Below are positions 1 through 64,000 of a stretch of 64,000 bases of DNA, in pieces (position 1 is the stretch's first letter; each line of letters begins with the position of its first letter). Location of the stretch: assembly GCA_005116965.1 (NCBI GenBank), contig SWDG01000025.1, positions 361,883 to 425,882 of the forward strand. Direction: 5' to 3'. Under the pieces are notes generated by a model that saw nothing but the letters and a program-made list of their open reading frames with translations, was not told where the DNA came from and did not search any database. Position numbers and translations under genes: made by a program. Source of the DNA: Nitrospira sp. (GTDB lineage Bacteria; Nitrospirota; Nitrospiria; Nitrospirales; Nitrospiraceae).

Positions 1-275
1 GTTTCTCTCCAATGTTCCGGATCGTCACCAGCCTGCAGTCTACCGCTAGAGACTGAATGGGCGGGCCACATGGGGCTCAATTTTGTGTTAACGAATCGTC
101 AAAAAAGTCAGCGACAGAGATCCGTCCCATATGGAGAAGTTGTGTAGACATTCTTAATCGGGTACGTGGCAACCGCATCGGTTAGGGACATACCTCAGTC
201 ACATCTTGGGTATCAGTTGCCTACAAATCGGTAGACGGAAACGATGTGAATATCGTCCCTCCTGCACATTAATCT

Positions 276-291
276 GTTGCATCTGTTGCAT
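276..291 (+). promoter_or_regulatory. Direct-repeat promoter motif upstream of PEP-CTERM gene
   Basis: The sequence GTTGCATCTGTTGCAT, a tandem of TTGCAT units, lies about 103 bp upstream of the start at 395 in the non-coding leader 1-394. Close relatives in the same orientation relative to the next gene lie upstream of six other exported-protein genes in this window. Being a regulator-binding site is inferred from position and recurrence. Nothing else recognisable was seen in 1-394. Confidence 0.5.
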
Positions 292-394
292 CCAGTCTAG
301 ACGATGTATCTTCATGTCCACTATGCTCATGCCCTGATTGTAACAACCTGAGTCTCAGACAGGGATTCAGTCCGGTGACGAAAGGATGTGGAAC

Positions 395-1000
395 ATGAAA
401 TGGGATAGGTCGATTCTGGCGTGGGGGCTCTTCAGCGTCGGGGTATTTCTCCAATCGCCTGCTTACGCGGTAACCGTGACGCATCTCGAGGTGACCAGAG
501 GCGCCGTGAATTATGATGGGCCGAACCAGGACGCGCTCGATCGGCTGCTCGCGCAGGACGGCGTCATGCAGATGGGACGATTTCAAGGAGTCGGCGAACT
601 TGTCCCGACGATCAACCGATCCAACGAGACCCATGCGCTGTTCACCTCCGGCTTCAGCGGGGCCGCGGCTCCGTCAGCTGTCATCACGGACTCCGTCATC
701 ACGGTCGACCTCTCCTCCCTGTTCTTCAGCGTGAATCAGGGTAACGCCTATCGACTGTGGAACATCGGCACCGTTGTCACCGGCCTCTACAATCCGACGT
801 CGAAAGAGTTTGCGCTTTCATGGGATCGCGTCTTTGATGAAAATTGTCAACAAGGACAAGCCTCGTTCTTCGTGAATGGACTGGTCCATTTTGACTCCGA
901 TGTGCAACCTGTCCCCGTTCCCGCCGCCGCATGGTTATTCGGAAGTGGGTTGGCCGGTATCGCCGCCCTGGTGCGCCGACGCCATCGTTGTTTGACCTAG
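395..1000 (+). CDS. Exported PEP-CTERM (VPVPA-type) protein
   Basis: This is a 201-residue exported protein. The N-terminus has a basic start and a hydrophobic stretch ending near Pro-Ala-Tyr-Ala, typical of a signal peptide. The C-terminus has VPVPAAAWLFGSGL, a hydrophobic helix and an Arg-rich end, the layout of PEP-CTERM/VPLPA sorting tails that exosortase-type systems process. The middle is not recognised. The ATG at 395 is preferred over 386 because AAAGGA lies 8 bases before it. The next gene, of the same tail class, follows after 290 bp, so the locus looks like a cluster of surface or matrix proteins. Confidence 0.8.
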   Translation: MKWDRSILAWGLFSVGVFLQSPAYAVTVTHLEVTRGAVNYDGPNQDALDRLLAQDGVMQMGRFQGVGELVPTINRSNETHALFTSGFSGAAAPSAVITDSVITVDLSSLFFSVNQGNAYRLWNIGTVVTGLYNPTSKEFALSWDRVFDENCQQGQASFFVNGLVHFDSDVQPVPVPAAAWLFGSGLAGIAALVRRRHRCLT

Positions 1001-1142
1001 CGGGTTTCGATATTCTGATTCGAAGGGCGCAACCGACAGGCGGCTCCGATAGCTGCCTCCCATTTTTTCTGCTCACCTGTAGCCATCACTGACGTCTGAC
1101 TGGAGAAAGACGGTAGGCGCTGCTCCGCATCCTACATATTTC

Positions 1143-1158
1143 GTCACATCTGTAGCAT
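1143..1158 (+). promoter_or_regulatory. Variant of the GCATCTGTnGCAT promoter motif
   Basis: GTCACATCTGTAGCAT, followed by a further TTGCAT, lies 133 bp upstream of the start at 1291. It matches the motif at 276 in 13 of 16 positions and has the same orientation relative to the downstream gene. The rest of the 290-bp gap shows nothing else recognisable. Confidence 0.4.
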
Positions 1159-1290
1159 ATCTTGCATGCTACCAGTAGCCGTCTCCACTTCGCAGTAGCT
1201 ACACTCCAGCTGAAGAAGACGTCCTGGGCAGCATTGCACTGCTTCCGAGGGATCGGAAACAATCAACTCACACGAACAGAAGGGCACACA

Positions 1291-1897
1291 ATGAATCCAT
1301 TTTTACGCGTATTTTGGCCTCTCTCCACCGGAGCCTTGAAACACACCCTACTCACCGCCAGCTTCGGACTGGCGCTCTTCTTACCACAAGCTGAAGCAGC
1401 TCTGTTCGATTTTTCCTATGTCTACAACGGGAACACCCTCCAAGGCATCGTGGACGGCACCCTGCTAAGGGGATAACAACAAAGTGGCCGTCGATTTGAT
1501 CCCGACCCTCACCTTCAATGGCGAGGCAAGGCCGCCACTACCTCTCGTCCACAATGCCGACCATTTATACAGCGTGGTCTTGTTCCCAGATCTTTTCCCA
1601 CTCCAACCAGGTTTTCCTGATGAGACAACACCGTGGCTGACCCTGGACGGCAGTTATATGAATATCGTGTTCTACCAGTTGGGGGATTGCGAAAATGGTG
1701 TCAATATCAATGCGGGAAACAGTTTGGCGGCGCTCTTTAATGGGCCGTTTATCGCAGCCGGTACGTCCTATGGCTTCACCCATAGCCCTTATGCGCAAGC
1801 CGACTGGCACATGAGTCCCATACCACTTCCTGCCGCGCTGCCGCTGTTTGCCACTGGCCTCGCGGCCATAGCTTGGCTGCGACGCAAGGTGGCGTAG
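1291..1897 (+). pseudogene. Frameshifted exported VPLPA-CTERM protein gene
   Basis: Two adjacent frames form one protein. The first (1291-1476) gives a signal peptide ending PQAEA and a mature start ALFDFSYVYNG. It stops at a TAA just after a run of four G at 1469-1472. Removing one G joins it in frame to the second part, which runs to 1897 and ends with IPLPAALPLFATGL, a hydrophobic helix and an Arg-rich tail, the VPLPA-CTERM sorting pattern. The joined protein would be about 200 residues. AAGGG before the ATG at 1291 supports that start. The break may be a real mutation, slippage-based switching or a sequencing error in the G run. Confidence 0.75.
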
Positions 1898-1941
1898 CCG
1901 TTGTAAGACGGCGACACGCGTCTCGGCATCGACCAAATGAA

Positions 1942-1974
1942 GAAGAGCCGACGGATTCACCCCGTCGGCTCTTC
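1942..1974. terminator. Perfect 13-bp hairpin between convergent genes
   Basis: GAAGAGCCGACGG and its exact complement flank a 7-base loop between the plus-strand gene ending at 1897 and the minus-strand gene ending at 2016. A T tract is weak on both strands, so a shared transcription stop is inferred from position and stem strength. Confidence 0.55.
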
Positions 1975-2015
1975 GATGCACTCCCGGTTGTAATCTATTC
2001 CGATTCGGAAGCAGT

Positions 2016-2534
2016 CTACCCCAGAACTCGGCAAAATCGATCGACGGTGCGTTCGAAGAGAAAGAGTGCCGTGTCTTCAAGCGACGCGGCCAAAGCGGCC
2101 TCGGCGGCGGCACGGACTTGGGAGGCAGGGACGTGGAAACGCTCTGCGATCCAGGTTGCGTCGGTAAGATCCTCATCGGTGCCTCGGCGAAGCTTGCTCA
2201 CAATGAAATCCACCGGAGCCAAAAGGGACAGCCGAAATCCTGGTTCATCAATTATGATCGTAGCGCGATCGCGATACCCGGGCGGCATCGCCACCACCGA
2301 CCAGCCGGACAGACTTTGCCCGAGATTCGCGGGAATATTGTGGCGGCTCAGAAACGCTTTCAAGGACCGGACGCCCTCACGGAGTTCCCCGTCCACGTCG
2401 ATTGTGGCACGAGAGAGGTGACCGTACGCCAGCATGGCCATGCCGCCGATCAAGACTAAATCGATCTGGTGCCCGGTCTCATCGACATACTCCCGGAGCA
2501 ATACCTGTAGGCGATCAAGCGTGAGCGTGGGCAA
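2016..2534 (-). CDS. Nucleotidyltransferase-like protein (toxin-type cassette)
   Basis: The protein has a nucleotidyltransferase-like core: VLIGGMAMLAYGH followed by the DVD of ATIDVDGEL, the arrangement of the glycine loop and metal-binding Asp pair in MNT/AbiEii-type enzymes. The substrate is unknown. The TTG at 2534 is chosen because GGAGG lies 9 bases upstream and the overlap with the preceding reading frame is then only 20 bases. An ATG at 2585 is in frame but lacks a ribosome site and would overlap by 71 bases. The upstream frame (2515-2841) is a likely partner. A toxin or phage-defence role is possible but not shown. Confidence 0.6.
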   Translation of the reverse strand: MPTLTLDRLQVLLREYVDETGHQIDLVLIGGMAMLAYGHLSRATIDVDGELREGVRSLKAFLSRHNIPANLGQSLSGWSVVAMPPGYRDRATIIIDEPGFRLSLLAPVDFIVSKLRRGTDEDLTDATWIAERFHVPASQVRAAAEAALAASLEDTALFLFERTVDRFCRVLG

Positions 2535-2841
2535 ATTCGAGAGCCTCCGCAAGCTGACGATGGAGTCGCTCGTCGATGGGGCCATGATTTTCAGGAAGCG
2601 GCGCACGGGACACAAGCCCGGAGACAAGGCTGCGATATCGCGTGTACCACCGACAGGCCGTCTCATACGCTTCCTGCACGTGCGGATCATGCAAGGCTGT
2701 CCATTCAATGGAGTCGTTGACCAGAATTTCAAGCCACAGGATACGACCGATCCGTGGATGACATAACGCGTCATCCAGGGATGAGACTCCCAGATAGGCC
2801 GGCAGCAGCTTCAGCAATGGACGTGCAGGAGGCCTGGACAT
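2515..2841 (-). CDS. Possible partner protein of the nucleotidyltransferase (internal start)
   Basis: This 108-residue stretch begins MSRPPARPLL and ends in an acidic, helix-prone region (ERLHRQLAEALEFAHAHA). It overlaps the downstream nucleotidyltransferase by about 20 bases, as partner genes in two-gene cassettes often do. It lies in the same uninterrupted frame as the exported protein upstream, so it may be translated on its own or as the tail of that product. No good ribosome site is visible before the ATG at 2841. The family was not recognised. Confidence 0.4.
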   Translation of the reverse strand: MSRPPARPLLKLLPAYLGVSSLDDALCHPRIGRILWLEILVNDSIEWTALHDPHVQEAYETACRWYTRYRSLVSGLVSRAPLPENHGPIDERLHRQLAEALEFAHAHA

Positions 2842-3732
2842 AAAGTGGGATTCTACACCGGTCCCACGAAGTTGCCAACTCGAACGGGAGAGGCAAGTAT
2901 GGCAGCACTGGCAGGGGGGAGCAGGTAGGTAAAGCGCCGTAAAGAGCGAGCTCAGCGCATTCGAGTCGGCGCCGCCGATCACCAGCGAATAGGTACCGGG
3001 GCCGAGACTACCGGTCCAGGTAACCTGATTATCAAGGGTATCGCCGTTATGACCGTCTCCGACGGCAGTACCCGTGAAGGTGGCTGTGCTCACTTGACCA
3101 TTGTTATTACCCATGGCGAAGTTGCCATCCGCTCGGTACACACCCCAATTGGCCCCCAGGGCATCGACCGCCCCACCGCCCTCAGCGGTGATTTCATCCA
3201 TGGCGTCGAAGAAGGGCGACCAGGTGGCAAGGGCCGCCTGGCCTTGCAGATAGCCTCCATCACCAGGGGTGTTGGCGGCAGTTCCCACGATCGCCGCACT
3301 TTGCAAGGTCGTGATCTGGGCCGGGGTCAATCCATTAAGGTCACCCACTCCGTCGTGGGATGAGGCCGGCACCAGGCCGCTGAACAGGGAGAACCCCGGA
3401 TTCAGCACCGATGCGCCGTTGCTGTTGGCCGTGCCGGTCACCGTGATGCTGACGGTGGACGCCGAGTCGAGGGTGAAGAACCGGAAACGGTTGTTATGGG
3501 TATCCGCCAGCGTATCGACCGCCCCGGTGCGATTGACGCCGTTGTTGCTCATGCCTGATATCCACCCCGCATTGCTGCTGGCGGTGGGGGTAAAGTTGTT
3601 CAGCGCGCCGAAGGTATTGGTAGATTGATCGTAGAGCGAGCTACCGTACCCGACGTGCGCGGAGGCGACACCGGCCGCCAGCGTGAGAGCCAGGGCGGAG
3701 AGAGATCCGACTATGAGTGATTTGTTACGCAT
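2515..3732 (-). CDS. Chimeric exported protein: HVxY-type N-terminal part fused to foreign tail
   Basis: The first roughly 265 residues resemble the two paralogues at 4268-5161 and 5213-5986: a signal peptide ending ASA, a mature start HVGYG, a SNAGW block, and GPGTYSLVIGG near the end. Unlike them, this one has no VPVPA sorting tail. After FTALYLPAPP the frame runs without a stop into an unrelated 108-residue segment ending at 2515. The ATG at 3732 is supported by AAGGAG 7 bases upstream. A deletion or insertion near 2840-2940 probably removed the sorting tail and fused the frames. The fused product may not be anchored or functional. Confidence 0.6.
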   Translation of the reverse strand: MRNKSLIVGSLSALALTLAAGVASAHVGYGSSLYDQSTNTFGALNNFTPTASSNAGWISGMSNNGVNRTGAVDTLADTHNNRFRFFTLDSASTVSITVTGTANSNGASVLNPGFSLFSGLVPASSHDGVGDLNGLTPAQITTLQSAAIVGTAANTPGDGGYLQGQAALATWSPFFDAMDEITAEGGGAVDALGANWGVYRADGNFAMGNNNGQVSTATFTGTAVGDGHNGDTLDNQVTWTGSLGPGTYSLVIGGADSNALSSLFTALYLPAPPCQCCHTCLSRSSWQLRGTGVESHFMSRPPARPLLKLLPAYLGVSSLDDALCHPRIGRILWLEILVNDSIEWTALHDPHVQEAYETACRWYTRYRSLVSGLVSRAPLPENHGPIDERLHRQLAEALEFAHAHA

Positions 3733-3769
3733 GCACAATCTCCTTGCTGTTTATGGTTGAGCACTTCTC

Positions 3770-3792
3770 TGGATTGCCTATAGATTAGGAAC
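3770..3792 (-). promoter_or_regulatory. CCTA-N5-TAGG element upstream of the chimeric gene
   Basis: CCTA, five bases, TAGG forms a short inverted repeat inside TGGATTGCCTA...TAGGAAC, about 38 bp upstream of the start at 3732. A close copy (spacing 6) lies at 29333-29356, upstream of the TlpA-like gene. A role in regulation is inferred only from the repeated context. Confidence 0.3.
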
Positions 3793-3934
3793 AGGCAAGA
3801 CGGACCATCCTAGTACGATCGCGCACCACTAGCGGCTTCACGATCTTTGTATTCCTCCTCTTCCTTGAACTAGGTTTACACCCGTCCCTCTCCAGCATAT
3901 GGTCGCAATCGGTCTATCAAATGTTGACCGCGTG

Positions 3935-3979
3935 CTCTACAGACGCCTACCTACTTATGCAACAGATGCGACAGAAACT
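3935..3979 (-). promoter_or_regulatory. 45-bp conserved promoter motif upstream of PEP-CTERM paralogue
   Basis: This segment matches 6125-6169 in 39 of 45 positions and includes ATGCAACAGATGCGAC on the plus strand, which reads GTCGCATCTGTTGCAT toward the gene at 3732. It lies about 200 bp upstream of that start. The surrounding 3733-4170 stretch has no credible gene. The two copies precede paralogous genes, so common ancestry of the promoters is an alternative to selection on a binding site. Confidence 0.5.
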
Positions 3980-4175
3980 GCTCGCGGCTCGCGACTGTTC
4001 CCGCTCCACTCATCAACGGTAGCTTAGTTCGACGTCAGGAACGAACTGGCTGCACCTCACTGCCCTGATTGTGACGCGAGCATCGGGCGGGATGTGTCAT
4101 CGGAATAGATCTACCGCAAAAGAAATTGAACGATTGAAAAATGGCTGGATGTGGGGAGAGAGCCGTCTTAATAAG

Positions 4176-4246
4176 AAAAACCCCAAAGCGACTGCCCGAG
4201 CCTGAATCGCACGAAGCGATTCATTCAACGCACAGGCACCTTGGGG
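4176..4246 (-). terminator. Rho-independent terminator after the PEP-CTERM pair
   Basis: Read on the minus strand, CCCCAA pairs with TTGGGG around an inner perfect stem TGAATCGC/GCGATTCA, and the outer arm is followed by TTTTTCTT. It begins about 20 bp after the stop at 4268, as expected for the end of the two-gene transcript from 5986. Confidence 0.75.
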
Positions 4247-4267
4247 CTCTCCTACCGATCGTGCCGC

Positions 4268-5161
4268 TTAGGCTGAGGCCTTCATCCTACGGCGAGCCAG
4301 TCCGGCAAGGCCGACCAGGCCGCTGCCGAACAGATAGACCGCCGCCGGCACCGGCACTGGAGCTGCGGTGAACTGAATGTTGAACCCTCGGCCGATACGA
4401 GCTGCCGTATAGGCATCGCACGCTGCACCGGCTGTCCCACACCCGTTCGATGCGACGACATTACTGAACACGGTATCGAGATTGTCCTGATTGACGCCGC
4501 CGACGACCAAGTTATAGATCCCGGGGCCGAGCACATAGGTCCCGGAGATGCTATTGCCGGTGGAGGTCCCATCGCCCGCGATAAATTGTGCGGTCGGAGC
4601 CTCTCCGAGGTCGTTCGCCATCGTGAAATCGGCATTGGACCGATACTCCCCCCACTTCTGTGAATTGGGGTCGGTCGGGGCTCCGGGTTGGCCATCATGG
4701 GGAAGCGCAAAGGGCGACCAGGTTGCAAAGGGCGTTTGGCCTGGGTATGGAGCCCCGTCATGGGACAAGTCGGACGCGATCGGGGTAAACAGTGAGTAGC
4801 CCGGGTTCAAGTCATCCAACGCAGTCACGATAGTCGTGGTGCCGAAAGGCACATATTGGAATCCGCTGATCGACGAGATCGTGAAATCAACGGCCGAGGT
4901 CTCCGTCAGCTCGAACTTAAAGAACCGGTTGAGATGGCTATCCGTCTGCGTGGTCGCATTCTGCCCGGCCAGCCAACCAGCATTGCTGGAGACGTAGTTG
5001 TTTTGGTTGCCGTTGACGTTCAAGGGATCGCCATAGACGACGTGCGCGGAGGCCTGTCCGGTGGTCAGACCCATGCCACCCACGAGGCAAGCTATCGCCA
5101 GCAGCACACGCGCGGCGGCCCGTCGCGGTTGTGTATAGGCACTTGGTTGTCTGTTTCTCAT
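4268..5161 (-). CDS. Exported PEP-CTERM protein, HVxY family member 2
   Basis: This is a 297-residue exported protein. A signal peptide ends GQASA and the mature chain starts HVVYGDPLN. A SNAGWLAGQ block and a SHLNRFFKFEL block are shared with the paralogues on either side. The C-terminus has VPVPAAVYLFGSGLVGLAGLARRR, a complete PEP-CTERM-type sorting tail. The ATG at 5161 has AAGGAG 7 bases upstream, which rules out the TTG at 5164. Only 51 bp separate it from the upstream paralogue, so the two are likely one transcript ending at the terminator near 4180. The core function is unknown; a surface or matrix role is inferred from the tail. Confidence 0.8.
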   Translation of the reverse strand: MRNRQPSAYTQPRRAAARVLLAIACLVGGMGLTTGQASAHVVYGDPLNVNGNQNNYVSSNAGWLAGQNATTQTDSHLNRFFKFELTETSAVDFTISSISGFQYVPFGTTTIVTALDDLNPGYSLFTPIASDLSHDGAPYPGQTPFATWSPFALPHDGQPGAPTDPNSQKWGEYRSNADFTMANDLGEAPTAQFIAGDGTSTGNSISGTYVLGPGIYNLVVGGVNQDNLDTVFSNVVASNGCGTAGAACDAYTAARIGRGFNIQFTAAPVPVPAAVYLFGSGLVGLAGLARRRMKASA

Positions 5162-5212
5162 CAATGATCTCCTTGTTTAGGTGTTTAAGAATACGTGCAC
5201 TCCACTGGCTCA

Positions 5213-5986
5213 TTATCTTTGGCGACGAGCCAGACCCGCCAAACCGATAAGCCCTGTTCCGAACAAATACAGCGCCGCCGGTACCGGCACCGGGGAGGCG
5301 TTCAAACTGATGGTTCCATTGATAAAGGGGCCGGTGCAGTCAGCTCCCGGGGTCGTGCAAGCGGCGCCCCCGGCGACGATGGTGTAACTTCCAGCGGGGA
5401 GAAAATATCCGAGCAGCGATTCGTTGCCGGCGGTATCGTTCTTGTGCGTGAGATATTCGATGACGCTCCACGCGCCTGAGTCGGTCGCCATGCTCCACGA
5501 ACCGAGCGCGTTGAACTGACCTTCAAAGTCGATGTTGACGGTATCCCGGAAGGGCGACACGCGACCGGCTGCATCCTGAGTGACGCCGTTGTCCACGGGA
5601 GAGGCAATTTTATTGAAGCTCCCGTCCACGGGATTGAGCGGATCGAACCCCGTATCATCATGCGCCTGACCGGGCAAGAGTCCTCCGTATAATGTAAAGG
5701 CCGGATTCAACCCCAGTTCGTTCGCGCCGGTCATCGTGATATTGACCAACGAATCCTCGTTCAGCTGAAACGCAAAAAACGAGACTTGGTGGCTATCGCC
5801 CAGATTCCCATCCGTGGCGTCGATCCAGCCGAATCGCTTCATGGGCGCGCTCGCCGATCCCCCGGCTGCATTGATAAAGCTGTAGTCCACATGGGCGATG
5901 GCGTTGCCTGCCCACATCATGGCGCCGACGGCGATTGCCGCCGCGACCATTGTTCTGACTGCGCCATTCACCTTCATAGTTTTCAT
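5213..5986 (-). CDS. Exported PEP-CTERM protein, HVxY family member 3
   Basis: This 257-residue protein has a signal peptide ending AIA and a mature start HVDYSFINAAGG, matching the HVxY opening of its neighbours. LPAGSYTIVAGG precedes a short Cys-containing segment and the sorting tail VPVPAALYLFGTGL with an Arg-rich end. GGAGG lies 7 bases before the ATG at 5986. It is the first gene of a probable two-gene transcript with 4268-5161 and carries the conserved 45-bp promoter motif about 140 bp upstream. The molecular role is unknown. Confidence 0.8.
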   Translation of the reverse strand: MKTMKVNGAVRTMVAAAIAVGAMMWAGNAIAHVDYSFINAAGGSASAPMKRFGWIDATDGNLGDSHQVSFFAFQLNEDSLVNITMTGANELGLNPAFTLYGGLLPGQAHDDTGFDPLNPVDGSFNKIASPVDNGVTQDAAGRVSPFRDTVNIDFEGQFNALGSWSMATDSGAWSVIEYLTHKNDTAGNESLLGYFLPAGSYTIVAGGAACTTPGADCTGPFINGTISLNASPVPVPAALYLFGTGLIGLAGLARRQR

Positions 5987-6124
5987 CGTCTATCCTCCTG
6001 TCGCAAACCGATCTGAACTGTCAGTTGAGTGAACGTCATTTCACGTTCCCTCCTTCCGTTGTAGGAGATGCTGTATCTGCTTCCAGTACACTTGTGTGTC
6101 TGTGTAACAAAGGCAGCCCTCGCC

Positions 6125-6169
6125 CTCTACAGACGCATACCCACTCATGCAACAGATGCAACGAAAACT
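6125..6169 (-). promoter_or_regulatory. 45-bp conserved promoter motif upstream of PEP-CTERM pair
   Basis: This copy contains ATGCAACAGATGCAAC at 6147-6162, which toward the gene at 5986 reads GTTGCATCTGTTGCAT, identical to the motif at 276-291. It agrees with 3935-3979 over 39 of 45 positions. The gap 5987-6262 holds no other recognisable feature. Confidence 0.55.
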
Positions 6170-6262
6170 ACTTATGGACCACGCCGCTTCCTCTGACTGT
6201 TTCACCTTTTTGGTCTTGATTCATGATAGATGTGGGCACAGAAAGGGCCGTACAGTTGCACC

Positions 6263-6820
6263 ATGCAGACCAACCTTGGCATTGACCGTACCCGGCACAT
6301 GCCGGTGCTCTATGCGACCGTTACCATGACCGGCGCGGCCGTGATGATCCTGGAATTACTGGGCACGCGCATCATCGGACCATTTTATGGCGTGAGCCTC
6401 TACGTGTGGGCGTCGCTCATCGCGGTGACGCTGATCGCGCTGGCGCTCGGGTATTTCCTCGGCGGCTATCTGGCTGACCGATTCGCAGCGGTGCGATTGA
6501 GCCATGTGATACTCGCCGCAGCCCTCGGCACGGCGGTCATTCCTTTGCTCACCAGCCCGGTTCTCCGCTTGACGGATTCACTTGGGCTCCGTGGCGGTGC
6601 CTTCGCCAGCGCGCTGGTACTCTTTACCTTTCCGCTGACTGCTCTGGCGATGGTGGGCCCCTATGTGATCAAGCGCGCAACGCATGACCTCCGGGGCGTG
6701 GGAACCGTGGCCGGCTCGGTCTATGCCGTCAGCACGGTCGGCAGTGTCGCGGGCACCTTGCTCCTGGGGTTTTATCACTGTACGATCTTGTGTTTTCCGG
6801 AGATTGAGGTTACTTTTTAG
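6263..6820 (+). pseudogene. Truncated membrane domain of a spermidine-synthase-like fusion protein
   Basis: The 185-residue product matches the N-terminal membrane half of fused transporter/spermidine-synthase-like proteins: MILELLGTRIIGPFYGVSLYVW and later SVYAVSTVGSVAGTLLLGF. In this family the membrane part is normally followed by a Rossmann methyltransferase-like domain of about 200 residues or more. Here the frame ends after an unrelated HCTILCFPEIEVTF, and a toxin-antitoxin pair starts 29 bases later. The gene therefore looks cut by arrival of that cassette. Several hydrophobic segments remain, so a stable membrane peptide cannot be excluded. Confidence 0.65.
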
Positions 6821-6849
6821 CCACAGGCAAGACGCCATCTGGAGGAAAC

Positions 6850-7041
6850 ATGAGAGGAATCGATTTCGTCACAAATAAACGAGGGCAGAAGACTGCAGTA
6901 CTCATTGATCTGAAGCGGCATGGTCAACTGTGGGAAGACTTTTACGATAGTGTCGTCGCGCAGGGCCGTGCCCGTGAACCGCGAGAGTCTTTGGATGCCG
7001 TGAAAGATCGTCTTCGCCGCCTAGGCAAGCTCCGTGGCTGA
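6850..7041 (+). CDS. RelB/Phd-like antitoxin
   Basis: This 63-residue protein opens FVTNKRGQKTAVLIDLKRHGQLWEDFYD, a short beta-strand and helix DNA-binding style start typical of RelB/Phd-type antitoxins, and ends in a basic helix. GGAGGA lies just before the ATG at 6850. It overlaps the RelE-like gene by 8 bases, the usual coupling in type II toxin-antitoxin pairs. Such antitoxins bind the toxin and repress their own promoter. The cassette directly follows a truncated gene, suggesting acquisition. Confidence 0.7.
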   Translation: MRGIDFVTNKRGQKTAVLIDLKRHGQLWEDFYDSVVAQGRAREPRESLDAVKDRLRRLGKLRG

Positions 7042-7294
7042 ATATTCCATTACTTTTTCCCGTTCGGCTCGCCGCGAATTGGAAGTTCTCGACTCTTCCG
7101 TCATTCCCCGCATCCTTTCCAAGATCGAATCTCTTTCACTCCACCCCCGGCCGCACGGCTCGCGAAAATTGTCCGGTGAGAAATATCTATGGCGCATTCG
7201 TATTGGCAATTATCGAGTCATATACTCAATTCTCGACAAAGAACGACGCATCGACATTACAGCCGTACGCCACCGACGGGAAGCTTACGACTAA
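7034..7294 (+). CDS. RelE/ParE family toxin
   Basis: This 86-residue protein has the compact RelE/ParE fold pattern: SITFSRSARRELEVLD, a helix with SKIESLSLHPRPHGSRKLSG, then YLWRIRIGNYRVIYSI and a final strand ITAVRHRREAYD. Family members are either ribosome-dependent mRNA interferases or gyrase poisons; the sequence alone does not decide. The start is a GTG at 7034 inside the end of the antitoxin gene, so translation is coupled. Confidence 0.8.
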   Translation: MAEYSITFSRSARRELEVLDSSVIPRILSKIESLSLHPRPHGSRKLSGEKYLWRIRIGNYRVIYSILDKERRIDITAVRHRREAYD

Positions 7295-7409
7295 GGAGCA
7301 GTGCAGTCTGCGAATATGCAGTTCACGTACTCTGAAGCTACAGATTAGAAGGTGACCGGGGTATATTACCCACATATTTTTTGGTGTCATTCTAGCTGGA
7401 AGAGCTTTC

Positions 7410-8174
7410 ATGAATGACCTGTATGGTGAAGCTTTTCAATATCTAGAAAAATCCTTCAGAATCCTTGAGGGCATGGTGTCGCCCCCACAGAAGGAATGGC
7501 ATGAGGGCACCTACTACTTTCGGTATGCAGAAAAGACGATCCATCAAGCTATGGTCCAGAAGCTTGCCCGAGTAATCTCTGGTCTTCACGCCGCCTCGAT
7601 GCTTGTAAACTATGGATTTCTTCAAGAACAGGCTGCTTTGCATAGAATGCTTGACGAATTCCATGAGGACACCTTGTTCTTGGCCTACGCCGTCATCAAC
7701 GATAACGTGACAGAGACTCACCGCAGATACCTTGCTGCCTTCTACAAAGAAGAGTTCGATCATCTGACCGGAGAATGGTCGCCGGGCCGTAAAAAAATGA
7801 TGGTACAGCGACGAGAAATCCGAGCCTACCTGGACGAGGCTCAGCAAAATAATATGGACCCGAAGAACAGGGTAGCTCTCTCCAACCAAATCTACGCGAG
7901 CTATTCGGGCTTTGTTCATGGTGCTTCCCCGCACATCATGGATATGGTTCAAGGAAGTCCTCCAAAATTCCAGCTACAAGGATTGAAAGGAACCGCATTA
8001 CACAAACTACACCAAGATGACCTCTTTAACCCCTGTTTCCGTGCCATCATCTCGTTCGCACTCGTGGCGAAGGCATTCGGTAACGAGGAGCTGTTCCAGA
8101 GCCTGCGTGTCTATCACCTTGAGTTTGATAAAAAGTCTGGACGGAACAATGCTTACCACCCTGAATCGAATTAG
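7410..8174 (+). CDS. Uncharacterised helical protein
   Basis: I do not recognise this 254-residue protein. It is soluble and mostly helical, with no signal peptide. The stretch ALSNQIYASYSGFVHGASPHIMDM has a Tyr-Ser-x-x-Val-His pattern that recalls DUF5677/HEPN-like proteins, but that is a weak resemblance. GGAAGAG lies upstream of the ATG at 7410. Codon use is more AT-rich than in the housekeeping genes nearby. It follows a toxin-antitoxin pair and a broken gene, consistent with an acquired patch at 6.8-8.2 kb. The gap to the next gene (8175-8384) shows nothing clear. Confidence 0.6.
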   Translation: MNDLYGEAFQYLEKSFRILEGMVSPPQKEWHEGTYYFRYAEKTIHQAMVQKLARVISGLHAASMLVNYGFLQEQAALHRMLDEFHEDTLFLAYAVINDNVTETHRRYLAAFYKEEFDHLTGEWSPGRKKMMVQRREIRAYLDEAQQNNMDPKNRVALSNQIYASYSGFVHGASPHIMDMVQGSPPKFQLQGLKGTALHKLHQDDLFNPCFRAIISFALVAKAFGNEELFQSLRVYHLEFDKKSGRNNAYHPESN

Positions 8175-8384
8175 GACTCATTATCAGCACACTTCTCAAA
8201 AGAGCCCTACCTACCCTGCGAACTGTGGCAGAACTATCGTGTCCGATCTGTTTTCATCGGTTCCGCGTCTACTTCTTGATCCTCTGTAAGTGATTGAGAT
8301 TGAAACGATGAGGTGCTATCGGGACCTAAAGTCTCTGGGGTTATGAAGAATTCAAAGCTCGCAGCCTCTGTCCTCCTGGCAGAC

Positions 8385-9797
8385 CTACTCCCCTTGAATC
8401 GGGATGTACATGATGTTGCCCTGACGGTTCACGAGCAGGAGGGCGAGGTCGGTGGGTTTGAGGGGATCGGCGAAGCGTTGCAGAATCGAAAAACTGTTCA
8501 CATGTTGCCGGTTCAGTTCCAGCACGACGTCGCCTGGTTGCAAGCCGGAGGCTTCGGCTAAGCTCCCTTCTTCAATATCCGTCACGACGACTCCATTATT
8601 CACCGGTAAATCCATCTGACGGGCCAACGGAGCTGTCACGTCATCGAAGACCACGCCAGATAATGGATGGGCGGTCGATGCGGCCGACGAGGCCGCCTGG
8701 CTTTTCTTTACCCGTTCACGCGGCGCTTCCTGAATGACCAGATCGGCCTGATACAGCTTCCCCTCCCGGATGAGGTCCAGGCGATGTTTGCTGCCGATCG
8801 AGGATTGCGCCACCAAATTCCGCAGCTGGCCGCTATCCATAATATCCCGTCCATCGAAGCGCACCACGACATCGCCTCGCTTCAAGCCGGCTCGTTCGGC
8901 CGACCCCTTGGATTGCACGTCCGTCACGATCGCGCCTTTGACATCCGGTAGACGCAAAATTTTCCCCAGCGGAGGGCTGACATCTTGCGTCGAGGCCCCC
9001 AGAAATCCCCGCACCACGCGGCCTGTCTTAATGAGGCTCTGCATGGCCGCACGGGCCATGTTGCTGGGAATCGCAAACCCGACCCCCACACTTCCGCCGG
9101 TGGGACTCGCAATCGCCGTGTTGATCCCGATCAGCTCGCCCTGGATGTTCACGAGCGCTCCGCCTGAATTTCCAGGGTTGATCGGCGCGTCTGTCTGGAT
9201 GAAGTCTTCGAAGTCCGCCACGCCGACATCTGCGCGACCAACCGCGCTGACGATGCCGAACGTGACGGTACGGCTCAAACCCAGCGGGTTCCCGATGGCG
9301 AGCACAAAATCCCCGACGGCCAGATGGCTCGAATCCCCCCAGGTCGCAGTGGGCAGATTCGATGCCTGGATCTTCACCACCGCCACGTCAGTCTTTGGAT
9401 CAGTGGCAACGACCTTGCCTTTGTATTGACGACGATCCGCCAGGATCACCTCCACATCGACGGCATCGGCGACCACATGGTTATTCGTGATGATGTAGCC
9501 ATCTGGCGAGACAATCACTCCAGACCCCTGTCCATATTGCCGACGCGACGGAGGCTCTTTGAACAGCCCGAACGGCAAGGCTTCGTCGCTGAACGCCTGG
9601 TCGCGCACCATGACCGTCGACGCAATGCTCACCACGGCTGGAATGACTTTAGTGGCCGTCCCCTTCACTTGGCTCTGCAAATCCTGACCGTTCGCGGCAG
9701 GAACCTGTTGGCTGCCGGCCAAGCCCAAACCGGGAACTAACAGGCTGCTCAGGACTCCCCACACGACCATCTGCAGCGTGAGCCTGCTACTGTTCAC
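8385..9797 (-). CDS. DegP/DegQ-type periplasmic serine protease
   Basis: This is a 470-residue envelope protease of the HtrA family. A signal peptide covers roughly residues 1-28. The trypsin-like domain carries the triad: His107 in ITNNHVVAD, Asp137 in DPKTDVAVVKI, and Ser211 in NPGNSGGALVN. Two PDZ domains follow; the first includes GFLGASTQDVSP and the second ends with a QPGDVVLELNRQ segment. The length is typical of DegP/DegQ/MucD. The GTG at 9797 is preferred because AGAGG lies 7 bases upstream and it places the signal peptide at the N-terminus. Longer frames to 9995 add an unlikely leader. It probably removes or refolds damaged periplasmic proteins. Confidence 0.92.
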   Translation of the reverse strand: MNSSRLTLQMVVWGVLSSLLVPGLGLAGSQQVPAANGQDLQSQVKGTATKVIPAVVSIASTVMVRDQAFSDEALPFGLFKEPPSRRQYGQGSGVIVSPDGYIITNNHVVADAVDVEVILADRRQYKGKVVATDPKTDVAVVKIQASNLPTATWGDSSHLAVGDFVLAIGNPLGLSRTVTFGIVSAVGRADVGVADFEDFIQTDAPINPGNSGGALVNIQGELIGINTAIASPTGGSVGVGFAIPSNMARAAMQSLIKTGRVVRGFLGASTQDVSPPLGKILRLPDVKGAIVTDVQSKGSAERAGLKRGDVVVRFDGRDIMDSGQLRNLVAQSSIGSKHRLDLIREGKLYQADLVIQEAPRERVKKSQAASSAASTAHPLSGVVFDDVTAPLARQMDLPVNNGVVVTDIEEGSLAEASGLQPGDVVLELNRQHVNSFSILQRFADPLKPTDLALLLVNRQGNIMYIPIQGE

Positions 9798-10086
9798 AAA
9801 TACGCCTCTTGTGCATGAGCGGGTTCTCAACCTTTCAAATTGCCGTGGCCAGCCTATCATGCACAACTGGCTCACGCATTCATAATTCGATATGACATCA
9901 GCAACAGTGTACGGGCACGATAGTACCCACCACCAGGCAGGGTGTAAATACTGACCAGGCTTTCGCACCAACTCCAGCCGATTCGAGGCCGCCAATGGTG
10001 AGTTGGTCGGCCAGCGAACCAGTGTGTTACGATCATTATCGACTCTTATTCACTGTACGATTTGGCTGTTATCCAAGAGGTAGACC

Positions 10087-10824
10087 ATGCCACCCCCCAC
10101 GATCTTCGTTGCATCCATTGTGCTCTGGACCGCTTCAGGGATGCTTGTCTCCCCTGGGCATGCTGAGGAAGGCAAGTTTGGAACCCCCAAGGCGGATGAA
10201 GGCACCAGGATTTTCAAAGCCACTGAGCATCCATTTTATAGCGCTGAATTTCGCCTCAAGGGTAATCGGGCAACGCTCGTTGGAAGCATGGGTGATACGA
10301 CGCCCTGGGATCATCTGGACTATGCGGGCAAACACCTGAATGCGGTGAAGGGAACGATTGAGATCGAGGTGAACGAACACATCAATACGGGGCGAGTGGT
10401 CGCAGAATTCGTCGAGGGAGCTGACCAGTATCGCGTGATATTCGATCGATTTGCCGCAAAAACTCCCCTTCAGAGCGGCGGTGTGGCCACCAGAATCTAC
10501 GAACATGGAGATTCCAATAACGGTGATCCGCTCTATCCGAAAACCTGGTTGTACCTGGGTGGCTGGGGCACGGCGACGGTGTATAAGAATGATCAGGTGC
10601 TCTACAAAGACTATGACGCACACTTCATGGTCATGGAACGCTCGCGCGATCCCAAGACCCATGAGGTCCACTACCCGGTCAAGCGCACTATGCCCGGTGG
10701 CGAGACCGATCCTGCTGGCATGGAAATCGATCTCTGGGTGCGCTCGAAGGAACAGAACGCCAACAACTTTCCTCCGTTTGAAACCTTTGTCCATCTCTGT
10801 TGGGAAGAAGTCACCTGGCGCTAA
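10087..10824 (+). CDS. Exported protein of unknown function
   Basis: This 245-residue protein has a signal peptide ending SPGHA. The mature part is rich in beta-strand-like segments with many aromatic and charged residues (TWLYLGGWGTATVYKND). No cysteine pairs, repeats or catalytic motif were recognised. AAGAGG lies 8 bases before the ATG at 10087. The next gene starts three bases after its stop and also encodes an exported beta-rich protein, so the two are probably translated from one transcript. The 290-bp gap to the divergent protease gene holds their promoters. Confidence 0.7.
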   Translation: MPPPTIFVASIVLWTASGMLVSPGHAEEGKFGTPKADEGTRIFKATEHPFYSAEFRLKGNRATLVGSMGDTTPWDHLDYAGKHLNAVKGTIEIEVNEHINTGRVVAEFVEGADQYRVIFDRFAAKTPLQSGGVATRIYEHGDSNNGDPLYPKTWLYLGGWGTATVYKNDQVLYKDYDAHFMVMERSRDPKTHEVHYPVKRTMPGGETDPAGMEIDLWVRSKEQNANNFPPFETFVHLCWEEVTWR

Positions 10825-10826
10825 GG

Positions 10827-11492
10827 ATGAGCACATCTCTTCAACAGTTTCTTCTGATTACCATCTTGTTGCTCGCTGCGGTGGTAGTTGGGTACGGACT
10901 TGAGAGCACGACCCACGTGTGGACCTTTGACAATGATCCACCGGAGACTCTTCCCCCTGAATTCCAGATAGGGACCCTATTTGATGGGAGGCCTGCCGGG
11001 AAGTGGACGGTGATTGAAACCGAACGAGCCAAGAGTTCACCTCGCGTGCTTGGGCAGCTCATGGGAAAAGGCGCGGAGCACGCGTATAAAACGGTGCTCA
11101 TTAACGGGATCAAGGCATCCGACCTCGATCTCCACATCTCATTCTTGCCAATCGACGGTAAAGCCGATATGGGAGGCGGCCTGATCTGGCGGGCCACAGA
11201 CGACCGCAACTACTACCTGACAAGGGCCAATCCGCTGGAACAGAATATTCGAATCTATCGGATTGTGAATGGGGTCCGGCAGATGCTCAAGAACTTCGAC
11301 CACATCATTGATGTCCGGCAGTGGCATTCCCTCCGTGTTGTCACGAAAGGGTGCCAGGTACAAGTCTCTTTTGACGATAAGCAGGTGTTTGACTTGTGTG
11401 ATCAGACCTTCTCAACCGGCCAGGTTGGACTCTGGACCAAATCTGATGCCGTCACCTATTTCGATGATCTGACACTCCGGATCGAGCGCTGA
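10827..11492 (+). CDS. Exported LamG/DUF1080-like beta-sandwich protein
   Basis: This 221-residue protein has an N-terminal hydrophobic segment (signal peptide or anchor) and then a concanavalin-like sandwich pattern: DGKADMGGGLIWRATDDRNYYLTRANP, VDVRQWHSLRVV-like strand, FDDKQVFDLCDQTF, GQVGLWTKSDAVTYFDDL. This order is seen in DUF1080/LamG-like carbohydrate-binding domains. No catalytic residues are evident. The ATG at 10827 lies right after the stop of the upstream exported-protein gene, indicating coupling. Ligand and role are unknown. Confidence 0.7.
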   Translation: MSTSLQQFLLITILLLAAVVVGYGLESTTHVWTFDNDPPETLPPEFQIGTLFDGRPAGKWTVIETERAKSSPRVLGQLMGKGAEHAYKTVLINGIKASDLDLHISFLPIDGKADMGGGLIWRATDDRNYYLTRANPLEQNIRIYRIVNGVRQMLKNFDHIIDVRQWHSLRVVTKGCQVQVSFDDKQVFDLCDQTFSTGQVGLWTKSDAVTYFDDLTLRIER

Positions 11493-11588
11493 GCCGAGTT
11501 CGTACGTGATCTCATTGGATATCACCTCTGTCTACGTCCAGCGACAGCTTCCAAGCCCGGGCATCTGTGACGACCCACGACTTTTCCC

Positions 11589-11918
11589 TCATGTCCTGGG
11601 CGCATACATGATGACAATCATGCCAGCCAAACAGAGGATAGCTCCCATCGCGTCATAGCGATCTGGACGAACTCCGTCGATACCCCAGCCCCATAGCAAG
11701 GACAGCACGATGAACATTCCACCGTACGCCGCATAGACGCGTCCGAAATGAGCTGGCTGTAGGGTCGGAATAATGCCGTAGAGAATCAAGATGGCGGCGC
11801 CTGCCGCGGCATAACCCCAATGCCGGCCTTCCCGGAGCGTTAACCACATGAGGTATCCGCCACCGATTTCACACAATCCAGCAAGCACATAAAGCGCGAG
11901 CGAACCAGCCAAAGACAT
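11589..11918 (-). CDS. ynfA: YnfA/UPF0060 family small membrane protein
   Basis: This 109-residue protein has four hydrophobic helices and the family signature [11 protein letters not shown], plus [13 protein letters not shown] near the start. YnfA proteins resemble small multidrug transporters in size and topology. AAGGAGG at 11923-11929 sets the ATG at 11918, and that site overlaps the stop codon of the RND pump gene, so it is the last gene of the czcB-czcA-ynfA transcript. A role in export together with the pump is inferred from this placement only. Confidence 0.85.
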
Positions 11919-11929
11919 CGATTCCTCCT

Positions 11930-14900
11930 TCACGATAGACTACGAATTGTGGCAAGCGAGATGTCCTGCTGCTTGCTCCTGTTTCGTTTCGCAGCACGCT
12001 GTTCGATCCACCGATACAGGACCGGTAAGACGATCAACGTCAAGACCGTTGATGAGATTAATCCGCCGATGACCACCGTTGCCAGCGGTCTTTGGATCTC
12101 AGAGCCTGGTCCCGTCGCGAGGAGTAACGGCGTCAGGCCGAGCGCAGCCACGAGTGCCGTCATCAATATGGGCCGGAGTCGCATGACCATGCCGGTCAAT
12201 ACCGCCTCATCAAGCGGCATCCCCTGTTCGCGCAGCTGGTTGATGTAGGCGATCTTCACAACCCCGTTTAGCACGGCCACTCCGAATAGAGCGATGAAGC
12301 CGACGGAGGCCGGGACCGAGAGATAGAGCCCACCAATCAACAGCGCCGCCAGGCCGCCGACCATCGCAAACGGAATGGCGAGAACAATCAGCGCGGCCTG
12401 CCGAAGATTCCCGAACGTCAAAAACAAGAGCAGAAAAATGAGTGCGATGACGACGGGCACCACGATGGCCAGGCGAGCCATCGCCCGTTGCTGATTCTCG
12501 AATTGTCCTCCCCAGGTGACATAGTAGCCAGTCGGCAATTGCACGAGACCGGCCACGGCTCCCTGAGCCTCCTCCACGGCCCCGACCAGGTCTCTCCCAA
12601 CCACGTTCGCCTCGATGACTACTCGTCGGCTGGCCTGTTCACGGCTGATCTGCGCCGGGCCTTCTACTACTTGGATGTCGGCCAACTCCCGCAAGGGAAT
12701 TCGAGCACCACCCTGTGCCGTCACCCAGAGGGACTTGATCGATTCAATATCGCCCCGTCGGTCATCCGGAAACCGCACGATGATCGGAAATCGCCGTTGC
12801 CCTTCAAAGACGTCTCCGGCACGGATACCGGCACCGACGGCTTCGATCACTTCCGTGATGTTGGCCACATTGATTCCATGCCGCGCCACCTTGGATCGAT
12901 TGACGTCAAGTTTCAAGTAATACAGTCCTGAGACTTGTTCGACACGGAGATCGGAGATGCCCTTCACTTGTCGCAGCACACGAGCGATCTCTTCTGCCTT
13001 CACCCGTAAGACATCGAGGTCGTCTCCGAAGAGCTTGACCGCCACTTGAGAGCGAACACCAGACACCAGCTCATCCACACGCATAGCGATCGGCTGAGAC
13101 AACCCGAACGCAATGCCAGGCACTTGCCCCAATCGCTGACGAACCAGGTCTTCAATCTCATGTTTGCTGCGTGCCTTCCAATCTGATTCAGGCTTGAGCA
13201 AGACATACATGTCGCTGAGCTCCATTCCCATCGGATCCGTCCCTAACTCATTTGCGCCCGTGCGGGTCACCACCGAACGTACATCCGGAAGTTCCAATAA
13301 CAGCCGCTCGACCTGTCCAGAAATCTTGAGTGATTCACTGAGACCGATGCTCGGCAGCCGCACCAAATTCACCACGATCGACCCTTCATCCATGATCGGC
13401 ACAAACTCCCTCCCGATAAAGGGAATGATGGCGATGCCGCAGACCAGAACTATCACGGTTGCCATCACAACCACCGTGGTACGACGAATGGCCATCTCTA
13501 GGAGTTGCCGATACAGCCTCCGCCCTGTGACCAAGGCTGATCCACCCTCCCCCCTGGATCGAGGCCGCATCAGTAAGACTGCCAGCACCGGTATCACCGT
13601 CATCGAGAGCACCAGCGAACTCAAGAGGACAATCACCACCGTCAGCGCCAGTGGGATAAACATCTTGCCTTCGATCCCTTGGAGCGTGAGCAAGGGGATG
13701 AATGTGAGCGCGATAATCAATTCTCCGAACAGGCTTGGCCGGCGCACCTCCAGCACAGCACGAAGGACCACAGGAAGCCGCTCCGATACGGTAGCGAACG
13801 AGGTGTGCTCTTGGGAACGTTCGCTCAAATGCCGCTCGACATTTTCTACCTGCACGATTGCGGCATCGACGATCATTCCGAGTGAAATGGCCAATCCTCC
13901 CAGCGACATCAGATTGGCAGAGAGGCCGACTCGTTGCATGATCAAGAACGTGGTCAGCGTGGCGAGCGGTAATGTCAGGGCGACGACCAGAGCACCACGC
14001 AGACTTCTGAGGAACAGATAGAGCACGAGGACTACAACAACGGCCCCCTCTAACAAGGCCCGCTCGACCGTTTCAAGCGCCCGGGTCACGAGTTCAATCC
14101 GATCGTAGAACGGCGTAATTGTGACGCCATCCGGCAATAGGCGATTGATCAATCCCACCTTCTCCTTCACCGCGGAAACAACCTGTCGGCTGTTTCCTCC
14201 GCGCAGCATGACGGCGATACCTTGCATCACTTCGCCGGTTCCGTCTCGTGTGACGCCGCCCAAGCGAATAGCATGTCCCTGACGAACCTCCGCCACATCC
14301 CTCAGGTAGATCGGCGTCCCCTGACGGGCCGTCACGACAATGCGTTCCAAATCCTCAGCCGACCGTGCCAGCCCCTGGCCATAGACCACCAACTTATCGC
14401 CGCCTCGCTCGATGTAACTGCCGCTGGCATTTTGGTTATTCTCCGTCACCGCTGTCTGAACCTGCCGCAAGGTAAGGCCCAGGCTGGTCAAGCGATTGGG
14501 ATCCACGAGCACCTGGTACTGCTTCGACAATCCACCCAGAGTATCAACGTCCGCCAGCCCTGGTACGGCCCGCAGCATCGGACGAATCACCCAATCATGG
14601 AGTGTCCGTAATTCCATAAGGCTCTGTGATGGCCCCTCCACAAGATACATGAAGACTTCGCTGAGCCCCGTACTCACAGGCCCGAGGACTGGTTCGGCCC
14701 CCGGCGGCAACTGTGAACGGACCTGAGCCAGCCGTTCGAAAACCAGCTGCCGGGCAAAATAGTTATCCACCGTCTCTCCAAACACCACCGTAATCACTGA
14801 GATCCCGAACCGCGAGACTGATCGAAGTTCAGTTTTCCCAGGCAAGTTAATCAATTCAATCTCAAGCGGAAATGTCACGAGGCGCTCGATTTCCGGAGGC

Positions 14901-15070
14901 GCTAGAGCAGGAACACGGGTAATGACCTGGACTTGGACCGGCGTCACATCAGGGAAGGCATCAATCGGCACATGAAGGAACGCGACCACTCCGCCGATAC
15001 TCACGCCGAACGCCGCCAGCAGCACAATGACCCGCTGCTCAAGTGATGCGCGGATCAGCCGTTCGATCAC
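11930..15070 (-). CDS. czcA: CzcA/CusA-family heavy-metal RND efflux pump
   Basis: This 1046-residue inner-membrane pump belongs to the heavy-metal RND group. It opens with the classic [18 protein letters not shown] helix and [15 protein letters not shown], and carries [19 protein letters not shown] in transmembrane helix 4, where the Asp couples proton flow to export. Two large periplasmic loops and 12 membrane helices fit the expected length. Its start overlaps the end of the adaptor gene by four bases. No outer-membrane channel gene is visible here, so the complex must borrow one. The metal (Cu/Ag versus Zn/Co/Cd) cannot be fixed from sequence alone. Confidence 0.92.
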
Positions 15071-16284
15071 AGCGGGCCTCCCATCGACATCTGACCGCGA
15101 AGCGCTTCAGACTTGAGCGCGTAACTGCCTTCCGTCACAACCTCATCGCCTTCCTTCACTCCGGCCTTGACCTCGACGTATTCGTTCGACGACTCTCCGA
15201 TTGTTACTTCGAGCCATTCAAACCGACGCGAGCCTCGTGTGACAAATACCATGGTGCGGTTACCGACCTGCTGCAACGCGGTACGCGGTATGGTCAAAAC
15301 CGATTGTTCCTGCGTGCGTACCGTCACCTCGGCGAACATTTCCGGACGTAAACGCCGATCCGAGTTGGGAATCTGCAAACGTGCCGTAACCGTCCTTGTG
15401 GCCGGATCGATCATGGCACCGATGTAGGTAATGGCGCCGTGAAATACTGTCTCCGGATAGGCGGCGACTCGAACCTCCACCGCAAGTCCGGTTTTCAGTG
15501 TGCTGATCTGCTGCTCTGGAAAGTCCGCCCTGACCCACACCGTGGAGAGATCCGCCACGGTGAAGAGCGTCTTACTCGAGTCGACCACTTCGCCGACCGT
15601 CGCATTCCGCTCAATGATTTCACTGGAGAAGGGAGCCCGCAGAAATACCTGAGCCACTTCGGCATGGGGCAACCGTTCAGCAGATAGCCGTTCAATTTCG
15701 CGTTCCGACATACCTAACAAGTGAAGTTTCTCTTCTGCTGCGTAGAGCTCGGCCTTGGCATTTTCATGCTCGGCTTCCCGCCGTTGATATTCGCTAATCC
15801 CGATCGCACCTTCGGCCGAGAGCGCCTTGGCCCGTTCAAAGGCCTTTTCCACCACTCTCATCGCCGTGCGCCGCTTGCGATATTCCAGCTGTGCCTCACC
15901 AAACGCCGGACTATCGAGCAACATAAGCCGCTCTCCAGATTGCACCCGATCGCCAAGATTGGCATAGACGGCTACGATGCGTCCCGGCACTCGTGGGCCG
16001 AGATGGGCCAGCCGGTTCTCATTGGGCAAAATCTTTCCTCCCTGCGCCTTCAGCGACATTCGCATGGAACGGTGCGCCACCCGTTCAGTATGAATCTGTG
16101 AGAGCATTGAACTCCCATCCGGCAGCTCAATCACACCTGCTTGAGTCGCAGGCGGTATCGCTTGCGGAGGCCTTTTCTGCGTCTCGTCCTGTGTCGGCTG
16201 GCACGATGCAGATACGGCAGTAATCGCTACGGCTACAGCAAGCCGCACAATACATTTCGACGAGATAGCCTTCCAGGAAGCCAT
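15067..16284 (-). CDS. czcB: RND efflux periplasmic adaptor (CzcB/CusB type)
   Basis: This 405-residue membrane-fusion protein has a lipoprotein-like leader ending SASC, then a barrel-sandwich hybrid (GRIVAVYANLGDRVQSGERLMLLDSP), a helical hairpin (EYRKRRTAMRVVEKAFERAKAL through YAAEEKLHLLGM), and the beta-barrel and proximal domains (LRAPFSSEIIERNATVGEVVD; GAMIDPATRTVTARLQIPN). It would bridge the inner-membrane pump and an outer-membrane channel. It is the first gene of the czcB-czcA-ynfA set, with a four-base overlap to czcA. No His-rich metal-binding N-terminus is present. Confidence 0.9.
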   Translation of the reverse strand: MASWKAISSKCIVRLAVAVAITAVSASCQPTQDETQKRPPQAIPPATQAGVIELPDGSSMLSQIHTERVAHRSMRMSLKAQGGKILPNENRLAHLGPRVPGRIVAVYANLGDRVQSGERLMLLDSPAFGEAQLEYRKRRTAMRVVEKAFERAKALSAEGAIGISEYQRREAEHENAKAELYAAEEKLHLLGMSEREIERLSAERLPHAEVAQVFLRAPFSSEIIERNATVGEVVDSSKTLFTVADLSTVWVRADFPEQQISTLKTGLAVEVRVAAYPETVFHGAITYIGAMIDPATRTVTARLQIPNSDRRLRPEMFAEVTVRTQEQSVLTIPRTALQQVGNRTMVFVTRGSRRFEWLEVTIGESSNEYVEVKAGVKEGDEVVTEGSYALKSEALRGQMSMGGPL

Positions 16285-16365
16285 CTTGGCACCTCTCCTC
16301 TCACTATGGCCTTTCGTCCAAGGCGTGTCTATAACCCAGCTAGATAGAGTGAACGTGCAGGACGT

Positions 16366-16821
16366 CTATGCGAGACGATTCGGAGGACCGCGCGATGGGA
16401 TGGCGTGAATAAATAGGAAGGAAGATGGAAGAGTGGCGACGCTCCACCGTATCCAGACATTGTGCTCCATACCGACATCAGCATTCGGCGAAAGCCCGAG
16501 CACTTGAATGAGCAGCGGCTTGAGGGATTTGCGATCGGTTGAATCGGTCAGTAGCGACAAACCGAACTCTGCATGGCTGTCACCCGAATGTGCGAATTGT
16601 GCGTGACCCTGAACTGTCTGCGCTGGTTTGTCGAACTCACAGTCGAGGTCAGGAGACCATACGGTGTGAACCGTCCCGCCATGAACATGCCCAACTTCTC
16701 CATGGCGATGATCGGCCTCGGGATGCACATGGAACAGAGGAGCCGCCAGCATCCACAAGGATATCCAGGCCAAGACCATCAGACGAGACCAGGAGAGGAT
16801 ATGACGCCGTGCTACCTTCAT
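16366..16821 (-). CDS. Small exported His-rich protein ending in RGPP
   Basis: This 151-residue protein has a hydrophobic leader (VLAWISLWMLAAPLF), then a His-dense segment HVHPEADHRHGEVGHVHGG suited to metal binding. The C-terminus is HAIPSRGPPNRLA. It sits between the efflux operon and the copper-type ATPase. Four other small exported proteins in this window share the His-rich plus RGPP/RAPP plan, though this one lacks their C[AS]WxC motif. The layout recalls CzcI/DUF2946-like accessory proteins, but I cannot assign a family firmly. The gap 16822-17011 holds no gene. Confidence 0.6.
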   Translation of the reverse strand: MKVARRHILSWSRLMVLAWISLWMLAAPLFHVHPEADHRHGEVGHVHGGTVHTVWSPDLDCEFDKPAQTVQGHAQFAHSGDSHAEFGLSLLTDSTDRKSLKPLLIQVLGLSPNADVGMEHNVWIRWSVATLPSSFLFIHAIPSRGPPNRLA

Positions 16822-17011
16822 AGTAGTAGACTAGCACAGTGGCTTAGATGCATCAAACAAGATGCCCTGTGCTGGTCTCGGATGACTCGTGCAGAATGGA
16901 GTACTCGATTGAACTGTAGCCAGCCCCCCATGCCCCCGCCTGCTTGAGCAAGAGACGTCTGGATATCACCTGGTCATTCATCTTCTTTGAGAGCGGCACG
17001 CCCAAGCTCTC

Positions 17012-19645
17012 TTAGAGAGCCAGTTTACGTAAGCGGAGGGCATTCGCAATCACCGACACGGAACTAAATGTCATGGCGGCGCTTGCAATCATGGGGCTCA
17101 AGAGGACACCGACGAACGGATAGAGAATCCCGGCGGCGATCGGAACTCCCAATGTGTTGTAGACGAACGCGAAGAAAAGGTTCTGGCGAATGTTCTTCAT
17201 CGTCCCTCGACTCAACCGGCGCGCTCTCGCGATGGCTCGAAGGTCACCCTTCACCAGCGTGACCCCCGCGCTTTCCATCGCCACATCGGTCCCGGTTCCC
17301 ATGGCAATCCCCACGTGCGCCTGCGCCAAAGCCGGCGCATCGTTGATCCCATCTCCCGCCATGGCCACGACATGTCCCTCTGCTTGGAACCGCTTGATGA
17401 CCGCCGCCTTTTGCTCGGGCAAGACATCGGCCTGCACTTCGTCGATCTGGAGCCTGCGCGCCACCGCCTCAGCGGTCGTCCGATTGTCGCCGGTCAACAT
17501 GACGATCCGCAGTCCTTCACGATGCAATAAATCGATGGCCTCCGGCGTGGTGGACTTGACCGGATCAGCCACGCCCAGCAACCCTGCCGGCTTGCCGTCG
17601 ATCGCCACGAACATCACGGTCTGGCCCTCCTGCCTGAGCGGTTCAGCCTGAGCGACTAACGATTCGGCATCGATACCCAATTCGTAGAAAAGGGGTCGCG
17701 TCCCCACGGCTATCGAGCGACCCTCCACTGTTCCCATAACGCCCTTCCCCGTAAGCGAACGAAAATCTTTCGCGCCAGCCAACGCGAGGCCTTTCTCGCG
17801 AGCCCCTGACACAATCGCGCCAGCCAGCGGATGCTCGCTACTCTGTTCCAATCCACCTGCAAGCCGAAGCAGGTCGATTTCTCTCATATTCGGGAGAGGA
17901 GCCACCGTCATCAGACGCGGTTTGCCTTCCGTGAGTGTTCCCGTTTTATCAACGACCAGCACATCCACCTTTGCCAAGATCTCCAGCGCTTCCGCGTTTC
18001 GGATCAACACCCCTGCCGTCGCGCCACGCCCGGTGCCGACCATGATCGACATGGGCGTCGCAAGCCCCAAGGCACAGGGGCATGCGATGATCAATACCGC
18101 AACCGCGTTCAATAACGCATAGGCCATACGCGGTTCGGGACCAAGGAACGCCCAAATCCCAAAGGTGACAAGGGCAACAAGGATCACGATCGGTACAAAA
18201 TACCCAGCCACAACATCGGCCAACCGTTGAATCGGCGCGCGCGTGCGCTGCGCTTCGCTGACCATGCGGACAATTTGCGAGAGCAACGTCTCGCGACCGA
18301 CTCGCTCGGCCCGCATGACGAAACTCCCCGTCCCGTTGACCGTCGCGCCCACCACTTTCTGCCCTGCTCGCTTTTCCACGGGAATCGATTCACCGGTGAC
18401 CATCGATTCGTCAACGGTACTCGTCCCATCCACGACCACACCATCGACGGGTATCTTCTCGCCTGGTCGGACGCGTAATCGGTCCCCCACCTGGACCTGG
18501 TCCAATGGAATATCGTCCTCGCGACCATCAGCCCGAACAATCCTCGCTGTTTTCGGTGCCAGCCCCAAGAGCGCCTTGAGAGCGCTACTGGTTCGACTCC
18601 GCGCCCGTAATTCCAGCACTTGCCCCAGCAAAACCAGCGCGATGATGGCAACCGCTGGTTCAAAGTAGACGGCGAGCGCTCCGCCGTGACCACGGAACGA
18701 ATCAGGGAACAAGCCTGGCGCGAGAGTTGCCGCGACGCTGTAGAGATAGGCCGCACCGGTACCAAGACCGATGAGGGTAAACATATTCAGGTGGCGATTG
18801 ACGAGCGAGGCCCACGCTCGTTCAAACAACGGCCACCCGACCCAGAACACCACCGGCGTCGCCAGCACGAACTGAAACCAGACCAATGCTTGTCCTGAAA
18901 AGAAGTGCTGCAACGGCTGACTCGGCATCATCTCGGAAATCATCAACGCCAGGATGGGCAAGCCAAGCACAACGCTCTGCCAAAATCGGCGAGTCATATC
19001 GACCAGCTCAGGATTAGCCTCTTCCATCGTCACCGTACGCGGCTCCAAGGCCATCCCACAGACCGAGCAACTCCCAGGGTCAGCCTGCACAATTTCCGGA
19101 TGCATGGGACAGGTATATTCGGTCCGCGTGCTCGCAACAGTCACGTCCGCTGGCTCCAGCGCCATCCCGCAGACAGGGCAGGCGCCCGGTTTGGTTTCCG
19201 ACACCTCAGGATCCATCGGGCAGACATATTGGACGCTGCCGCCGGCTGGGACAGGCGTCGGCTTCGGAATGCGCTGGTCAAGTGGGGTCAGATAATAGTC
19301 GGAGTCGGCTCTGAACTTTTCTAGACATCGAGTGGCACAGAAGTAATACTTCTTTCCTCGATATTCGTAGGAACCAGCTGCAGTGGCCGGTTGCACTGTC
19401 ATACCGCACACGGGATCGATTTCGCCGGTCGCCGCTTGCGCCATCATCGGCAACGGTTTCCGTGGAGCAGGCATCGTGATCAGATTCAGTGGTTTCTTGC
19501 TCAGCGCACGGTCAGGGTCGGCACGAAATCGTTCCAGGCAGGACGTCCCACAGAAATAGTAGGTCGTCCCTTTGTGGTCGAACTGACCCGCCGCTTTGGC
19601 AGGATCAACCGTCATGCCGCAGATAGGATCGATCGCCATCTTCAT
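17012..19645 (-). CDS. Copper-type P1B ATPase with two YHS and two heavy-metal-binding motifs
   Basis: This 877-residue ATPase exports or moves a soft metal, most likely copper. In order: YHS domain at about 5-50 (DPICGMTV), a second YHS at about 75-120 (DPVCGMTV), two CPMxPE...CxVCGMAL motifs at about 140-163 and 177-200, eight membrane helices, TGES at 417-420, the CPC metal site at 522-524, the phosphorylated Asp567 in [18 protein letters not shown] in the nucleotide domain and the GDGIND hinge. HMA domains usual in CopA are absent. Doubling of both N-terminal modules looks like an internal duplication. Its promoter region carries TTCACG-type repeats. Confidence 0.9.
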
Positions 19646-19693
19646 CCAACCCTCTTCACGCCCTGCGTTTCACGCTTCACGTTTCACTTCTCA
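19646..19693. repeat. TTCACG-type intergenic repeat
   Basis: The gap contains GTTTCACGCTTCACGTTTCAC, reduced here to its units GTTTCAC, GCTTCAC and GTTTCAC in tandem. The same units recur in the gaps of the nuo operon (34247-34270, 34670-34742, 37663-37747, 44112-44235, 44556-44700). Function is unknown. Confidence 0.5.
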
Positions 19694-20350
19694 CTACCTT
19701 TTCGCATCTGCTTCAAGAATGCTCCGGATAATGATGATGACGTTCTCAGGTGTCATGTTCGCACCATCGACTTTGATATTGCCGTCCAACAGGAGCGACG
19801 GGGTGGATGACACCTTGATCCGTTCGCCCCATCGACGCCCCTCTTCGAACAGTTTGGCCGGCTTTCCACTTTCCATTCCCATTTCGAACGTGTTGACGTC
19901 CAACCCAACCTCCCGGATCAACATGGCGCGAATGGAACGATCCAGCACCCCATCGAGCTTTTCCTTGTGAATGATGCGAAACAGGACGGCCTTCATCTGA
20001 TCGCCTTTGCCCATCAGTTTTGCCTGCTCATACATGTCGAACGGAGTCGGCAGTTTCCCGGGAATCACAGGAAATCCGACCATCGTGACCTCGACCTTAT
20101 TCCCAAATTCCTTCAGTAACAGAGGGACCCCTGCCTCCTCGAAGTGATGACAATGCGGACAATAGAAATCCGCAAATTCGATCACCTTCACCTTGCCTGG
20201 TTGATGAGTCGACGGCTCATCCTTGAGGATCTCGAACTTGCCCTTCAGTTCCGGCTTGTCCACAGCGGCACTCACCGGTGCATGCGCAAACCCGATCACA
20301 CCCACCACGACAAGCACACACGTCCAGATCGACATCGTCCGACCGTTCAT
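19694..20350 (-). CDS. DsbA-family thiol oxidoreductase
   Basis: This 218-residue protein has a signal peptide ending PVSA and a thioredoxin-like fold with the redox site CPHC at residues 64-67, and the cis-Pro loop in SSTPSLLLDG. These features define the DsbA group, which introduces disulfides in exported proteins. The window contains several Cys-pair exported proteins and a TlpA-like protein that could be clients or partners. AAAGGAG lies 6 bases before the ATG at 20350. It is 48 bp upstream of the P-type ATPase on the same strand, so the two may share a transcript. Confidence 0.9.
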   Translation of the reverse strand: MNGRTMSIWTCVLVVVGVIGFAHAPVSAAVDKPELKGKFEILKDEPSTHQPGKVKVIEFADFYCPHCHHFEEAGVPLLLKEFGNKVEVTMVGFPVIPGKLPTPFDMYEQAKLMGKGDQMKAVLFRIIHKEKLDGVLDRSIRAMLIREVGLDVNTFEMGMESGKPAKLFEEGRRWGERIKVSSTPSLLLDGNIKVDGANMTPENVIIIIRSILEADAKR

Positions 20351-20431
20351 CTGAAACTCCTTTCACGGGTAAATAGTCGTGCCCCATTATAGCGGATGGA
20401 GCGCCTCCTTGTGCTCTGTTATACTCTTGTC

Positions 20432-20977
20432 ATGCGAATATCTTGGCCTGTTTGGATCGCGTCGGTGCTGTTGATTGTATCCGGCTGTGCCTCAAACGGA
20501 AACCTGACCGGCGCCAGGCCTGCAGCCCCTTCTCAAATTAGTTATGCGCAGGTGCAGGAGACACCAGGATCATACAACGGACAGCCGGTGACGTTCGGAG
20601 GAAAAGTGCTGGGCGCAAGACGCTTGAAGGAGGGGACACGGATCGAAATTCTTCAATTGGCGCTGGACTCCTCTCTCCAGCCAACCATGGACCTCAGCAA
20701 ATCCCAGGGCCGATTCATCGCGATGCAGAAGCAATTCCTTGATCCCGCAACGATCCCCCCCGGTACATTTGTAACCGTCACCGGAGAAATGGCTGGGTCT
20801 GTCACTCTCCCACTCGATGAGACGGAGTACACCTACCCGCTTCTCAACGTCACCAATCTGCGCGTGTGGACCGAGAACGACGAGGAGCCTCCTCGCATTC
20901 GCCGTCCCATCGGCCCTGGCCCCTATTGGGGACCCTACTGGTCTCCATACTGGCACCCCTGGCCCTACTATTGGTGA
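20432..20977 (+). CDS. Slp/YeaY-family outer-membrane lipoprotein
   Basis: This 181-residue protein has a lipobox at LLIVSGC, so Cys is the expected lipidated residue. The body matches the Slp family: ISYAQVQETPGSYNGQPVTFGGKVLGARR, then GRFIAMQKQFLDPATIPPGTFVTVTGEMAG. The end is Pro/Trp/Tyr-rich (PYWGPYWSPYWHPWPYYW), unlike the enterobacterial proteins. Slp proteins are envelope stress or starvation lipoproteins of unclear function. The ATG at 20432 gives the best lipoprotein leader; TTATACT just upstream is a plausible -10 box. Confidence 0.82.
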   Translation: MRISWPVWIASVLLIVSGCASNGNLTGARPAAPSQISYAQVQETPGSYNGQPVTFGGKVLGARRLKEGTRIEILQLALDSSLQPTMDLSKSQGRFIAMQKQFLDPATIPPGTFVTVTGEMAGSVTLPLDETEYTYPLLNVTNLRVWTENDEEPPRIRRPIGPGPYWGPYWSPYWHPWPYYW

Positions 20978-21240
20978 GCGCGTCTCGCGCAAGACACTGT
21001 CTCTGATCCCGTACCAGGTCGTACGTGCCCACTAGTGGATGAAGAGCGCAGCTCCCGTATCCGCAGAGATACATGCCGATATATAGACGTCTTGAGTGCC
21101 ATACCGTCAACGCTCGATACCTTCGCCTCATATCTACGCACTGCCCACATCTTGGTGGGCTCAAATGACATCTGGTACTCTTTCGTATGGGCGATAATGG
21201 TGAGTCAGGTGCATGGATACGAAACGATTGAGGAACAGAC

Positions 21241-21960
21241 ATGACCAAAGTCGCACAGCGCAATGACCGACGGACAACACACACCCCTTCCAATCTGAGC
21301 TCGTCCGTCGTGACCACACTGAAGGAACGCATTGTTCACTGGCACTACCCGCCGGACCACCGGTTAACCGAAGACGAATTGTGCAAGACCTTCGGCGTGA
21401 GCCGCAGTCCGGTTCGGGAGGCGCTCCGGGTGCTGGCAACCGATGGCTTCGTCAAAAAACTGCCGAATCGGAGTTACGCGGTCAAGCAGTATACCATCGA
21501 AGAAATCGAGGAGCTGTACGAGGTGCGTCTAGCCCTGGAACTCTATACTGTCGAACGCCTCGCGACCAAGAAGCAGACGACACAGCTTGCGGCCGAGCTC
21601 GCTGACCTCAAACAAACCTGGACCGAACTCTTGAAGGAATCGTCCAAGAAACCAGAGGAATTCGCCATACTGGACACGCTCTTTCACGACACACTGGCCC
21701 GAGTCTTGGGAAATAAATCCCTTCTGCGGCACCTTCGGACCATCAATGAACGGTTGAGGCTGTTTCGAATGCTCGATTTTGAGAGACGAGACCGCGCTGA
21801 ACACACCTGCCACCAACATCTGAAGATTTTAGAGCGGATTCGGGTCCAGGATGCCCCAGGGGCGCGCGCCGCCATGCAGAAGAATATCGAGGAAGGACGC
21901 CACCTCGTCCCGACAACGATCAAAGATGCACTGGCCAGGGCCTATCTCACAAGAAGGTAG
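21241..21960 (+). CDS. GntR-family transcription regulator, FadR/FCD subgroup
   Basis: This 239-residue regulator has an N-terminal winged helix (RLTEDELCKTFGVSRSPVREALRVLATDGFV) and a C-terminal all-helical FCD domain (EIEELYEVRLALELYTVERLA; HDTLARVLGNKSLLRHLRTINERL; HQHLKILERIRVQDAPGARAAMQKNIEEGR). FCD domains bind small organic acids, usually with metal. GAGGA lies before the ATG at 21241. No metabolic operon adjoins it, so target and ligand are unknown. The 260-bp gap upstream (20978-21240) shows nothing firm. Confidence 0.9.
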   Translation: MTKVAQRNDRRTTHTPSNLSSSVVTTLKERIVHWHYPPDHRLTEDELCKTFGVSRSPVREALRVLATDGFVKKLPNRSYAVKQYTIEEIEELYEVRLALELYTVERLATKKQTTQLAAELADLKQTWTELLKESSKKPEEFAILDTLFHDTLARVLGNKSLLRHLRTINERLRLFRMLDFERRDRAEHTCHQHLKILERIRVQDAPGARAAMQKNIEEGRHLVPTTIKDALARAYLTRR

Positions 21961-22133
21961 GCGACCGAGCCCTGACGAACCGGACGATCGCCGCCTGTTG
22001 TCTGTGCACGTGGATATCTTCGCTATAGAGCGTAGGCTATCTGATGAGCAGCAGTGTTCTACCTGCCTTGTATTGATTTCAGATGGTCTCGATAGACGAA
22101 TGTCACCCCTAATAGAGGCTGGTAGATGCTGTC

Positions 22134-22170
22134 AAAAATGAAGAGGGAGGTTGCGATTTCGCACCTCCCC
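22134..22170 (-). terminator. Rho-independent terminator of smbP
   Basis: On the minus strand, GGGAGGTGC and GCAACCTCCC form a strong stem with a short loop, followed by TCTTCATTTTTGAC. It lies 20-50 bp after the stop at 22188. The rest of 21961-22133 between the convergent genes holds nothing else recognisable. Confidence 0.7.
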
Positions 22171-22187
22171 CTCCTACATGACAGGGT

Positions 22188-22487
22188 TTACTTCGCCTTG
22201 CCCTTCGGCTTCGCCGAAGCCTGTTCAGCATGCGCGAGCGACTCCTCCGCATGCTTCATCGATTCCTTGGCATGCTCGAGCGCTTCCTTCGCGTGAGGAT
22301 TTTCGCTGCCCTGAATTGCTTCTTCCAGATGCTTAATGGCCTCCTTCTCGTGCGCAATGCCCTCCTTCGCGTGCTTGATGGTTTCCTGCACATGCCCATC
22401 TCCTTTGGCAAATGCGACACTCGTCACACCTCCTGCGAGAAGACTGCAGACCGCGATCGCAACGACACCAGCTTTCAATTGTGTCAT
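22188..22487 (-). CDS. smbP: SmbP-like small periplasmic metal-binding protein
   Basis: This 99-residue protein has a signal peptide ending VAFA and a mature chain of repeated heptads with regularly spaced His: ETIKHAKEGIAHEKEAIKHLEEAI, then ALEHAKESMKHAEESLAHAEQ. This matches SmbP, described from the ammonia oxidiser Nitrosomonas europaea as a periplasmic protein that binds copper and other divalent metals on a four-helix bundle. It probably buffers copper in the periplasm. It is followed by a terminator and preceded by 780 bp without genes that contain three strong hairpins. Confidence 0.88.
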   Translation of the reverse strand: MTQLKAGVVAIAVCSLLAGGVTSVAFAKGDGHVQETIKHAKEGIAHEKEAIKHLEEAIQGSENPHAKEALEHAKESMKHAEESLAHAEQASAKPKGKAK

Positions 22488-22630
22488 AACCCCTCCTCAT
22501 GATTTAGTTGATGAAGTCCGAACCCGGGTACAAGTATACACAGACTATTCTATCAGGGGAAATATCACGATCCGAAGGGCCGCTCACCCGCAATTTCAGG
22601 AAACGGATTGTGCTGTGTGTCCCCGAAGGG

Positions 22631-22667
22631 CCAGGGAGTCGGAAGGAGGCAACCACCGACTCCCTGG
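22631..22667. repeat. Perfect 12-bp hairpin D with AAGGAGG loop
   Basis: CCAGGGAGTCGG and its exact complement flank a 13-base loop that reads AAGGAGGCAACCA on the plus strand. It is the nearest of three hairpin units in the 780-bp leader region of smbP. It lacks the second GTCCGAGC stem that accompanies units A, B and C. Confidence 0.6.
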
Positions 22668-22839
22668 GCAGGCCTGGAAGAAGAGTGCGCAACTACCAGA
22701 CCCGTTTTTCTTGGTTTCACCAAGTCTCCTCCTGTGTTTCGACTTTTCTGTCCGAGACGGCAGGTTTGCCCGCCTGTGTTTGCGATCAACTAATTCAACC
22801 GTTTCAGGCCGACATTCCAGTCGTGTCGAAAATAAGGAG

Positions 22840-22908
22840 CCGGGGCGGAGGTAGACGGAGGCAACACCTGCGCCCCGGATCGGTCCGAGCGAGGGGGCGG
22901 CTCGACCG
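22840..22908. ncRNA. Double-hairpin unit A
   Basis: Stem 1 pairs CCGGGGCG (22840-22847) with CGCCCCGG (22871-22878) around a loop with ACGGAGGCAAC. Stem 2 pairs CGGT and CGAGC (22881-22890) with GCTCG and ACCG (22900-22908), with one bulged base and a G-rich loop. The same two-stem plan recurs at B and C. Read on the minus strand, stem 1 is followed by a T-rich stretch, so a terminator role is also possible. Confidence 0.45.
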
Positions 22909-23111
22909 GACATCGATAGCTCAATACTTCTCGAATGGATCGGGATCATTCAATCATTTCTTCCATCACAGAGACATGCCGATGATCGCGAGTATCCTCA
23001 ACAACAGGCTCACCAGCACACGGCATTGAGGTAGGGTCTTGTCCTGTGAAGACCATAAGAGCCAGGCGCTAACTCGTCTTGCCGGCACATTGGACTTGCT
23101 GAAAATTTAGG

Positions 23112-23182
23112 GCGGGGTAAAGGAGGAGGCAGTCAACCTTCACCCCGCGCTTAGTCCGAGCCGGAGGGTCACCTGCTCGGAC
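23112..23182. ncRNA. Double-hairpin unit B
   Basis: Stem 1 pairs GCGGGGT (23112-23118) with ACCCCGC (23142-23148), extended by AAGG/CCTT, with AGGAGGAGGC in the loop. Stem 2 is a perfect 8-bp pair, GTCCGAGC (23154-23161) and GCTCGGAC (23175-23182), with loop CGGAGGGTCACCT. Stem 2 and most of its loop are shared with unit C. It lies 86 bp after the stop at 23268; on the minus strand CCTAAATTTTC follows stem 1. Confidence 0.5.
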
Positions 23183-23267
23183 GGTTTACCGAAACAGTTT
23201 GGTTATGAAATAGGCGCACTCAGGCTGCATTCATACCAGCGCGCAGAGCACGGCCACGCGGTACGGA

Positions 23268-23639
23268 TTAGCCAATTCTGACGAAGAAAACCGAAGGAGG
23301 CGCCCGCGAATGGATCGCGGAGGAATATGTGGAGTAAGGAAGTCCGGCTGAAGTGAATTCTGCTGGCCCACTCACCAAATCTCTGACAGCTAGTTGTGGG
23401 CCACCTTCCGCTATGGTGTCCGCTGTAGCCTGACAAGCCCAGGCACAGAACTGGTCTGTGGCAGATGAGCCGTCGTCTGCGTGATGGTGATGATGATCAT
23501 TCAACACCTGCTGAGCATGCGTAAACATGCAGCTGGCGTTCATCACTGAAAGCGCCACATAGATCAATGCCACACCGACGATCACGGTGTGATGGATCAA
23601 CCTACCTGGATATTTCCTGTACCTCATCATCGTCATCAT
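23268..23639 (-). CDS. Small exported His-rich protein with CAWAC motif
   Basis: This 123-residue protein has a hydrophobic leader (HHTVIVGVALIYVALSVMNA), then NDHHHHHADDGSS, a C-A-W-A-C motif and a C-terminal IHSRAPPSVFFVRIG. The His run and Cys pair suggest metal or redox binding in the envelope; this is inference. The plan matches three other small proteins at 26724-27158, 28357-28665 and 29412-29717. Several Met codons at the start leave the true start open. It stands apart from the TonB gene upstream on the same strand. Confidence 0.65.
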   Translation of the reverse strand: MMTMMRYRKYPGRLIHHTVIVGVALIYVALSVMNASCMFTHAQQVLNDHHHHHADDGSSATDQFCAWACQATADTIAEGGPQLAVRDLVSGPAEFTSAGLPYSTYSSAIHSRAPPSVFFVRIG

Positions 23640-23683
23640 CTATATGTGAATCTTGAAATACTGTCTACTGACGTTTGCTCACT

Positions 23684-23693
23684 GATGCTACAG
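23684..23693 (-). promoter_or_regulatory. Partial copy of the GCATCTGT promoter motif
   Basis: CTGTAGCATC reads toward the His-rich gene at 23639 from 45 bp upstream. It matches half of the longer motif at 276-291. Evidence for this copy is weak. Confidence 0.25.
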
Positions 23694-23728
23694 TCGGGTC
23701 AAGAAAAGCAGTGGATGGCTGATGAGAG

Positions 23729-23938
23729 CTATGTATGTATTGATCGCTGCCATGAACCGGCCATATCACTCTGATTGGCTTCAATCAAACTCGTGATTGA
23801 ATCGCGAACAATGCGCACACCCCCCTTGCCGATCTTCGTCCCCCGCAATCGCCCTTCTTCTACCCATCGATAGATCGTCCATCGACTGACTGAGAGCACA
23901 GCAGCCGCTTCTCCCACTCGCAGCAATGTCTTTTCCAT
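23729..23938 (-). CDS. Small helix-turn-helix (excisionase/MerR-like) protein
   Basis: This 69-residue protein is a single DNA-binding domain: LRVGEAAAVLSVSRWTIYRWVEEGRLRGTKIGKGGVRIVRDSI, the excisionase-type HTH that ends in a small wing. It starts 10 bases after the stop of the TonB-like gene and is probably in the same transcript. Such lone domains act as transcription regulators or recombination directionality factors. No integrase is nearby, so local regulation is the likelier role. Confidence 0.8.
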   Translation of the reverse strand: MEKTLLRVGEAAAVLSVSRWTIYRWVEEGRLRGTKIGKGGVRIVRDSITSLIEANQSDMAGSWQRSIHT

Positions 23939-23948
23939 GGTGTTCGCT

Positions 23949-24827
23949 TTAATTGGCCAAACTATAGACGATTGGGAGGCTCACGACGATTTGCGGCTTG
24001 CCGATGGCATGTTTCATATGGAGGGGACAGGCCAACTTCACCGCTTCCATCGCCGCCATATCGAGCGCCGCGTACCCTGAGCTCTTCAGGACGAACACAT
24101 CGGCCAGTTGTCCATCAGATCGGATGATGGCTTTCAAGATCACTTTCCCTTCCTGGCCGTTCATGCGGGCCGAATTCGGATAGCGTTTGAGTTCCGCCAC
24201 CCGCCGCCAGAGCGACTCGGCCAGCCATTGATGATCCAGTTTCGCTTCAGCACTCGGTCCAGCAGCCCTGGTCACCTGCACCGGAGCCGCATCCACATGA
24301 CTATTCTGCGACGAAACTAGTGCGGAAGCCTCTTGAGCAACAGGAGCTTCGGAGGGCGATGGAGGAGCTGATGCGACCGCGACCGTCTCATTCGGAACAG
24401 GTTGGGACTCGATCGGTTCAGGTGAAGCAGCCACGGCAACCGGCTCAGATGTCGGCTGAGCGATTTCGGCGATCGACTGCTCAACCGGCTCTTCACGTAC
24501 CTGCGAACTCTCAACTTTTGTTTCGATCGTCGGTCGTGGCGGCTCCGCAGCTTGTGCCGTCGCTCGTACCGGTTGGAGTATCTTCGGTACCGGAGGTGTC
24601 GCCTTTGCAGTCGGCTGGGAGGGAGGCACGACCGATTCAACTTGTTCCGTCGTGAGATTAGGCTTCGTCGCCTCTACCAAGGCCACGTCCCACTGGAAGA
24701 CCTCCTTAGGTAAGAGGGGTTTGACCTGCGTTGCAAACATCACCGCCAACCCAACCGCGAAGCCGTGCAACGTCAGCGAGATGCCCCAGGAAGGAAGAAA
24801 GAATCGATTTTCATCTGTTGATGTCAT
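23949..24827 (-). CDS. TonB-like energy transducer
   Basis: This 292-residue protein has one N-terminal membrane helix (SLTLHGFAVGLAVMFATQV), a long Pro/Ala/Glu/Val-rich periplasmic spacer with repeated Pro-containing blocks, and a C-terminal TonB domain: YPNSARMNGQEGKVILKAIIRSDGQLADVFVLKSSGYAALDMAAMEAV. TonB links the inner-membrane ExbB/ExbD motor to outer-membrane receptors for metals or cofactors. ExbB/ExbD and a classical receptor are not in this window. AAGGAAA lies before the ATG at 24827. It neighbours a beta-barrel gene and His/Cys-rich exported proteins. Confidence 0.85.
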   Translation of the reverse strand: MTSTDENRFFLPSWGISLTLHGFAVGLAVMFATQVKPLLPKEVFQWDVALVEATKPNLTTEQVESVVPPSQPTAKATPPVPKILQPVRATAQAAEPPRPTIETKVESSQVREEPVEQSIAEIAQPTSEPVAVAASPEPIESQPVPNETVAVASAPPSPSEAPVAQEASALVSSQNSHVDAAPVQVTRAAGPSAEAKLDHQWLAESLWRRVAELKRYPNSARMNGQEGKVILKAIIRSDGQLADVFVLKSSGYAALDMAAMEAVKLACPLHMKHAIGKPQIVVSLPIVYSLAN

Positions 24828-24958
24828 GTTTCCTTATGACCGCTTAACCAGCCCATATAATGTGCTGCATCAGACAATGGCAGGACGTGCATACAAGACC
24901 CCTTCCTACAGTCCTTTACTTGAACGCCGAAAAACTATCTACCTATGCCTGCCTACCG

Positions 24959-24969
24959 ATGCAACAACC
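24959..24969 (-). promoter_or_regulatory. Partial copy of the GTTGCAT promoter motif upstream of tonB-like gene
   Basis: On the minus strand this reads GGTTGTTGCAT and continues CGGTAGGCAGGCATAGGTAG, similar to the flank of the copies at 3935 and 29769. It lies about 132 bp upstream of the start at 24827. The gap 24828-25209 also holds hairpin unit C and no gene. Confidence 0.4.
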
Positions 24970-25046
24970 AGTTCCATCCACGCCGGTGAATATGTTCCGC
25001 TTGCAGCGTTGCCAGACCTAGAGCCAACACCGGCGGAAGAAAACGT

Positions 25047-25117
25047 GCGGGGCGGAGGCCACGGGAGGTGCGCCTCCGTCCCACGCTGGTCCGAGCCGGA
25101 GGGCAGCCTGCTCGGAC
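25047..25117. ncRNA. Double-hairpin unit C
   Basis: Stem 1 pairs GCG, GGG and CGGAGGC (25047-25059) with GCCTCCG, CCC and CGC (25072-25086), with two single-base bulges and a CACGGGAGGTGC loop. Stem 2 is GTCCGAGC (25089-25096) with GCTCGGAC (25110-25117) and loop CGGAGGGCAGCCT. It shares stem 2 exactly with unit B, 2 kb away. It lies after the stop at 25210 and upstream of the tonB-like gene; on the minus strand ACGTTTTCTTCC follows stem 1. Confidence 0.5.
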
Positions 25118-25209
25118 AAGACATTCTCTTCACCATCAATCATCTACCCATCGATGGGCAGCCCATCGGATATCGAAGCTCCGATAGACTGCCCTATCCG
25201 CTTTTGGGA

Positions 25210-26736
25210 CTAGTTGCTCGCCTGGTTGCCAGCCGCTGCCGCACCAGATTCGAATACCAGCACACCTCCAGGATTTGGCCCGACAGGAATCGTTTGTTTG
25301 ATCTGATTATCCGTAGCATTGATGATCGACACGGAATTGTCAGCTCTGTTTGTCACAACGATGAACTTGGCTTCCCCAGCTCCTTGCACCAAGACATCCA
25401 TGATATGCGCCAGGTTAAATCCCGCTGTATCTCCACCTGCAACTAACCCGATCTCCCTGATGAGAGTGAGGGCAGGAGGTGTCGCCGTGAGCGTCGATGC
25501 GTCGAATGCGAACAGGCGATCTTTTTTCGTTGAGGTGGGGGCATTCCCATCCAAGATATAGAGTCGTTTGCCATCCGGAGAGAACTTGTATGAAAAGCTC
25601 GGCGAGGCGCCGTCAAGCGCAGGAATGGTGAAATCCGTCCTGGGAGTCCCGGCGGTACCAAGATCGATCACTCCCAGCTTCACCGCCTGTGGGGTCTTCG
25701 TCTCTCCGCGCAGCAGCAGAAAGCGACCATCAGGACTCATTCCGTAGCCCGAATACGGTGTGCCAGCCAGATCGAACGTGTTTGTTGTCGCAAAGGTAGT
25801 CGGGTCGATTTCGACGATCTGCTTGTATCCCTCCAGGATGCTATAGACTTTCTTCGTCAGGTTCGACCAGCGAATCCCGTGGGGAGCAGACGCATTTGGG
25901 GTGAACGCCGTGGTGGACGGCGTATTCACCTCACTGTTGCATGGCGTTGTTTGCTTCGTTGAATTGCACAGATCGATCCGCTTGATCAGTTTGCGATAAT
26001 CTGGGGAGGCTTCGTCAGCGTCGATCACGGCCATTTCACCGGCGTCTTCACTTGTGATGAACGCACGCTTGAGAATCCCCGCTCCTGATGAAAAGGTGGC
26101 AACCTTGTGGCCATCCGCTAAGAGACAGGTTGTTCCCAGTACGACCGGCGGCGTTCCACTGGCGCCAAGATGGGAGTTATGCATCACCGTCACTGACCCT
26201 CCTACAAGCGGGCCACCGACCCGATTAGGGTTATTGCAGTTGATGAGATCATCCCCCGGCGTGAGGGTTCCACCCGCGCTATCGCCATCGTTCATGATCC
26301 ACAAGACTTCGCCGTCATTTCGATCACGATAAAGATGGACAGGGTTGGTGCCTGCGTCCAGATTCTCTTCATGGACCGGAGTGGCCGCAGTCAACGGGTC
26401 AATCGTTGCAACTTTATTGGCCGCCTCAAGATTCATGAAAAGCCAATTTCCACTCGAAACCTGCATATCGCCCAACGCGACATTTCCGAATTCCGCCGCA
26501 TCGATCGTGTTGACCACCGCATTGCCTGAGTCGCCCTTCAACGCGACGCTGGTCAGCGTCTTGTCACCACTATTAGTGACAAACACCAACGCGCTGGTGT
26601 TCCCGGCGCTACCACTCGACGCTGGTGTTGTTGAAGTGGTTTCTCCTGAATTGCATGCCGCAAGACTGATCAGCGCAAGTCCTAACGCGCCCGTTGTGAC
26701 ACTTGATACAAAGTTGTTTCTCTTCATTGCGTCCAT
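25210..26736 (-). CDS. Exported beta-propeller (YVTN-like) lipoprotein
   Basis: This 508-residue protein has a lipobox at LISLAAC, followed by a low-complexity Ser/Thr linker. The rest shows repeated beta-propeller blades: ALVFVTNSGDKTLTSVAL, KKVYSILEGYKQIVEIDP, GYGMSPDGRFLLL, FSYKFSPDGKRLYILDG, KFIVVTNRADNSVSIINATDNQIKQTIPVG. The final blade is a clear YVTN-type repeat. Such proteins bind partners or ligands in the periplasm or on the outer membrane. AAGGA lies 7 bases before the ATG at 26736. Its start overlaps the preceding small Cys/His protein gene by 13 bases, so they are co-expressed. Confidence 0.8.
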   Translation of the reverse strand: MDAMKRNNFVSSVTTGALGLALISLAACNSGETTSTTPASSGSAGNTSALVFVTNSGDKTLTSVALKGDSGNAVVNTIDAAEFGNVALGDMQVSSGNWLFMNLEAANKVATIDPLTAATPVHEENLDAGTNPVHLYRDRNDGEVLWIMNDGDSAGGTLTPGDDLINCNNPNRVGGPLVGGSVTVMHNSHLGASGTPPVVLGTTCLLADGHKVATFSSGAGILKRAFITSEDAGEMAVIDADEASPDYRKLIKRIDLCNSTKQTTPCNSEVNTPSTTAFTPNASAPHGIRWSNLTKKVYSILEGYKQIVEIDPTTFATTNTFDLAGTPYSGYGMSPDGRFLLLRGETKTPQAVKLGVIDLGTAGTPRTDFTIPALDGASPSFSYKFSPDGKRLYILDGNAPTSTKKDRLFAFDASTLTATPPALTLIREIGLVAGGDTAGFNLAHIMDVLVQGAGEAKFIVVTNRADNSVSIINATDNQIKQTIPVGPNPGGVLVFESGAAAAGNQASN

Positions 26737-27158
26737 GGAACGTTCCTTCCTCGTGAGTGATCACCTTCTAAAGTATTGCCCGGAGCGCAGCCGGCTCCCT
26801 CAATGCATCTGTTCTCTGCGATCTGAAGCCCACCTTGTGGCGGGCCGCGAGGCGGGAATTCACCATCAAGAGCGGCATCTTGTCGGAGAATGTCACCGAG
26901 GCTCCACACGCGGCTCACGTGAGTATCGGCGGAAATTGTTCCCTGTCCACCACCGCTCTGAATATCGAAGCCGCCACAGTGCCACGCACAATGATTGTGA
27001 CTCGGCTGACCGTTCTGCGTCTGCCCGCTCGGACAGTGGGGTGCTGTCCATTGCGACGTCAGATTCCCCTGTGCGACAGACAGAGATCCAGCTAACCACA
27101 GCACGGCCCAGCAGCCGCTCAGTATCCGAGAAACTGGTTGTCGCGTCTTCGTCAACAT
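26724..27158 (-). CDS. Small exported Cys/His protein with CAWHC and RGPP motifs
   Basis: This 144-residue protein has a leader ending SLSVAQG and then PSHNHCAWHCGGF, combining His with the C-A-W-x-C motif. FPPRGPP follows near residue 105, after which it has a longer Cys-containing tail than its relatives. It overlaps the propeller lipoprotein gene by 13 bases and follows the beta-barrel gene by 33 bp. Metal or heme handling is plausible from the ligands, but no family function is known to me. Confidence 0.6.
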   Translation of the reverse strand: MLTKTRQPVSRILSGCWAVLWLAGSLSVAQGNLTSQWTAPHCPSGQTQNGQPSHNHCAWHCGGFDIQSGGGQGTISADTHVSRVWSLGDILRQDAALDGEFPPRGPPQGGLQIAENRCIEGAGCAPGNTLEGDHSRGRNVPWTQ

Positions 27159-27191
27159 GGCCGATTCAATCCCACCGTCCCCACCAGCGCT

Positions 27192-28265
27192 CTATGACGA
27201 TCCACCGAACAGTTGGAACGACTTGGTCACCCCGAAGATGTAGCTGATCTGCTGTTCCAGATTGCCGTTGAAGTCTCGATGAATGGGAATTTGCGCGATG
27301 AAATAGGCCGACGCGAAGTTGAACACATTCACCATGATACCCGGCGAATAGGCGACATAGGTCGAGCCGGTCGTGGGCACCGCCCGAAATTTGATCGCTG
27401 GGTCGAGAAGGATTGGCGCGCCTCCTGGGTTGAACTGAAACAGTGATGCATCCATGGCGTCATTCTGCATCCATCGGAAATTGAACTGCTGCGTCAGCAC
27501 CAACCAAGGCGTCTGTTCCAGCGGAATAATATTGACCCCCAACGCCCCGCTCACTTCATCGCCGAACTTGTACCCGTCGCTGTTCTTAAACGTGTGTCGA
27601 TAACTGACCGAGGCGAACTGATTGACCCGATGGGGAATCAACTCATAGGTCTGATAGATCATGGGGACGACCCCGAAGTTGCCCCGACCGATTTGCAGAG
27701 TCGATTCCGCCAAGGTGGTTCCCTGCGCAAACCTGCCGTAACTACCCGTCGGAAAATCAACACCGACGCCGAGGACCACCATGCTACGCAGTGTGGGCAA
27801 CAGGTTGTATTTGAGCGTGGCGCGAATATCGCCGAGTCCTCGCTCACTGTAGGGCACCGGTGTGAGCCCCCCGATCTGCGCATCCGATTCCACATGCTTG
27901 TAGGGAATCGCCACTTGGATGCCCAGACGGTCGGTCAGGCCATAGTTCATATCCAGGGTTGCGGTACGCGTTGTGGTCTCGATGCGGTTCACATCCAAGT
28001 TGGCCAGCGTGAGGGTTCTCCCGCCCTGATCGGCGAAGGGGATGCGTCCACCTTCACCTGGAGGCGCTTCCATCGGGGTGACGTTGTAGATGGCGTTGAT
28101 GGTCAACAGACCTTTCATCGGCACTTGCTGTTGAGACCCGATCACTACAAAGCAACTGACCGAGCCGCAGGACGCCTCAACCTGGGATGGGCTGAGCATC
28201 GAGGCCACCATTCCGATTCCACTACTGACAGCAAGGACCCAGTACCAAATCGTACGCACCATCAT
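27192..28265 (-). CDS. Outer-membrane beta-barrel protein
   Basis: This 357-residue protein has a signal peptide ending QVEA, a short CGSVSC segment that could form a disulfide, then alternating strands typical of a barrel: TTTRTATLDMNYGLTDRLGIQVAIPYKHV, GLGDIRATLKYNLLP, VLGVGVDFPTGSYGR, QFASVSYRHTFKN, ending with YIFGVTKSFQLFGGSS. The terminal aromatic pattern and GLGD motif resemble transporter/MetA-type porins (phenol-degradation group). Substrate is unknown. It lies in one minus-strand run with TlpA and the small His/Cys proteins. Confidence 0.75.
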   Translation of the reverse strand: MMVRTIWYWVLAVSSGIGMVASMLSPSQVEASCGSVSCFVVIGSQQQVPMKGLLTINAIYNVTPMEAPPGEGGRIPFADQGGRTLTLANLDVNRIETTTRTATLDMNYGLTDRLGIQVAIPYKHVESDAQIGGLTPVPYSERGLGDIRATLKYNLLPTLRSMVVLGVGVDFPTGSYGRFAQGTTLAESTLQIGRGNFGVVPMIYQTYELIPHRVNQFASVSYRHTFKNSDGYKFGDEVSGALGVNIIPLEQTPWLVLTQQFNFRWMQNDAMDASLFQFNPGGAPILLDPAIKFRAVPTTGSTYVAYSPGIMVNVFNFASAYFIAQIPIHRDFNGNLEQQISYIFGVTKSFQLFGGSS

Positions 28266-28356
28266 TGGAAAATCTTTCTGTTAGCCCACAGCAGATCCGC
28301 ATTCCAGATCTGACCGCGAGACACGATTGATAAGAAAGCGCTACAGACTGTCAGCG

Positions 28357-28665
28357 CTATGAAAGAAGCCTGGGAGGCCCGCGGAAGAAGTACGGGAGCG
28401 TGATCTCATGAAGGACTAGGTCAAAGGAAGGAATGGCAATCCATTCAAAAAGCTGAAGACCCGACACCAAATGAACGACCGAGGACTCGACCCCTACACC
28501 GCCGGCGCATAACCATGCACAGATGCCAGTCGAATGAGTGCCGGTGGCATGATCCGCATGGTGCTGCGCATGACCGACAGTGGGGGCAGCCGTGAGCCCG
28601 CTCATCATCACAATGATAAGCAACAGTCCCCAAACTATGGCGGGTCGTCTTGCGTTCATCGTCAT
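28357..28665 (-). CDS. Small exported His-rich protein with CAWLC and RGPP motifs
   Basis: This 102-residue protein has a hydrophobic leader ending in VGHA, then QHHADHATGTHSTGICAWLCAGG and a C-terminal YFFRGPPRLLS. The order of His-rich block, C[AS]WxC and RGPP is the same as in 23268-23639 and 29412-29717. It begins 10 bases after the TlpA-like gene and is followed by the beta-barrel gene, suggesting one transcript. Function is unknown; the ligands suit metal binding. Confidence 0.65.
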   Translation of the reverse strand: MTMNARRPAIVWGLLLIIVMMSGLTAAPTVGHAQHHADHATGTHSTGICAWLCAGGVGVESSVVHLVSGLQLFEWIAIPSFDLVLHEITLPYFFRGPPRLLS

Positions 28666-28674
28666 GCCGTCTGG

Positions 28675-29226
28675 TTAGTGCAGAGAGGCCGCCTTCATCG
28701 GTTCCGGTTTCTGAATCCGTGCCACCGCATCGAGAATGAGCTGCTCCGTCAGAAGGCCGCCCTTGATGTATTCCTGGACGACGCCCTTCTCATCGATGAA
28801 CACGCTGACCGGCAAACCAAAAACTCCGAACTGGTTCGCCACTTTGTTGTCACGGTCCAGCAGCACCGGAAACGTATGGCCATATTGCTTAATATGGTCG
28901 CGCACCTTGGCCTCATCTTCCAACTCATTGATCGCCAGCACCACAAATCCTTTCTCACGCAGTTTGTCATAGGTGGTTTGCATGGCCGGCATTTCTGTCG
29001 TGCAGGGCTTACACCAGGTCGCCCAGAAGTTCACGAGCACGACCTTGCCCCGATACTGGCTGAGACTCTGCTGCTTACCTTCCAAATCAACCAAGCGAAA
29101 ATCTTCGGCAGCCGTCCCAACCGCAGGTACCCGGGACCCCATCGCCCAGACCAGACCACTGCCGATCACGAGCATGAAGCTGAGGGCAAGCAACCCAATT
29201 TTTGATGGATGGTGCTTTCTCGTCAT
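28675..29226 (-). CDS. TlpA-like membrane-anchored thioredoxin
   Basis: This 183-residue protein has an N-terminal membrane anchor or signal, then a thioredoxin fold with VLVNFWATWCKPCTTEMPAM, so the redox site is CKPC, and the cis-Pro in FGLPVSVFID. TlpA/ResA proteins reduce disulfides in the periplasm, often in copper-site or cytochrome c maturation. The second ATG (29226) is chosen because AAGGAG lies 6 bases upstream. It precedes the Cys-pair protein gene at 28665 by 9 bases, so that protein is a plausible client. Confidence 0.88.
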   Translation of the reverse strand: MTRKHHPSKIGLLALSFMLVIGSGLVWAMGSRVPAVGTAAEDFRLVDLEGKQQSLSQYRGKVVLVNFWATWCKPCTTEMPAMQTTYDKLREKGFVVLAINELEDEAKVRDHIKQYGHTFPVLLDRDNKVANQFGVFGLPVSVFIDEKGVVQEYIKGGLLTEQLILDAVARIQKPEPMKAASLH

Positions 29227-29332
29227 TGTCATCTCCTTAAGCCACCGCCATGGATTTGTTATGACCTACTTCTCGACAATGGAACGCGTGACCGCCCATG
29301 ATACTCAGGACTCCTTCTCCCAGGAACAACCT

Positions 29333-29356
29333 TGGATTGCCTACGGGGCTAGGAAC
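29333..29356 (-). promoter_or_regulatory. CCTA-N6-TAGG element upstream of the TlpA-like gene
   Basis: TGGATTGCCTA, six bases, TAGGAAC repeats the element at 3770-3792 with one extra spacer base. It lies 107 bp upstream of the start at 29226. Function is unknown. Confidence 0.3.
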
Positions 29357-29411
29357 CGCCGCGTGGTCACGTACGACCAAAATAGTCCTGACGAACGCGA
29401 CGAAGGCTTAT

Positions 29412-29717
29412 TTATAAGGAGATGGACGGAGGAGCACGACTGGAACAGATACGCGGGGGTTCTGAAAAAGCGTCACTGGAATGAACGATCGAAAGAAGCG
29501 CGATGGGGTTACGCTCGGCATGAATCAAGACAACTTCAGTGTCGAGGACCGTACCGGCGGCACACATCCAGGAACAGAGCAACGTTCCATGTGTTGCCGC
29601 TTGATGCTGCGCATGGTGCCCGGCATGTTCCGCAGATTGTGCTTGCGCCAACCCGCCAATAGCGAGGACACATAACACAAGCGATACCGAAAGTAATTTG
29701 CGGAATGAGCGACCCAT
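29412..29717 (-). CDS. Small exported His-rich protein with CSWMC and RAPP motifs
   Basis: This 101-residue protein has a signal peptide ending LAQA, then EHAGHHAQHQAATHGTLLCSWMCAAG and a C-terminal CSSRAPPSISL. It is the most compact member of the family seen here. The ATG at 29717 is chosen over an upstream GTG because it keeps a normal basic start. The promoter motif copy at 29769-29784 lies 52 bp upstream. Metal binding is inferred from the His cluster and Cys pair. Confidence 0.62.
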   Translation of the reverse strand: MGRSFRKLLSVSLVLCVLAIGGLAQAQSAEHAGHHAQHQAATHGTLLCSWMCAAGTVLDTEVVLIHAERNPIALLSIVHSSDAFSEPPRICSSRAPPSISL

Positions 29718-29768
29718 GCTATAAGGCACTTCCCGATAGGGCTGTATTAACCTATGCCATACCTACCG

Positions 29769-29784
29769 ATGCTACAGATGCAAC
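29769..29784 (-). promoter_or_regulatory. Copy of the GTTGCATCTGTnGCAT promoter motif
   Basis: Toward the gene at 29717 this reads GTTGCATCTGTAGCAT, one base different from the motif at 276-291, and continues CGGTAGGTATGGCATAGG as at 24959. It lies between the divergent His-rich gene and secA, closer to the former. The rest of 29785-29949 holds only a plausible -10 box (TATACT) for secA. Confidence 0.5.
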
Positions 29785-29949
29785 AATGGTCGCATACTAG
29801 GCGCCGACAATCATGCCTGTCAAGCCACCGTCCGGCCCTCAAGAGGATCGAGTAGGATTCATTAAACGGATACTGTATACTGCACGATCTATTTTGGGCA
29901 CCATCGCCCTCTTTAACCTCAACCTCAACACGATAGTGATCACCTTATT

Positions 29950-32673
29950 ATGGTTACGCAAGTACTCAATCTGATTTTCGGCAGTAAAAACGATCGTGAA
30001 ATCAAAGCTCTACGACCGATTGTGGAACAGATCAACGGCCTAGAGGCCAGTCTCACGCCCCTCTCTGACGAGGCTTTGGCTGACAAGACGCAGGACTTCA
30101 AGAAACGGCTCGAAGCCGGTCAAACGCTAGACGACATCTTGCCCGAGGCCTTTGCCGTCTGTCGGGAAATGTCCCGCCGCAAGCTCAACATGCGGCATTT
30201 CGACGTACAGCTGATCGGCGGCATGATTCTCAACCGCGGCCGGATCGCCGAAATGAAAACAGGCGAAGGGAAAACCCTCGTTGCAACATTGCCGGTCTAT
30301 CTGAATGCGCTAGAGGGCAAAGGCGCCCATCTAGTCACGGTGAACGATTATCTCGCCAAGCGTGACGCACAATGGATGGCCCAGCTGTATCATGCACTGG
30401 GGCTGTCCACGGGGATCATTCAACATGACGCCTCGTTCATGTACGACCCGACGTATGACGCGTCCGATAAACGGCTGCAACATCTTCGACCCTGCACCAG
30501 GCCCGAGGCCTATCGCGCCGACATCACATATGGGACGAATAACGAATACGGGTTCGATTATCTGCGTGACAACCTGGTAGTCAACGATTTGCGTCAATGT
30601 GTCCAGCGTGAGCTGAACTTCGCCATCGTCGACGAAGTCGACAGCATTTTGATCGACGAAGCGCGGACGCCGTTGATCATCTCGGGCCCGACCGACCAGA
30701 CCACCGACCTCTATTACCGAATCAATGCGATCATTCCACAACTCAAAGCCGAAACAGACTACACCATCGAAGAAAAGACCAAAACCGCTTCATTGACTGA
30801 AGACGGCAATGTGCGCGTCGAAAAACTACTCGGCGTGGATAATCTGTACGACCCAGCCCACATGGACATGGTTCACCATGTGGTGAAAGCTTTGCAAGCG
30901 TACACGCTCTACAGGCGAGACGTGGACTACGTCGTAAAGGACGGCGAAGTCATTATCGTGGATGAGTTTACCGGGCGCTTGATGCCGGGCCGCCGGTGGA
31001 GCGATGGGCTGCATCAGGCCGTCGAGGCCAAAGAGGGCGTGAAGATCGCCAATGAAAATCAGACCCTTGCATCCGTGACCTTCCAGAATTATTTCCGCAT
31101 GTACAAGAAGCTCAGCGGCATGACCGGCACCGCGGATACAGAAGCGGCCGAGTTCGCCAAGATCTACAACCTCGACGTCAACGTCGTCCCCACCAACCGG
31201 CAAATGATCCGGCTAGATTATGCGGATGTGGTGTATCGGACAGAGAAAGAAAAATTCGCCGCGATTGTCGAAGAGATCAAGGACTGTCACGAGCGTGGCC
31301 AGCCGGTGCTCGTTGGGACCATTTCCATTGAGAAATCTGAAAAAATCGCGGGCCTGCTGAGCCGCAATGGTGTGAAACATAACGTCCTCAACGCGAAGCA
31401 GCATGAGCGAGAAGCCGAGATCGTCGCGCAAGCCGGACGCAAAGGCGCGGTGACGATCGCCACCAACATGGCCGGTCGCGGGACCGATATTCTATTGGGC
31501 GGCAATCCGGATTTCATGTACAAGCAAGTGCTCTATCGAGAGGAAAACATCGCCGAGAGCCGCAAGCTCGAAATCTATGAAGGCATCCGGTCCGACTGTG
31601 AGAAGGATAAGCAGGACGTCATCGCGGCAGGAGGGCTTCACATTCTTGGCACCGAACGGCACGAGAGCCGCCGGATCGACAATCAGCTTCGTGGACGGGC
31701 CGGTCGCCAGGGTGATCCAGGCACCTCGCGGTTTTACCTGTCGTTGGAAGACGATCTGATGCGCATTTTCGCCTCTGAACGAGTATCTCAATTGATGCTC
31801 AAGCTCGGGATGGAAGAAGGAGTGCCCATCGAACACGGTATGGTGACCCGCGCTATTGCGAACGCGCAGAAGAAGGTCGAAGCCCATAACTTCGAAATCC
31901 GCAAGCAGCTCCTCGAATACGATGATGTGATGAACAAGCAGCGCGAGGTGATCTATCGTCACCGCCGCGCCGTACTGAGCGGAGAGAACTTGACCAACGA
32001 TCTCCATGACATGATGGGAAGCTCGGTGGAATCGTCTCTTAGCGTGTATTGCCCCCCCGAACAATACCCGGAAGAGTGGGACGTCAAAGGTTTGACCGAA
32101 GTCATGCAGGGTCAGTTCGGCCTGGATATCACACAGGGCAAGCATGATGGTGGAGACTCCCTCCGGGATGTCGGGCGTGAGGCCTTACTGGAGGACCTTC
32201 GCACCCATGTTCGGGACGCCTATACCAAGAAGGAGCAAGAGCTAGGTTCTGACCTGATGCGCTTTCTTGAGAAGACATTCATGCTCCAAGTCATCGACCA
32301 TCATTGGAAGGACCATCTATTGGGGATGGACCACTTGCGGGACGGCATTGGCCTTCGTGGCTACGGACAAAAAGATCCATTGATTGAGTATAAGCGTGAG
32401 GGGTTCGATCTCTTCGCCGGCATGATGGACCGGGTCAAATCCGACACGCTTGATCGGCTCTTCCATGTGCAGGCCGTCCGCCATGAAGGAGAAGAGCCGG
32501 CTCCTCCGCCGCAACCGATTATTTCGAATCCACCACCCAAACTCACTTTGAACCGCGGCGACGAACCGATCACGGCACAGGCCCCTGCCCAGAGGACAGA
32601 AAACAAGGTTGGCCGCAATGATCCCTGTCCCTGCGGCAGCGGCAAGAAATATAAAAAGTGCCACGGGACATGA
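29950..32673 (+). CDS. secA: Preprotein translocase ATPase SecA
   Basis: This 907-residue protein drives export of unfolded proteins through SecYEG. The first nucleotide-binding domain has [14 protein letters not shown] and [20 protein letters not shown]. The preprotein cross-linking domain, the second ATPase domain ([24 protein letters not shown]) and the helical scaffold follow in normal order. The C-terminus [14 protein letters not shown] is the zinc-binding SecB/ribosome contact. Full length and all motifs are intact. No clear ribosome site precedes the ATG. It supplies the export route used by the many secreted proteins here. Confidence 0.98.
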
Positions 32674-32683
32674 AGAGTGCCGC

Positions 32684-32701
32684 TCTGGCCGTGAGGCCAG
32701 A
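32684..32701. terminator. Short hairpin downstream of secA
   Basis: TCTGGCC and GGCCAGA form a perfect 7-bp stem with a GTGA loop, 11 bp after the secA stop. A T tract is missing, so termination is uncertain. The rest of 32702-33033 shows no credible gene. Confidence 0.35.
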
Positions 32702-33033
32702 CCTCGACCATGTCATGATGCGATAGATCCCTGCCGCTACTGACCAATCCCCACTTTCCCACACACGCCGATACCGCCGTCGGCCAGCCCTTGTGGAGCT
32801 TCGGCAGGCACGGTTGCCCGTCCCCAGGCAAGTCATCACAGGGCCCCCGATCCCTGCGCTCTCGTAGCGATCCCCCTCAAACAGCATCGCCCCATTCTCC
32901 CTGATTCTGCCTTGACTTAACGCGCTTCCGAAGGCTACTCTACGGCCCCTTCGACACCAAGTGATGGGCAGACGTTGCCCATAAGCTAGGGGTGTTGCTT
33001 TTTTCATCTTGGATGGTGAATTTGGAGCTTTCC

Positions 33034-34209
33034 GTGAGCACAGGGCACCCGGAACTTGTTGCTACTATTGCCTCTGAAATCGCTGCGTCAGGCCCGATTC
33101 CGTTCGCACGTTTCATGGAGTTGGCGCTGTACCATCCACAATTCGGCTATTACATGCGTAGTACTCCACCAGCCCACGAACGGATCGGCTGGCGAGGTGA
33201 TTTTTACACAAGCTCAGATGTCCATCCCATCCTTGGGCACGCTCTGGCCGCACAAGCCGAACAAATGTACCGGTTACTCGGCCAACCCCCTTCCTTTACC
33301 ATCGTTGAAATGGGGCCTGGCAAAGGCCTACTGGCCAAGCATATTCTGGAAACGTGCGCGCATCGCTACCGCTCGTTTTTTCAGCATCTTCAGTATGTCC
33401 TGATAGACCGAAGCCCGGCCATGCGCGAGGTGCAGCGCAGGAACCTAGCTCCTTGGCTGGATCGAGCAGCCCTCCTGACATGGGCGGACGATCTCTCGAC
33501 TGTGGCTCCTCATGGTCTGACTGGTTTGCTCTTGAGCAATGAGCTCGTCGATTCGTTTCCCGTCCACCGCGTCCAGGCCACGACAGAGGGAATCAAGGAA
33601 CTCTGGGTGGACTATCGAGACGGGCGGTTCCTTGAATGTCTCAAGCCGCTGTCCTCCGATGCCCTCGCCGTGCACCTAGACCGCTTGGGTCCTGAATGGC
33701 CGGAAGGCTATCGAACCGAGATCAATCTCCGAGCACCGGATTGGATGAAGGAAGTCGCTCAGCATCTGGATCGTGGCTTTGTACTCACCATCGATTATGG
33801 CCATTCAGCACAGGACCTCTATCGGCCCGACCGAACGCATGGCACGTTCCTTTGTTACTTCCAGCAATCCATACACGAAGACCCGTTTCTGCGTGTAGGC
33901 GACCAGGATATGACCGCCCATGTTGATTTTTCGTGCTTGGCGACGACCGGCGAAGAACAGGGACTCCAGACGACCGGCTTCACGAACCAGATGAGTTTTC
34001 TCATGGGACTCGGTGTCGAACAGATGATCGCGAAGTTGGAACAGGACAGCCCGGAGTTCAACGCGGCGATTCATCTGCTTAGGCCGAACGGGATGGGGAC
34101 GACGTTCAAGGTGCTCATCCAGCACAAGGGCCTCGCGCGCCCTGAACTCGACGGTTTGCAGTACAAACCGTTCTTTGGTTCAGCGCTGACGACGCAATCT
34201 GCCGCGTAA
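33034..34209 (+). CDS. MidA/NDUFAF7-type SAM-dependent methyltransferase
   Basis: This 391-residue protein belongs to the DUF185/MidA group: GPIPFARFMELALYHPQFGYY at the start, RGDFYTSSDVHPILGHALA, the SAM-binding VEMGPGKGLLAKHIL, LLSNELVDSFPVHRV and FVLTIDYGHSAQDLYRPDRTHGTFLCYFQ. The human homologue NDUFAF7 methylates an arginine of the complex I subunit corresponding to NuoD and is needed for assembly. Here the gene directly precedes nuoA, which supports the same role in this bacterium. The GTG at 33034 has TTGGAG 6 bases upstream; an ATG at 33013 is an alternative. Confidence 0.88.
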   Translation: MSTGHPELVATIASEIAASGPIPFARFMELALYHPQFGYYMRSTPPAHERIGWRGDFYTSSDVHPILGHALAAQAEQMYRLLGQPPSFTIVEMGPGKGLLAKHILETCAHRYRSFFQHLQYVLIDRSPAMREVQRRNLAPWLDRAALLTWADDLSTVAPHGLTGLLLSNELVDSFPVHRVQATTEGIKELWVDYRDGRFLECLKPLSSDALAVHLDRLGPEWPEGYRTEINLRAPDWMKEVAQHLDRGFVLTIDYGHSAQDLYRPDRTHGTFLCYFQQSIHEDPFLRVGDQDMTAHVDFSCLATTGEEQGLQTTGFTNQMSFLMGLGVEQMIAKLEQDSPEFNAAIHLLRPNGMGTTFKVLIQHKGLARPELDGLQYKPFFGSALTTQSAA

Positions 34210-34283
34210 GGGATGTAGAATGATGTCACCTGTGTCATCCGGCGACGTTTCACGTTTCACATTCCACGTTTGGCGGTGTCCAC

Positions 34284-34655
34284 ATGGGTGACACAACCGT
34301 TCCGGATAACTATGTCCCGATCCTCCTTTTCATCGGCGTGGGCATCGCCCTGGGAACGCTGACGCTCTTGCTCGGCTGGTTCGTCCGTCCGAATCAACCC
34401 TATCGGGCAAAGTTGGCCCCCTACGAGAGCGGAAGCCCGCTATTTCAGGATGCCCGCGTCCAGTTTCCGATGCGGTATTACGTCATCGCGATGCTGTTTG
34501 TGATCTTCGATATTGAGATCGTCTTTATGTTTCCCTGGGCTGTTGCATTCACGAGTCTCGGACTGGTTGGATTAGTGGAGATGATCCTGTTCATCGCCAT
34601 TCTGGTGGTGGGGTTCTGGTACGCATGGAAAAAAGGGGCGTTGGAGTGGGACTGA
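34284..34655 (+). CDS. nuoA: NADH-quinone oxidoreductase subunit A
   Basis: This 123-residue membrane subunit of complex I has three helices. Signature parts are YRAKLAPYESGSPLFQDARVQFPMRYYVIAMLFVIFDIEIVFMFPWAV, which carries the conserved acidic residues near the quinone channel. It is the first nuo gene and follows the methyltransferase by about 75 bp that contain TTTCACG repeats. All genes from here to 49752 lie on one strand in standard nuo order. Confidence 0.96.
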   Translation: MGDTTVPDNYVPILLFIGVGIALGTLTLLLGWFVRPNQPYRAKLAPYESGSPLFQDARVQFPMRYYVIAMLFVIFDIEIVFMFPWAVAFTSLGLVGLVEMILFIAILVVGFWYAWKKGALEWD

Positions 34656-34669
34656 AACCGAACCGTTGT

Positions 34670-34742
34670 TCGTCGTTCGTGAAGCGTGAAGCGCAAGCAT
34701 GGCGCACGCTGCTTTCGACGAACGACGCTTCACGAACGACGA
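34670..34742. repeat. 18-bp inverted repeat between nuoA and nuoB
   Basis: TCGTCGTTCGTGAAGCGT (34670-34687) and its exact complement (34725-34742) face each other across 37 bases. The sequence is built from TTCACG and CGTTCGT units that recur in other gaps of this operon. It could stabilise or process the transcript; it adds a spurious in-frame extension to nuoB. Confidence 0.7.
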
Positions 34743-34752
34743 GATACGTATC

Positions 34753-35232
34753 ATGAGTATGTTGGAGCGCCAGTTTGACGCGAACATCATCACGACGAAT
34801 TTGGACGCGGTCGTCAACTGGGCCCGGAAGTCGGCGCTGTGGCCCATGACGTTCGGACTGGCTTGCTGCGCCATCGAGATGATCGCGAGCGTCTCCTCCC
34901 GATACGACCTTGACCGCTTCGGCGCCGGCGTCTTTCGCGCGTCGCCCAGGCAATCGGATCTCATGATCGTCGCAGGAACGGTCTCGCGCAAAATGGCCCC
35001 GGTTATTCGCCGGATTTACGACCAAATGCCCGAACCCCGCTACGTCATCTGCATGGGCTCATGCGCGACCTCGGGCAATCATTACAACAGCTACGCAGTC
35101 GTGCAGGGTGTGGATCAAATCATACCGGTCGATGTCTATGTACCTGGGTGTCCACCGAGACCAGAGGCCTTGCTGGACGGACTATTAAAGTTACAGGAGA
35201 AGATTCAGCGCGAGAAAGTCTTCGTGAAGTAG
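34753..35232 (+). CDS. nuoB: NADH-quinone oxidoreductase subunit B
   Basis: This 159-residue subunit holds the terminal iron-sulfur cluster N2 that passes electrons to quinone. Ligands are visible: the adjacent Cys pair in GLACCAIEM, the Cys of CMGSCA and the Cys of VPGCPPRPE. The ATG at 34753 is chosen because the upstream in-frame extension is encoded by an intergenic repeat. It contacts NuoCD in the peripheral arm. Confidence 0.96.
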
Positions 35233-35300
35233 CTGACAGATACGCATGCTGACAAGCTGACAGGTAATATGCTCGCGCTTGTCAGCGACAGTAAGAACTT
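35233..35300. repeat. Inverted repeat in the nuoB-nuoCD gap
   Basis: GCTGACAAG (35248-35256) and CTTGTCAGC (35278-35286) form a perfect 9-bp stem, with more copies of CTGACAG around them. It is unrelated in sequence to the TTCACG repeats in other nuo gaps. Confidence 0.55.
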
Positions 35301-37052
35301 ATGCAATCCCTCACTGAAACCTTACTCAAGAAGTTCCCGGAGGCGGTCCTTTCCGTCGATGTCGACACGGCCCGATCGGAAGTGACCGTCCATGTCGCTG
35401 CATCAAGAATCTTGGAGATCGCCCGGTTTTTGCACGACGACCCCGAGGCATGCTTTGACCACATCACCGACATCTGCTCCGCTGACTATCCATCCGATCA
35501 ACAGCGGTTTGAAGTCATCTATCTCTTATTATCGCTTCCGCACGGCAAACGAATCCGCCTGAAAGCACGGGTCACCGAAGACAACCCGTCACTGGATTCC
35601 GTGACAAGCGTCTGGCGCGGCGCGACGTTCTTGGAACGGGAAGTGTACGACATGATGGGCATTCGGTTTACAGGCCACCCGGACCTGCGCCGCATCCTCC
35701 TGCCGGAAGATTATGCGGAAGGCTATCCGTTACGGAAGGATTTTCCGACGGAAGGCCGAGGGTGGCGCAGTCAGTTCGACTTTATCCCTCGCCTTGATGA
35801 ACCGCCGGTCGAGCAAGTTGAAAGTGAAGTCTCTGAAGCCGAGAGGAAGCTGTTCCTGTTGAACCCGAACGGCTCTTCGTCAAACCGGCGGGAAGAACTG
35901 TTGTTGAACATGGGCCCACAACATCCAAGTACCCATGGAGTCGTGCGGGTTGTCCTGGAGCTGGATGGAGAACGGATCGTCAAGGCAACGCCGGATCTCG
36001 GCTATCTCCATCGGGGAGTGGAAAAACTGGCCGAAGGTCTGGCCTACATGCAGATCATCCCTCATACCGACCGCCTCGACTATGTCTGCGCGATGGCGAA
36101 TAACTACGCCTATGTCCGGGCCGTTGAGAAACTCCTCGATATCACCGTGCCTGAACGAGCGGAGTATATCCGCACCCTGGTCGCAGAGATGCAGCGCATT
36201 TTGGGACATCTATTCTGGTTGGGCGCCCAGGCCTTGGATATCGGAGCCATGACGGTCTTCTTCTGGACGTTTCGCGAGCGGGAAACCTTGCTCGACATGT
36301 TCGAACGGCTGTGCGGCGCCAGGCTGACTTTGAATTATTATCGGATCGGCGGCGTAGATAGCGACTTCACTCCGGAATTAGTGGCCCGCCTGAAGGAGTT
36401 CTTGGAGACCTTCCCCCAGAAAGTGGATGAGTACGATTCGCTGCTCGCGAGTAATCGGATTTGGCTGGGACGAACGAAACATGTCGCGGTGATCTCAGGG
36501 GAAGATGCGATCAATTTCGGAATGACCGGTCCTACCTTGCGGGGATCCGGCGTGTCCTACGATGTGCGTAAACTCGAACCCTACGGGGTCTACCATAAAG
36601 TGGACTGGGACGTGCCGGTCGGGAAAAACGGCGACACCTACGATCGCTATTGGATTCGTGTCGAAGAGATGCGCCAGAGCGCGCGGATCATCTCGCAATG
36701 TCTCGACCAGATGCCGCCTGGACCCATCATCGCCGATATACCGCAATACATTCCGCCGCCGAAGCTGCAAGTGATGCGCGATATGGAAAGCTTGATTCAC
36801 CATTTCATCATCTTTACACAAGGGTTCAAGCCACCGAAGGGAGAAACCTACTGCGCGACCGAAGCGCCAAAAGGCGAACTGGGATTTTTCATCATCAGCG
36901 ACGGGAGCCCCCGCCCCTACCGGTTGAAAATACGGTCTCCTTCCTTCATTCATATGGGGGCATTTGACCATATGGCGCGTGGCTATTTGATTTCCGACAT
37001 CATCACAATTTTCGGGACCTACGATGTGGTCATGGGGGAGTGTGATCGGTGA
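35301..37052 (+). CDS. nuoCD: Fused NADH-quinone oxidoreductase subunit C/D
   Basis: This 583-residue protein joins NuoC (about 1-180, with TSVWRGATFLEREVYDMMGIRFTGHPDLRRILLPEDY) to NuoD (from about 195, MGPQHPSTHGVVRVVLELDGE through FGTYDVVMGECDR). NuoD lines the quinone pocket; the conserved His of HPSTHG and the HRGVEK segment are present. Fusion of C and D is common in several lineages including gamma-proteobacteria. The Arg methylated in the mitochondrial homologue lies in the N-terminal part of the D half, a possible target of the upstream methyltransferase. Confidence 0.97.
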   Translation: MQSLTETLLKKFPEAVLSVDVDTARSEVTVHVAASRILEIARFLHDDPEACFDHITDICSADYPSDQQRFEVIYLLLSLPHGKRIRLKARVTEDNPSLDSVTSVWRGATFLEREVYDMMGIRFTGHPDLRRILLPEDYAEGYPLRKDFPTEGRGWRSQFDFIPRLDEPPVEQVESEVSEAERKLFLLNPNGSSSNRREELLLNMGPQHPSTHGVVRVVLELDGERIVKATPDLGYLHRGVEKLAEGLAYMQIIPHTDRLDYVCAMANNYAYVRAVEKLLDITVPERAEYIRTLVAEMQRILGHLFWLGAQALDIGAMTVFFWTFRERETLLDMFERLCGARLTLNYYRIGGVDSDFTPELVARLKEFLETFPQKVDEYDSLLASNRIWLGRTKHVAVISGEDAINFGMTGPTLRGSGVSYDVRKLEPYGVYHKVDWDVPVGKNGDTYDRYWIRVEEMRQSARIISQCLDQMPPGPIIADIPQYIPPPKLQVMRDMESLIHHFIIFTQGFKPPKGETYCATEAPKGELGFFIISDGSPRPYRLKIRSPSFIHMGAFDHMARGYLISDIITIFGTYDVVMGECDR

Positions 37053-37126
37053 GACACGAGCGGCTGATATCCGGAGCTTGTCAGCTTGCCCCTTAGCGCA
37101 CGTATCAGCACCAGGACTGTGGACGC
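37053..37126. repeat. Inverted repeat in the nuoCD-nuoE gap
   Basis: GCTGATA (37063-37069) and TATCAGC (37103-37109) face each other, with GCTTGTCAGC between them, the same words seen in the nuoB-nuoCD gap. Confidence 0.45.
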
Positions 37127-37672
37127 ATGACGTTCTTAGAAAAATATAAAGACGAAATCGCGGACATCCTGTCACGCTATCCGGTGATGCGCTCCGCGTT
37201 GATCCCACTCCTCTACGTCGCGCAGCGTGACCAGGGCTATGTGACCGAATCGGCCATGCAAGAGATCGCGCATTTGCTCAGGCTGACCCCTCCACAGGTC
37301 TATGAAACGATCACCTTTTACACGATGTTTAACCTAAAGCCGGTGGGCAAGTTCCACATTCAGGTGTGCAAATCTCTCATGTGCGCCCTCGTCGGCTCGG
37401 ATACGGTGATCGAATGGATCAACGTGAAGCTGGGGATCGCCTCGGGTGAATCGACGGCGGACGGACTGTTCAGCCTCAGCGTGGTGGAATGTTTGGCCGC
37501 CTGCGGGACCGGGCCCATGATGCAGATCAACGAGGACTACTACGAGCAGCTGACCGAAGGTAAACTGGACCGAATTTTGGCCGATCTGCGATCGACCGGA
37601 ACCAGTCCACTGAAGAGCGGGCCGTTTATGTGGCCGGAACCGACGCCCGCAGAGCGGGCGCGTGAAGCGTGA
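37127..37672 (+). CDS. nuoE: NADH-quinone oxidoreductase subunit E
   Basis: This 181-residue subunit carries the 2Fe-2S cluster N1a. Ligands are the two Cys of CKSLMC and the two of CLAAC. The N-terminal helical bundle (ILSRYPVMRSALIPLLYVAQRDQGYVTESAMQEIA) is typical. Its last codons (Arg-Glu-Ala-stop) are part of a CGTGAAGCGTGA repeat that also ends nuoJ, so the repeat reaches into the coding end. Confidence 0.96.
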   Translation: MTFLEKYKDEIADILSRYPVMRSALIPLLYVAQRDQGYVTESAMQEIAHLLRLTPPQVYETITFYTMFNLKPVGKFHIQVCKSLMCALVGSDTVIEWINVKLGIASGESTADGLFSLSVVECLAACGTGPMMQINEDYYEQLTEGKLDRILADLRSTGTSPLKSGPFMWPEPTPAERAREA

Positions 37673-37747
37673 TGCGTAGTTCGTCGTTCGCAAGTAAGGA
37701 CGGTAAATTAGCTTTCGCTTCACATTTCACGAACGACGTTTCACGAG
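37663..37747. repeat. TTCACG-type inverted repeat spanning nuoE end and nuoE-nuoF gap
   Basis: TGAAGCGTGA at the nuoE end faces CGCTTCAC, and CGTCGTTCG faces CGAACGACG, ending at GTTTCACGAG before nuoF. Units match those of the nuoA-nuoB, nuoJ-nuoK and nuoK-nuoL gaps. Confidence 0.6.
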
Positions 37748-37753
37748 ATTGAT

Positions 37754-39058
37754 ATGCCGAAACACGAACTCATTCTCCTGAAGAACATGATGCAACCCGG
37801 CTATACCGGGTCGCTGACCGACTATGAGAAGACTGGAGGCTACCAAGCCTTGCGCAATACGCTGGGGAAGATCGCCCCGGCAGATGTGACGACAATAGTC
37901 CGAAAATCAGGCCTTCGCGGTCGAGGTGGAGCAGGCTTCCCGACCGGTGTGAAATGGGGATTTCTGCCGAAAGACTATCAGGGTCCCCGGTATCTGTGCT
38001 GCAACGCCGACGAGAGCGAGCCCGGTACCTTCAAGGATCGACAGCTGATGGAGCGGGACCCTCATCAAGTCTTGGAAGGCATTGTGTTGGCCTGCTATGC
38101 CATCGGTTCGGAAACCGCCTACATCTATATCCGTGGAGAAATGGTCCTGGGCTCGAAGATCTTGGAACAGGCCATCGGCGAAGCGAGAGTCGCCGGATAT
38201 ATCGGGAAGAACATCCTCGGCACAGGTATCAACGTAGACGTGTGGGTGCATCGGGGAGCGGGGGCCTATATCTGCGGCGAGGAAACGGCCCTCTTGGAAT
38301 CACTCGAAGGCAAACGTGGACTCCCTCGCATTAAACCGCCGTTTCCAGCCACGCATGGTCTCTACAATAAGCCGACCGTCGTCAACAACGTCGAGACGCT
38401 GGCGAACCTCCCCCACATCATCACCCGAGGCCCCGAATGGTTTGCGGCGATCGGGTCGCCGCCGAAGAGCACCGGCACCAGGGTCTTTTGTGTGAGTGGA
38501 CATGTGAAACGACCAGGTAATTATGAAGTTCCGATGGGCATGACGGTCCGCGAATTGGTGTACGAGTATGCCGGCGGCATGCGGTCCGACAAACCGATGA
38601 AAGCGTTTATCCCCGGTGGAGCGTCGGCGCCCTTTCTGACGCCGGCCCATCTCGACGTGAAACTGGATTTTGAGCACGTTGCGGCAGCGGGATCAATGTT
38701 GGGGTCAGGGGGCGTGACGGTGATGGAGGAAGGCACCAGCATGGTCTGGGCCGCGCTTCGGCTCATGGAATTTTTCTACCATGAGTCCTGTGGAAAATGC
38801 AGCCCTTGCCGAGAAGGGAGTTCTTGGCTCGTCCAGACCATGCGCAGAATCTTTGCGAAACGTGGCCGGATGGAGGATCTTGAAACCTTGTTGGATCTAT
38901 GCAAAAACATCGCAGGCCGTACGGTCTGTGCCTTCGGTGACGCAGAAGTCGCTCCGATTCAAAGCACGCTCAAACACTGGCGTCATGAATATGTCGAGTT
39001 GATCAATCAGGCCGAAGCCGCGAATTTAATCAGACCTGAACCGGTAGGAAGGCATTGA
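37754..39058 (+). CDS. nuoF: NADH-quinone oxidoreductase subunit F
   Basis: This 434-residue subunit binds NADH, FMN and cluster N3. Visible sites are the NADH/FMN glycine-rich loops RGRGGAGFPTGVKWGF and HRGAGAYICGEETALLESLEG, and the 4Fe-4S ligands SCGKCSPCREG plus the later Cys in AGRTVCAFGD. It is the electron entry point of the complex. Confidence 0.97.
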   Translation: MPKHELILLKNMMQPGYTGSLTDYEKTGGYQALRNTLGKIAPADVTTIVRKSGLRGRGGAGFPTGVKWGFLPKDYQGPRYLCCNADESEPGTFKDRQLMERDPHQVLEGIVLACYAIGSETAYIYIRGEMVLGSKILEQAIGEARVAGYIGKNILGTGINVDVWVHRGAGAYICGEETALLESLEGKRGLPRIKPPFPATHGLYNKPTVVNNVETLANLPHIITRGPEWFAAIGSPPKSTGTRVFCVSGHVKRPGNYEVPMGMTVRELVYEYAGGMRSDKPMKAFIPGGASAPFLTPAHLDVKLDFEHVAAAGSMLGSGGVTVMEEGTSMVWAALRLMEFFYHESCGKCSPCREGSSWLVQTMRRIFAKRGRMEDLETLLDLCKNIAGRTVCAFGDAEVAPIQSTLKHWRHEYVELINQAEAANLIRPEPVGRH

Positions 39059-39138
39059 TGGGAATCTGTCAATCTGATGATCTGTTGAGTGGAAGACATC
39101 CCTCAAATCCTCAGATCGACAGATAACAAAGTTCAACT
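39059..39138. repeat. Inverted repeat in the nuoF-nuoG gap
   Basis: CTGTCAATCTGA (39066-39077) pairs with TCAGATCGACAG (39111-39122) with one mismatch, across 33 bases. A third, distinct repeat sequence within the same operon. Confidence 0.55.
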
Positions 39139-41805
39139 ATGCCTGAAACCACATCACAGATGATTCGTATCACGATCGACGGCATGACGGTCCATGTCCC
39201 CAAAGGGACATTGGTGATCGAAGCGGCGCGGCGCGTCGGTGTCATGATTCCGCATTTTTGCTATCACCCGAAACTCAAACCAGACGCCAACTGTCGTATG
39301 TGCCTGGTTGAAATCGAAAAGATGCCCAAGCTTCAAACCGCTTGCAGCACACCGGCCGACGAAGGGATGAACATACGCACCGCCACCACCGTGGTCAACG
39401 ATGCCCATAAATCAGTGCTCGAGTTTATCCTTGCCAATCATCCGCTGGACTGTCCGGTCTGCGATCAAGGGGGGAAGTGCGACCTGCAAGACTTTTCGCA
39501 CCAGTACACCGCCACCAGCCGGTTCGTTGAAACCAAGCGCATCTTCCAGAAGGAGTATTTCAGCCCCCTCATCGAAACACAGATGAATCGCTGCGTGCAG
39601 TGCCTCCGCTGCGTCCGATACTGCGATGAAGTCATGGACGTCAAAGCCTTGGCACCGGTCGGTCGCGGGACCATGACAGAAATCAAGTACTTCGGCTCTC
39701 ACCCACTGGATTGTGAGTTCTGCGGCGGCTGCGTTCAGATCTGTCCGGTCGGCGCGATTACCAGCCGACTGTCCATGTACGAGTACCGTCCATGGATGTT
39801 GAAACGAGCCGAAACTATCTGCGGTTACTGCGGAGACGGGTGCCAGATCACGGTGCAGACCAAGGGGCAGGAACTTATTGAAGTGAACTCGGCGCATGGA
39901 GCGGGACGCAACAACGGCGACCTGTGCGCCCGGGGGTTTTTTGGATTCCATGCGGCCAGCGATCCACAGCGCCTGACCCATCCGCTGATTCGGCGCGATG
40001 GCAGGCTGATGCAAGCGACCTGGGAAGAAGCCCTGGAATACGTCGCCGGTCGTGTCGGAGAGATTACAGCCGCGTATGGAGGCCAGAGCGTCGGAGGTTT
40101 AATCTCGGGTCGTTGCACAAATGAAGAATTGTATCTGTTTCAGAAATTTCTCCGCATCGCTATTGGCACCAACCATATCGACAGCAGCGCGCGCTATGGC
40201 CATATCAATGGCCTGCAGGCCATGCGACTGGTGCAGGGAACACATCGGTGGACCGTCACCTTCGACGACATCCTAGACGCGGATGTTCTGATCCTCGTCG
40301 GGACGAATATTACTGAGACAAATCCCATCACAGGCCTCAAAGTGAAAGAAGCGGTGAAGAAACGCCAGGCGACACTGATTACGATTGAATCATTGGAGCC
40401 CGTCGTCGACACCATGAGCAACATCGCTAATCTCTCACACCATCATTTCCGTATTCCGACCAGCGACACCCACCATGCGATCGTCGGTCTGGTGAAGGCC
40501 GTCCTCGAACAGAAGTTGACACACCCAGACCTCGCGCAACGACATCCCACGTATTTGAGCGCCATGACGAGCGCACTACAACAGATCTCGTGGCAGGAGC
40601 TCCAGGCAGCGACCGGGATCGAGCCGGAGGCGTATGTGAGGGCAGCCAAAGCGGCGGCAGGAGCACGCCGGGTCGTGATCGTGGCCGGGCAGCTCTTGTT
40701 GCGAAGCGAACAGGGCTATAGTGGGTGTTTGAGCCTCTTCGATCTCCTTCTGCTGACAGGGAAGCTGGATGAGCCTGGCTGTGGATTTGCCCCGCTCGCC
40801 GAAGAAAACAACGACCAGGGCGCGGTCGAAATGGGAACCGCCACCGAATTTCTTCCCGGAGCACAGCCCATCACCAGCGACACAGAGCGCGAGAGGATTG
40901 CGAAACAATGGAACAGCGAACTTCCAACTGACAAAGGAGCGCCTCTCATCGAGATGTTGGAGCGAGCCCGCGCGAGGTCTCTCAAAGCCATGTTCATCGT
41001 CGGAGAGAATCCAGTCGGAAGCCTCCCTGCGGCGATCCATGCCGAGGCCTCGCTGCGCAATCTTGATCTCTTGGTATGCCAGGAGCTATTTTTAACGGAG
41101 ACGGCCGCCTTGGCCCATGTCGTATTGCCGGCCGCGAGTTCCCTAGAAAAACATGGAACGTTTACCAATACCGAGGGACATGTGCAGGCTGTGCGTCCGT
41201 CGATCGAGCCCGTCGGAGAAAGTCGCCCAGACTGGGAGATCTTTTCCGCGCTTTCTATCTTATTGAACTCACCCATGGAGTATGCCGAGAGCAAGGAAAT
41301 CCTGAAGGAAATTCGGAGCCTCATTCCTGGCTATAGCTCGCTGGGGCCCACACCGTTGCCGCCCAAAGTGGATCGCTCGGTCATGGACCGCTATCTCACC
41401 GATGGATATCAGCGTGACCTCGCAACGAGGTACCAACCGATCCCTCGCGCGCCAAGACCGGATGGAACCGTACGACTGGAATTGACACAAAGCCTGTTCC
41501 ATTCTGGGAAATTATCCACCCGATCAAAGGGATTGTTACAAGTCGAAGGAAGCGGTCGGCTCCGTATCAGTCCATCTGACGCCGCGCGCTTTGCCCTGTC
41601 GGAGGGCGATCGTGTCCGCCTCTCCAGCACATCCGGGGAAATGACAACCGAGGTCAAAATTATGGAACGGGTCCCACAAGGAACGGCCTGGTTCCCGTAT
41701 CACTTTGGTCAAGCGGCCGTCCAACTATTTGAATGCGCTATCGATCCGATCACCCATGTGCCGTCGTTTCGGACGGCGACGGTGTCCATGATGAAGGTAG
41801 CGTGA
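39139..41805 (+). CDS. nuoG: NADH-quinone oxidoreductase subunit G
   Basis: This 888-residue iron-sulfur subunit has the N-terminal 2Fe-2S domain (CYHPKLKPDANCRMC...C), the His-ligated cluster (HPLDCPVCDQGGKC), two 4Fe-4S motifs (CVQCLRCVRYC; CEFCGGCVQICPVG) and the extra N7-type site CGYCGDGC with a later Cys in GDLCARG. A molybdopterin-oxidoreductase-like body follows, without evidence of a cofactor. Length is normal for bacteria that keep N7. It transfers electrons from NuoF toward NuoI. Confidence 0.96.
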   Translation: MPETTSQMIRITIDGMTVHVPKGTLVIEAARRVGVMIPHFCYHPKLKPDANCRMCLVEIEKMPKLQTACSTPADEGMNIRTATTVVNDAHKSVLEFILANHPLDCPVCDQGGKCDLQDFSHQYTATSRFVETKRIFQKEYFSPLIETQMNRCVQCLRCVRYCDEVMDVKALAPVGRGTMTEIKYFGSHPLDCEFCGGCVQICPVGAITSRLSMYEYRPWMLKRAETICGYCGDGCQITVQTKGQELIEVNSAHGAGRNNGDLCARGFFGFHAASDPQRLTHPLIRRDGRLMQATWEEALEYVAGRVGEITAAYGGQSVGGLISGRCTNEELYLFQKFLRIAIGTNHIDSSARYGHINGLQAMRLVQGTHRWTVTFDDILDADVLILVGTNITETNPITGLKVKEAVKKRQATLITIESLEPVVDTMSNIANLSHHHFRIPTSDTHHAIVGLVKAVLEQKLTHPDLAQRHPTYLSAMTSALQQISWQELQAATGIEPEAYVRAAKAAAGARRVVIVAGQLLLRSEQGYSGCLSLFDLLLLTGKLDEPGCGFAPLAEENNDQGAVEMGTATEFLPGAQPITSDTERERIAKQWNSELPTDKGAPLIEMLERARARSLKAMFIVGENPVGSLPAAIHAEASLRNLDLLVCQELFLTETAALAHVVLPAASSLEKHGTFTNTEGHVQAVRPSIEPVGESRPDWEIFSALSILLNSPMEYAESKEILKEIRSLIPGYSSLGPTPLPPKVDRSVMDRYLTDGYQRDLATRYQPIPRAPRPDGTVRLELTQSLFHSGKLSTRSKGLLQVEGSGRLRISPSDAARFALSEGDRVRLSSTSGEMTTEVKIMERVPQGTAWFPYHFGQAAVQLFECAIDPITHVPSFRTATVSMMKVA

Positions 41806-41852
41806 TGCCGCTCGTTCAACACGGATCACTGTGCTAATCGAGGAGTCCTATC

Positions 41853-42920
41853 GTGACTGAATTCGGATTGCGTCTTGCTATCTCTCTGACCCAGATCGCC
41901 GCAGTCATGGGCATTGTGGTCATCACCGTACTCATCCTCACCCTTGCGGAGCGAAAAGTCCTCGGCTGGATGCAGGACCGCATGGGTCCGATGGAAGTGG
42001 GGCCCTACGGCATTCTCCAGCCGTTTGCGGATGCCATCAAACTCTTCTTTAAGGAAGACATTGTCCCCGCCGGAGCCAACAAGTTCCTGTTCACCGTAGC
42101 CCCGATACTCTGTCTCATTCCTGCTTTCATCGGATTTGCCGTCATTCCGTGGGGCCCCAATCAGACATTTGAGGTCGGCGGCATCACCGTAAGACCGTTT
42201 GTTATCAGCGACATCAATATCGGCATTCTGTACATCTTAGCCTTCGCGTCGCTCGGGGCCTATGGCATCATCCTGGGAGGATGGGCATCCAACAGCAAAT
42301 ACTCCTTGCTCGGTGGGCTACGATCGGCGGCGCAGATCATCAGTTACGAGCTGAATGTGGGACTGTCCATTGTCGGCGTGTTGATTCTGGGAGGTTCACT
42401 CAGCCTGGTGAAAATCACCGATGCCCAGGCCGGAGGATTTTGGCATTGGTATCTCTTCGCATTACCGGCTCCACAAATTTTTGCGCTTGTCGTCTACGTG
42501 ATCTCATCGGTGGCGGAAACCAACCGGGTTCCGTTCGATCTGCCGGAAGCGGAGAGCGAGCTTGTCGCCGGCTTCTTCACGGAATACAGCGGCCTCAGAT
42601 TCGCGTTCTTTTTCCTCGCCGAATACGCCAACATGGTGTTAGTGTCCTGCGTCGCGGCCGCGCTATTTCTCGGTGGATGGAACGCACCCTATCCTGGGAC
42701 GATTATGGCGTTCATCGGCCTGCCGTCCCTGGCCTGGGTCGAGAACACCATGTGGTTTGCGGTCAAGACCTACTCGTTCTTGTTCCTCTTTTTCTGGCTA
42801 CGCGCCACGTTGCCGAGACTGCGCTACGATCAGCTGATGCGATTCGGCTGGAAGGTGCTGTTGCCCATTGCGTTGGGGAACATCGTCGTAACGGCCCTTG
42901 CGGTGTTTTTCTTTCAATAG
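41853..42920 (+). CDS. nuoH: NADH-quinone oxidoreductase subunit H
   Basis: This 355-residue membrane subunit sits at the junction of the two arms next to the quinone site. It contains the family blocks ERKVLGWMQDRMGPMEVGPYGILQPFADAIKL and VAETNRVPFDLPEAESELVAGFFTEYSG, whose acidic residues couple quinone reduction to proton transfer. Eight helices fit the length. It ends 23 bp before nuoI. Confidence 0.97.
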   Translation: MTEFGLRLAISLTQIAAVMGIVVITVLILTLAERKVLGWMQDRMGPMEVGPYGILQPFADAIKLFFKEDIVPAGANKFLFTVAPILCLIPAFIGFAVIPWGPNQTFEVGGITVRPFVISDINIGILYILAFASLGAYGIILGGWASNSKYSLLGGLRSAAQIISYELNVGLSIVGVLILGGSLSLVKITDAQAGGFWHWYLFALPAPQIFALVVYVISSVAETNRVPFDLPEAESELVAGFFTEYSGLRFAFFFLAEYANMVLVSCVAAALFLGGWNAPYPGTIMAFIGLPSLAWVENTMWFAVKTYSFLFLFFWLRATLPRLRYDQLMRFGWKVLLPIALGNIVVTALAVFFFQ

Positions 42921-42943
42921 ATGAAATAACAGACGAGATCCAT

Positions 42944-43510
42944 ATGGCATCTACGGCAACCACCAAGCGTTTGAACCTACATGAGTGGTTCAAGACAATC
43001 ACGTTCTACGAGATTCTCGTCGGCATGAAGGCGACCTTGTCCCATCTCCTCAATTACCGTCCCGTGACCTTGCAATATCCTCATGAAAAACGCACGTTGC
43101 CGGACAATTATCGCGGTATGCTCGCGCTGCTCCGATACGATGATGGGACCGAGAAGTGCGTGGGATGCGACCTCTGTGAAGCGGCCTGTCCGTCGCGCGT
43201 CATCCGGGTCGTCAGCGCCGAAGTGCCGAGTGAGCCGACGAAGCGTTACTCAAAAGAATATTATATGGACATGACCCGGTGCTTGTTCTGCGGGATGTGC
43301 GTGGATGCCTGCCCCGTCGATGCGCTGGGCATGACGAGAGAGTTTGAATGGGCGGTATACGACAAGCGCCAGCTCCATCTGAACAAACAACAATTGCTCG
43401 CGATCGGCGACCGTTCGTTTCCAGTCCGCGAGAAACGTCTGGAGCTGCAACATCCAAACGTCGCGTTCTTCAACGTGGCATTCAAGCACGTGCCGCCAAA
43501 ACCGGACTGA
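42944..43510 (+). CDS. nuoI: NADH-quinone oxidoreductase subunit I
   Basis: This 188-residue subunit holds two 4Fe-4S clusters (N6a, N6b). Ligands are CVGCDLCEAACP and CLFCGMCVDACP, the bacterial 2x4Fe-4S ferredoxin pattern. The ATG at 42944 starts the conserved protein; the longer open frame upstream overlaps nuoH and is not used. It hands electrons to NuoB. Confidence 0.96.
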   Translation: MASTATTKRLNLHEWFKTITFYEILVGMKATLSHLLNYRPVTLQYPHEKRTLPDNYRGMLALLRYDDGTEKCVGCDLCEAACPSRVIRVVSAEVPSEPTKRYSKEYYMDMTRCLFCGMCVDACPVDALGMTREFEWAVYDKRQLHLNKQQLLAIGDRSFPVREKRLELQHPNVAFFNVAFKHVPPKPD

Positions 43511-43598
43511 CTGTCAAAGAGTACTCATCAGACGAGTAATGACTGCATCACCGTTGCGTTAGGCTAGCCCCGGTCGGCCGCTAACCCAGGAACCGTCC

Positions 43599-44123
43599 AT
43601 GTCGCAGCTGTTTTTTGGATACTTCGCCGGGATGATCGTCATCACGTCCATTCTGGTGGTGGCATTGAGAAATCCTGTCTACAGTGCGCTTTCGCTCTTG
43701 GTCATGTTTTTCCATGTCGCGGGACTTTTCATCACACTCCATGCCGAGTTTCTCGCAGCCGTGCAGATTATCGTCTATGCCGGGGCCATTCTCGTGCTGT
43801 ATCTGTTCGTCGTCATGATACTCAATGTCACGCAAGACGACCGTTACCATAGCCAATGGCGGATCGCAGGAGTAGTCTGCATTCCATTGTTCATTGAGTC
43901 TCTCTTGCTTCTCTCCGGCGGAGCCGGCGCCGTCAACACCGGAAGTCGATCGCTCCAATCCGGACCGTATGATGCTATCCCCACCGACAATACGTTGGCC
44001 ATCGGCAAGACACTTTTTTCAACCTATTTATTCCCGTTCGAGGTGGCCTCCTTGGTGCTTCTTGTGGCAATGATCGGCGCCATCGTCCTCGCGAAGAAAG
44101 ACATTGGCCAGCGTGAAACGTGA
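43599..44123 (+). CDS. nuoJ: NADH-quinone oxidoreductase subunit J
   Basis: This 174-residue membrane subunit has five helices and the conserved LHAEFLAAVQIIVYAGAILVLYLFVVMIL, with the flexible helix important for coupling. The C-terminal Gln-Arg-Glu-Thr-stop is encoded by a CGTGAAACGTGA repeat that continues into the gap. Confidence 0.96.
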   Translation: MSQLFFGYFAGMIVITSILVVALRNPVYSALSLLVMFFHVAGLFITLHAEFLAAVQIIVYAGAILVLYLFVVMILNVTQDDRYHSQWRIAGVVCIPLFIESLLLLSGGAGAVNTGSRSLQSGPYDAIPTDNTLAIGKTLFSTYLFPFEVASLVLLVAMIGAIVLAKKDIGQRET

Positions 44124-44235
44124 AGCGTATCTCGCAGAACGCATCATTCAGAAAGAAAGTGCGAGCACGGGGTTCTGGCTCTTGTCTCCCCACTTGATAA
44201 CGCTTCACGCTTCACGAACGACGCTTCACGAGGAC
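44112..44235. repeat. TTCACG-type inverted repeat spanning nuoJ end and nuoJ-nuoK gap
   Basis: CGTGAAACGTGAAGCGT (44112-44128) pairs with ACGCTTCACGCTTCACG (44200-44216) with one mismatch, followed by AACGACGCTTCACGAG. It covers the nuoJ stop codon. Confidence 0.65.
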
Positions 44236-44241
44236 TAAAGA

Positions 44242-44544
44242 ATGATTCCCATCTCGTACTACCTCATCTTGAGTGCCATCGTCTTCTTGACAGGCGTGGT
44301 GGGTGTGCTCATCCGGCGCAATATCATTGCCATTCTGCTGTCGGTGGAACTGATGCTGAACGCCACCAACATTAACTTCGTCGCATTCTCCGACCATCTG
44401 CAGGATCTTGGCGGTCAAGTGTTCGTCTTTTTTGCCTTAACGGTGGCCGCTGCGGAGGTTGCCGTCGGACTCGCGATTATCATCGCCCTGCACCGATCGA
44501 GATCCACGATCAATGTTGAAGAGTTCAACCTATTGAAATGGTAA
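44242..44544 (+). CDS. nuoK: NADH-quinone oxidoreductase subunit K
   Basis: This 100-residue membrane subunit has three helices and conserved glutamates in [21 protein letters not shown] and [18 protein letters not shown], which form part of the proton path. Length and residues match the family. Confidence 0.96.
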
Positions 44545-44555
44545 AGGAGCCGTAT

Positions 44556-44700
44556 CTCGTGAAGCGTCTCTCGTTCCTTCAATCCCGAGTTCCACGTTTC
44601 AAGTTCAACGTTTCACGTTGTGCGGAAACCAACGACTTGAAACCTGAAACATGGAACGTGAAACCGTCGGTCGATACCCTTCACGAGTAACGAACGACGA
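44556..44700. repeat. Compound inverted repeats in the nuoK-nuoL gap
   Basis: Nested pairs are visible: CTCGTGAAG with CTTCACGAG at the outside, and GTTTCAAGT with ACTTGAAAC inside, mixed with TTTCACG and GGAACGTGAAAC units. This 169-bp gap has no gene. Confidence 0.6.
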
Positions 44701-44713
44701 GGCACGATTTCTG

Positions 44714-46609
44714 ATGCTGTACGCCCTTATCCCACTCCTTCCGCTGACCGCTTTTTTGATCCTTGGCTTGGCTGGCCGGCACATCAATGTCCGTGCTCAC
44801 CTTGTTGCGGTTCCGGCGGTTATGTTGTCGCTCGCCTTGTCGATGGGGGCCTTTTTAGAAGTGGCTTCCGGCTCTGTCATTTCGTTTCCGCTCTATACCT
44901 GGTTGACATCCGGAACGCTGGACATTCACATCGGTCTTCATATCGACCGACTCACCGCCGTGATGCTCCTACTGGTCACCGGTGTCAGTTCGCTCGTACA
45001 CGTCTATACCATCGGTTACATGCATGGTGAACCAGGCTATGCCCGTTTCTTCGGCTACATCGCCTTGTTTACCTTTTCCATGTTGATGTTGGTGCTGGCC
45101 GACAACTTATTACAGCTCTTCGTGTTCTGGGAAGCCGTCGGACTCTGCTCGTATCTGTTGATCGGGCACTGGTACGAGCGTGCTTCTGCGTGTGCCGCCG
45201 CCACCAAGGCCTTTCTGGTCAATCGTGTAGGAGACTTCGGATTCATGCTGGGCCTTCTGCTCGTCTGGTACAGCTTTGGATCGCTGAACTACCTTGACAT
45301 CTTTCCTGCTCTCCATGAGGCGACTGATGTGACGATGAACCTCCTCGGCCCTTTCGGTGGAACATGGGAGGTTTCGGTCTTCACGCTCATCGCACTCTTA
45401 CTCTTCACTGGTGCGATCGGTAAGTCTGCCCAAGTTCCGCTCCACGTCTGGCTGCCTGATGCGATGGAGGGACCGACACCGATTTCGGCCCTCATTCACG
45501 CCGCCACAATGGTCACCGCCGGCGTCTTCATGGTGGCGCGTCTCGCCCCGATCTATAACCTTTCACCAACCGCGATGAGCGTGGTCGCGATTACAGGGGC
45601 GGCAACGATGGTCCTCGGCGCCACGATCGCGTTGACTCAGACCGACATCAAACGGGTCGTCGCGTATTCGACGGTCAGTCAGCTCGGGTACATGATCATG
45701 GCGTGCGGACTTGGGGCCTATGCGTCCGGCATGTATCACTTATTGACGCACGGCGCGTTCAAGGCCTTGCTGTTTTTAGGCTGCGGCTCTGTGATTATTG
45801 CCCTGCACCATGAGCAAGATATGAGGCACATGGGCGGTCTCAAAGACAAGTTACCGATCACCTACTGGACGTTTGTGGTTGGCTCGCTAGCGCTTGCCGG
45901 CTTTCCTCTGACGGCCGGCTTCTTTAGTAAGGATGACATCCTCGTGTCCGCCTGGTCGTCAGGCAACCTTGGCCGGACACTGACGCTCCTGGGTCTGCTG
46001 ACGGCGCTCCTGACCGCCTTCTACAGCTTCCGGCTTGTATTCGTGACCTTCTGGGGAACGTCCCATGTTGATCCGCACCATGCGGAGCACCTCCACGAGC
46101 CCTCACGGACAATCACAACACCGCTCATCATTCTCGCAGTTTTGAGCATTCTGACTGGTTATCTCGGCATCCCATCTTTCCTAGAACCCATTTTTTCAAC
46201 CGGGGGTGAACCCGCCGTCCCTCATGGCTCGGATGGGCTCATAATTATGGCAGCGGCGACAGCGATGGGTCTGATCGGCATGGCCGCCGCCTATTATGTG
46301 TATGTACTCAACCCGGATCTTCCGGAACGCTTGGCGCGACAGTGGGGCAGTCTCTATCGGGGCTCGTTGAACAAGTGGTATGTCGATGAGGTTTACGATT
46401 GCCTATTCGTACGACCAACACTTGCGGCAGCCTCCAAACTCTGGAAGCACGTTGATGTCCACGTGATCGATGGAACCGTTAACGGTATCGCGCGCGCTAT
46501 CACCTGGTGGGGATGGCTGTTACGACTGGTCCAGAGTGGGCAGACCCAGCACTATGCCTTGGCGATGGCGGTGGGGATCGTCGTGTTAACGGCGTATCTC
46601 CTTCTTTGA
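44714..46609 (+). CDS. nuoL: NADH-quinone oxidoreductase subunit L
   Basis: This 631-residue antiporter-like proton-pumping subunit has the typical LFVFWEAVGLCSYLLIGHWYER, AFLVNRVGDFGFMLG, GKSAQVPLHVWLPDAMEGPTPISALIHAATMVTAGVF, and the C-terminal lateral helix. Conserved Lys and Glu residues of the proton channel are present. The ATG at 44714 excludes the repeat-encoded leader. It is the most distal pump of the membrane arm. Confidence 0.96.
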   Translation: MLYALIPLLPLTAFLILGLAGRHINVRAHLVAVPAVMLSLALSMGAFLEVASGSVISFPLYTWLTSGTLDIHIGLHIDRLTAVMLLLVTGVSSLVHVYTIGYMHGEPGYARFFGYIALFTFSMLMLVLADNLLQLFVFWEAVGLCSYLLIGHWYERASACAAATKAFLVNRVGDFGFMLGLLLVWYSFGSLNYLDIFPALHEATDVTMNLLGPFGGTWEVSVFTLIALLLFTGAIGKSAQVPLHVWLPDAMEGPTPISALIHAATMVTAGVFMVARLAPIYNLSPTAMSVVAITGAATMVLGATIALTQTDIKRVVAYSTVSQLGYMIMACGLGAYASGMYHLLTHGAFKALLFLGCGSVIIALHHEQDMRHMGGLKDKLPITYWTFVVGSLALAGFPLTAGFFSKDDILVSAWSSGNLGRTLTLLGLLTALLTAFYSFRLVFVTFWGTSHVDPHHAEHLHEPSRTITTPLIILAVLSILTGYLGIPSFLEPIFSTGGEPAVPHGSDGLIIMAAATAMGLIGMAAAYYVYVLNPDLPERLARQWGSLYRGSLNKWYVDEVYDCLFVRPTLAAASKLWKHVDVHVIDGTVNGIARAITWWGWLLRLVQSGQTQHYALAMAVGIVVLTAYLLL

Positions 46610-46699
46610 GAGACCACGGATACGTAGACAGATTGACGTTGCGATGACTGATTTCACACGTTGCCGTTTGTGTTTGGCATCACTGATGTAGGAGTCCCG

Positions 46700-48289
46700 A
46701 TGACCGGCTTTCCGTGGCTCACATTACTGGTGGTCCTCCCGTTGGCCGGGGCCATTGCTGTCTTTGCGGTGAAGGAGCGCTCCGTCAAGGTTACGGCTCT
46801 CGCTGTAGCCATAGCAGACCTCCTGATCTCACTCCCGCTCTGGTGGTTGTTCGATGCGTCATCCGGTGAGATGCAGTTCATGGAATCGGCGCGGTGGATC
46901 CCATCGCTGTCCATCAATTATCGGCTTGGACTGGATGGAATCAGCCTCCCGCTCGTTCTCATGACGACGGTCCTGATGCCGCTCTGCATCCTGATCTCAT
47001 GGCACTCCATCGAGATCAGAATGCGGAGTTTCATGGCCATGCTGCTCATCATGGAAAGCGCCATGATCGGCGTGTTCACCGCGCTGGATTTCGTGCTGTT
47101 CTATGTCTTTTGGGAAGCGATGCTGATTCCGATGTACCTGTTGATCGGGATCTGGGGTGGGCCGAATCGTCTCTACGCCGCGATCAAATTCTTGCTCTAT
47201 ACTCTCGCCGGCAGTGTCTTGCTACTGGTCGCGATCCTAGTGCTGTATTTCCAGGGCGGCCATACGTTCGATATTGTTCAATTGAGTCAAGGCACCTATT
47301 CCAATTCGTTGCAATTCTGGCTCTTCCTCGCGTTCTTTGCCGCATTCGCCGTCAAAGTTCCCATGTTCCCCTTCCACACCTGGCTGCCAGACGCGCACGT
47401 GGAGGCACCCACAGCCGGCAGCGTCATCCTCGCCAGCGTCCTGCTCAAAATGGGCACCTATGGGTTTCTACGTTTCAGCCTGCCGATGTTGCCTGACGCC
47501 TCTCAAGCGTTTACGCCAGTGATGGTGGCGCTCTCCATTGTTGCCATCATCTATGGGGCCTACATGGCACTCGCTCAGTCCGACCTAAAAAAACTCATCG
47601 CCTATTCGAGTGTGAGCCACATGGGATTTGTCACGCTTGGCCTCTTTATGTTTAATATTCAAGGAATCGAAGGCGCCGTCATGCAGATGGTGAACCACGG
47701 CATCACCACTGGTGGACTCTTTCTCTGCGTTGGAATGATTTACGAACGCACCCATAGCCGACAGATCGCCGACAATACTGGACTCACCAAGCCGATGCCA
47801 CGGTATGCGACCTTCCTCGTCATTTTTTCATTGTCTTCATTGGGGTTGCCCGGCACGAACAGTTTCGTCGGAGAGTTTATGGTTCTTGCAGGCGCCTTCC
47901 TCTGGAGCAAGATCGCCACGGCCTTTGCGTTGTTGGGAATTATCCTGGCGGCAGCCTACTTGCTCTGGATGGTCCAACGTGTCGCCTTCGGCGTCCCCGA
48001 TCCGCATATGCTCCCGAAGCTTCGCGATGTGAACCTGCGTGAGATGATCACCGTGGTGCCACTGGTCGTCTTGATCTTCTTGATCGGGCTGTTCCCGAAC
48101 CCCATCCTGACTCGCATGCATCCCAGTGTGGAGAAAGTCATCGCGCGCGCCTTCCCGCCGTCGACTGAGCACGGGTCAGCCATGCGCCAGGCTGACCCGT
48201 TCTCTCCAACCGTGAAGCGGATCACCTCACCGACTGGACCAGCGTTTGGGCAAGGGGCGCAGGTCTCGCCGGAGGGCCAACCGCAATGA
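46700..48289 (+). CDS. nuoM: NADH-quinone oxidoreductase subunit M
   Basis: This 529-residue antiporter-like pump contains LFYVFWEAMLIPMYLLIGIWGG, KVPMFPFHTWLPDAHVEAPTAGSVILASVLLKMGTYGFLRF and the conserved SLKKLIAYSSVSHMG-like block. AGGAG lies 5 bases before the ATG at 46700, which removes a short leader. The C-terminus has a hydrophilic extension of about 40 residues after the last helix. Its stop overlaps the nuoN start by four bases. Confidence 0.96.
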   Translation: MTGFPWLTLLVVLPLAGAIAVFAVKERSVKVTALAVAIADLLISLPLWWLFDASSGEMQFMESARWIPSLSINYRLGLDGISLPLVLMTTVLMPLCILISWHSIEIRMRSFMAMLLIMESAMIGVFTALDFVLFYVFWEAMLIPMYLLIGIWGGPNRLYAAIKFLLYTLAGSVLLLVAILVLYFQGGHTFDIVQLSQGTYSNSLQFWLFLAFFAAFAVKVPMFPFHTWLPDAHVEAPTAGSVILASVLLKMGTYGFLRFSLPMLPDASQAFTPVMVALSIVAIIYGAYMALAQSDLKKLIAYSSVSHMGFVTLGLFMFNIQGIEGAVMQMVNHGITTGGLFLCVGMIYERTHSRQIADNTGLTKPMPRYATFLVIFSLSSLGLPGTNSFVGEFMVLAGAFLWSKIATAFALLGIILAAAYLLWMVQRVAFGVPDPHMLPKLRDVNLREMITVVPLVVLIFLIGLFPNPILTRMHPSVEKVIARAFPPSTEHGSAMRQADPFSPTVKRITSPTGPAFGQGAQVSPEGQPQ

Positions 48290-49752
48290 CCTTTTCAGCG
48301 GCAGATCTGTTTCTCGTTCTCCCAGAATTGTTGGTCGTCACGGCAGCCTGCATCGTGTTCGTGCTCGATCCGGTGCTGCGGGCATCCGACAAAGACGGCT
48401 TGGTCTGGCTGAGCCTGGGAACACTGGCCGTCTGCATGGGGTTGACGGCGTCCCAGATACAGGCTCCCGCCACAATCTTTAGCGGACTCGTCGTCATCGA
48501 TGCGTACGGAGCCTTCTGGAAACTGCTCCTCTACTTCGTCACCGGCCTGACCATTCTCCTCTCTCATTCCTACTTGAAGGAAGAGCAGCTGTACTTCGGC
48601 GAATATTACGGCTTTGTCTTGCTCGCCCTCTCCGGGATGATGGTCATGGTCTCGTCGGCTGATTTATTGACCCTCTATCTGGGCACCGAACTGATGTCCC
48701 TCTCGCTGTACGTCATGGCGGGCCTGAAGCGATCGGAACCTCGCTCATTGGAGGCCTCAGCCAAGTATTTCGTGTTGGGGGCTTTCTCCTCTGGAATCCT
48801 CCTCTACGGCATCTCCCTTCTCTATGGAGCGACCGGAAGCACCAGACTTCCGGAGATCGCCGCAGCGATCTCCGGCCGTAACCTGGACGATCCGCTCTTG
48901 TTGTTTGCCACGATCCTGCTCACGGTTGGATTCGGGTTTAAACTCGCCGTGGTGCCGTTTCACATGTGGACACCGGATGTCTATCAAGGCGCGCCGACCT
49001 CCGTCACCGCCTTCATGGCGGTCGCATCCAAAGCCGCAAGCTTCGGCGCATTCCTCAGAGTGTTCATAGAAGGGCTGGGTGGTCTGAAAGCCAATTGGTC
49101 TGCGATGTTCCTCCTGCTTTGCCTTGCTACCCTGATCTTGGGCAATGTCCTCGCACTGGTGCAGACGAATGTGAAACGCATGCTGGCCTACTCAAGCATT
49201 GCCCATGCCGGCTACGCGTTGATCGGTGTGGTTGCAACGGGACACATGGAAAACTCGTCCGGTATCGCCAGCGTACTGCTCTATCTCACGCTCTACGCAT
49301 TCATGACGTTTGGCGCGTTCGCCATCGTCGCCATGCTTCGCAAGGGCGGGATCGAGGGAGTAGACATCGAAGATTTCACCGGTCTTGCCAAACGACATCC
49401 TGTGGCTGCACTGCTCATGTTGATCTTTATGGTCTCGCTGGCAGGCATTCCTCCGACCGCAGGGTTTATTGGAAAACTGTATGTCTTTATGTCGGCAGTG
49501 GAAGCGGGCCTGCCCTGGTTGGCTGCCGTGGCGCTCATCTTTGCCGTCATCTCAGCCTATTATTACCTCAGGCTGGTGATGGTCATGTATATGCGCGAGC
49601 CGAGTGACCTGTCGAGCACGAGCCCTCGGATGGTCATGTCACCGGCTCTCTCTATCGTGCTGGCCTGCGCGGTGGCCGGGGTGGTGATCTTTGGGATCTA
49701 CCCCAACCCACTCGTGAACTTCGCCATGCACGCGGTATCGGCGCTCAAGTAA
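48286..49752 (+). CDS. nuoN: NADH-quinone oxidoreductase subunit N
   Basis: This 488-residue antiporter-like pump completes complex I. It has LTLYLGTELMSLSLYVMAGL, GFGFKLAVVPFHMWTPDVYQGAPTSVTAFMAVASKAASF and VKRMLAYSSIAHAGYALIG. The start overlaps nuoM by four bases, showing translational coupling. All 13 nuo genes are intact, so a working 14-subunit enzyme is expected. Confidence 0.97.
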   Translation: MTFSAADLFLVLPELLVVTAACIVFVLDPVLRASDKDGLVWLSLGTLAVCMGLTASQIQAPATIFSGLVVIDAYGAFWKLLLYFVTGLTILLSHSYLKEEQLYFGEYYGFVLLALSGMMVMVSSADLLTLYLGTELMSLSLYVMAGLKRSEPRSLEASAKYFVLGAFSSGILLYGISLLYGATGSTRLPEIAAAISGRNLDDPLLLFATILLTVGFGFKLAVVPFHMWTPDVYQGAPTSVTAFMAVASKAASFGAFLRVFIEGLGGLKANWSAMFLLLCLATLILGNVLALVQTNVKRMLAYSSIAHAGYALIGVVATGHMENSSGIASVLLYLTLYAFMTFGAFAIVAMLRKGGIEGVDIEDFTGLAKRHPVAALLMLIFMVSLAGIPPTAGFIGKLYVFMSAVEAGLPWLAAVALIFAVISAYYYLRLVMVMYMREPSDLSSTSPRMVMSPALSIVLACAVAGVVIFGIYPNPLVNFAMHAVSALK

Positions 49753-49788
49753 GACCGTTGTGGTTTACCGATCCGCGTGCGGAGCATC

Positions 49789-50634
49789 ATGACCGTCCTC
49801 CGCTTTCTGAGCGAGACATTGACCACCTTCTTGCGCCAGGGCTGCCCGAGCCTGGCGGCAGCCTTGGCCTTTTTCTCCTTACTCTCGCTCTTTCCTCTCG
49901 TCTTTCTTCTCCTGTATGGGATCAGCTTCCTGGTCAGCCAAAACATCATCGGCGAGCAATTCATCCTGAGCTTCCTGAAGGGTTTTCTGCCGTCATTGGG
50001 TGAACGATTGGCTGAAGAACTCCATCGGATCAGCGTATTAGAAGGTGTGCGCTGGCTGGTATTGCTGTCCTTCTTCTGGTTTGGAGGGCTCGTCTTTTAC
50101 GAGCTCGACTATGCACTCAACGTGGTATTTGAAAGCACCCAAAAGCGTCACCCGTTGATTTCTACCGCGATCTCCATAGCCCTGCTGGGGTCGACAGGAT
50201 TTTTATTGTTCCTCTCCTATGTCGCCACGCAGACCATCGCCTTTTTGACGGCCTATGCCCCGAAGCTGTGGGGGCTCGATCTCGTCGCCCTTGCCGCCCA
50301 CGATTTTCATCTCACCTACACGCTCCCCTTTTCCCTGGCATTCCTGACGGTGAGCCTGCTGTACCGCCTGGTGCCTCGCCGCCGCCCACGGTGGAGCCAC
50401 GCCATGGCAGGCGCGCTGACGTTCGGCCTGCTCTGGGTTTTGGCGAAGTTGCTGTTCGTCAGCTACAGCGACTATGCCACGGTGTACGCCAGGCTTTATG
50501 GATCGTTACTCGAGGTCGTGCTCTTATTACTCTGGGTCTATTATTCCGCCGGGCTCTTGCTGTTTGGTGGGATTATCGCCCGCAAGCTACAACAGGTCGC
50601 CCGTTTGTCACAGGCGCCCGCTGACAGTGGCTAG
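49789..50634 (+). CDS. YihY/BrkB-family membrane protein
   Basis: This 281-residue inner-membrane protein has six hydrophobic segments and the family pattern LRQGCPSLAAALAFFSLLSLFPLVFLLLYG plus GSLLEVVLLLLWVYYSAGLLLFGGIIA. The family was once annotated as ribonuclease BN, which is wrong for this fold; its role is unknown. GGAG lies 4 bases before the ATG at 49789. It follows nuoN by 36 bp and may ride on the same transcript. Confidence 0.85.
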   Translation: MTVLRFLSETLTTFLRQGCPSLAAALAFFSLLSLFPLVFLLLYGISFLVSQNIIGEQFILSFLKGFLPSLGERLAEELHRISVLEGVRWLVLLSFFWFGGLVFYELDYALNVVFESTQKRHPLISTAISIALLGSTGFLLFLSYVATQTIAFLTAYAPKLWGLDLVALAAHDFHLTYTLPFSLAFLTVSLLYRLVPRRRPRWSHAMAGALTFGLLWVLAKLLFVSYSDYATVYARLYGSLLEVVLLLLWVYYSAGLLLFGGIIARKLQQVARLSQAPADSG

Positions 50635-50676
50635 CCGAGACGGTGGAGCGTGATGACCGATGGTGCATCCCGCGAC

Positions 50677-51837
50677 TTAGCGGCTGGGAGAGCCCCGGAG
50701 CTGAAGATAACGCACGATGGCTGAATGGGTAACAAGTCCGACCATTTCTCCATCCTGCATGACCACTAAGCGACCCCACCCTTCACAGGCCATACGCTCC
50801 AGCGCATGCATCACAGGAATATCCGGCTCAATCACTAACGATTCCGAACGGGGGCGCATCACCTGCTCGACCCTGCGCCAGGGCCACAGCGACGGCGGAA
50901 CGCTCTGAATCTCAACCGTGGTGATGAGTCCCACCAGTCGCCCATCCTCTAACACTGGGAACCCGCCGTAGCCATAGGATTGGAAGTGCTGATTCACCGC
51001 CACATCCAACGTGCAATGCGACGGAATCGAGGTGACCGTCGTCGCCATGACATCCCGAATAGGGACCGTCGCCAGGGCCTGACGCATGACCGCATGGCGT
51101 CGACTCGCCAGGGCTGCAGAGAAGAGAAACATGCCGATGACGACAACCCACCCGCCGTTCGATGCCATCGACGTGGGCAATCCGCCGCTCGCGGACCCGT
51201 ACAGCATGACAAGGCCCGCCAGCCCAAGCATCACTCCAAACCCAAGGCCGACCCCTGCGGCTTGTTTGGTCGCTCGATAAAAATTGTTTCCCCATGCCCA
51301 GAGTCCCGCACGTAACATCCGTCCGCCGTCTAGTGGGAAACCTGGAATCATATTGAAGATCCCGATTTGCATATTCACGAAGCCCAGCAAGGCCCCAAGC
51401 ATGATCCACCCCTGGAGACCATGTTGCCGTTGCATCGTCTCCGCCAGCTCCACAACCACAAAGCAAAGACCGCCGATCACAAAGCTGACCGCCGGCCCGG
51501 CCAACGCGATGAGGAATTCAGCGCGGGGTGTGGGGGCTTCCTTCCGCATGTGTGCCACGCCGCCAAAAATAAACAGCGTAATCTTTTCAATCGGAATGCG
51601 GTAGTACAACGCAACGTAAGAATGGCCGAGCTCATGCAAGAGCACGGAGACGAATAATAGGATTGCTGCGAGCCCCCCCATAGCCCAATACCGTTCTGGA
51701 GTGAGCCCTGGCAAATTGTCCGGTAGATACCCAGTCGAGAGTGACCAGGTGACCAGGAGAAACACCACGAACCATGACGCATGGACGCGGATTGGAATTC
51801 CCAACGCGCGGCCGATTTCCCAGGAAGGTACCTGCAT
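50677..51837 (-). CDS. Site-2-type M50 metalloprotease with two CBS domains
   Basis: This 386-residue intramembrane protease has HELGH in VSVLLHELGHSYVAL (zinc ligands and catalytic Glu) and the third ligand in NMIPGFPLDGGRMLRAGLW. Six helices are followed by two CBS domains: VTSIPSHCTLDVAVNQHFQSYGYGGFPVLEDGRLVGLIT and SLVIEPDIPVMHALERMACEGWGRLVVMQDGEMVGLVT. CBS domains may sense adenine nucleotides. This is the SpoIVFB-like subgroup; the substrate is unknown. It lies convergent to the YihY gene. Confidence 0.9.
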   Translation of the reverse strand: MQVPSWEIGRALGIPIRVHASWFVVFLLVTWSLSTGYLPDNLPGLTPERYWAMGGLAAILLFVSVLLHELGHSYVALYYRIPIEKITLFIFGGVAHMRKEAPTPRAEFLIALAGPAVSFVIGGLCFVVVELAETMQRQHGLQGWIMLGALLGFVNMQIGIFNMIPGFPLDGGRMLRAGLWAWGNNFYRATKQAAGVGLGFGVMLGLAGLVMLYGSASGGLPTSMASNGGWVVVIGMFLFSAALASRRHAVMRQALATVPIRDVMATTVTSIPSHCTLDVAVNQHFQSYGYGGFPVLEDGRLVGLITTVEIQSVPPSLWPWRRVEQVMRPRSESLVIEPDIPVMHALERMACEGWGRLVVMQDGEMVGLVTHSAIVRYLQLRGSPSR

Positions 51838-51907
51838 TGACAACACCGTACCAGCGGAGTACGCAAAGGGTCAATTCTTCTCCACCGGTTCAGGTATACT
51901 AGCCCCT

Positions 51908-52624
51908 ATGCGACGACACGTTCTGCGACGCCTGCTGATCGGCGTACTGTTAGCCGCAACTCCAGGGCCATTCGTTCCAGTAGACGGTGTGGCTCAAGTG
52001 ATCAAGTCCGGTCCACGAATCTGCCCGGGCGTGGCGCTGACGTTCGATCTCTGTCCCGTGCGCAAGGGGTCCGGCTACGATCAGCCGTTGATGGACTATC
52101 TCATCGCACACCGGATCCCCGCCACATTCTTCATGTCCGGCAAGTGGATGGCCAAACATGAGCCAGAAGTGGACCATCTGCTAGGCATGGACTTTTTCGA
52201 AGTCGGGACGCATGGTGACGTCCACGCCCACCTTCCTATGCACGATGCCGATGAACAACGCACGGAGATCCTTGGCCCCGTGAAAGTCCTGCAAGACCAA
52301 TATGCCCATACGGCAACGTTGTTTCGGCCACCGTACGGCGAATACAACGACGTGACCGTTGCCGTGGTGCAGATGCTCGGTCTGCAGTTCATCCAATGGG
52401 ATATCGAATCGGGCGATCCAGATCCGACACTCTCGGCAGAACACATCTTGGCCAGAGTCACCAAGCGGACCAAGCCCGGCAGCATCATCGTCTTCCATGC
52501 GAACGGCAAGGGTAAACAGACGCGGCAGGTGATCGAGCAACTGGCAACAAAGGTGTTCCCTCAGAAGGGGCTCAAACCCATGACCGTCAGCGAACTGTTG
52601 AATTGTCAGTCTTTGACTCCATGA
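51908..52624 (+). CDS. Exported polysaccharide deacetylase-like protein
   Basis: This 238-residue protein has a signal peptide ending VDGVAQ and a NodB-type domain: ALTFDLCPVRKGSGYD, IPATFFMSGKWMA, VGTHGDVHAHLPM, RPPYGEYND and SIIVFHANG. These supply the His-His metal pair and the RPPYG motif. The usual TFDDG is TFDLC, so the second Asp, normally a metal ligand, is missing; TFDxC variants do exist in the superfamily. It may trim peptidoglycan or exopolysaccharide. Its stop overlaps the GNAT gene by four bases. Confidence 0.82.
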   Translation: MRRHVLRRLLIGVLLAATPGPFVPVDGVAQVIKSGPRICPGVALTFDLCPVRKGSGYDQPLMDYLIAHRIPATFFMSGKWMAKHEPEVDHLLGMDFFEVGTHGDVHAHLPMHDADEQRTEILGPVKVLQDQYAHTATLFRPPYGEYNDVTVAVVQMLGLQFIQWDIESGDPDPTLSAEHILARVTKRTKPGSIIVFHANGKGKQTRQVIEQLATKVFPQKGLKPMTVSELLNCQSLTP

Positions 52625-53100
52625 GCCAGCCAGTCATCCGGACGATGCAGGCAGACGATCGGGAAGCCGTGGTTCACCTCCTGGGCGAATCCGATCCCTG
52701 GAAGACACTCGGTTATACAAAAGATGATTGGAACCGCATCTTTTGTCCGACGCCTCAGGGACGAGACTGCTACGTGGCGGAACTTGACGGACGAGTGGCA
52801 GGCGTCGCCATCGTGAAGCAGAAGTTTCTCCTGGGCGATTATTTGGAACTGTTAGGCGTGGCTGAATGGGCTCGTCAGAAGGGAGTCGGTGGGCAGCTGT
52901 TGCGGCACATCGAGGAGCTCGTCTTTGAGCGGACCAAGAACCTCTTTGCCTGCGTGTCGGACTTTAATGAGTCCGCGAGAGCCTTCTACAAGAGACACGA
53001 CTATCAAGAAATCGGGCCTATGCCTAACTTCTTGATACCAGGGAGCGCGGAACTGTTGTTGCGGAAGACGGCGGGGCCTGTCAGAAGAAGAGGTCAGTAG
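52621..53100 (+). CDS. GNAT-family N-acetyltransferase
   Basis: This 159-residue protein shows the GNAT fold: IRTMQADDREAVVHLL, GRVAGVAIVKQKFLLGDYLELLGVAEWARQKGVGGQLLRHIEEL (acetyl-CoA loop QKGVGG) and SDFNESARAFYKRHDYQEIGPM. The substrate is unknown. The ATG overlaps the deacetylase stop by four bases, so the two are co-translated and may act on the same cell-wall sugar or peptide. Confidence 0.85.
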   Translation: MSQPVIRTMQADDREAVVHLLGESDPWKTLGYTKDDWNRIFCPTPQGRDCYVAELDGRVAGVAIVKQKFLLGDYLELLGVAEWARQKGVGGQLLRHIEELVFERTKNLFACVSDFNESARAFYKRHDYQEIGPMPNFLIPGSAELLLRKTAGPVRRRGQ

Positions 53101-53169
53101 TCATTGGTCATCGGTCAATGGTACATTCCAAACAGCAATCGCTCTTTTCATGACTATTGACCAATGACT
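53099..53169. repeat. Perfect 12-bp inverted repeat between GNAT and VOC genes
   Basis: AGTCATTGGTCA (53099-53110) and TGACCAATGACT (53158-53169) face each other across 47 bases. The right arm covers the VOC start codon, so the hairpin could hide or expose it. Confidence 0.6.
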
Positions 53170-53571
53170 GATTTGCGAGTCAAAAAACTCCTCCACACTC
53201 GCATGCGGGTCAGCGACTTGGATGAGACCATCCGGTTTTACACGACCGTCTTGGGCCTCGAGGTGATTGAACGGAAAACCTCCCCGCGCGGCTCACACCT
53301 CGCTTTTCTCAAGGTACCCAATAGCGACGAACTGATTGAACTAACCAGTTTCCCCCCAAGTGGGCCGGTGAAAGTTCAGGAAGATCTCGTTCATCTAGCC
53401 TTTGAAGTTGAGAGCCTCGACGAAACGATCGCCTCGCTTCAGGCACAGGGTGTCACGATCACCGATGGCCCCACGACAACCTCCTCCGGAAGCCGCTTCA
53501 TCTTCATTGATGCTCCCGACGGCTATGAGATTGAGCTCATCGAACGCCGAGCAGGAGTGATGATCGTCTAG
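53164..53571 (+). CDS. VOC/glyoxalase-family protein
   Basis: This 135-residue protein has two beta-alpha-beta-beta-beta units: TRMRVSDLDETIRFYTTVLGLEVIERK and VHLAFEVESLDETIASLQAQGV, ending FIDAPDGYEIELIER. Putative metal ligands are His in HTRM, Glu in IELTS, His in VHLAF and the late Glu of EIELIE, as in lactoylglutathione lyase. The exact reaction is not certain. The start lies inside an inverted repeat arm. Confidence 0.82.
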   Translation: MTDLRVKKLLHTRMRVSDLDETIRFYTTVLGLEVIERKTSPRGSHLAFLKVPNSDELIELTSFPPSGPVKVQEDLVHLAFEVESLDETIASLQAQGVTITDGPTTTSSGSRFIFIDAPDGYEIELIERRAGVMIV

Positions 53572-53694
53572 CTTCCAACACATACAGACTCCCCACTTTC
53601 ATGCTCCACGCACATTGACGATGTGACTCCCTCCGAAGTACCTTCTTCTCATCAACATACCGTGTGAATTTTCTGAATCAGGAGGACCGCTGAG

Positions 53695-54564
53695 ATGAAG
53701 AACGGGTTTTTCCGAGGACATGGGCTTGGTAACGATTATCTCGTGATGGATCCCAAAGACCTGACGTTCAAGCTGACGCCAAAGACCATCAAAGCGATTT
53801 GCGATCGGAACTGGGGGCTCGGCAGCGACGGGATTTTGGCGTTGGTTTCGTCAAGGAAGGCTGACTTCGGCTTGCACATTTTCAACCCGGACGGTAGTGA
53901 GGCGGAAAAGTCAGGGAACGGCCTCAGAATCTTCGCGCGCTATCTCCACGCGACCGGTAAAACAAAGAAAAAGCGCTTCACAGTCGAGACAAAGGGCGGA
54001 CTGGTCAGCATTGACCTGCAGGTAGACCGGCATGGCGATGCAGCCACTGCGACGGTCGAGATGGGGATTGCCACGTTCAAGCCGGATGCGCTCCCCTGTT
54101 TACTTGACGTGCCCGAGTTGATTCAGCAGCCGATCGAAGCTGCAGGCCGCTCGTTGATTTTTACTGGCGTGAGCGTCGGCAATCCCCATTGTGTCGTCTT
54201 CAAGCCAACCGGAGAATCTTGGTCACGGGAAGAACTCTTGGCGCTTGGGCCAGCCCTGGAACACCACAAGTTGTTTCCTAAACGGACGAACGTGCAGCTC
54301 GTCGTTCCAACCGGACGTAACGCAATCTTCATTCTGATTTGGGAACGTGGCGCCGGAGAAACGCAGGCCTCCGGCTCGTCCTCCTGTGCGGCAGCCAGCG
54401 CGGCGGTGCGCCTGGGATTAGTCAAGAGCCCCGTCACCGTGAAGATGCCAGGGGGAGTGCTGAATATTGAGGTGGCTCCGGACTTCAGCCTGACCATGAA
54501 AGGGCCGGTGGCCGAAGTCGCGCGAGGGACATTAAGCCCGTCGTTTATCCGGGGATTGAAATAG
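53695..54564 (+). CDS. dapF: DapF-like protein lacking both catalytic cysteines
   Basis: This 289-residue protein has the diaminopimelate epimerase fold and layout: FRGHGLGNDYLVMD, IFNPDGSEAEKSGNGLRIFARYL, VSVGNPHCVVF, and GAGETQASGSSSCAA. In true DapF the residues before GNG and after ETQA are the two catalytic Cys (C73 and C217 in Haemophilus). Here both are Ser (S73 and S226). The substrate-binding framework is kept. It may catalyse another proton transfer, act on a different amino acid, or be inactive. AGGAGG lies 9 bases before the ATG. Whether a second, normal dapF exists in the genome is unknown. Confidence 0.8.
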   Translation: MKNGFFRGHGLGNDYLVMDPKDLTFKLTPKTIKAICDRNWGLGSDGILALVSSRKADFGLHIFNPDGSEAEKSGNGLRIFARYLHATGKTKKKRFTVETKGGLVSIDLQVDRHGDAATATVEMGIATFKPDALPCLLDVPELIQQPIEAAGRSLIFTGVSVGNPHCVVFKPTGESWSREELLALGPALEHHKLFPKRTNVQLVVPTGRNAIFILIWERGAGETQASGSSSCAAASAAVRLGLVKSPVTVKMPGGVLNIEVAPDFSLTMKGPVAEVARGTLSPSFIRGLK

Positions 54565-54647
54565 CGAACTATTGATCGTTATAGCCAACCGACAGAAAGC
54601 TCCGGTGTACTCCTGGTATTCTTACGATGATACATGACGATTGACGC

Positions 54648-56453
54648 ATGACGATCGACGTGCTCCAGTCCAAACTTGCCCATCTGCCCGGTAGCCCAGG
54701 CGTCTACCTGTTCAAGAACGAGCAAGGAGAAATCATATACATCGGAAAAGCCGCAGTGCTCGCCGACCGCGTCCGATCCTATTTCCAGAAGGGCTCAGAC
54801 CATAGCCTCAAGACCAGCCTTCTCGTCAGCCACGTCACCGACCTAGAGACAATGGTGACCCGATCGGAGCTCGAAGCTCTGATTCTTGAGAGCAACCTAG
54901 TCAAACGCCACAAACCCCGCTTCAACATCGTGTTGCGGGACGACAAGCAATATCCCTATGTGCGGCTGCCCATCAAAGACGATTTTCCCCGACTCTCGAT
55001 CGTGCGCCGTGTACAAAAAGATGGCGCCCTCTACTACGGCCCCTATACCCCGGCGAATGCGCTCCGGGAGACGTTGAAAGTCATCAAACACGTCTTCCCG
55101 CTCGCCACGTGCACGATCGACATCGACGGGACCGCTGACCGTGCCTGCATCGAGTTTGAGATCAAGCGGTGCATGGCACCCTGCACCGGCCATCAGTCGA
55201 AGGAGGAGTACCATCAGATCGTCAAACAGGTCCGCCACTTTCTCGAAGGCCGGGATCATGAGTTACTGGACGATCTCCGTACCCGCATGGAAGCGGCGGC
55301 GGAACGGGAGGAATTCGAAGAAGCGGCCCGGCTGCGGGACCGCCTCTTCAAAATCCAACGCATGCTGGAAAAGCAGCGGATCACGCAGACCTCGGCAACT
55401 GATCAGGACGTAATCGGCTTGGCCAGACAGGGTTCGGCAGTGGACCTGCAGATTCTGTTCGTGCGCGGCGGCTTGCTGATCGGGCGGAAAGATTTCTTCT
55501 GGCCTCAGTCGGCGGATGCCCCGGACGAGGAACTGGTCCGCTCCGCGATTGAACAATTCTATAACAAGGACGGGCAGCCGCCCAGAGAAGTCCTCGTCCC
55601 GACGGATCTCGAAGACACCGCACTGATTCAACAATGGCTCTCCGGCAAGCGAGGAGAATCCGTTCATGTACGTTCGCCTGAGCGAGGCGCCAAGCATCAG
55701 TTGGTCCTTTTAGCCGAGGAGAATGCGGCTGCGGCTGTCGCCGATCATTTGCGCGATGAGGAACGTGACCGGCAAGCGGGCGAGGAACTGAAACGGCTGC
55801 TGAGACTGGAACAGGCTCCGCGTCGGATCGAAGGATTCGACATCTCGAATACGATGGGCAACGACTCCGTCGCCTCAATGGTTGTGTGGGAAGACGGACA
55901 GATGAAGAAGACGGACTATCGGCGGTTCAAAATCAAAACGGTCGAGGGGGCCAATGACTTCGCCAGCATGAAAGAGGTGGTTACGCGTCGCTACGGACAA
56001 GAAGAGAGCCTGGCTCAACCGGATCTGATTCTCATCGACGGCGGGTTAGGCCAACTGGCTGCCGCGCTGGAGGGCCTCAAGGAGGCTGGCCAACCAGGTT
56101 TGCCGATCCTTGGACTGGCTAAGGCCCGAGGCGACAAGGAGGAGCGTATCTTCTTGGCAGGGAGAAAAAACCCGATTGTCCTCAGAGCCACCTCTCCGGC
56201 CACCCATCTGTTACAGCATATTCGCGACGAAGCGCATCGCTTCGCGATTACCTTCCACAGGAAGCTGCGTGGCAAATCACTGGTCAGTTCAAAACTGGAT
56301 CAGGTCATTGGGATCGGGGAGATTCGGCGCAATCAACTCCTAGAGAAATTTGGCAGCCTCGATAACGTGGTGTCCGCCAGCGACGAAGCCCTACAGGAGG
56401 CCGGACTCAATGCGGAAACCGTGTTGAATCTCCGTCGGGCACTTGAACAGTAG
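54648..56453 (+). CDS. uvrC: Excinuclease ABC subunit C
   Basis: This 601-residue nuclease makes both cuts in nucleotide excision repair. It has the N-terminal GIY-YIG domain (LPGSPGVYLFKNEQGEIIYIGKAAVLADRVRSYF), a Cys-containing middle region, the UVR motif (EEFEEAARLRDRLFKIQRML), the RNase H-like C-terminal domain (RIEGFDISNTMGNDSVASMVVWEDG; LILIDGGLGQL) and tandem HhH motifs at the end. All parts are present. Its end is 24 bp from the convergent porin gene. Confidence 0.96.
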   Translation: MTIDVLQSKLAHLPGSPGVYLFKNEQGEIIYIGKAAVLADRVRSYFQKGSDHSLKTSLLVSHVTDLETMVTRSELEALILESNLVKRHKPRFNIVLRDDKQYPYVRLPIKDDFPRLSIVRRVQKDGALYYGPYTPANALRETLKVIKHVFPLATCTIDIDGTADRACIEFEIKRCMAPCTGHQSKEEYHQIVKQVRHFLEGRDHELLDDLRTRMEAAAEREEFEEAARLRDRLFKIQRMLEKQRITQTSATDQDVIGLARQGSAVDLQILFVRGGLLIGRKDFFWPQSADAPDEELVRSAIEQFYNKDGQPPREVLVPTDLEDTALIQQWLSGKRGESVHVRSPERGAKHQLVLLAEENAAAAVADHLRDEERDRQAGEELKRLLRLEQAPRRIEGFDISNTMGNDSVASMVVWEDGQMKKTDYRRFKIKTVEGANDFASMKEVVTRRYGQEESLAQPDLILIDGGLGQLAAALEGLKEAGQPGLPILGLAKARGDKEERIFLAGRKNPIVLRATSPATHLLQHIRDEAHRFAITFHRKLRGKSLVSSKLDQVIGIGEIRRNQLLEKFGSLDNVVSASDEALQEAGLNAETVLNLRRALEQ

Positions 56454-56477
56454 TAGTCATCGGCTTTCATTCGTTGC

Positions 56478-57872
56478 CTAAAATAGATACCGGAAACTGA
56501 ACGTCCCCAGATGTACGAATGCGTGGTAGGTCCCATCCACCGTCGGATTTTGGTTACCGGCCACCGTGCGTGATTCGTAGAACCACTCCTGATAGGCAAG
56601 ATCGAGACCGATTCCTTTCGGCCACAAGGCTGACTCTCCACTGCAAGGAATCATGCCTAGAAAACGTCCAGAGCCCTTACACAGAAAGCCCACGCCAAGA
56701 GATAGGGTATGAGCCGGCAATGAAATGATGCCAGGATTAAAGGTCCGATCGGGAACTGGATCTTCCGTGTAAGTATAGCCGGACCGAGCTGCGACCTCCC
56801 AGTTCGGCAACCAGCGTGGATTGAGCCACTTATACTCGGTTCCGAGTGCAATCACCGCCACATTCTTCCATTGTTGTGGTTGGGGGATTGTGGCTCCATT
56901 GGACAGTCGTACATCGAGATTCCGGTTTAAGCTCCACCCCACATACTCAACATCGACTTCAACTTTCCATTCTCGCTCTGGCGATCGAATCGGCCAGACG
57001 GCGAGAGCTCCAGTCACCATTTGTGGCAACACCAAGTCCGTGGAGGCGTCGGCCACCTTCCCTCCGTTGACTAACAACGACCCATTTAACGGTAACACCG
57101 CTTGACTGCGATAGACCAACCCGATTGAGACAATCGGTTTCCCGGCTTCGTTCCTGAATGGAGTATAGAGCAGACTGGCAGTCACTCCCGCTCCAGTCCC
57201 TCTCCCGTTCAATTCGATGGATGCCCCCGCTGGAATTCCAAGAGCGCCTGCACTGATCTGTTTCTGCTCGACATGCCCCTCCCCAAGAAAGCTGGCGAAG
57301 GTATAAATATCGGCGCTCACACCGACGGAGAGCGCATCGCTTATCCGATAGGCAATCGTGGGTTTGATGGCGATCAGCGGCAACTCCGCTGACGTGACCG
57401 CAGTATTGAACGGAGCGTCAATCGGGTAGCGAGTTCTTAAGCCAAACGGCGATGTCAGCCCCAAACCAATGGTCACAGCGGAAAAACGAGGTGCGCCGAG
57501 TGCTCCAAGGTTGGCGCTGAGGTACGTGTGCCCGGGTGGAGGGAAGCTGACGCTGCCCCCGAAATCGCCTCGAGTATCAACTCCGGAAATGCTCTTCGCC
57601 TTAATGGAACCAACAAGTAATGCGATCCCGAATACTCCCTGGATACCAGAGACTTGAGTAAGGCCAGCAGGATTATATTGAATAGCTGAGGCATCGTCCG
57701 CCTGGGCTGCGAATGCATTCCCTTGAGCTGCGGCGACAGCCCCCTGTGGTTGAAACCTCAGTGCTTGAGCGGTTGCGCGTACAGGGATCAGAAACACCAC
57801 CACCACTACGACCATCACCCCAGCTGCAACCCTATTATGAGAAAGACAACCTGATGAAGTAAGCTGAAGCAT
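56478..57872 (-). CDS. OmpP1/FadL-family outer-membrane transporter
   Basis: This 464-residue barrel has a signal peptide ending RATAQA and the FadL N-terminal plug pattern QGNAFAAQADDASAIQYNPAGLTQV, with the NPAG motif. Many beta-strands follow, ending with TFSFRYLF, the usual terminal aromatic. FadL-type proteins move hydrophobic molecules such as fatty acids across the outer membrane. Long-chain AHL signals are also hydrophobic, and the gene adjoins luxR/luxI, but a link is speculation. The ATG at 57872 lacks a strong ribosome site; GTG codons inside the leader are alternatives. Confidence 0.85.
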   Translation of the reverse strand: MLQLTSSGCLSHNRVAAGVMVVVVVVFLIPVRATAQALRFQPQGAVAAAQGNAFAAQADDASAIQYNPAGLTQVSGIQGVFGIALLVGSIKAKSISGVDTRGDFGGSVSFPPPGHTYLSANLGALGAPRFSAVTIGLGLTSPFGLRTRYPIDAPFNTAVTSAELPLIAIKPTIAYRISDALSVGVSADIYTFASFLGEGHVEQKQISAGALGIPAGASIELNGRGTGAGVTASLLYTPFRNEAGKPIVSIGLVYRSQAVLPLNGSLLVNGGKVADASTDLVLPQMVTGALAVWPIRSPEREWKVEVDVEYVGWSLNRNLDVRLSNGATIPQPQQWKNVAVIALGTEYKWLNPRWLPNWEVAARSGYTYTEDPVPDRTFNPGIISLPAHTLSLGVGFLCKGSGRFLGMIPCSGESALWPKGIGLDLAYQEWFYESRTVAGNQNPTVDGTYHAFVHLGTFSFRYLF

Positions 57873-57957
57873 AGCTATGCTCGCTACTTGCTGTTTTTCC
57901 CCCTCCGACCTTGCGAGACCAATACTCTACTTCATCGTCATAGGTATAGATCCGTAT

Positions 57958-58005
57958 GGACCTAGTTGGTAGGCCCTATCAAAACTTGTTTCATTTTTCT
58001 ATAAT
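57958..58005 (+). promoter_or_regulatory. Putative luxR-type gene promoter with CCTA-N5-TAGG element
   Basis: A perfect -10 box TATAAT lies at 58000-58005, with only a weak -35 region before it. GGACCTAGTTGGTAGGCCC (57958-57976) is an imperfect inverted repeat just upstream. It differs from the luxI lux box. Transcription start and operator role are inferred. Confidence 0.4.
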
Positions 58006-58046
58006 GTTCTCCAAATTTCGACGCTGCACACATTTGGAGGCTCCCT

Positions 58047-58859
58047 ATGGCACAGGTGGTACAGGCTGAAAAAAACAAGCGCCCTTTCCCCCGCCAACTT
58101 TTCGAAGCCCTTTCACAAACTGAATGTACGGCGTTTGTCGAAGCACTCCATTACACGGTTGAAGCGGACTCTACCGCTGATGTCAAAGAGGCGCTGCTCC
58201 AGTTTCAAAATTTGTTCCCTTTTACGCGAGTGATTGGTGGCCTCGCTCGCCTTACAGCCAACGGTAGTTTTGACGGGTTTACCAACGTCGTCAATGTTAG
58301 CTACCCCGAGGAATGGATTCGACTCTACTGGCAAAACGGGTATTTTGAGGTTGATCCGGTCTTTCAGACCGCTCTGCAAAAACCAGGCACCCAACATTGG
58401 GGGTCTACCTATCAACAAGCAAGCTCTCCGAAGCAACAAGAATTCATGGCCGCGGCAAAGGAGTTCGGGCTGGGAGATGGAATTACGACCGGATCCGCCG
58501 ATCCTGCATGCGGAATCGCGACCTTCTGCTCCTTTGCTTCCGCCGACAGCGTGGATGCTACGCGATATGTGCCGCTCATTGAGTATTTCGGATACTATGT
58601 TCATCTGGCGCTCTTACGCACGGCCCCTGCAAAGGCCCAATCAATGGATCGCTGTGTAAAGCGGTTAACGCTGAGGGAGTTGACGATTCTGAACTGGGTC
58701 AAGAATGGCAAGACGAATTGGGAAATTGCCCAAATTATGGGCGTGACAGAACGTACGATCCGATTCCACGTCGAGAGCATCTTTTCTAAGCTTGATGTCA
58801 CATCACGGTCTCAGGCTGTTGCCACTGCCATTGAACATGGCTTGCCGAATGTGGTCTAG
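58047..58859 (+). CDS. LuxR-type quorum-sensing regulator
   Basis: This 270-residue regulator has an N-terminal autoinducer-binding domain and a C-terminal LuxR helix-turn-helix (LTLRELTILNWVKNGKTNWEIAQIMGVTERTIRFHVESIFSKLDV). Conserved acyl-homoserine-lactone contacts are visible: Trp90 in YPEEW, Tyr94, Asp103 and Pro104 in EVDPVF, Trp118 in QHW and the later Gly in GLGDGI. GGAGG lies ahead of the ATG at 58047. It is convergent with luxI and is the natural candidate to bind the lux box at 59712-59731. Confidence 0.93.
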   Translation: MAQVVQAEKNKRPFPRQLFEALSQTECTAFVEALHYTVEADSTADVKEALLQFQNLFPFTRVIGGLARLTANGSFDGFTNVVNVSYPEEWIRLYWQNGYFEVDPVFQTALQKPGTQHWGSTYQQASSPKQQEFMAAAKEFGLGDGITTGSADPACGIATFCSFASADSVDATRYVPLIEYFGYYVHLALLRTAPAKAQSMDRCVKRLTLRELTILNWVKNGKTNWEIAQIMGVTERTIRFHVESIFSKLDVTSRSQAVATAIEHGLPNVV

Positions 58860-58908
58860 GCGCTCCACATGACCTTCCTGAAGCAGCGCTATACCGCTGC
58901 GTCACATG

Positions 58909-59625
58909 TCACACCAACGCTGGTACAGCCTGGCTGAAGGTCGAAGTTCGCCCTGTCACCACGGTGCCTGCTGGGGTCGTCAGCGTAGAGATCCACTCAA
59001 GAAACTCCGGCCGCCTTTGCCCATTCTCTTCGTCAAATCGAACCATGTCGTAGATCGCCGCGACCGCTCCGACTTCGGCAGGCGGCAGCTTCACGACGGG
59101 ACCGACCGGCTCACAAGGAAAACCGAGCATGCGAAGGGCTCGCAAGAACCGATGTTCAACTTCGAGGTAATAGTACCGAATCTCGTTTTCCACGGCCCAT
59201 TGGTAAATCCCTTTTAACACTCCCAGCATGATTCGGCTTGAAAGCTTCGCATCTCGAATGTCCGGATTGACGGCAAGCCTCGTGATTTCAGCCGTATCCG
59301 GGGCTTTCCGTATGGCATACCCCGGGTGAAGCAGCGCTCCGAATTCATGCTCCAACATGAATTTCCCCGAGTGAGGAATGAGGCGCGCCATGCCGAGTAG
59401 CATCCCGTCGTAGCCAAAGACTCCCACCGTCACACCCCAAAGATCATACATGTCCATCTCTTGACCATCCTCTGTCGGTGGCACCCATTGTAACTGCTCT
59501 GCAAAGACGCGATGCCGCAACCGATAGGCCTGCGCCAATTCCTCTTTGGTCTCGAGCGTCTTGACCAGAAACTCGCCCTCGACAAACTCCACGCCTCGCA
59601 GCTCAATCGCTGACATTTCTCGCAT
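58909..59625 (-). CDS. LuxI-type acyl-homoserine lactone synthase
   Basis: This 238-residue enzyme joins an acyl chain from acyl-ACP to S-adenosylmethionine to make an N-acyl-homoserine lactone. Family residues are present: Arg39-Val-Phe41 in RHRVF, Trp47, Glu56/Asp58 and Asp61 in EMDMYD, Arg81 in MARL, Phe95, and Glu113/Arg116 in EITR. AAGGAGG lies 5 bases before the ATG at 59625; a longer frame to 59706 is not supported. Acyl-chain length cannot be told from this. AHL production by Nitrospira moscoviensis is established. The lux box is 86 bp upstream. Confidence 0.94.
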   Translation of the reverse strand: MREMSAIELRGVEFVEGEFLVKTLETKEELAQAYRLRHRVFAEQLQWVPPTEDGQEMDMYDLWGVTVGVFGYDGMLLGMARLIPHSGKFMLEHEFGALLHPGYAIRKAPDTAEITRLAVNPDIRDAKLSSRIMLGVLKGIYQWAVENEIRYYYLEVEHRFLRALRMLGFPCEPVGPVVKLPPAEVGAVAAIYDMVRFDEENGQRRPEFLEWISTLTTPAGTVVTGRTSTFSQAVPALV

Positions 59626-59641
59626 GACCGCCTCCTTATGT

Positions 59642-59663
59642 AATAGGGCTGAAATAGGGCTGA
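59642..59663 (-). repeat. 11-bp tandem repeat in the luxI leader
   Basis: AATAGGGCTGA occurs twice in direct succession on the plus strand (59642-59652 and 59653-59663), so TCAGCCCTATT twice in the luxI direction, ending 16 bp before the start codon at 59625. Its spacing is one helical turn. It may be a binding site, contain -10-like TATT, or be a chance duplication. Confidence 0.5.
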
Positions 59664-59711
59664 TTGACCAGGATAAGGTGACGGATGGTTCCACTTCAGG
59701 ACACAAACGTC

Positions 59712-59731
59712 ACCTGGCGTGTCCGCCAGGT
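59712..59731 (-). promoter_or_regulatory. lux box upstream of luxI
   Basis: ACCTGGCGTGTCCGCCAGGT is a 20-bp site with near-perfect twofold symmetry; one more base pair on each side extends the arms to TCACCTGGCG/CGCCAGGTGA with a 4-base centre. Its length and its ACCTG...CAGGT ends match the classical lux box. It lies 86 bp upstream of the luxI start. LuxR-AHL binding here would give positive feedback. Confidence 0.75.
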
Positions 59732-59825
59732 GATTTGCTAGTCTCTCTCGCGTACAAGATCCACGTAGCATCCACGCTTAAATAGGATTGCGAATTATTT
59801 TGATCGTAAAAAAGGAGGAACAGGC

Positions 59826-60626
59826 GTGACTCAAAGTAAGACCAGTTTTCAATTGCTGGACGGTGGACTTCTCTCCAGATCAACATTGTCGACAGCTCGG
59901 TCGGTACGACCACCGACGGACTCTCTCGACCTCTACGGATTGAAGCCTTGCGAAGGCGAGTTAACAACCGCCTTCAAAGCGACGGAAAGCCGGTTGAGCA
60001 AACTCCTGGAAGATCGGAGCCGTATCGGGCGAGATCTGCATGATTCCGTGCTGCAATCGCTGTATGCCATTGGGTTGAACATTGAAGCGGCTCGGCGGGG
60101 CCGGAACGACCAGACGGTCCAACGAAAAGAAACTGACGACCGGATGATTCTCCAGATCAATCAACTGATTCATGAGGTCCGTGGCATGATCCGAGAGTTA
60201 GAGTCGGGGAGCGTTCAAGAGTTTGACTTGTCATCGGAGCTCTCCGCGTTATGCACGACCTACGAGCAAGCGGGGCGGTTATCCGTCAAGCTGGAGATCC
60301 AACGTAGCGCCATCGAGGTGCTGACGCACGAGGAAGAGCGCGAAATCCTGAATATCGTGCGTGAAGCACTCAGCAATTGCGCGCGGCACGCCGCCGCAAC
60401 CCGTGCGGCCATCTCGATCCGCATGCGAGACGCGAGAGTTCGGGTGAGCATCCATGACAATGGCATCGGATTTTCAGCGGCTGGGCAGCCGCGAGGATAT
60501 GGGCTTGCCAACATGGAGGCTCGAGCAAAGCGACTCGGTGGGGCCTTACGGATTCAGTCTAAGGCAGGAGCAGGGACGCACGTCATCGCAGAATTTTCTT
60601 TGGAACCTGAGTTGACATCCATATGA
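59826..60626 (+). CDS. Soluble NarL-type sensor histidine kinase
   Basis: This 266-residue kinase has no membrane segment. The dimerisation helix carries the phospho-acceptor His72 in RIGRDLHDSVLQSLYAIG (HisKA_3), and the ATPase domain shows EALSNCARHA (N box), DNGIGF and GYGLANMEARAKRLGG. The first 50 residues are not a recognised sensor domain. AAGGAGG lies 7 bases before the GTG at 59826. It is divergent from luxI with the lux box between, so the two promoters share about 200 bp and may be co-regulated. It overlaps its response regulator gene by four bases. Confidence 0.9.
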   Translation: MTQSKTSFQLLDGGLLSRSTLSTARSVRPPTDSLDLYGLKPCEGELTTAFKATESRLSKLLEDRSRIGRDLHDSVLQSLYAIGLNIEAARRGRNDQTVQRKETDDRMILQINQLIHEVRGMIRELESGSVQEFDLSSELSALCTTYEQAGRLSVKLEIQRSAIEVLTHEEEREILNIVREALSNCARHAAATRAAISIRMRDARVRVSIHDNGIGFSAAGQPRGYGLANMEARAKRLGGALRIQSKAGAGTHVIAEFSLEPELTSI

Positions 60627-61303
60627 AACCATCATTGACCAGCATCGTTCTTATTGACGACCATGAGATGGTCCGTCGAGGCTTACGTGCGCTGCTTCAC
60701 CTTGAACCCGATATGACAATCGTCGCAGAGGCCGGGACTGTGGCGGACGGCGTCGCAGCCGTTGAGCGTCTCGCCCCTCACATGGTGTTACTCGACGTAA
60801 AACTTCCGGACGCCTCGCTGACCGAAGCCTGTCGACGGCTTCTGGCCATAGCACCAAAGCTTCGGATCCTCGTCCTGACCAGTTACGCCGAAGATTCCAC
60901 GGTGATGGCTGCCGTCCAAAACGGGGCCCACGGATACGTACTCAAGGATATCCGAACGGATGAGCTGCTTCGTGCCATTCGTACGGTCGCCAACGGCCAG
61001 GGGTATCTCGACCCGCGAGTCACCCAGCAAGCCCTGCGTTGGATTCGGACCAGTTCACACCTTGGAGTGACCTCTCATGGGACCTCCCGACTCTCTCCGC
61101 AAGAACGCTTGATCCTGCCGCTTCTGGCTGAAGGAAAAACGAACAAGGAGATCGCCGTCCAGCTTCGGTTGAGCGACAAAACGGTGAAGAACTACCTGGC
61201 AAATATCTTTGACAAGCTTCATGTCAAGCGTCGAACAGAAGCCGTTGCCTGGTTCATGAAGGAAGCCCAGGTACCCAGTGGTGCGAGAAGTCAAAGTTTC
61301 TAG
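60623..61303 (+). CDS. NarL/FixJ-type response regulator
   Basis: This 226-residue regulator has a receiver domain with Asp11/Asp12, phospho-acceptor Asp58 in VLLDVKLPDA, the switch Thr in VLTSYAED and the Lys in YVLKD. The C-terminal LuxR-type HTH is LSPQERLILPLLAEGKTNKEIAVQLRLSDKTVKNYLANIFDKL. It is the partner of the overlapping kinase. The stop codon TAG is the first three bases region of a 215-bp repeat element, so its 3' end borders an insertion. Confidence 0.92.
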   Translation: MKPSLTSIVLIDDHEMVRRGLRALLHLEPDMTIVAEAGTVADGVAAVERLAPHMVLLDVKLPDASLTEACRRLLAIAPKLRILVLTSYAEDSTVMAAVQNGAHGYVLKDIRTDELLRAIRTVANGQGYLDPRVTQQALRWIRTSSHLGVTSHGTSRLSPQERLILPLLAEGKTNKEIAVQLRLSDKTVKNYLANIFDKLHVKRRTEAVAWFMKEAQVPSGARSQSF

Positions 61304-61516
61304 CAGGCTGCGGAAATAATTGGTCGATGCCATCATACGGCCAGCAATTTCCGTGTAGCATAAAGGCCAGGCATAGACCCTTTTCACGGGACTACCCATC
61401 GCCTGTGTGAACAGGTATTTACCCAGGCGGTACGCTGAGCCACTGAGCCCGCTTCGCCGACGTTGCGAGGCGAGCGATACAAAAACGCCGCGGGCGGATT
61501 TTTTCAGCAATCTGCT
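61302..61516. mobile_element. Small non-coding element with imperfect terminal inverted repeats
   Basis: AGCAGGCTGCGGAAATAAT (61302-61320) and ATTTTTTCAGCAATCTGCT (61498-61516) are inverted copies with 14 of 19 positions matching. Between them are 177 bases with no coding potential and short GC-rich stems near the right end. It looks like a miniature inverted-repeat or REP-type element. The left end sits on the stop codon of the response regulator. Confidence 0.5.
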
Positions 61517-61538
61517 TATGCCCGCAGGTCTTCCCCAT

Positions 61539-61548
61539 CCCCCCCCCC
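61539..61548. repeat. Run of ten C residues
   Basis: A C10 homopolymer lies in the 390-bp gap before the PAS gene, in a C-rich stretch. Such runs slip during replication and are also common sequencing-error sites. The nearby ATGGTTTAA repeat (61598-61618) precedes the PAS gene. Confidence 0.6.
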
Positions 61549-61691
61549 TTGCCCCTGATACCCCCTCTGGCATTGGAAGCCTCATAGGCTCTATACTATG
61601 GTTTAAACTGATGGTTTAAGTTTGACCTGCCTGCGATGCGTCACGGACTAATCCTGTCGTTTCATCTGACAGGGCACCAAAGCTCTTCCCT

Positions 61692-62126
61692 ATGAGTACG
61701 CCGCTGGATACCGATCGCTCAATGTCCACCGAACTTGTCGATCTCCGCCGACAAGTTCGTGAATTGCAGCAGGCATTGGCTCAGGTGGAACACGACCGTG
61801 TCTCGGCGAAGACATCAGCACTTGGAGCTGCCCAAATAGGCACATGGGAGTGGGACAGCCATACTAATCGCGTCCTATGGTCATCGGAAACCGAGCAAAT
61901 CTTTGGCATCCCTCCTGGTTCCTTTGATGGCACGTATGAGACGTTCTTCGCACTCATTCATCCAGATGACCGTCAGCGGTTAGGCACTGCTATTGCGAAG
62001 GCTGTCGAAGACCGGGCCCCCTACCGAGTTGAACATCGAATCATCACACAGGATGTGGGTCGCGTGCCGTGGGCGTGCTACGTTCAGCGACAGCGAACCG
62101 GTGACGGGCATGGCCGGCACGATTGA
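61692..62126 (+). pseudogene. N-terminal part of a frameshifted multi-PAS sensor
   Basis: This 144-residue piece has a coiled coil (VDLRRQVRELQQALAQVEHDR) and most of one PAS fold with ALGAAQIGTWEWDSHTNRVLWSSETEQIFGI and FFALIHPDDRQRLGTAIAKAVE. After VPW near 62072 the frame goes wrong and stops at 62126. Inserting two bases there, for example to give TGG GTG CGT, restores WVRATFSDSEPVTGMAGTIEDITARK and joins the next frame. So this and 62110-64000 were one gene, or the sequence has an error at that point. Confidence 0.7.
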
Positions 62127-64000
62127 GGATATTACCGCGCGTAAAGAGCTGGAACTGGCCCAGCAAGACTTTCGAGAAACACTCGAGAGACAAGTCCGCG
62201 AACGCACTGCGACGCTGGAACAAGCCATTAGCGACCTCGAGAAAGAAGCTGAGCGGAGGCGAGGGGCCGAATCTGCGCTCAAGGCGAGCGAGCAGCGCTA
62301 CCAGTCGTTGTATGAACAGAACCCCTTCATGTACTTCACCCTTACCGCTACGGGGACGGTGTTGTCCGTCAATCAATTTGGGGCTGATCAACTTGGGTAT
62401 CAGAAGGAAGACCTCGTTGGTCGTTCGATCCTAAACGTGTTTGACACGAAGGATCACCAGACCGTGCTGACACAGCTCAAGGCCTCTGTAGCCAGTCCAT
62501 ACACGCTGTTTCAGTGGGAGATTCAAAAAACCAGAAAAGACGGGACGAGACTATGGGTCAGGGAACGAGCACGGGCCATTTACGATTGCGCCAAGCAACC
62601 CCTTGTTCTCATCTCCTGTGAAGACATCACGGAACGCCGCGACGCGGAAGACCAGCTTCAGGACAGTGAGACACGCTGGAAAGCGCTCTATGAACATGCC
62701 GGCGTGGGAATCGCGCAACTCAACCTCAATGGGCGATTTCTGCGGGTCAATCCACGGCTCTGCGAAATACTGGGGTATTCACCGGAAACGATGCTCCGAT
62801 GCACGTTTCAAGATCTCACTCATCCCGATGACCTGACAACGAATCTTCACGCTCTAGAAGAATTACTCGCCGCCAAACGTCCCTCATTTTCTGTGGAAAA
62901 ACGGTACCGCCGAAGCGATACCACTTGGATGTGGGTCGATTTGACCCTCTCGCTGGTCCGTACCGGCTCTGGCGAACCGGCCTATTGCATCGCCGTCATT
63001 CAACATATCGACGATCGAAAGCAGGCTGAACAGCTGTTGCGCGAGAGCGAAGAGCGGTTTGAAAAGGCGTTCCGGTCGAGCCCCTATCCCATCGTCATCT
63101 CCGAGCTGGAGTCAGGCCTCTGCCTGGACGCCAACGACACAGCAATTCATCTCTTCGGTTGCCGCCCGGAAGAAGTCACCGGACACACAGTGGATCAGAT
63201 CGGACTGTGGCCGACTCCCGACCACCGGCGCCAGTTTATTGCGCAGTTGACACAAACAGGATCGGTCCGGAACGTGGAGACCGCACTCCGCATGAAATCT
63301 GGAGGGTACCGTACGTGCTTGCTCTCCGCAGAGCAAATTGAGCTGAACGGCAAAAGCTGCATGGTGACGATCGGACTCGATGTCACGGAACAACGACGCG
63401 CCGAACAGGCGCTGCGGCTGACGCAAACCGCCGTCGAGAAAGCTGCTGACATGGCGTTTTGGATCGACCGAGACGCCAATATTCTCTACGCGAACGATGC
63501 AAGCTGCCAACGGCTGGGCTATCCACAAACTGAATTACTGACGATGACGGTCGCAGACTTCGACCCAAACTACCAGCCCCAATCATGGCCGCAGCATTGG
63601 GAAACCCTTCGCCAGGCAGGTCAACTCCGGTTTGAAAGCCTGCATCGGGCGAAAGGAGGCGAAGAGTACCCAGTTGAAATCGTTGCGAACTTCGTCGTGG
63701 TCGACGGCCACGAATATAATTTCGCCTTTGCCCGCGACATCTCGGATCGTAAACGTTCCTATTCACTGCTCCAAGCCGCCATCAACTCAGTCGCAGACGG
63801 ACTGCTCGTCGTCGACCGAGAGGGAAACGTGACCAGTGTGAACCAGCGGTTCCTGCACCTCTGGAACATCCCCCACGCGTTGGCCGACAGGCGAGACGAC
63901 GAGAAGCTACTGGCCTTCGTGACTAACCAGCTTCGAGAGCCTGAGGCTTTTCTGCATAAGGTTCGAGAGCTGTATGCACATCCAGAGCAGGAAAGCTTTG
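62110..64000 (+). CDS. Main part of multi-PAS sensor protein, cut by window end
   Basis: The frame stays open to the window edge (630 residues seen). After GTIEDITARKELELAQQDF comes a coiled coil (LERQVRERTATLEQAISDLEKEAERRRGAE), then successive PAS/PAC units: YQSLYEQNPFMYFTLTATGTV, ALYEHAGVGIAQLNLNGRFL, AFRSSPYPIVISELES, AADMAFWIDRDANILYANDAS and AINSVADGLLVVDREGNVTSVN. A kinase, GGDEF or EAL output probably follows outside the window. The ATG at 62110 is only the first start in the restored frame; the original start was likely 61692. Confidence 0.8.
   Translation, partial: MAGTIEDITARKELELAQQDFRETLERQVRERTATLEQAISDLEKEAERRRGAESALKASEQRYQSLYEQNPFMYFTLTATGTVLSVNQFGADQLGYQKEDLVGRSILNVFDTKDHQTVLTQLKASVASPYTLFQWEIQKTRKDGTRLWVRERARAIYDCAKQPLVLISCEDITERRDAEDQLQDSETRWKALYEHAGVGIAQLNLNGRFLRVNPRLCEILGYSPETMLRCTFQDLTHPDDLTTNLHALEELLAAKRPSFSVEKRYRRSDTTWMWVDLTLSLVRTGSGEPAYCIAVIQHIDDRKQAEQLLRESEERFEKAFRSSPYPIVISELESGLCLDANDTAIHLFGCRPEEVTGHTVDQIGLWPTPDHRRQFIAQLTQTGSVRNVETALRMKSGGYRTCLLSAEQIELNGKSCMVTIGLDVTEQRRAEQALRLTQTAVEKAADMAFWIDRDANILYANDASCQRLGYPQTELLTMTVADFDPNYQPQSWPQHWETLRQAGQLRFESLHRAKGGEEYPVEIVANFVVVDGHEYNFAFARDISDRKRSYSLLQAAINSVADGLLVVDREGNVTSVNQRFLHLWNIPHALADRRDDEKLLAFVTNQLREPEAFLHKVRELYAHPEQESF

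Follow-up and report, generated by a model that had tools for sequence, protein, structure and literature searches.

A conserved two-hairpin RNA module of Nitrospiraceae in the neighbourhood of copper-sensor-like small ORFs

Genes and double hairpins at the locus

The region described here belongs to a 64,000-nucleotide stretch of Nitrospira sp. DNA, hereafter the window. From 22.2 to 29.7 kb, all confidently called genes lie on the minus strand. They comprise an smbP-like gene for a small metal-binding protein (22188..22487; Pfam SMBP, 36.9 bits, over the cut-off), tonB (23949..24827; Pfam TonB_C, 2.9e-15; SD AAGGA), and a gene encoding a putative beta-propeller-like lipoprotein of 508 aa (25210..26736), for which a comparison with Pfam returned no match. 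Others encode a Phenol_MetA_deg-type outer-membrane protein and a thioredoxin-like protein. Three small ORFs of one family, described below as sensor ORFs, are present at 23268..23639, 28357..28665, and 29412..29729.

Four double hairpins, units A to D, are located on the minus strand of this region. Covariance models were built for three groups, R1 from D, R2 from B and C, and R3 from A. Unit C (25041..25122) lies between the beta-propeller-like gene upstream and tonB downstream and scores 87.7 bits with R2 (E 3.2e-16), a model whose training set included unit C itself. Unit B (23106..23187; R2, 85.9 bits, E 7.7e-16) is found 80 nt past the stop codon of the small ORF 23268..23639 and carries CCUCC in both loops. 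It is followed by unit A (22834..22916; R3, 107.4 bits), unit D (22621..22712; R1, 112 bits, E 5.9e-19), and then the smbP-like gene, which has an unusually strong SD (GAGGAGGGG).

The hairpins listed in an earlier note on this DNA were all present, and units A to D have more stable folds than dinucleotide-preserving shuffles, whichever strand is read (z −2.4 to −5.3). The sequences GTCCGAGC/GCTCGGAC are common to units B and C, as had been claimed. Unit D, previously taken for a single hairpin, proved to be the second half of a double hairpin whose 5′ member (GGTCTGG...CCAGGCC) is just as conserved. We also retrieved the T-rich stretch reported after stem 1 of A, B, and C on the minus strand. 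GTTTTC directly follows hairpin 2 of unit C, while unit D has no U-tract and ends with CCCTTCGGGG. An extra hairpin, GGGCAGTCTATCGGA...CCGATGGGCTGCCC (25156..25194, minus strand), read directly from the sequence, separates the end of the upstream gene from unit C, and similar hairpins stand ahead of most C-class copies. Two more copies of the element were found in the same genome, on another contig (locus L106).

Distribution, structure, and transcribed strand

A homology search of the intergenic DNA around the units in 79 congeneric genomes returned short islands exactly over D, A, B, and C; in most of these genomes, the DNA between the islands has diverged. The covariance-model search that the earlier note had suggested yielded further copies: R2 matched in 51 of the 79 congeners, with at most 12 copies per genome, and over 296 sampled genomes of the phylum its matches fell only within the same family, with 30 genomes from the genus itself and 11 from six others. 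The D class is present in 34 of the 79 congeners, and relatives of the C class occur in many. The genomes compared were mostly MAGs, and stricter filters were applied in the genus-wide scans. When the exact core pattern of hairpin 1 was searched in one genome each of 84,980 species, 26 stretches were obtained, only in records named Nitrospira or Nitrospiraceae. The same pattern had no match in viral contigs, and on this search we rejected a viral origin of the element.

On these computational results, the four units represent one conserved two-hairpin RNA module of about 80–90 nt in Nitrospiraceae. Unit A is also recovered by R2 (42.1 bits, E 1.5e-6) although this model was built without A-class sequences, and A is therefore related to B and C. 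The kinship of D, suggested by weaker cross-matches and a common plan, is less firm. Searching the whole window against Rfam release 15 gave no match at or above the gathering score of any family, and the best sub-threshold match over 22500–25250 had an E of 3.4. We thus rejected a known riboswitch or sRNA as the identity of the element, in line with the earlier note, whose author recognised no RNA family.

The earlier note had also proposed compensated changes and selection on structure. Compensation cannot be judged from the three diverged units of the window alone but is clear over 103 homologues. In a MAFFT alignment of 42 B/C sequences, which was not fitted to the model, 97.2% of cells pair and 7 pairs are compensated, compared to 3.6 ± 0.9 in shuffles. 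In the set of 103 distinct sequences aligned to the model, a procedure that somewhat favours structure, 96.2% of cells pair, two-sided changes occur at 16 of 21 pairs, and there are 135 compensatory cells against 38 ± 10 in shuffles and 4–24 with the partners slid. These results support the view that the structure of the element is under selection.

We then considered which strand is transcribed. Read on the minus strand, the stem cells hold 113 G-U and 20 A-C combinations, and the numbers swap on the other strand. Of 118 A/B/C-type copies, 94 have at least 4 T in the 8 nt that follow hairpin 2, compared to 33 of 118 at the opposite (antisense) 3′ end. Covariance-model scores at the same places are 86–95 bits in sense and about 15–25 in antisense. 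Together with gene orientation, these observations argue computationally that the RNA is transcribed from the minus strand, along with the surrounding metal/copper genes, and that its loops show CCUCC rather than GGAGG. The earlier note had reported GGA or GGAGG in six of seven plus-strand loops and suggested an RNA sponge for CsrA or an SD mimic. The plus strand does read so, but this is the complement of the transcribed CCUCC; the elements near sensor ORFs are, besides, all on the strand of those ORFs. With the four lines of strand evidence also pointing to minus, we consider a plus-strand sponge barely conceivable.

CCTCC occurs in 131 of 143 elements, compared to 24% of shuffles, and in 93 of the 103 aligned elements, commonly in both loops; the columns of loop 2 are among the conserved positions of that alignment. 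CCUCC, the complement of GGAGG, is in general an anti-Shine-Dalgarno motif, and the loops are expected to act as “anti-SD”. The 3′ end of 16S rRNA was not found in this genome or in four congeneric ones, from which the rRNA is probably missing or withheld. The GC-rich hairpin and following U-rich tract of an intrinsic terminator are seen in the same 94 of 118 A/B/C-type copies and are not seen in D. These data support the second option of the earlier note, namely that the units, read on the minus strand, are terminators or leader switches ahead of smbP and tonB. A sigma-70 promoter scan near the elements returned one weak match in 8 kb, fewer than in shuffles, and no promoter of the element's own was recognised.

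Sensor-like ORFs and genomic context

The product of the small ORF 23268..23639 (minus strand) has an export signal or transmembrane segment, a His-rich stretch, a CAWAC motif, and a C-terminal RAPP. Comparison of its motifs with published leaders (PMC9426467; PMC9973294) suggests a CutF/CruR (DUF2946)-like, putative copper-sensing arrest-peptide leader. Its relatives are small exported or membrane-anchored proteins in which a His-rich stretch and CxWxC are combined with RAPP or RGPP at the C terminus, and they form the largest gene family around the elements when the genes of 20 other loci and the window are clustered. In 18 aligned members, C65, C69, R112, P114, and P115 are invariant (CxxxC, RxPP). 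The combination that marks a CruR/CutF-type leader, a Cys metal motif with a C-terminal RAPP/proline arrest motif, is therefore present. ORF 23268..23639 scores 15.0 bits against Pfam DUF2946, under the cut-off of 23.7; this domain is the only recurrent Pfam match among the sensor ORFs (13 of 18, below the cut-off, best E 9.6e-4). The earlier note had overlooked these ORFs.

DUF2946 includes CruR of Bordetella, an upstream ORF that senses copper, carries a RAPP arrest motif, and is located before a TonB-dependent transporter gene (PMC9426467). It also includes CutF of Rhodobacter capsulatus, in which CxxxC and a proline-rich end are accompanied by a stem-loop in the intergenic region (PMC9973294). 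Structures of RAPP-type arrest peptides have been characterised (PMC10951233). The sensor ORFs look like such copper-sensing arrest-peptide leaders, with motif similarity and gene neighbourhood suggesting the link to copper.

Between the sensor ORF and the B-class element, a further hairpin spans the stop codon (23223..23273, minus strand, in the window; e.g. TCAGGCTCGGATAAGC...GCTTATCCAGCCTGA), about 12–16 nt 3′ of the RAPP codons. Its stem sequences co-vary between genomes. It was found at 30 of the 42 sensor ORFs with an element after them and at 17 of 50 others; for some of these others, the script had missed an element. A ribosome stalled at RAPP would leave this hairpin folded, while a ribosome at the stop codon would open it. 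Alternative pairings between this hairpin and the element, searched by eye, were limited to matches of 4–5 bp.

Of the 140 element copies in the genus-wide search, 126 have a sensor ORF within 12 kb, in every case on the same strand (chance expectation about 3%), and 54 of the 140 are directly downstream of one, modally 76–95 nt past the stop. Among the fetched loci, 51 of 108 copies begin within 320 nt after an ORF ending in R[AGS]PP, mostly 68–95 nt past its stop, compared to 0 of 134 in the antisense control. The gap from sensor ORF to element is typically 70–100 nt; it is 68–95 nt after RAPP ORFs for B-class copies in most genomes and about 250–285 nt for the A class. C-class copies instead follow the beta-propeller-like gene, homologues of which precede them in many genomes, and often stand ahead of tonB, ending 41–63 nt before it in many genomes. 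Further neighbours include a TonB-dependent receptor, smbP, and an HTH_17 protein. The distance to the next gene varies from 13 to more than 500 nt. Tandem arrays of 3–4 copies occur with no sensor-family ORF in between; one locus (L108) has four copies at about 200-nt spacing and another (L014) has several. Roughly 10% of copies have no sensor ORF nearby, and some of these stand in leaders of response-regulator genes and lack a U-tract; at two loci (L112 and L120), the element ends 39–44 nt ahead of response-regulator genes with GGAGG SDs. The main location of the element, established computationally, is in the intercistronic regions of copper-type operons.

A multi-copy, palindromic, extragenic sequence with tandem duplications might be a non-autonomous mobile repeat (REP/MITE-like) or an mRNA-stabilising hairpin, with no regulatory function in its loops. 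However, each genome holds only a few copies, and almost all of them share a functional neighbourhood and an orientation; viral contigs hold none, the loops are conserved, and the stem changes are compensated. We judge this explanation very unlikely.

Possible mechanisms and related systems

Our preferred explanation, held tentatively and at somewhat less than even probability, is by analogy an attenuator of operons headed by a copper sensor, the terminated RNA of which would be a CcsR/cuckoo-like small RNA with two anti-SD loops. Hairpin 2 and the U-tract would form the intrinsic terminator, or attenuator, of these operons, whose first gene would encode a copper sensor acting as a nascent chain. 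Whether the ribosome stalls at RAPP, beside the stop-codon hairpin, or is released would set the amount of transcription past the module, so that read-through would depend on the sensor ORF and on copper. The terminated or processed RNA would remain stable as a small RNA, and both of its anti-SD loops could pair with GGAGG ribosome-binding sites on other mRNAs. Several observations run against this attenuator with a small RNA: the roughly 10% of copies off sensor ORFs, the missing U-tract of D, the DUF2946 scores of the sensor ORFs below the cut-off, and the failure to recognise a promoter of the element's own or a specific trans target.

The element could instead be an attenuator in cis only, in which hairpin 2 and the U-tract terminate, hairpin 1 is accessory, the element controls how far transcription reads through from the sensor ORF or the upstream gene into the next gene, and the released RNA has no function of its own. 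The element sits between the sensor ORF and the next gene, most copies have a U-tract, and CruR sets a precedent of regulation by termination in the same interval (PMC9426467). The 41–63 nt between C-class copies and tonB are, moreover, too short for a separate promoter, and tonB is therefore probably read through the element. However, a plain terminator does not need the conserved loop sequences, and neither the tandem arrays of 3–4 copies nor the copies without a U-tract (D and those in response-regulator leaders) are accounted for. Although doubtful on its own, this possibility is nearly as likely as an attenuator with a small RNA. A trans-acting RNA is favoured because the loops are conserved, CCUCC is present in both hairpins of many copies, and the element occurs in tandem arrays. 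A cis attenuator and a trans-acting RNA are compatible and can both be true. No specific trans target emerged from a ranking of duplex energies within the window, where gene starts were unreliable and smbP was not called.

The CCUCC loops might also pair in cis with the SD of the next gene in a translational switch, as the CutF stem-loop masks the cutO SD. The elements of L112 and L120, 39–44 nt ahead of genes with GGAGG SDs, and the unusually strong smbP SD, GAGGAGG, would fit such a switch. However, the tonB genes 41–63 nt past C-class copies have weak AAGGA-type SDs without a match to the loops, and the distance to the next gene varies from 13 to more than 500 nt. SD masking is therefore not the general rule and, as the function of the element, is improbable, while it is possible for copies ahead of response-regulator genes.

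Returning to the attenuator with a small RNA, a more speculative extension is a two-layer copper switch, in which an arrest-peptide uORF would govern, in its own 3′ region, the output of multicopy anti-SD sRNAs, so that one stall would gate the operon in cis and tune mRNAs in trans. We consider such a switch, of a kind not known to have been described so far, rather unlikely.

The key enzymes of nitrite-oxidising and comammox-type Nitrospira depend on metals. To our knowledge, the RNA biology of these bacteria has been little studied, and in the open-access literature we found no paper that describes such small RNAs or such copper uORFs from Nitrospira. The present analysis contributes a strongly covarying structured RNA family from this group, and the proposed coupling between ribosome stalling and the output of small RNA can be tested directly. 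The link of this family to putative copper-sensing arrest-peptide leaders would extend the CutF/CruR theme to a phylum that the CruR paper does not name (PMC9426467).

Like CruR of Bordetella, the sensor ORFs are small, have a Cys metal motif and a C-terminal RAPP, and head copper/TonB-type operons with a long structured intergenic region (PMC9426467). They differ in having CxWxC where CruR has CXXC, and in scoring below the DUF2946 cut-off. CruR acts by Rho-dependent termination (PMC9426467), and it is not known to be followed by a conserved double-hairpin RNA. With CutF they share CxxxC, a proline-rich C terminus, an export signal, and a stem-loop that separates the sensor ORF from the target gene (PMC9973294). 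In that system a single stem-loop masks the cutO SD, whereas here a separate two-hairpin module follows 70–100 nt further on, often with a U-tract.

In Alphaproteobacteria, CcsR1-4 are tandem sRNAs that stand after ccaF1, a gene for a short DUF1127 protein (PMC10253847), and have anti-SD loops on variable stems (PMC3927594). The Nitrospira element resembles CcsR1-4, cuckoo, and alpha-r14 (NfeR1) RNAs in its multiple hairpins with an anti-SD motif in several loops and differing stems (PMC10253847; PMC3927594; PMC10746234), and also in its tandem copies, its position downstream of a short-protein gene, and its terminator-like 3′ end. Unlike in these RNAs, its loops consist of CCUCC with class-specific flanks and not of the full nonamer CCUCCUCCC, and its recurrent partner is a CxWxC/RAPP ORF related to DUF2946, not the DUF1127 gene (CIN1 locus). 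It also belongs to another phylum and has no match in Rfam. Because it has neither the full CCUCCUCCC motif nor a DUF1127 partner, we did not assign the element to cuckoo/CcsR; its parallel to the alphaproteobacterial CcsR/cuckoo loci is possibly a case of convergence.

D-class elements and response-regulator leaders

Relatives of window unit D, which lies upstream of smbP, are followed within about 100 nt or less by another conserved gene, not smbP, in five other loci (L019, L022, L024, L030 and L032); the product begins MLGSLEMTR... in L019, L024, L030 and L032. The D class may therefore mark a second regulon. Outside the copper-type loci, elements occupy the leaders of response-regulator genes with a GGAGG Shine-Dalgarno sequence in L112 (7123-7205, minus strand), where a Spy/CpxP-like gene precedes the element, and in L120 (5416-5498, plus strand). 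Neither of these two elements has a clear U-tract.

Tandem arrays and an excisionase-like neighbour

Four near-identical elements stand in tandem on the plus strand of L108 (8181-8862) and, with additional truncated copies, of L014 (1580-2562). These arrays are evidence of a recent expansion in copy number. Genes of the HTH_17 (excisionase-like) type recur next to elements (13 of the 21 loci with clustered gene families, window included), and a 69-aa window ORF resembling these neighbours (23729-23938, minus strand) could encode an operon regulator.

Leader-like ORFs in the window

Motifs of the CxWxC...RGPP/RAPP type, as in putative copper-sensing arrest-peptide leaders, identify, besides the small ORF at 23268-23639, two additional leader-like ORFs on the minus strand (28357-28665 and 29412-29729), directly preceding MetA_deg-like and thioredoxin-like genes. 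No double-hairpin element was found 3' of either ORF. A further minus-strand ORF (26724-27158) carries an HNHCAWHC motif and ends in ...FPPRGPP..., an ending common to its L107 and L108 homologues (gene-family cluster 26). Judging from these motifs, it possibly represents, with its homologues, another metal-sensing arrest-peptide family.
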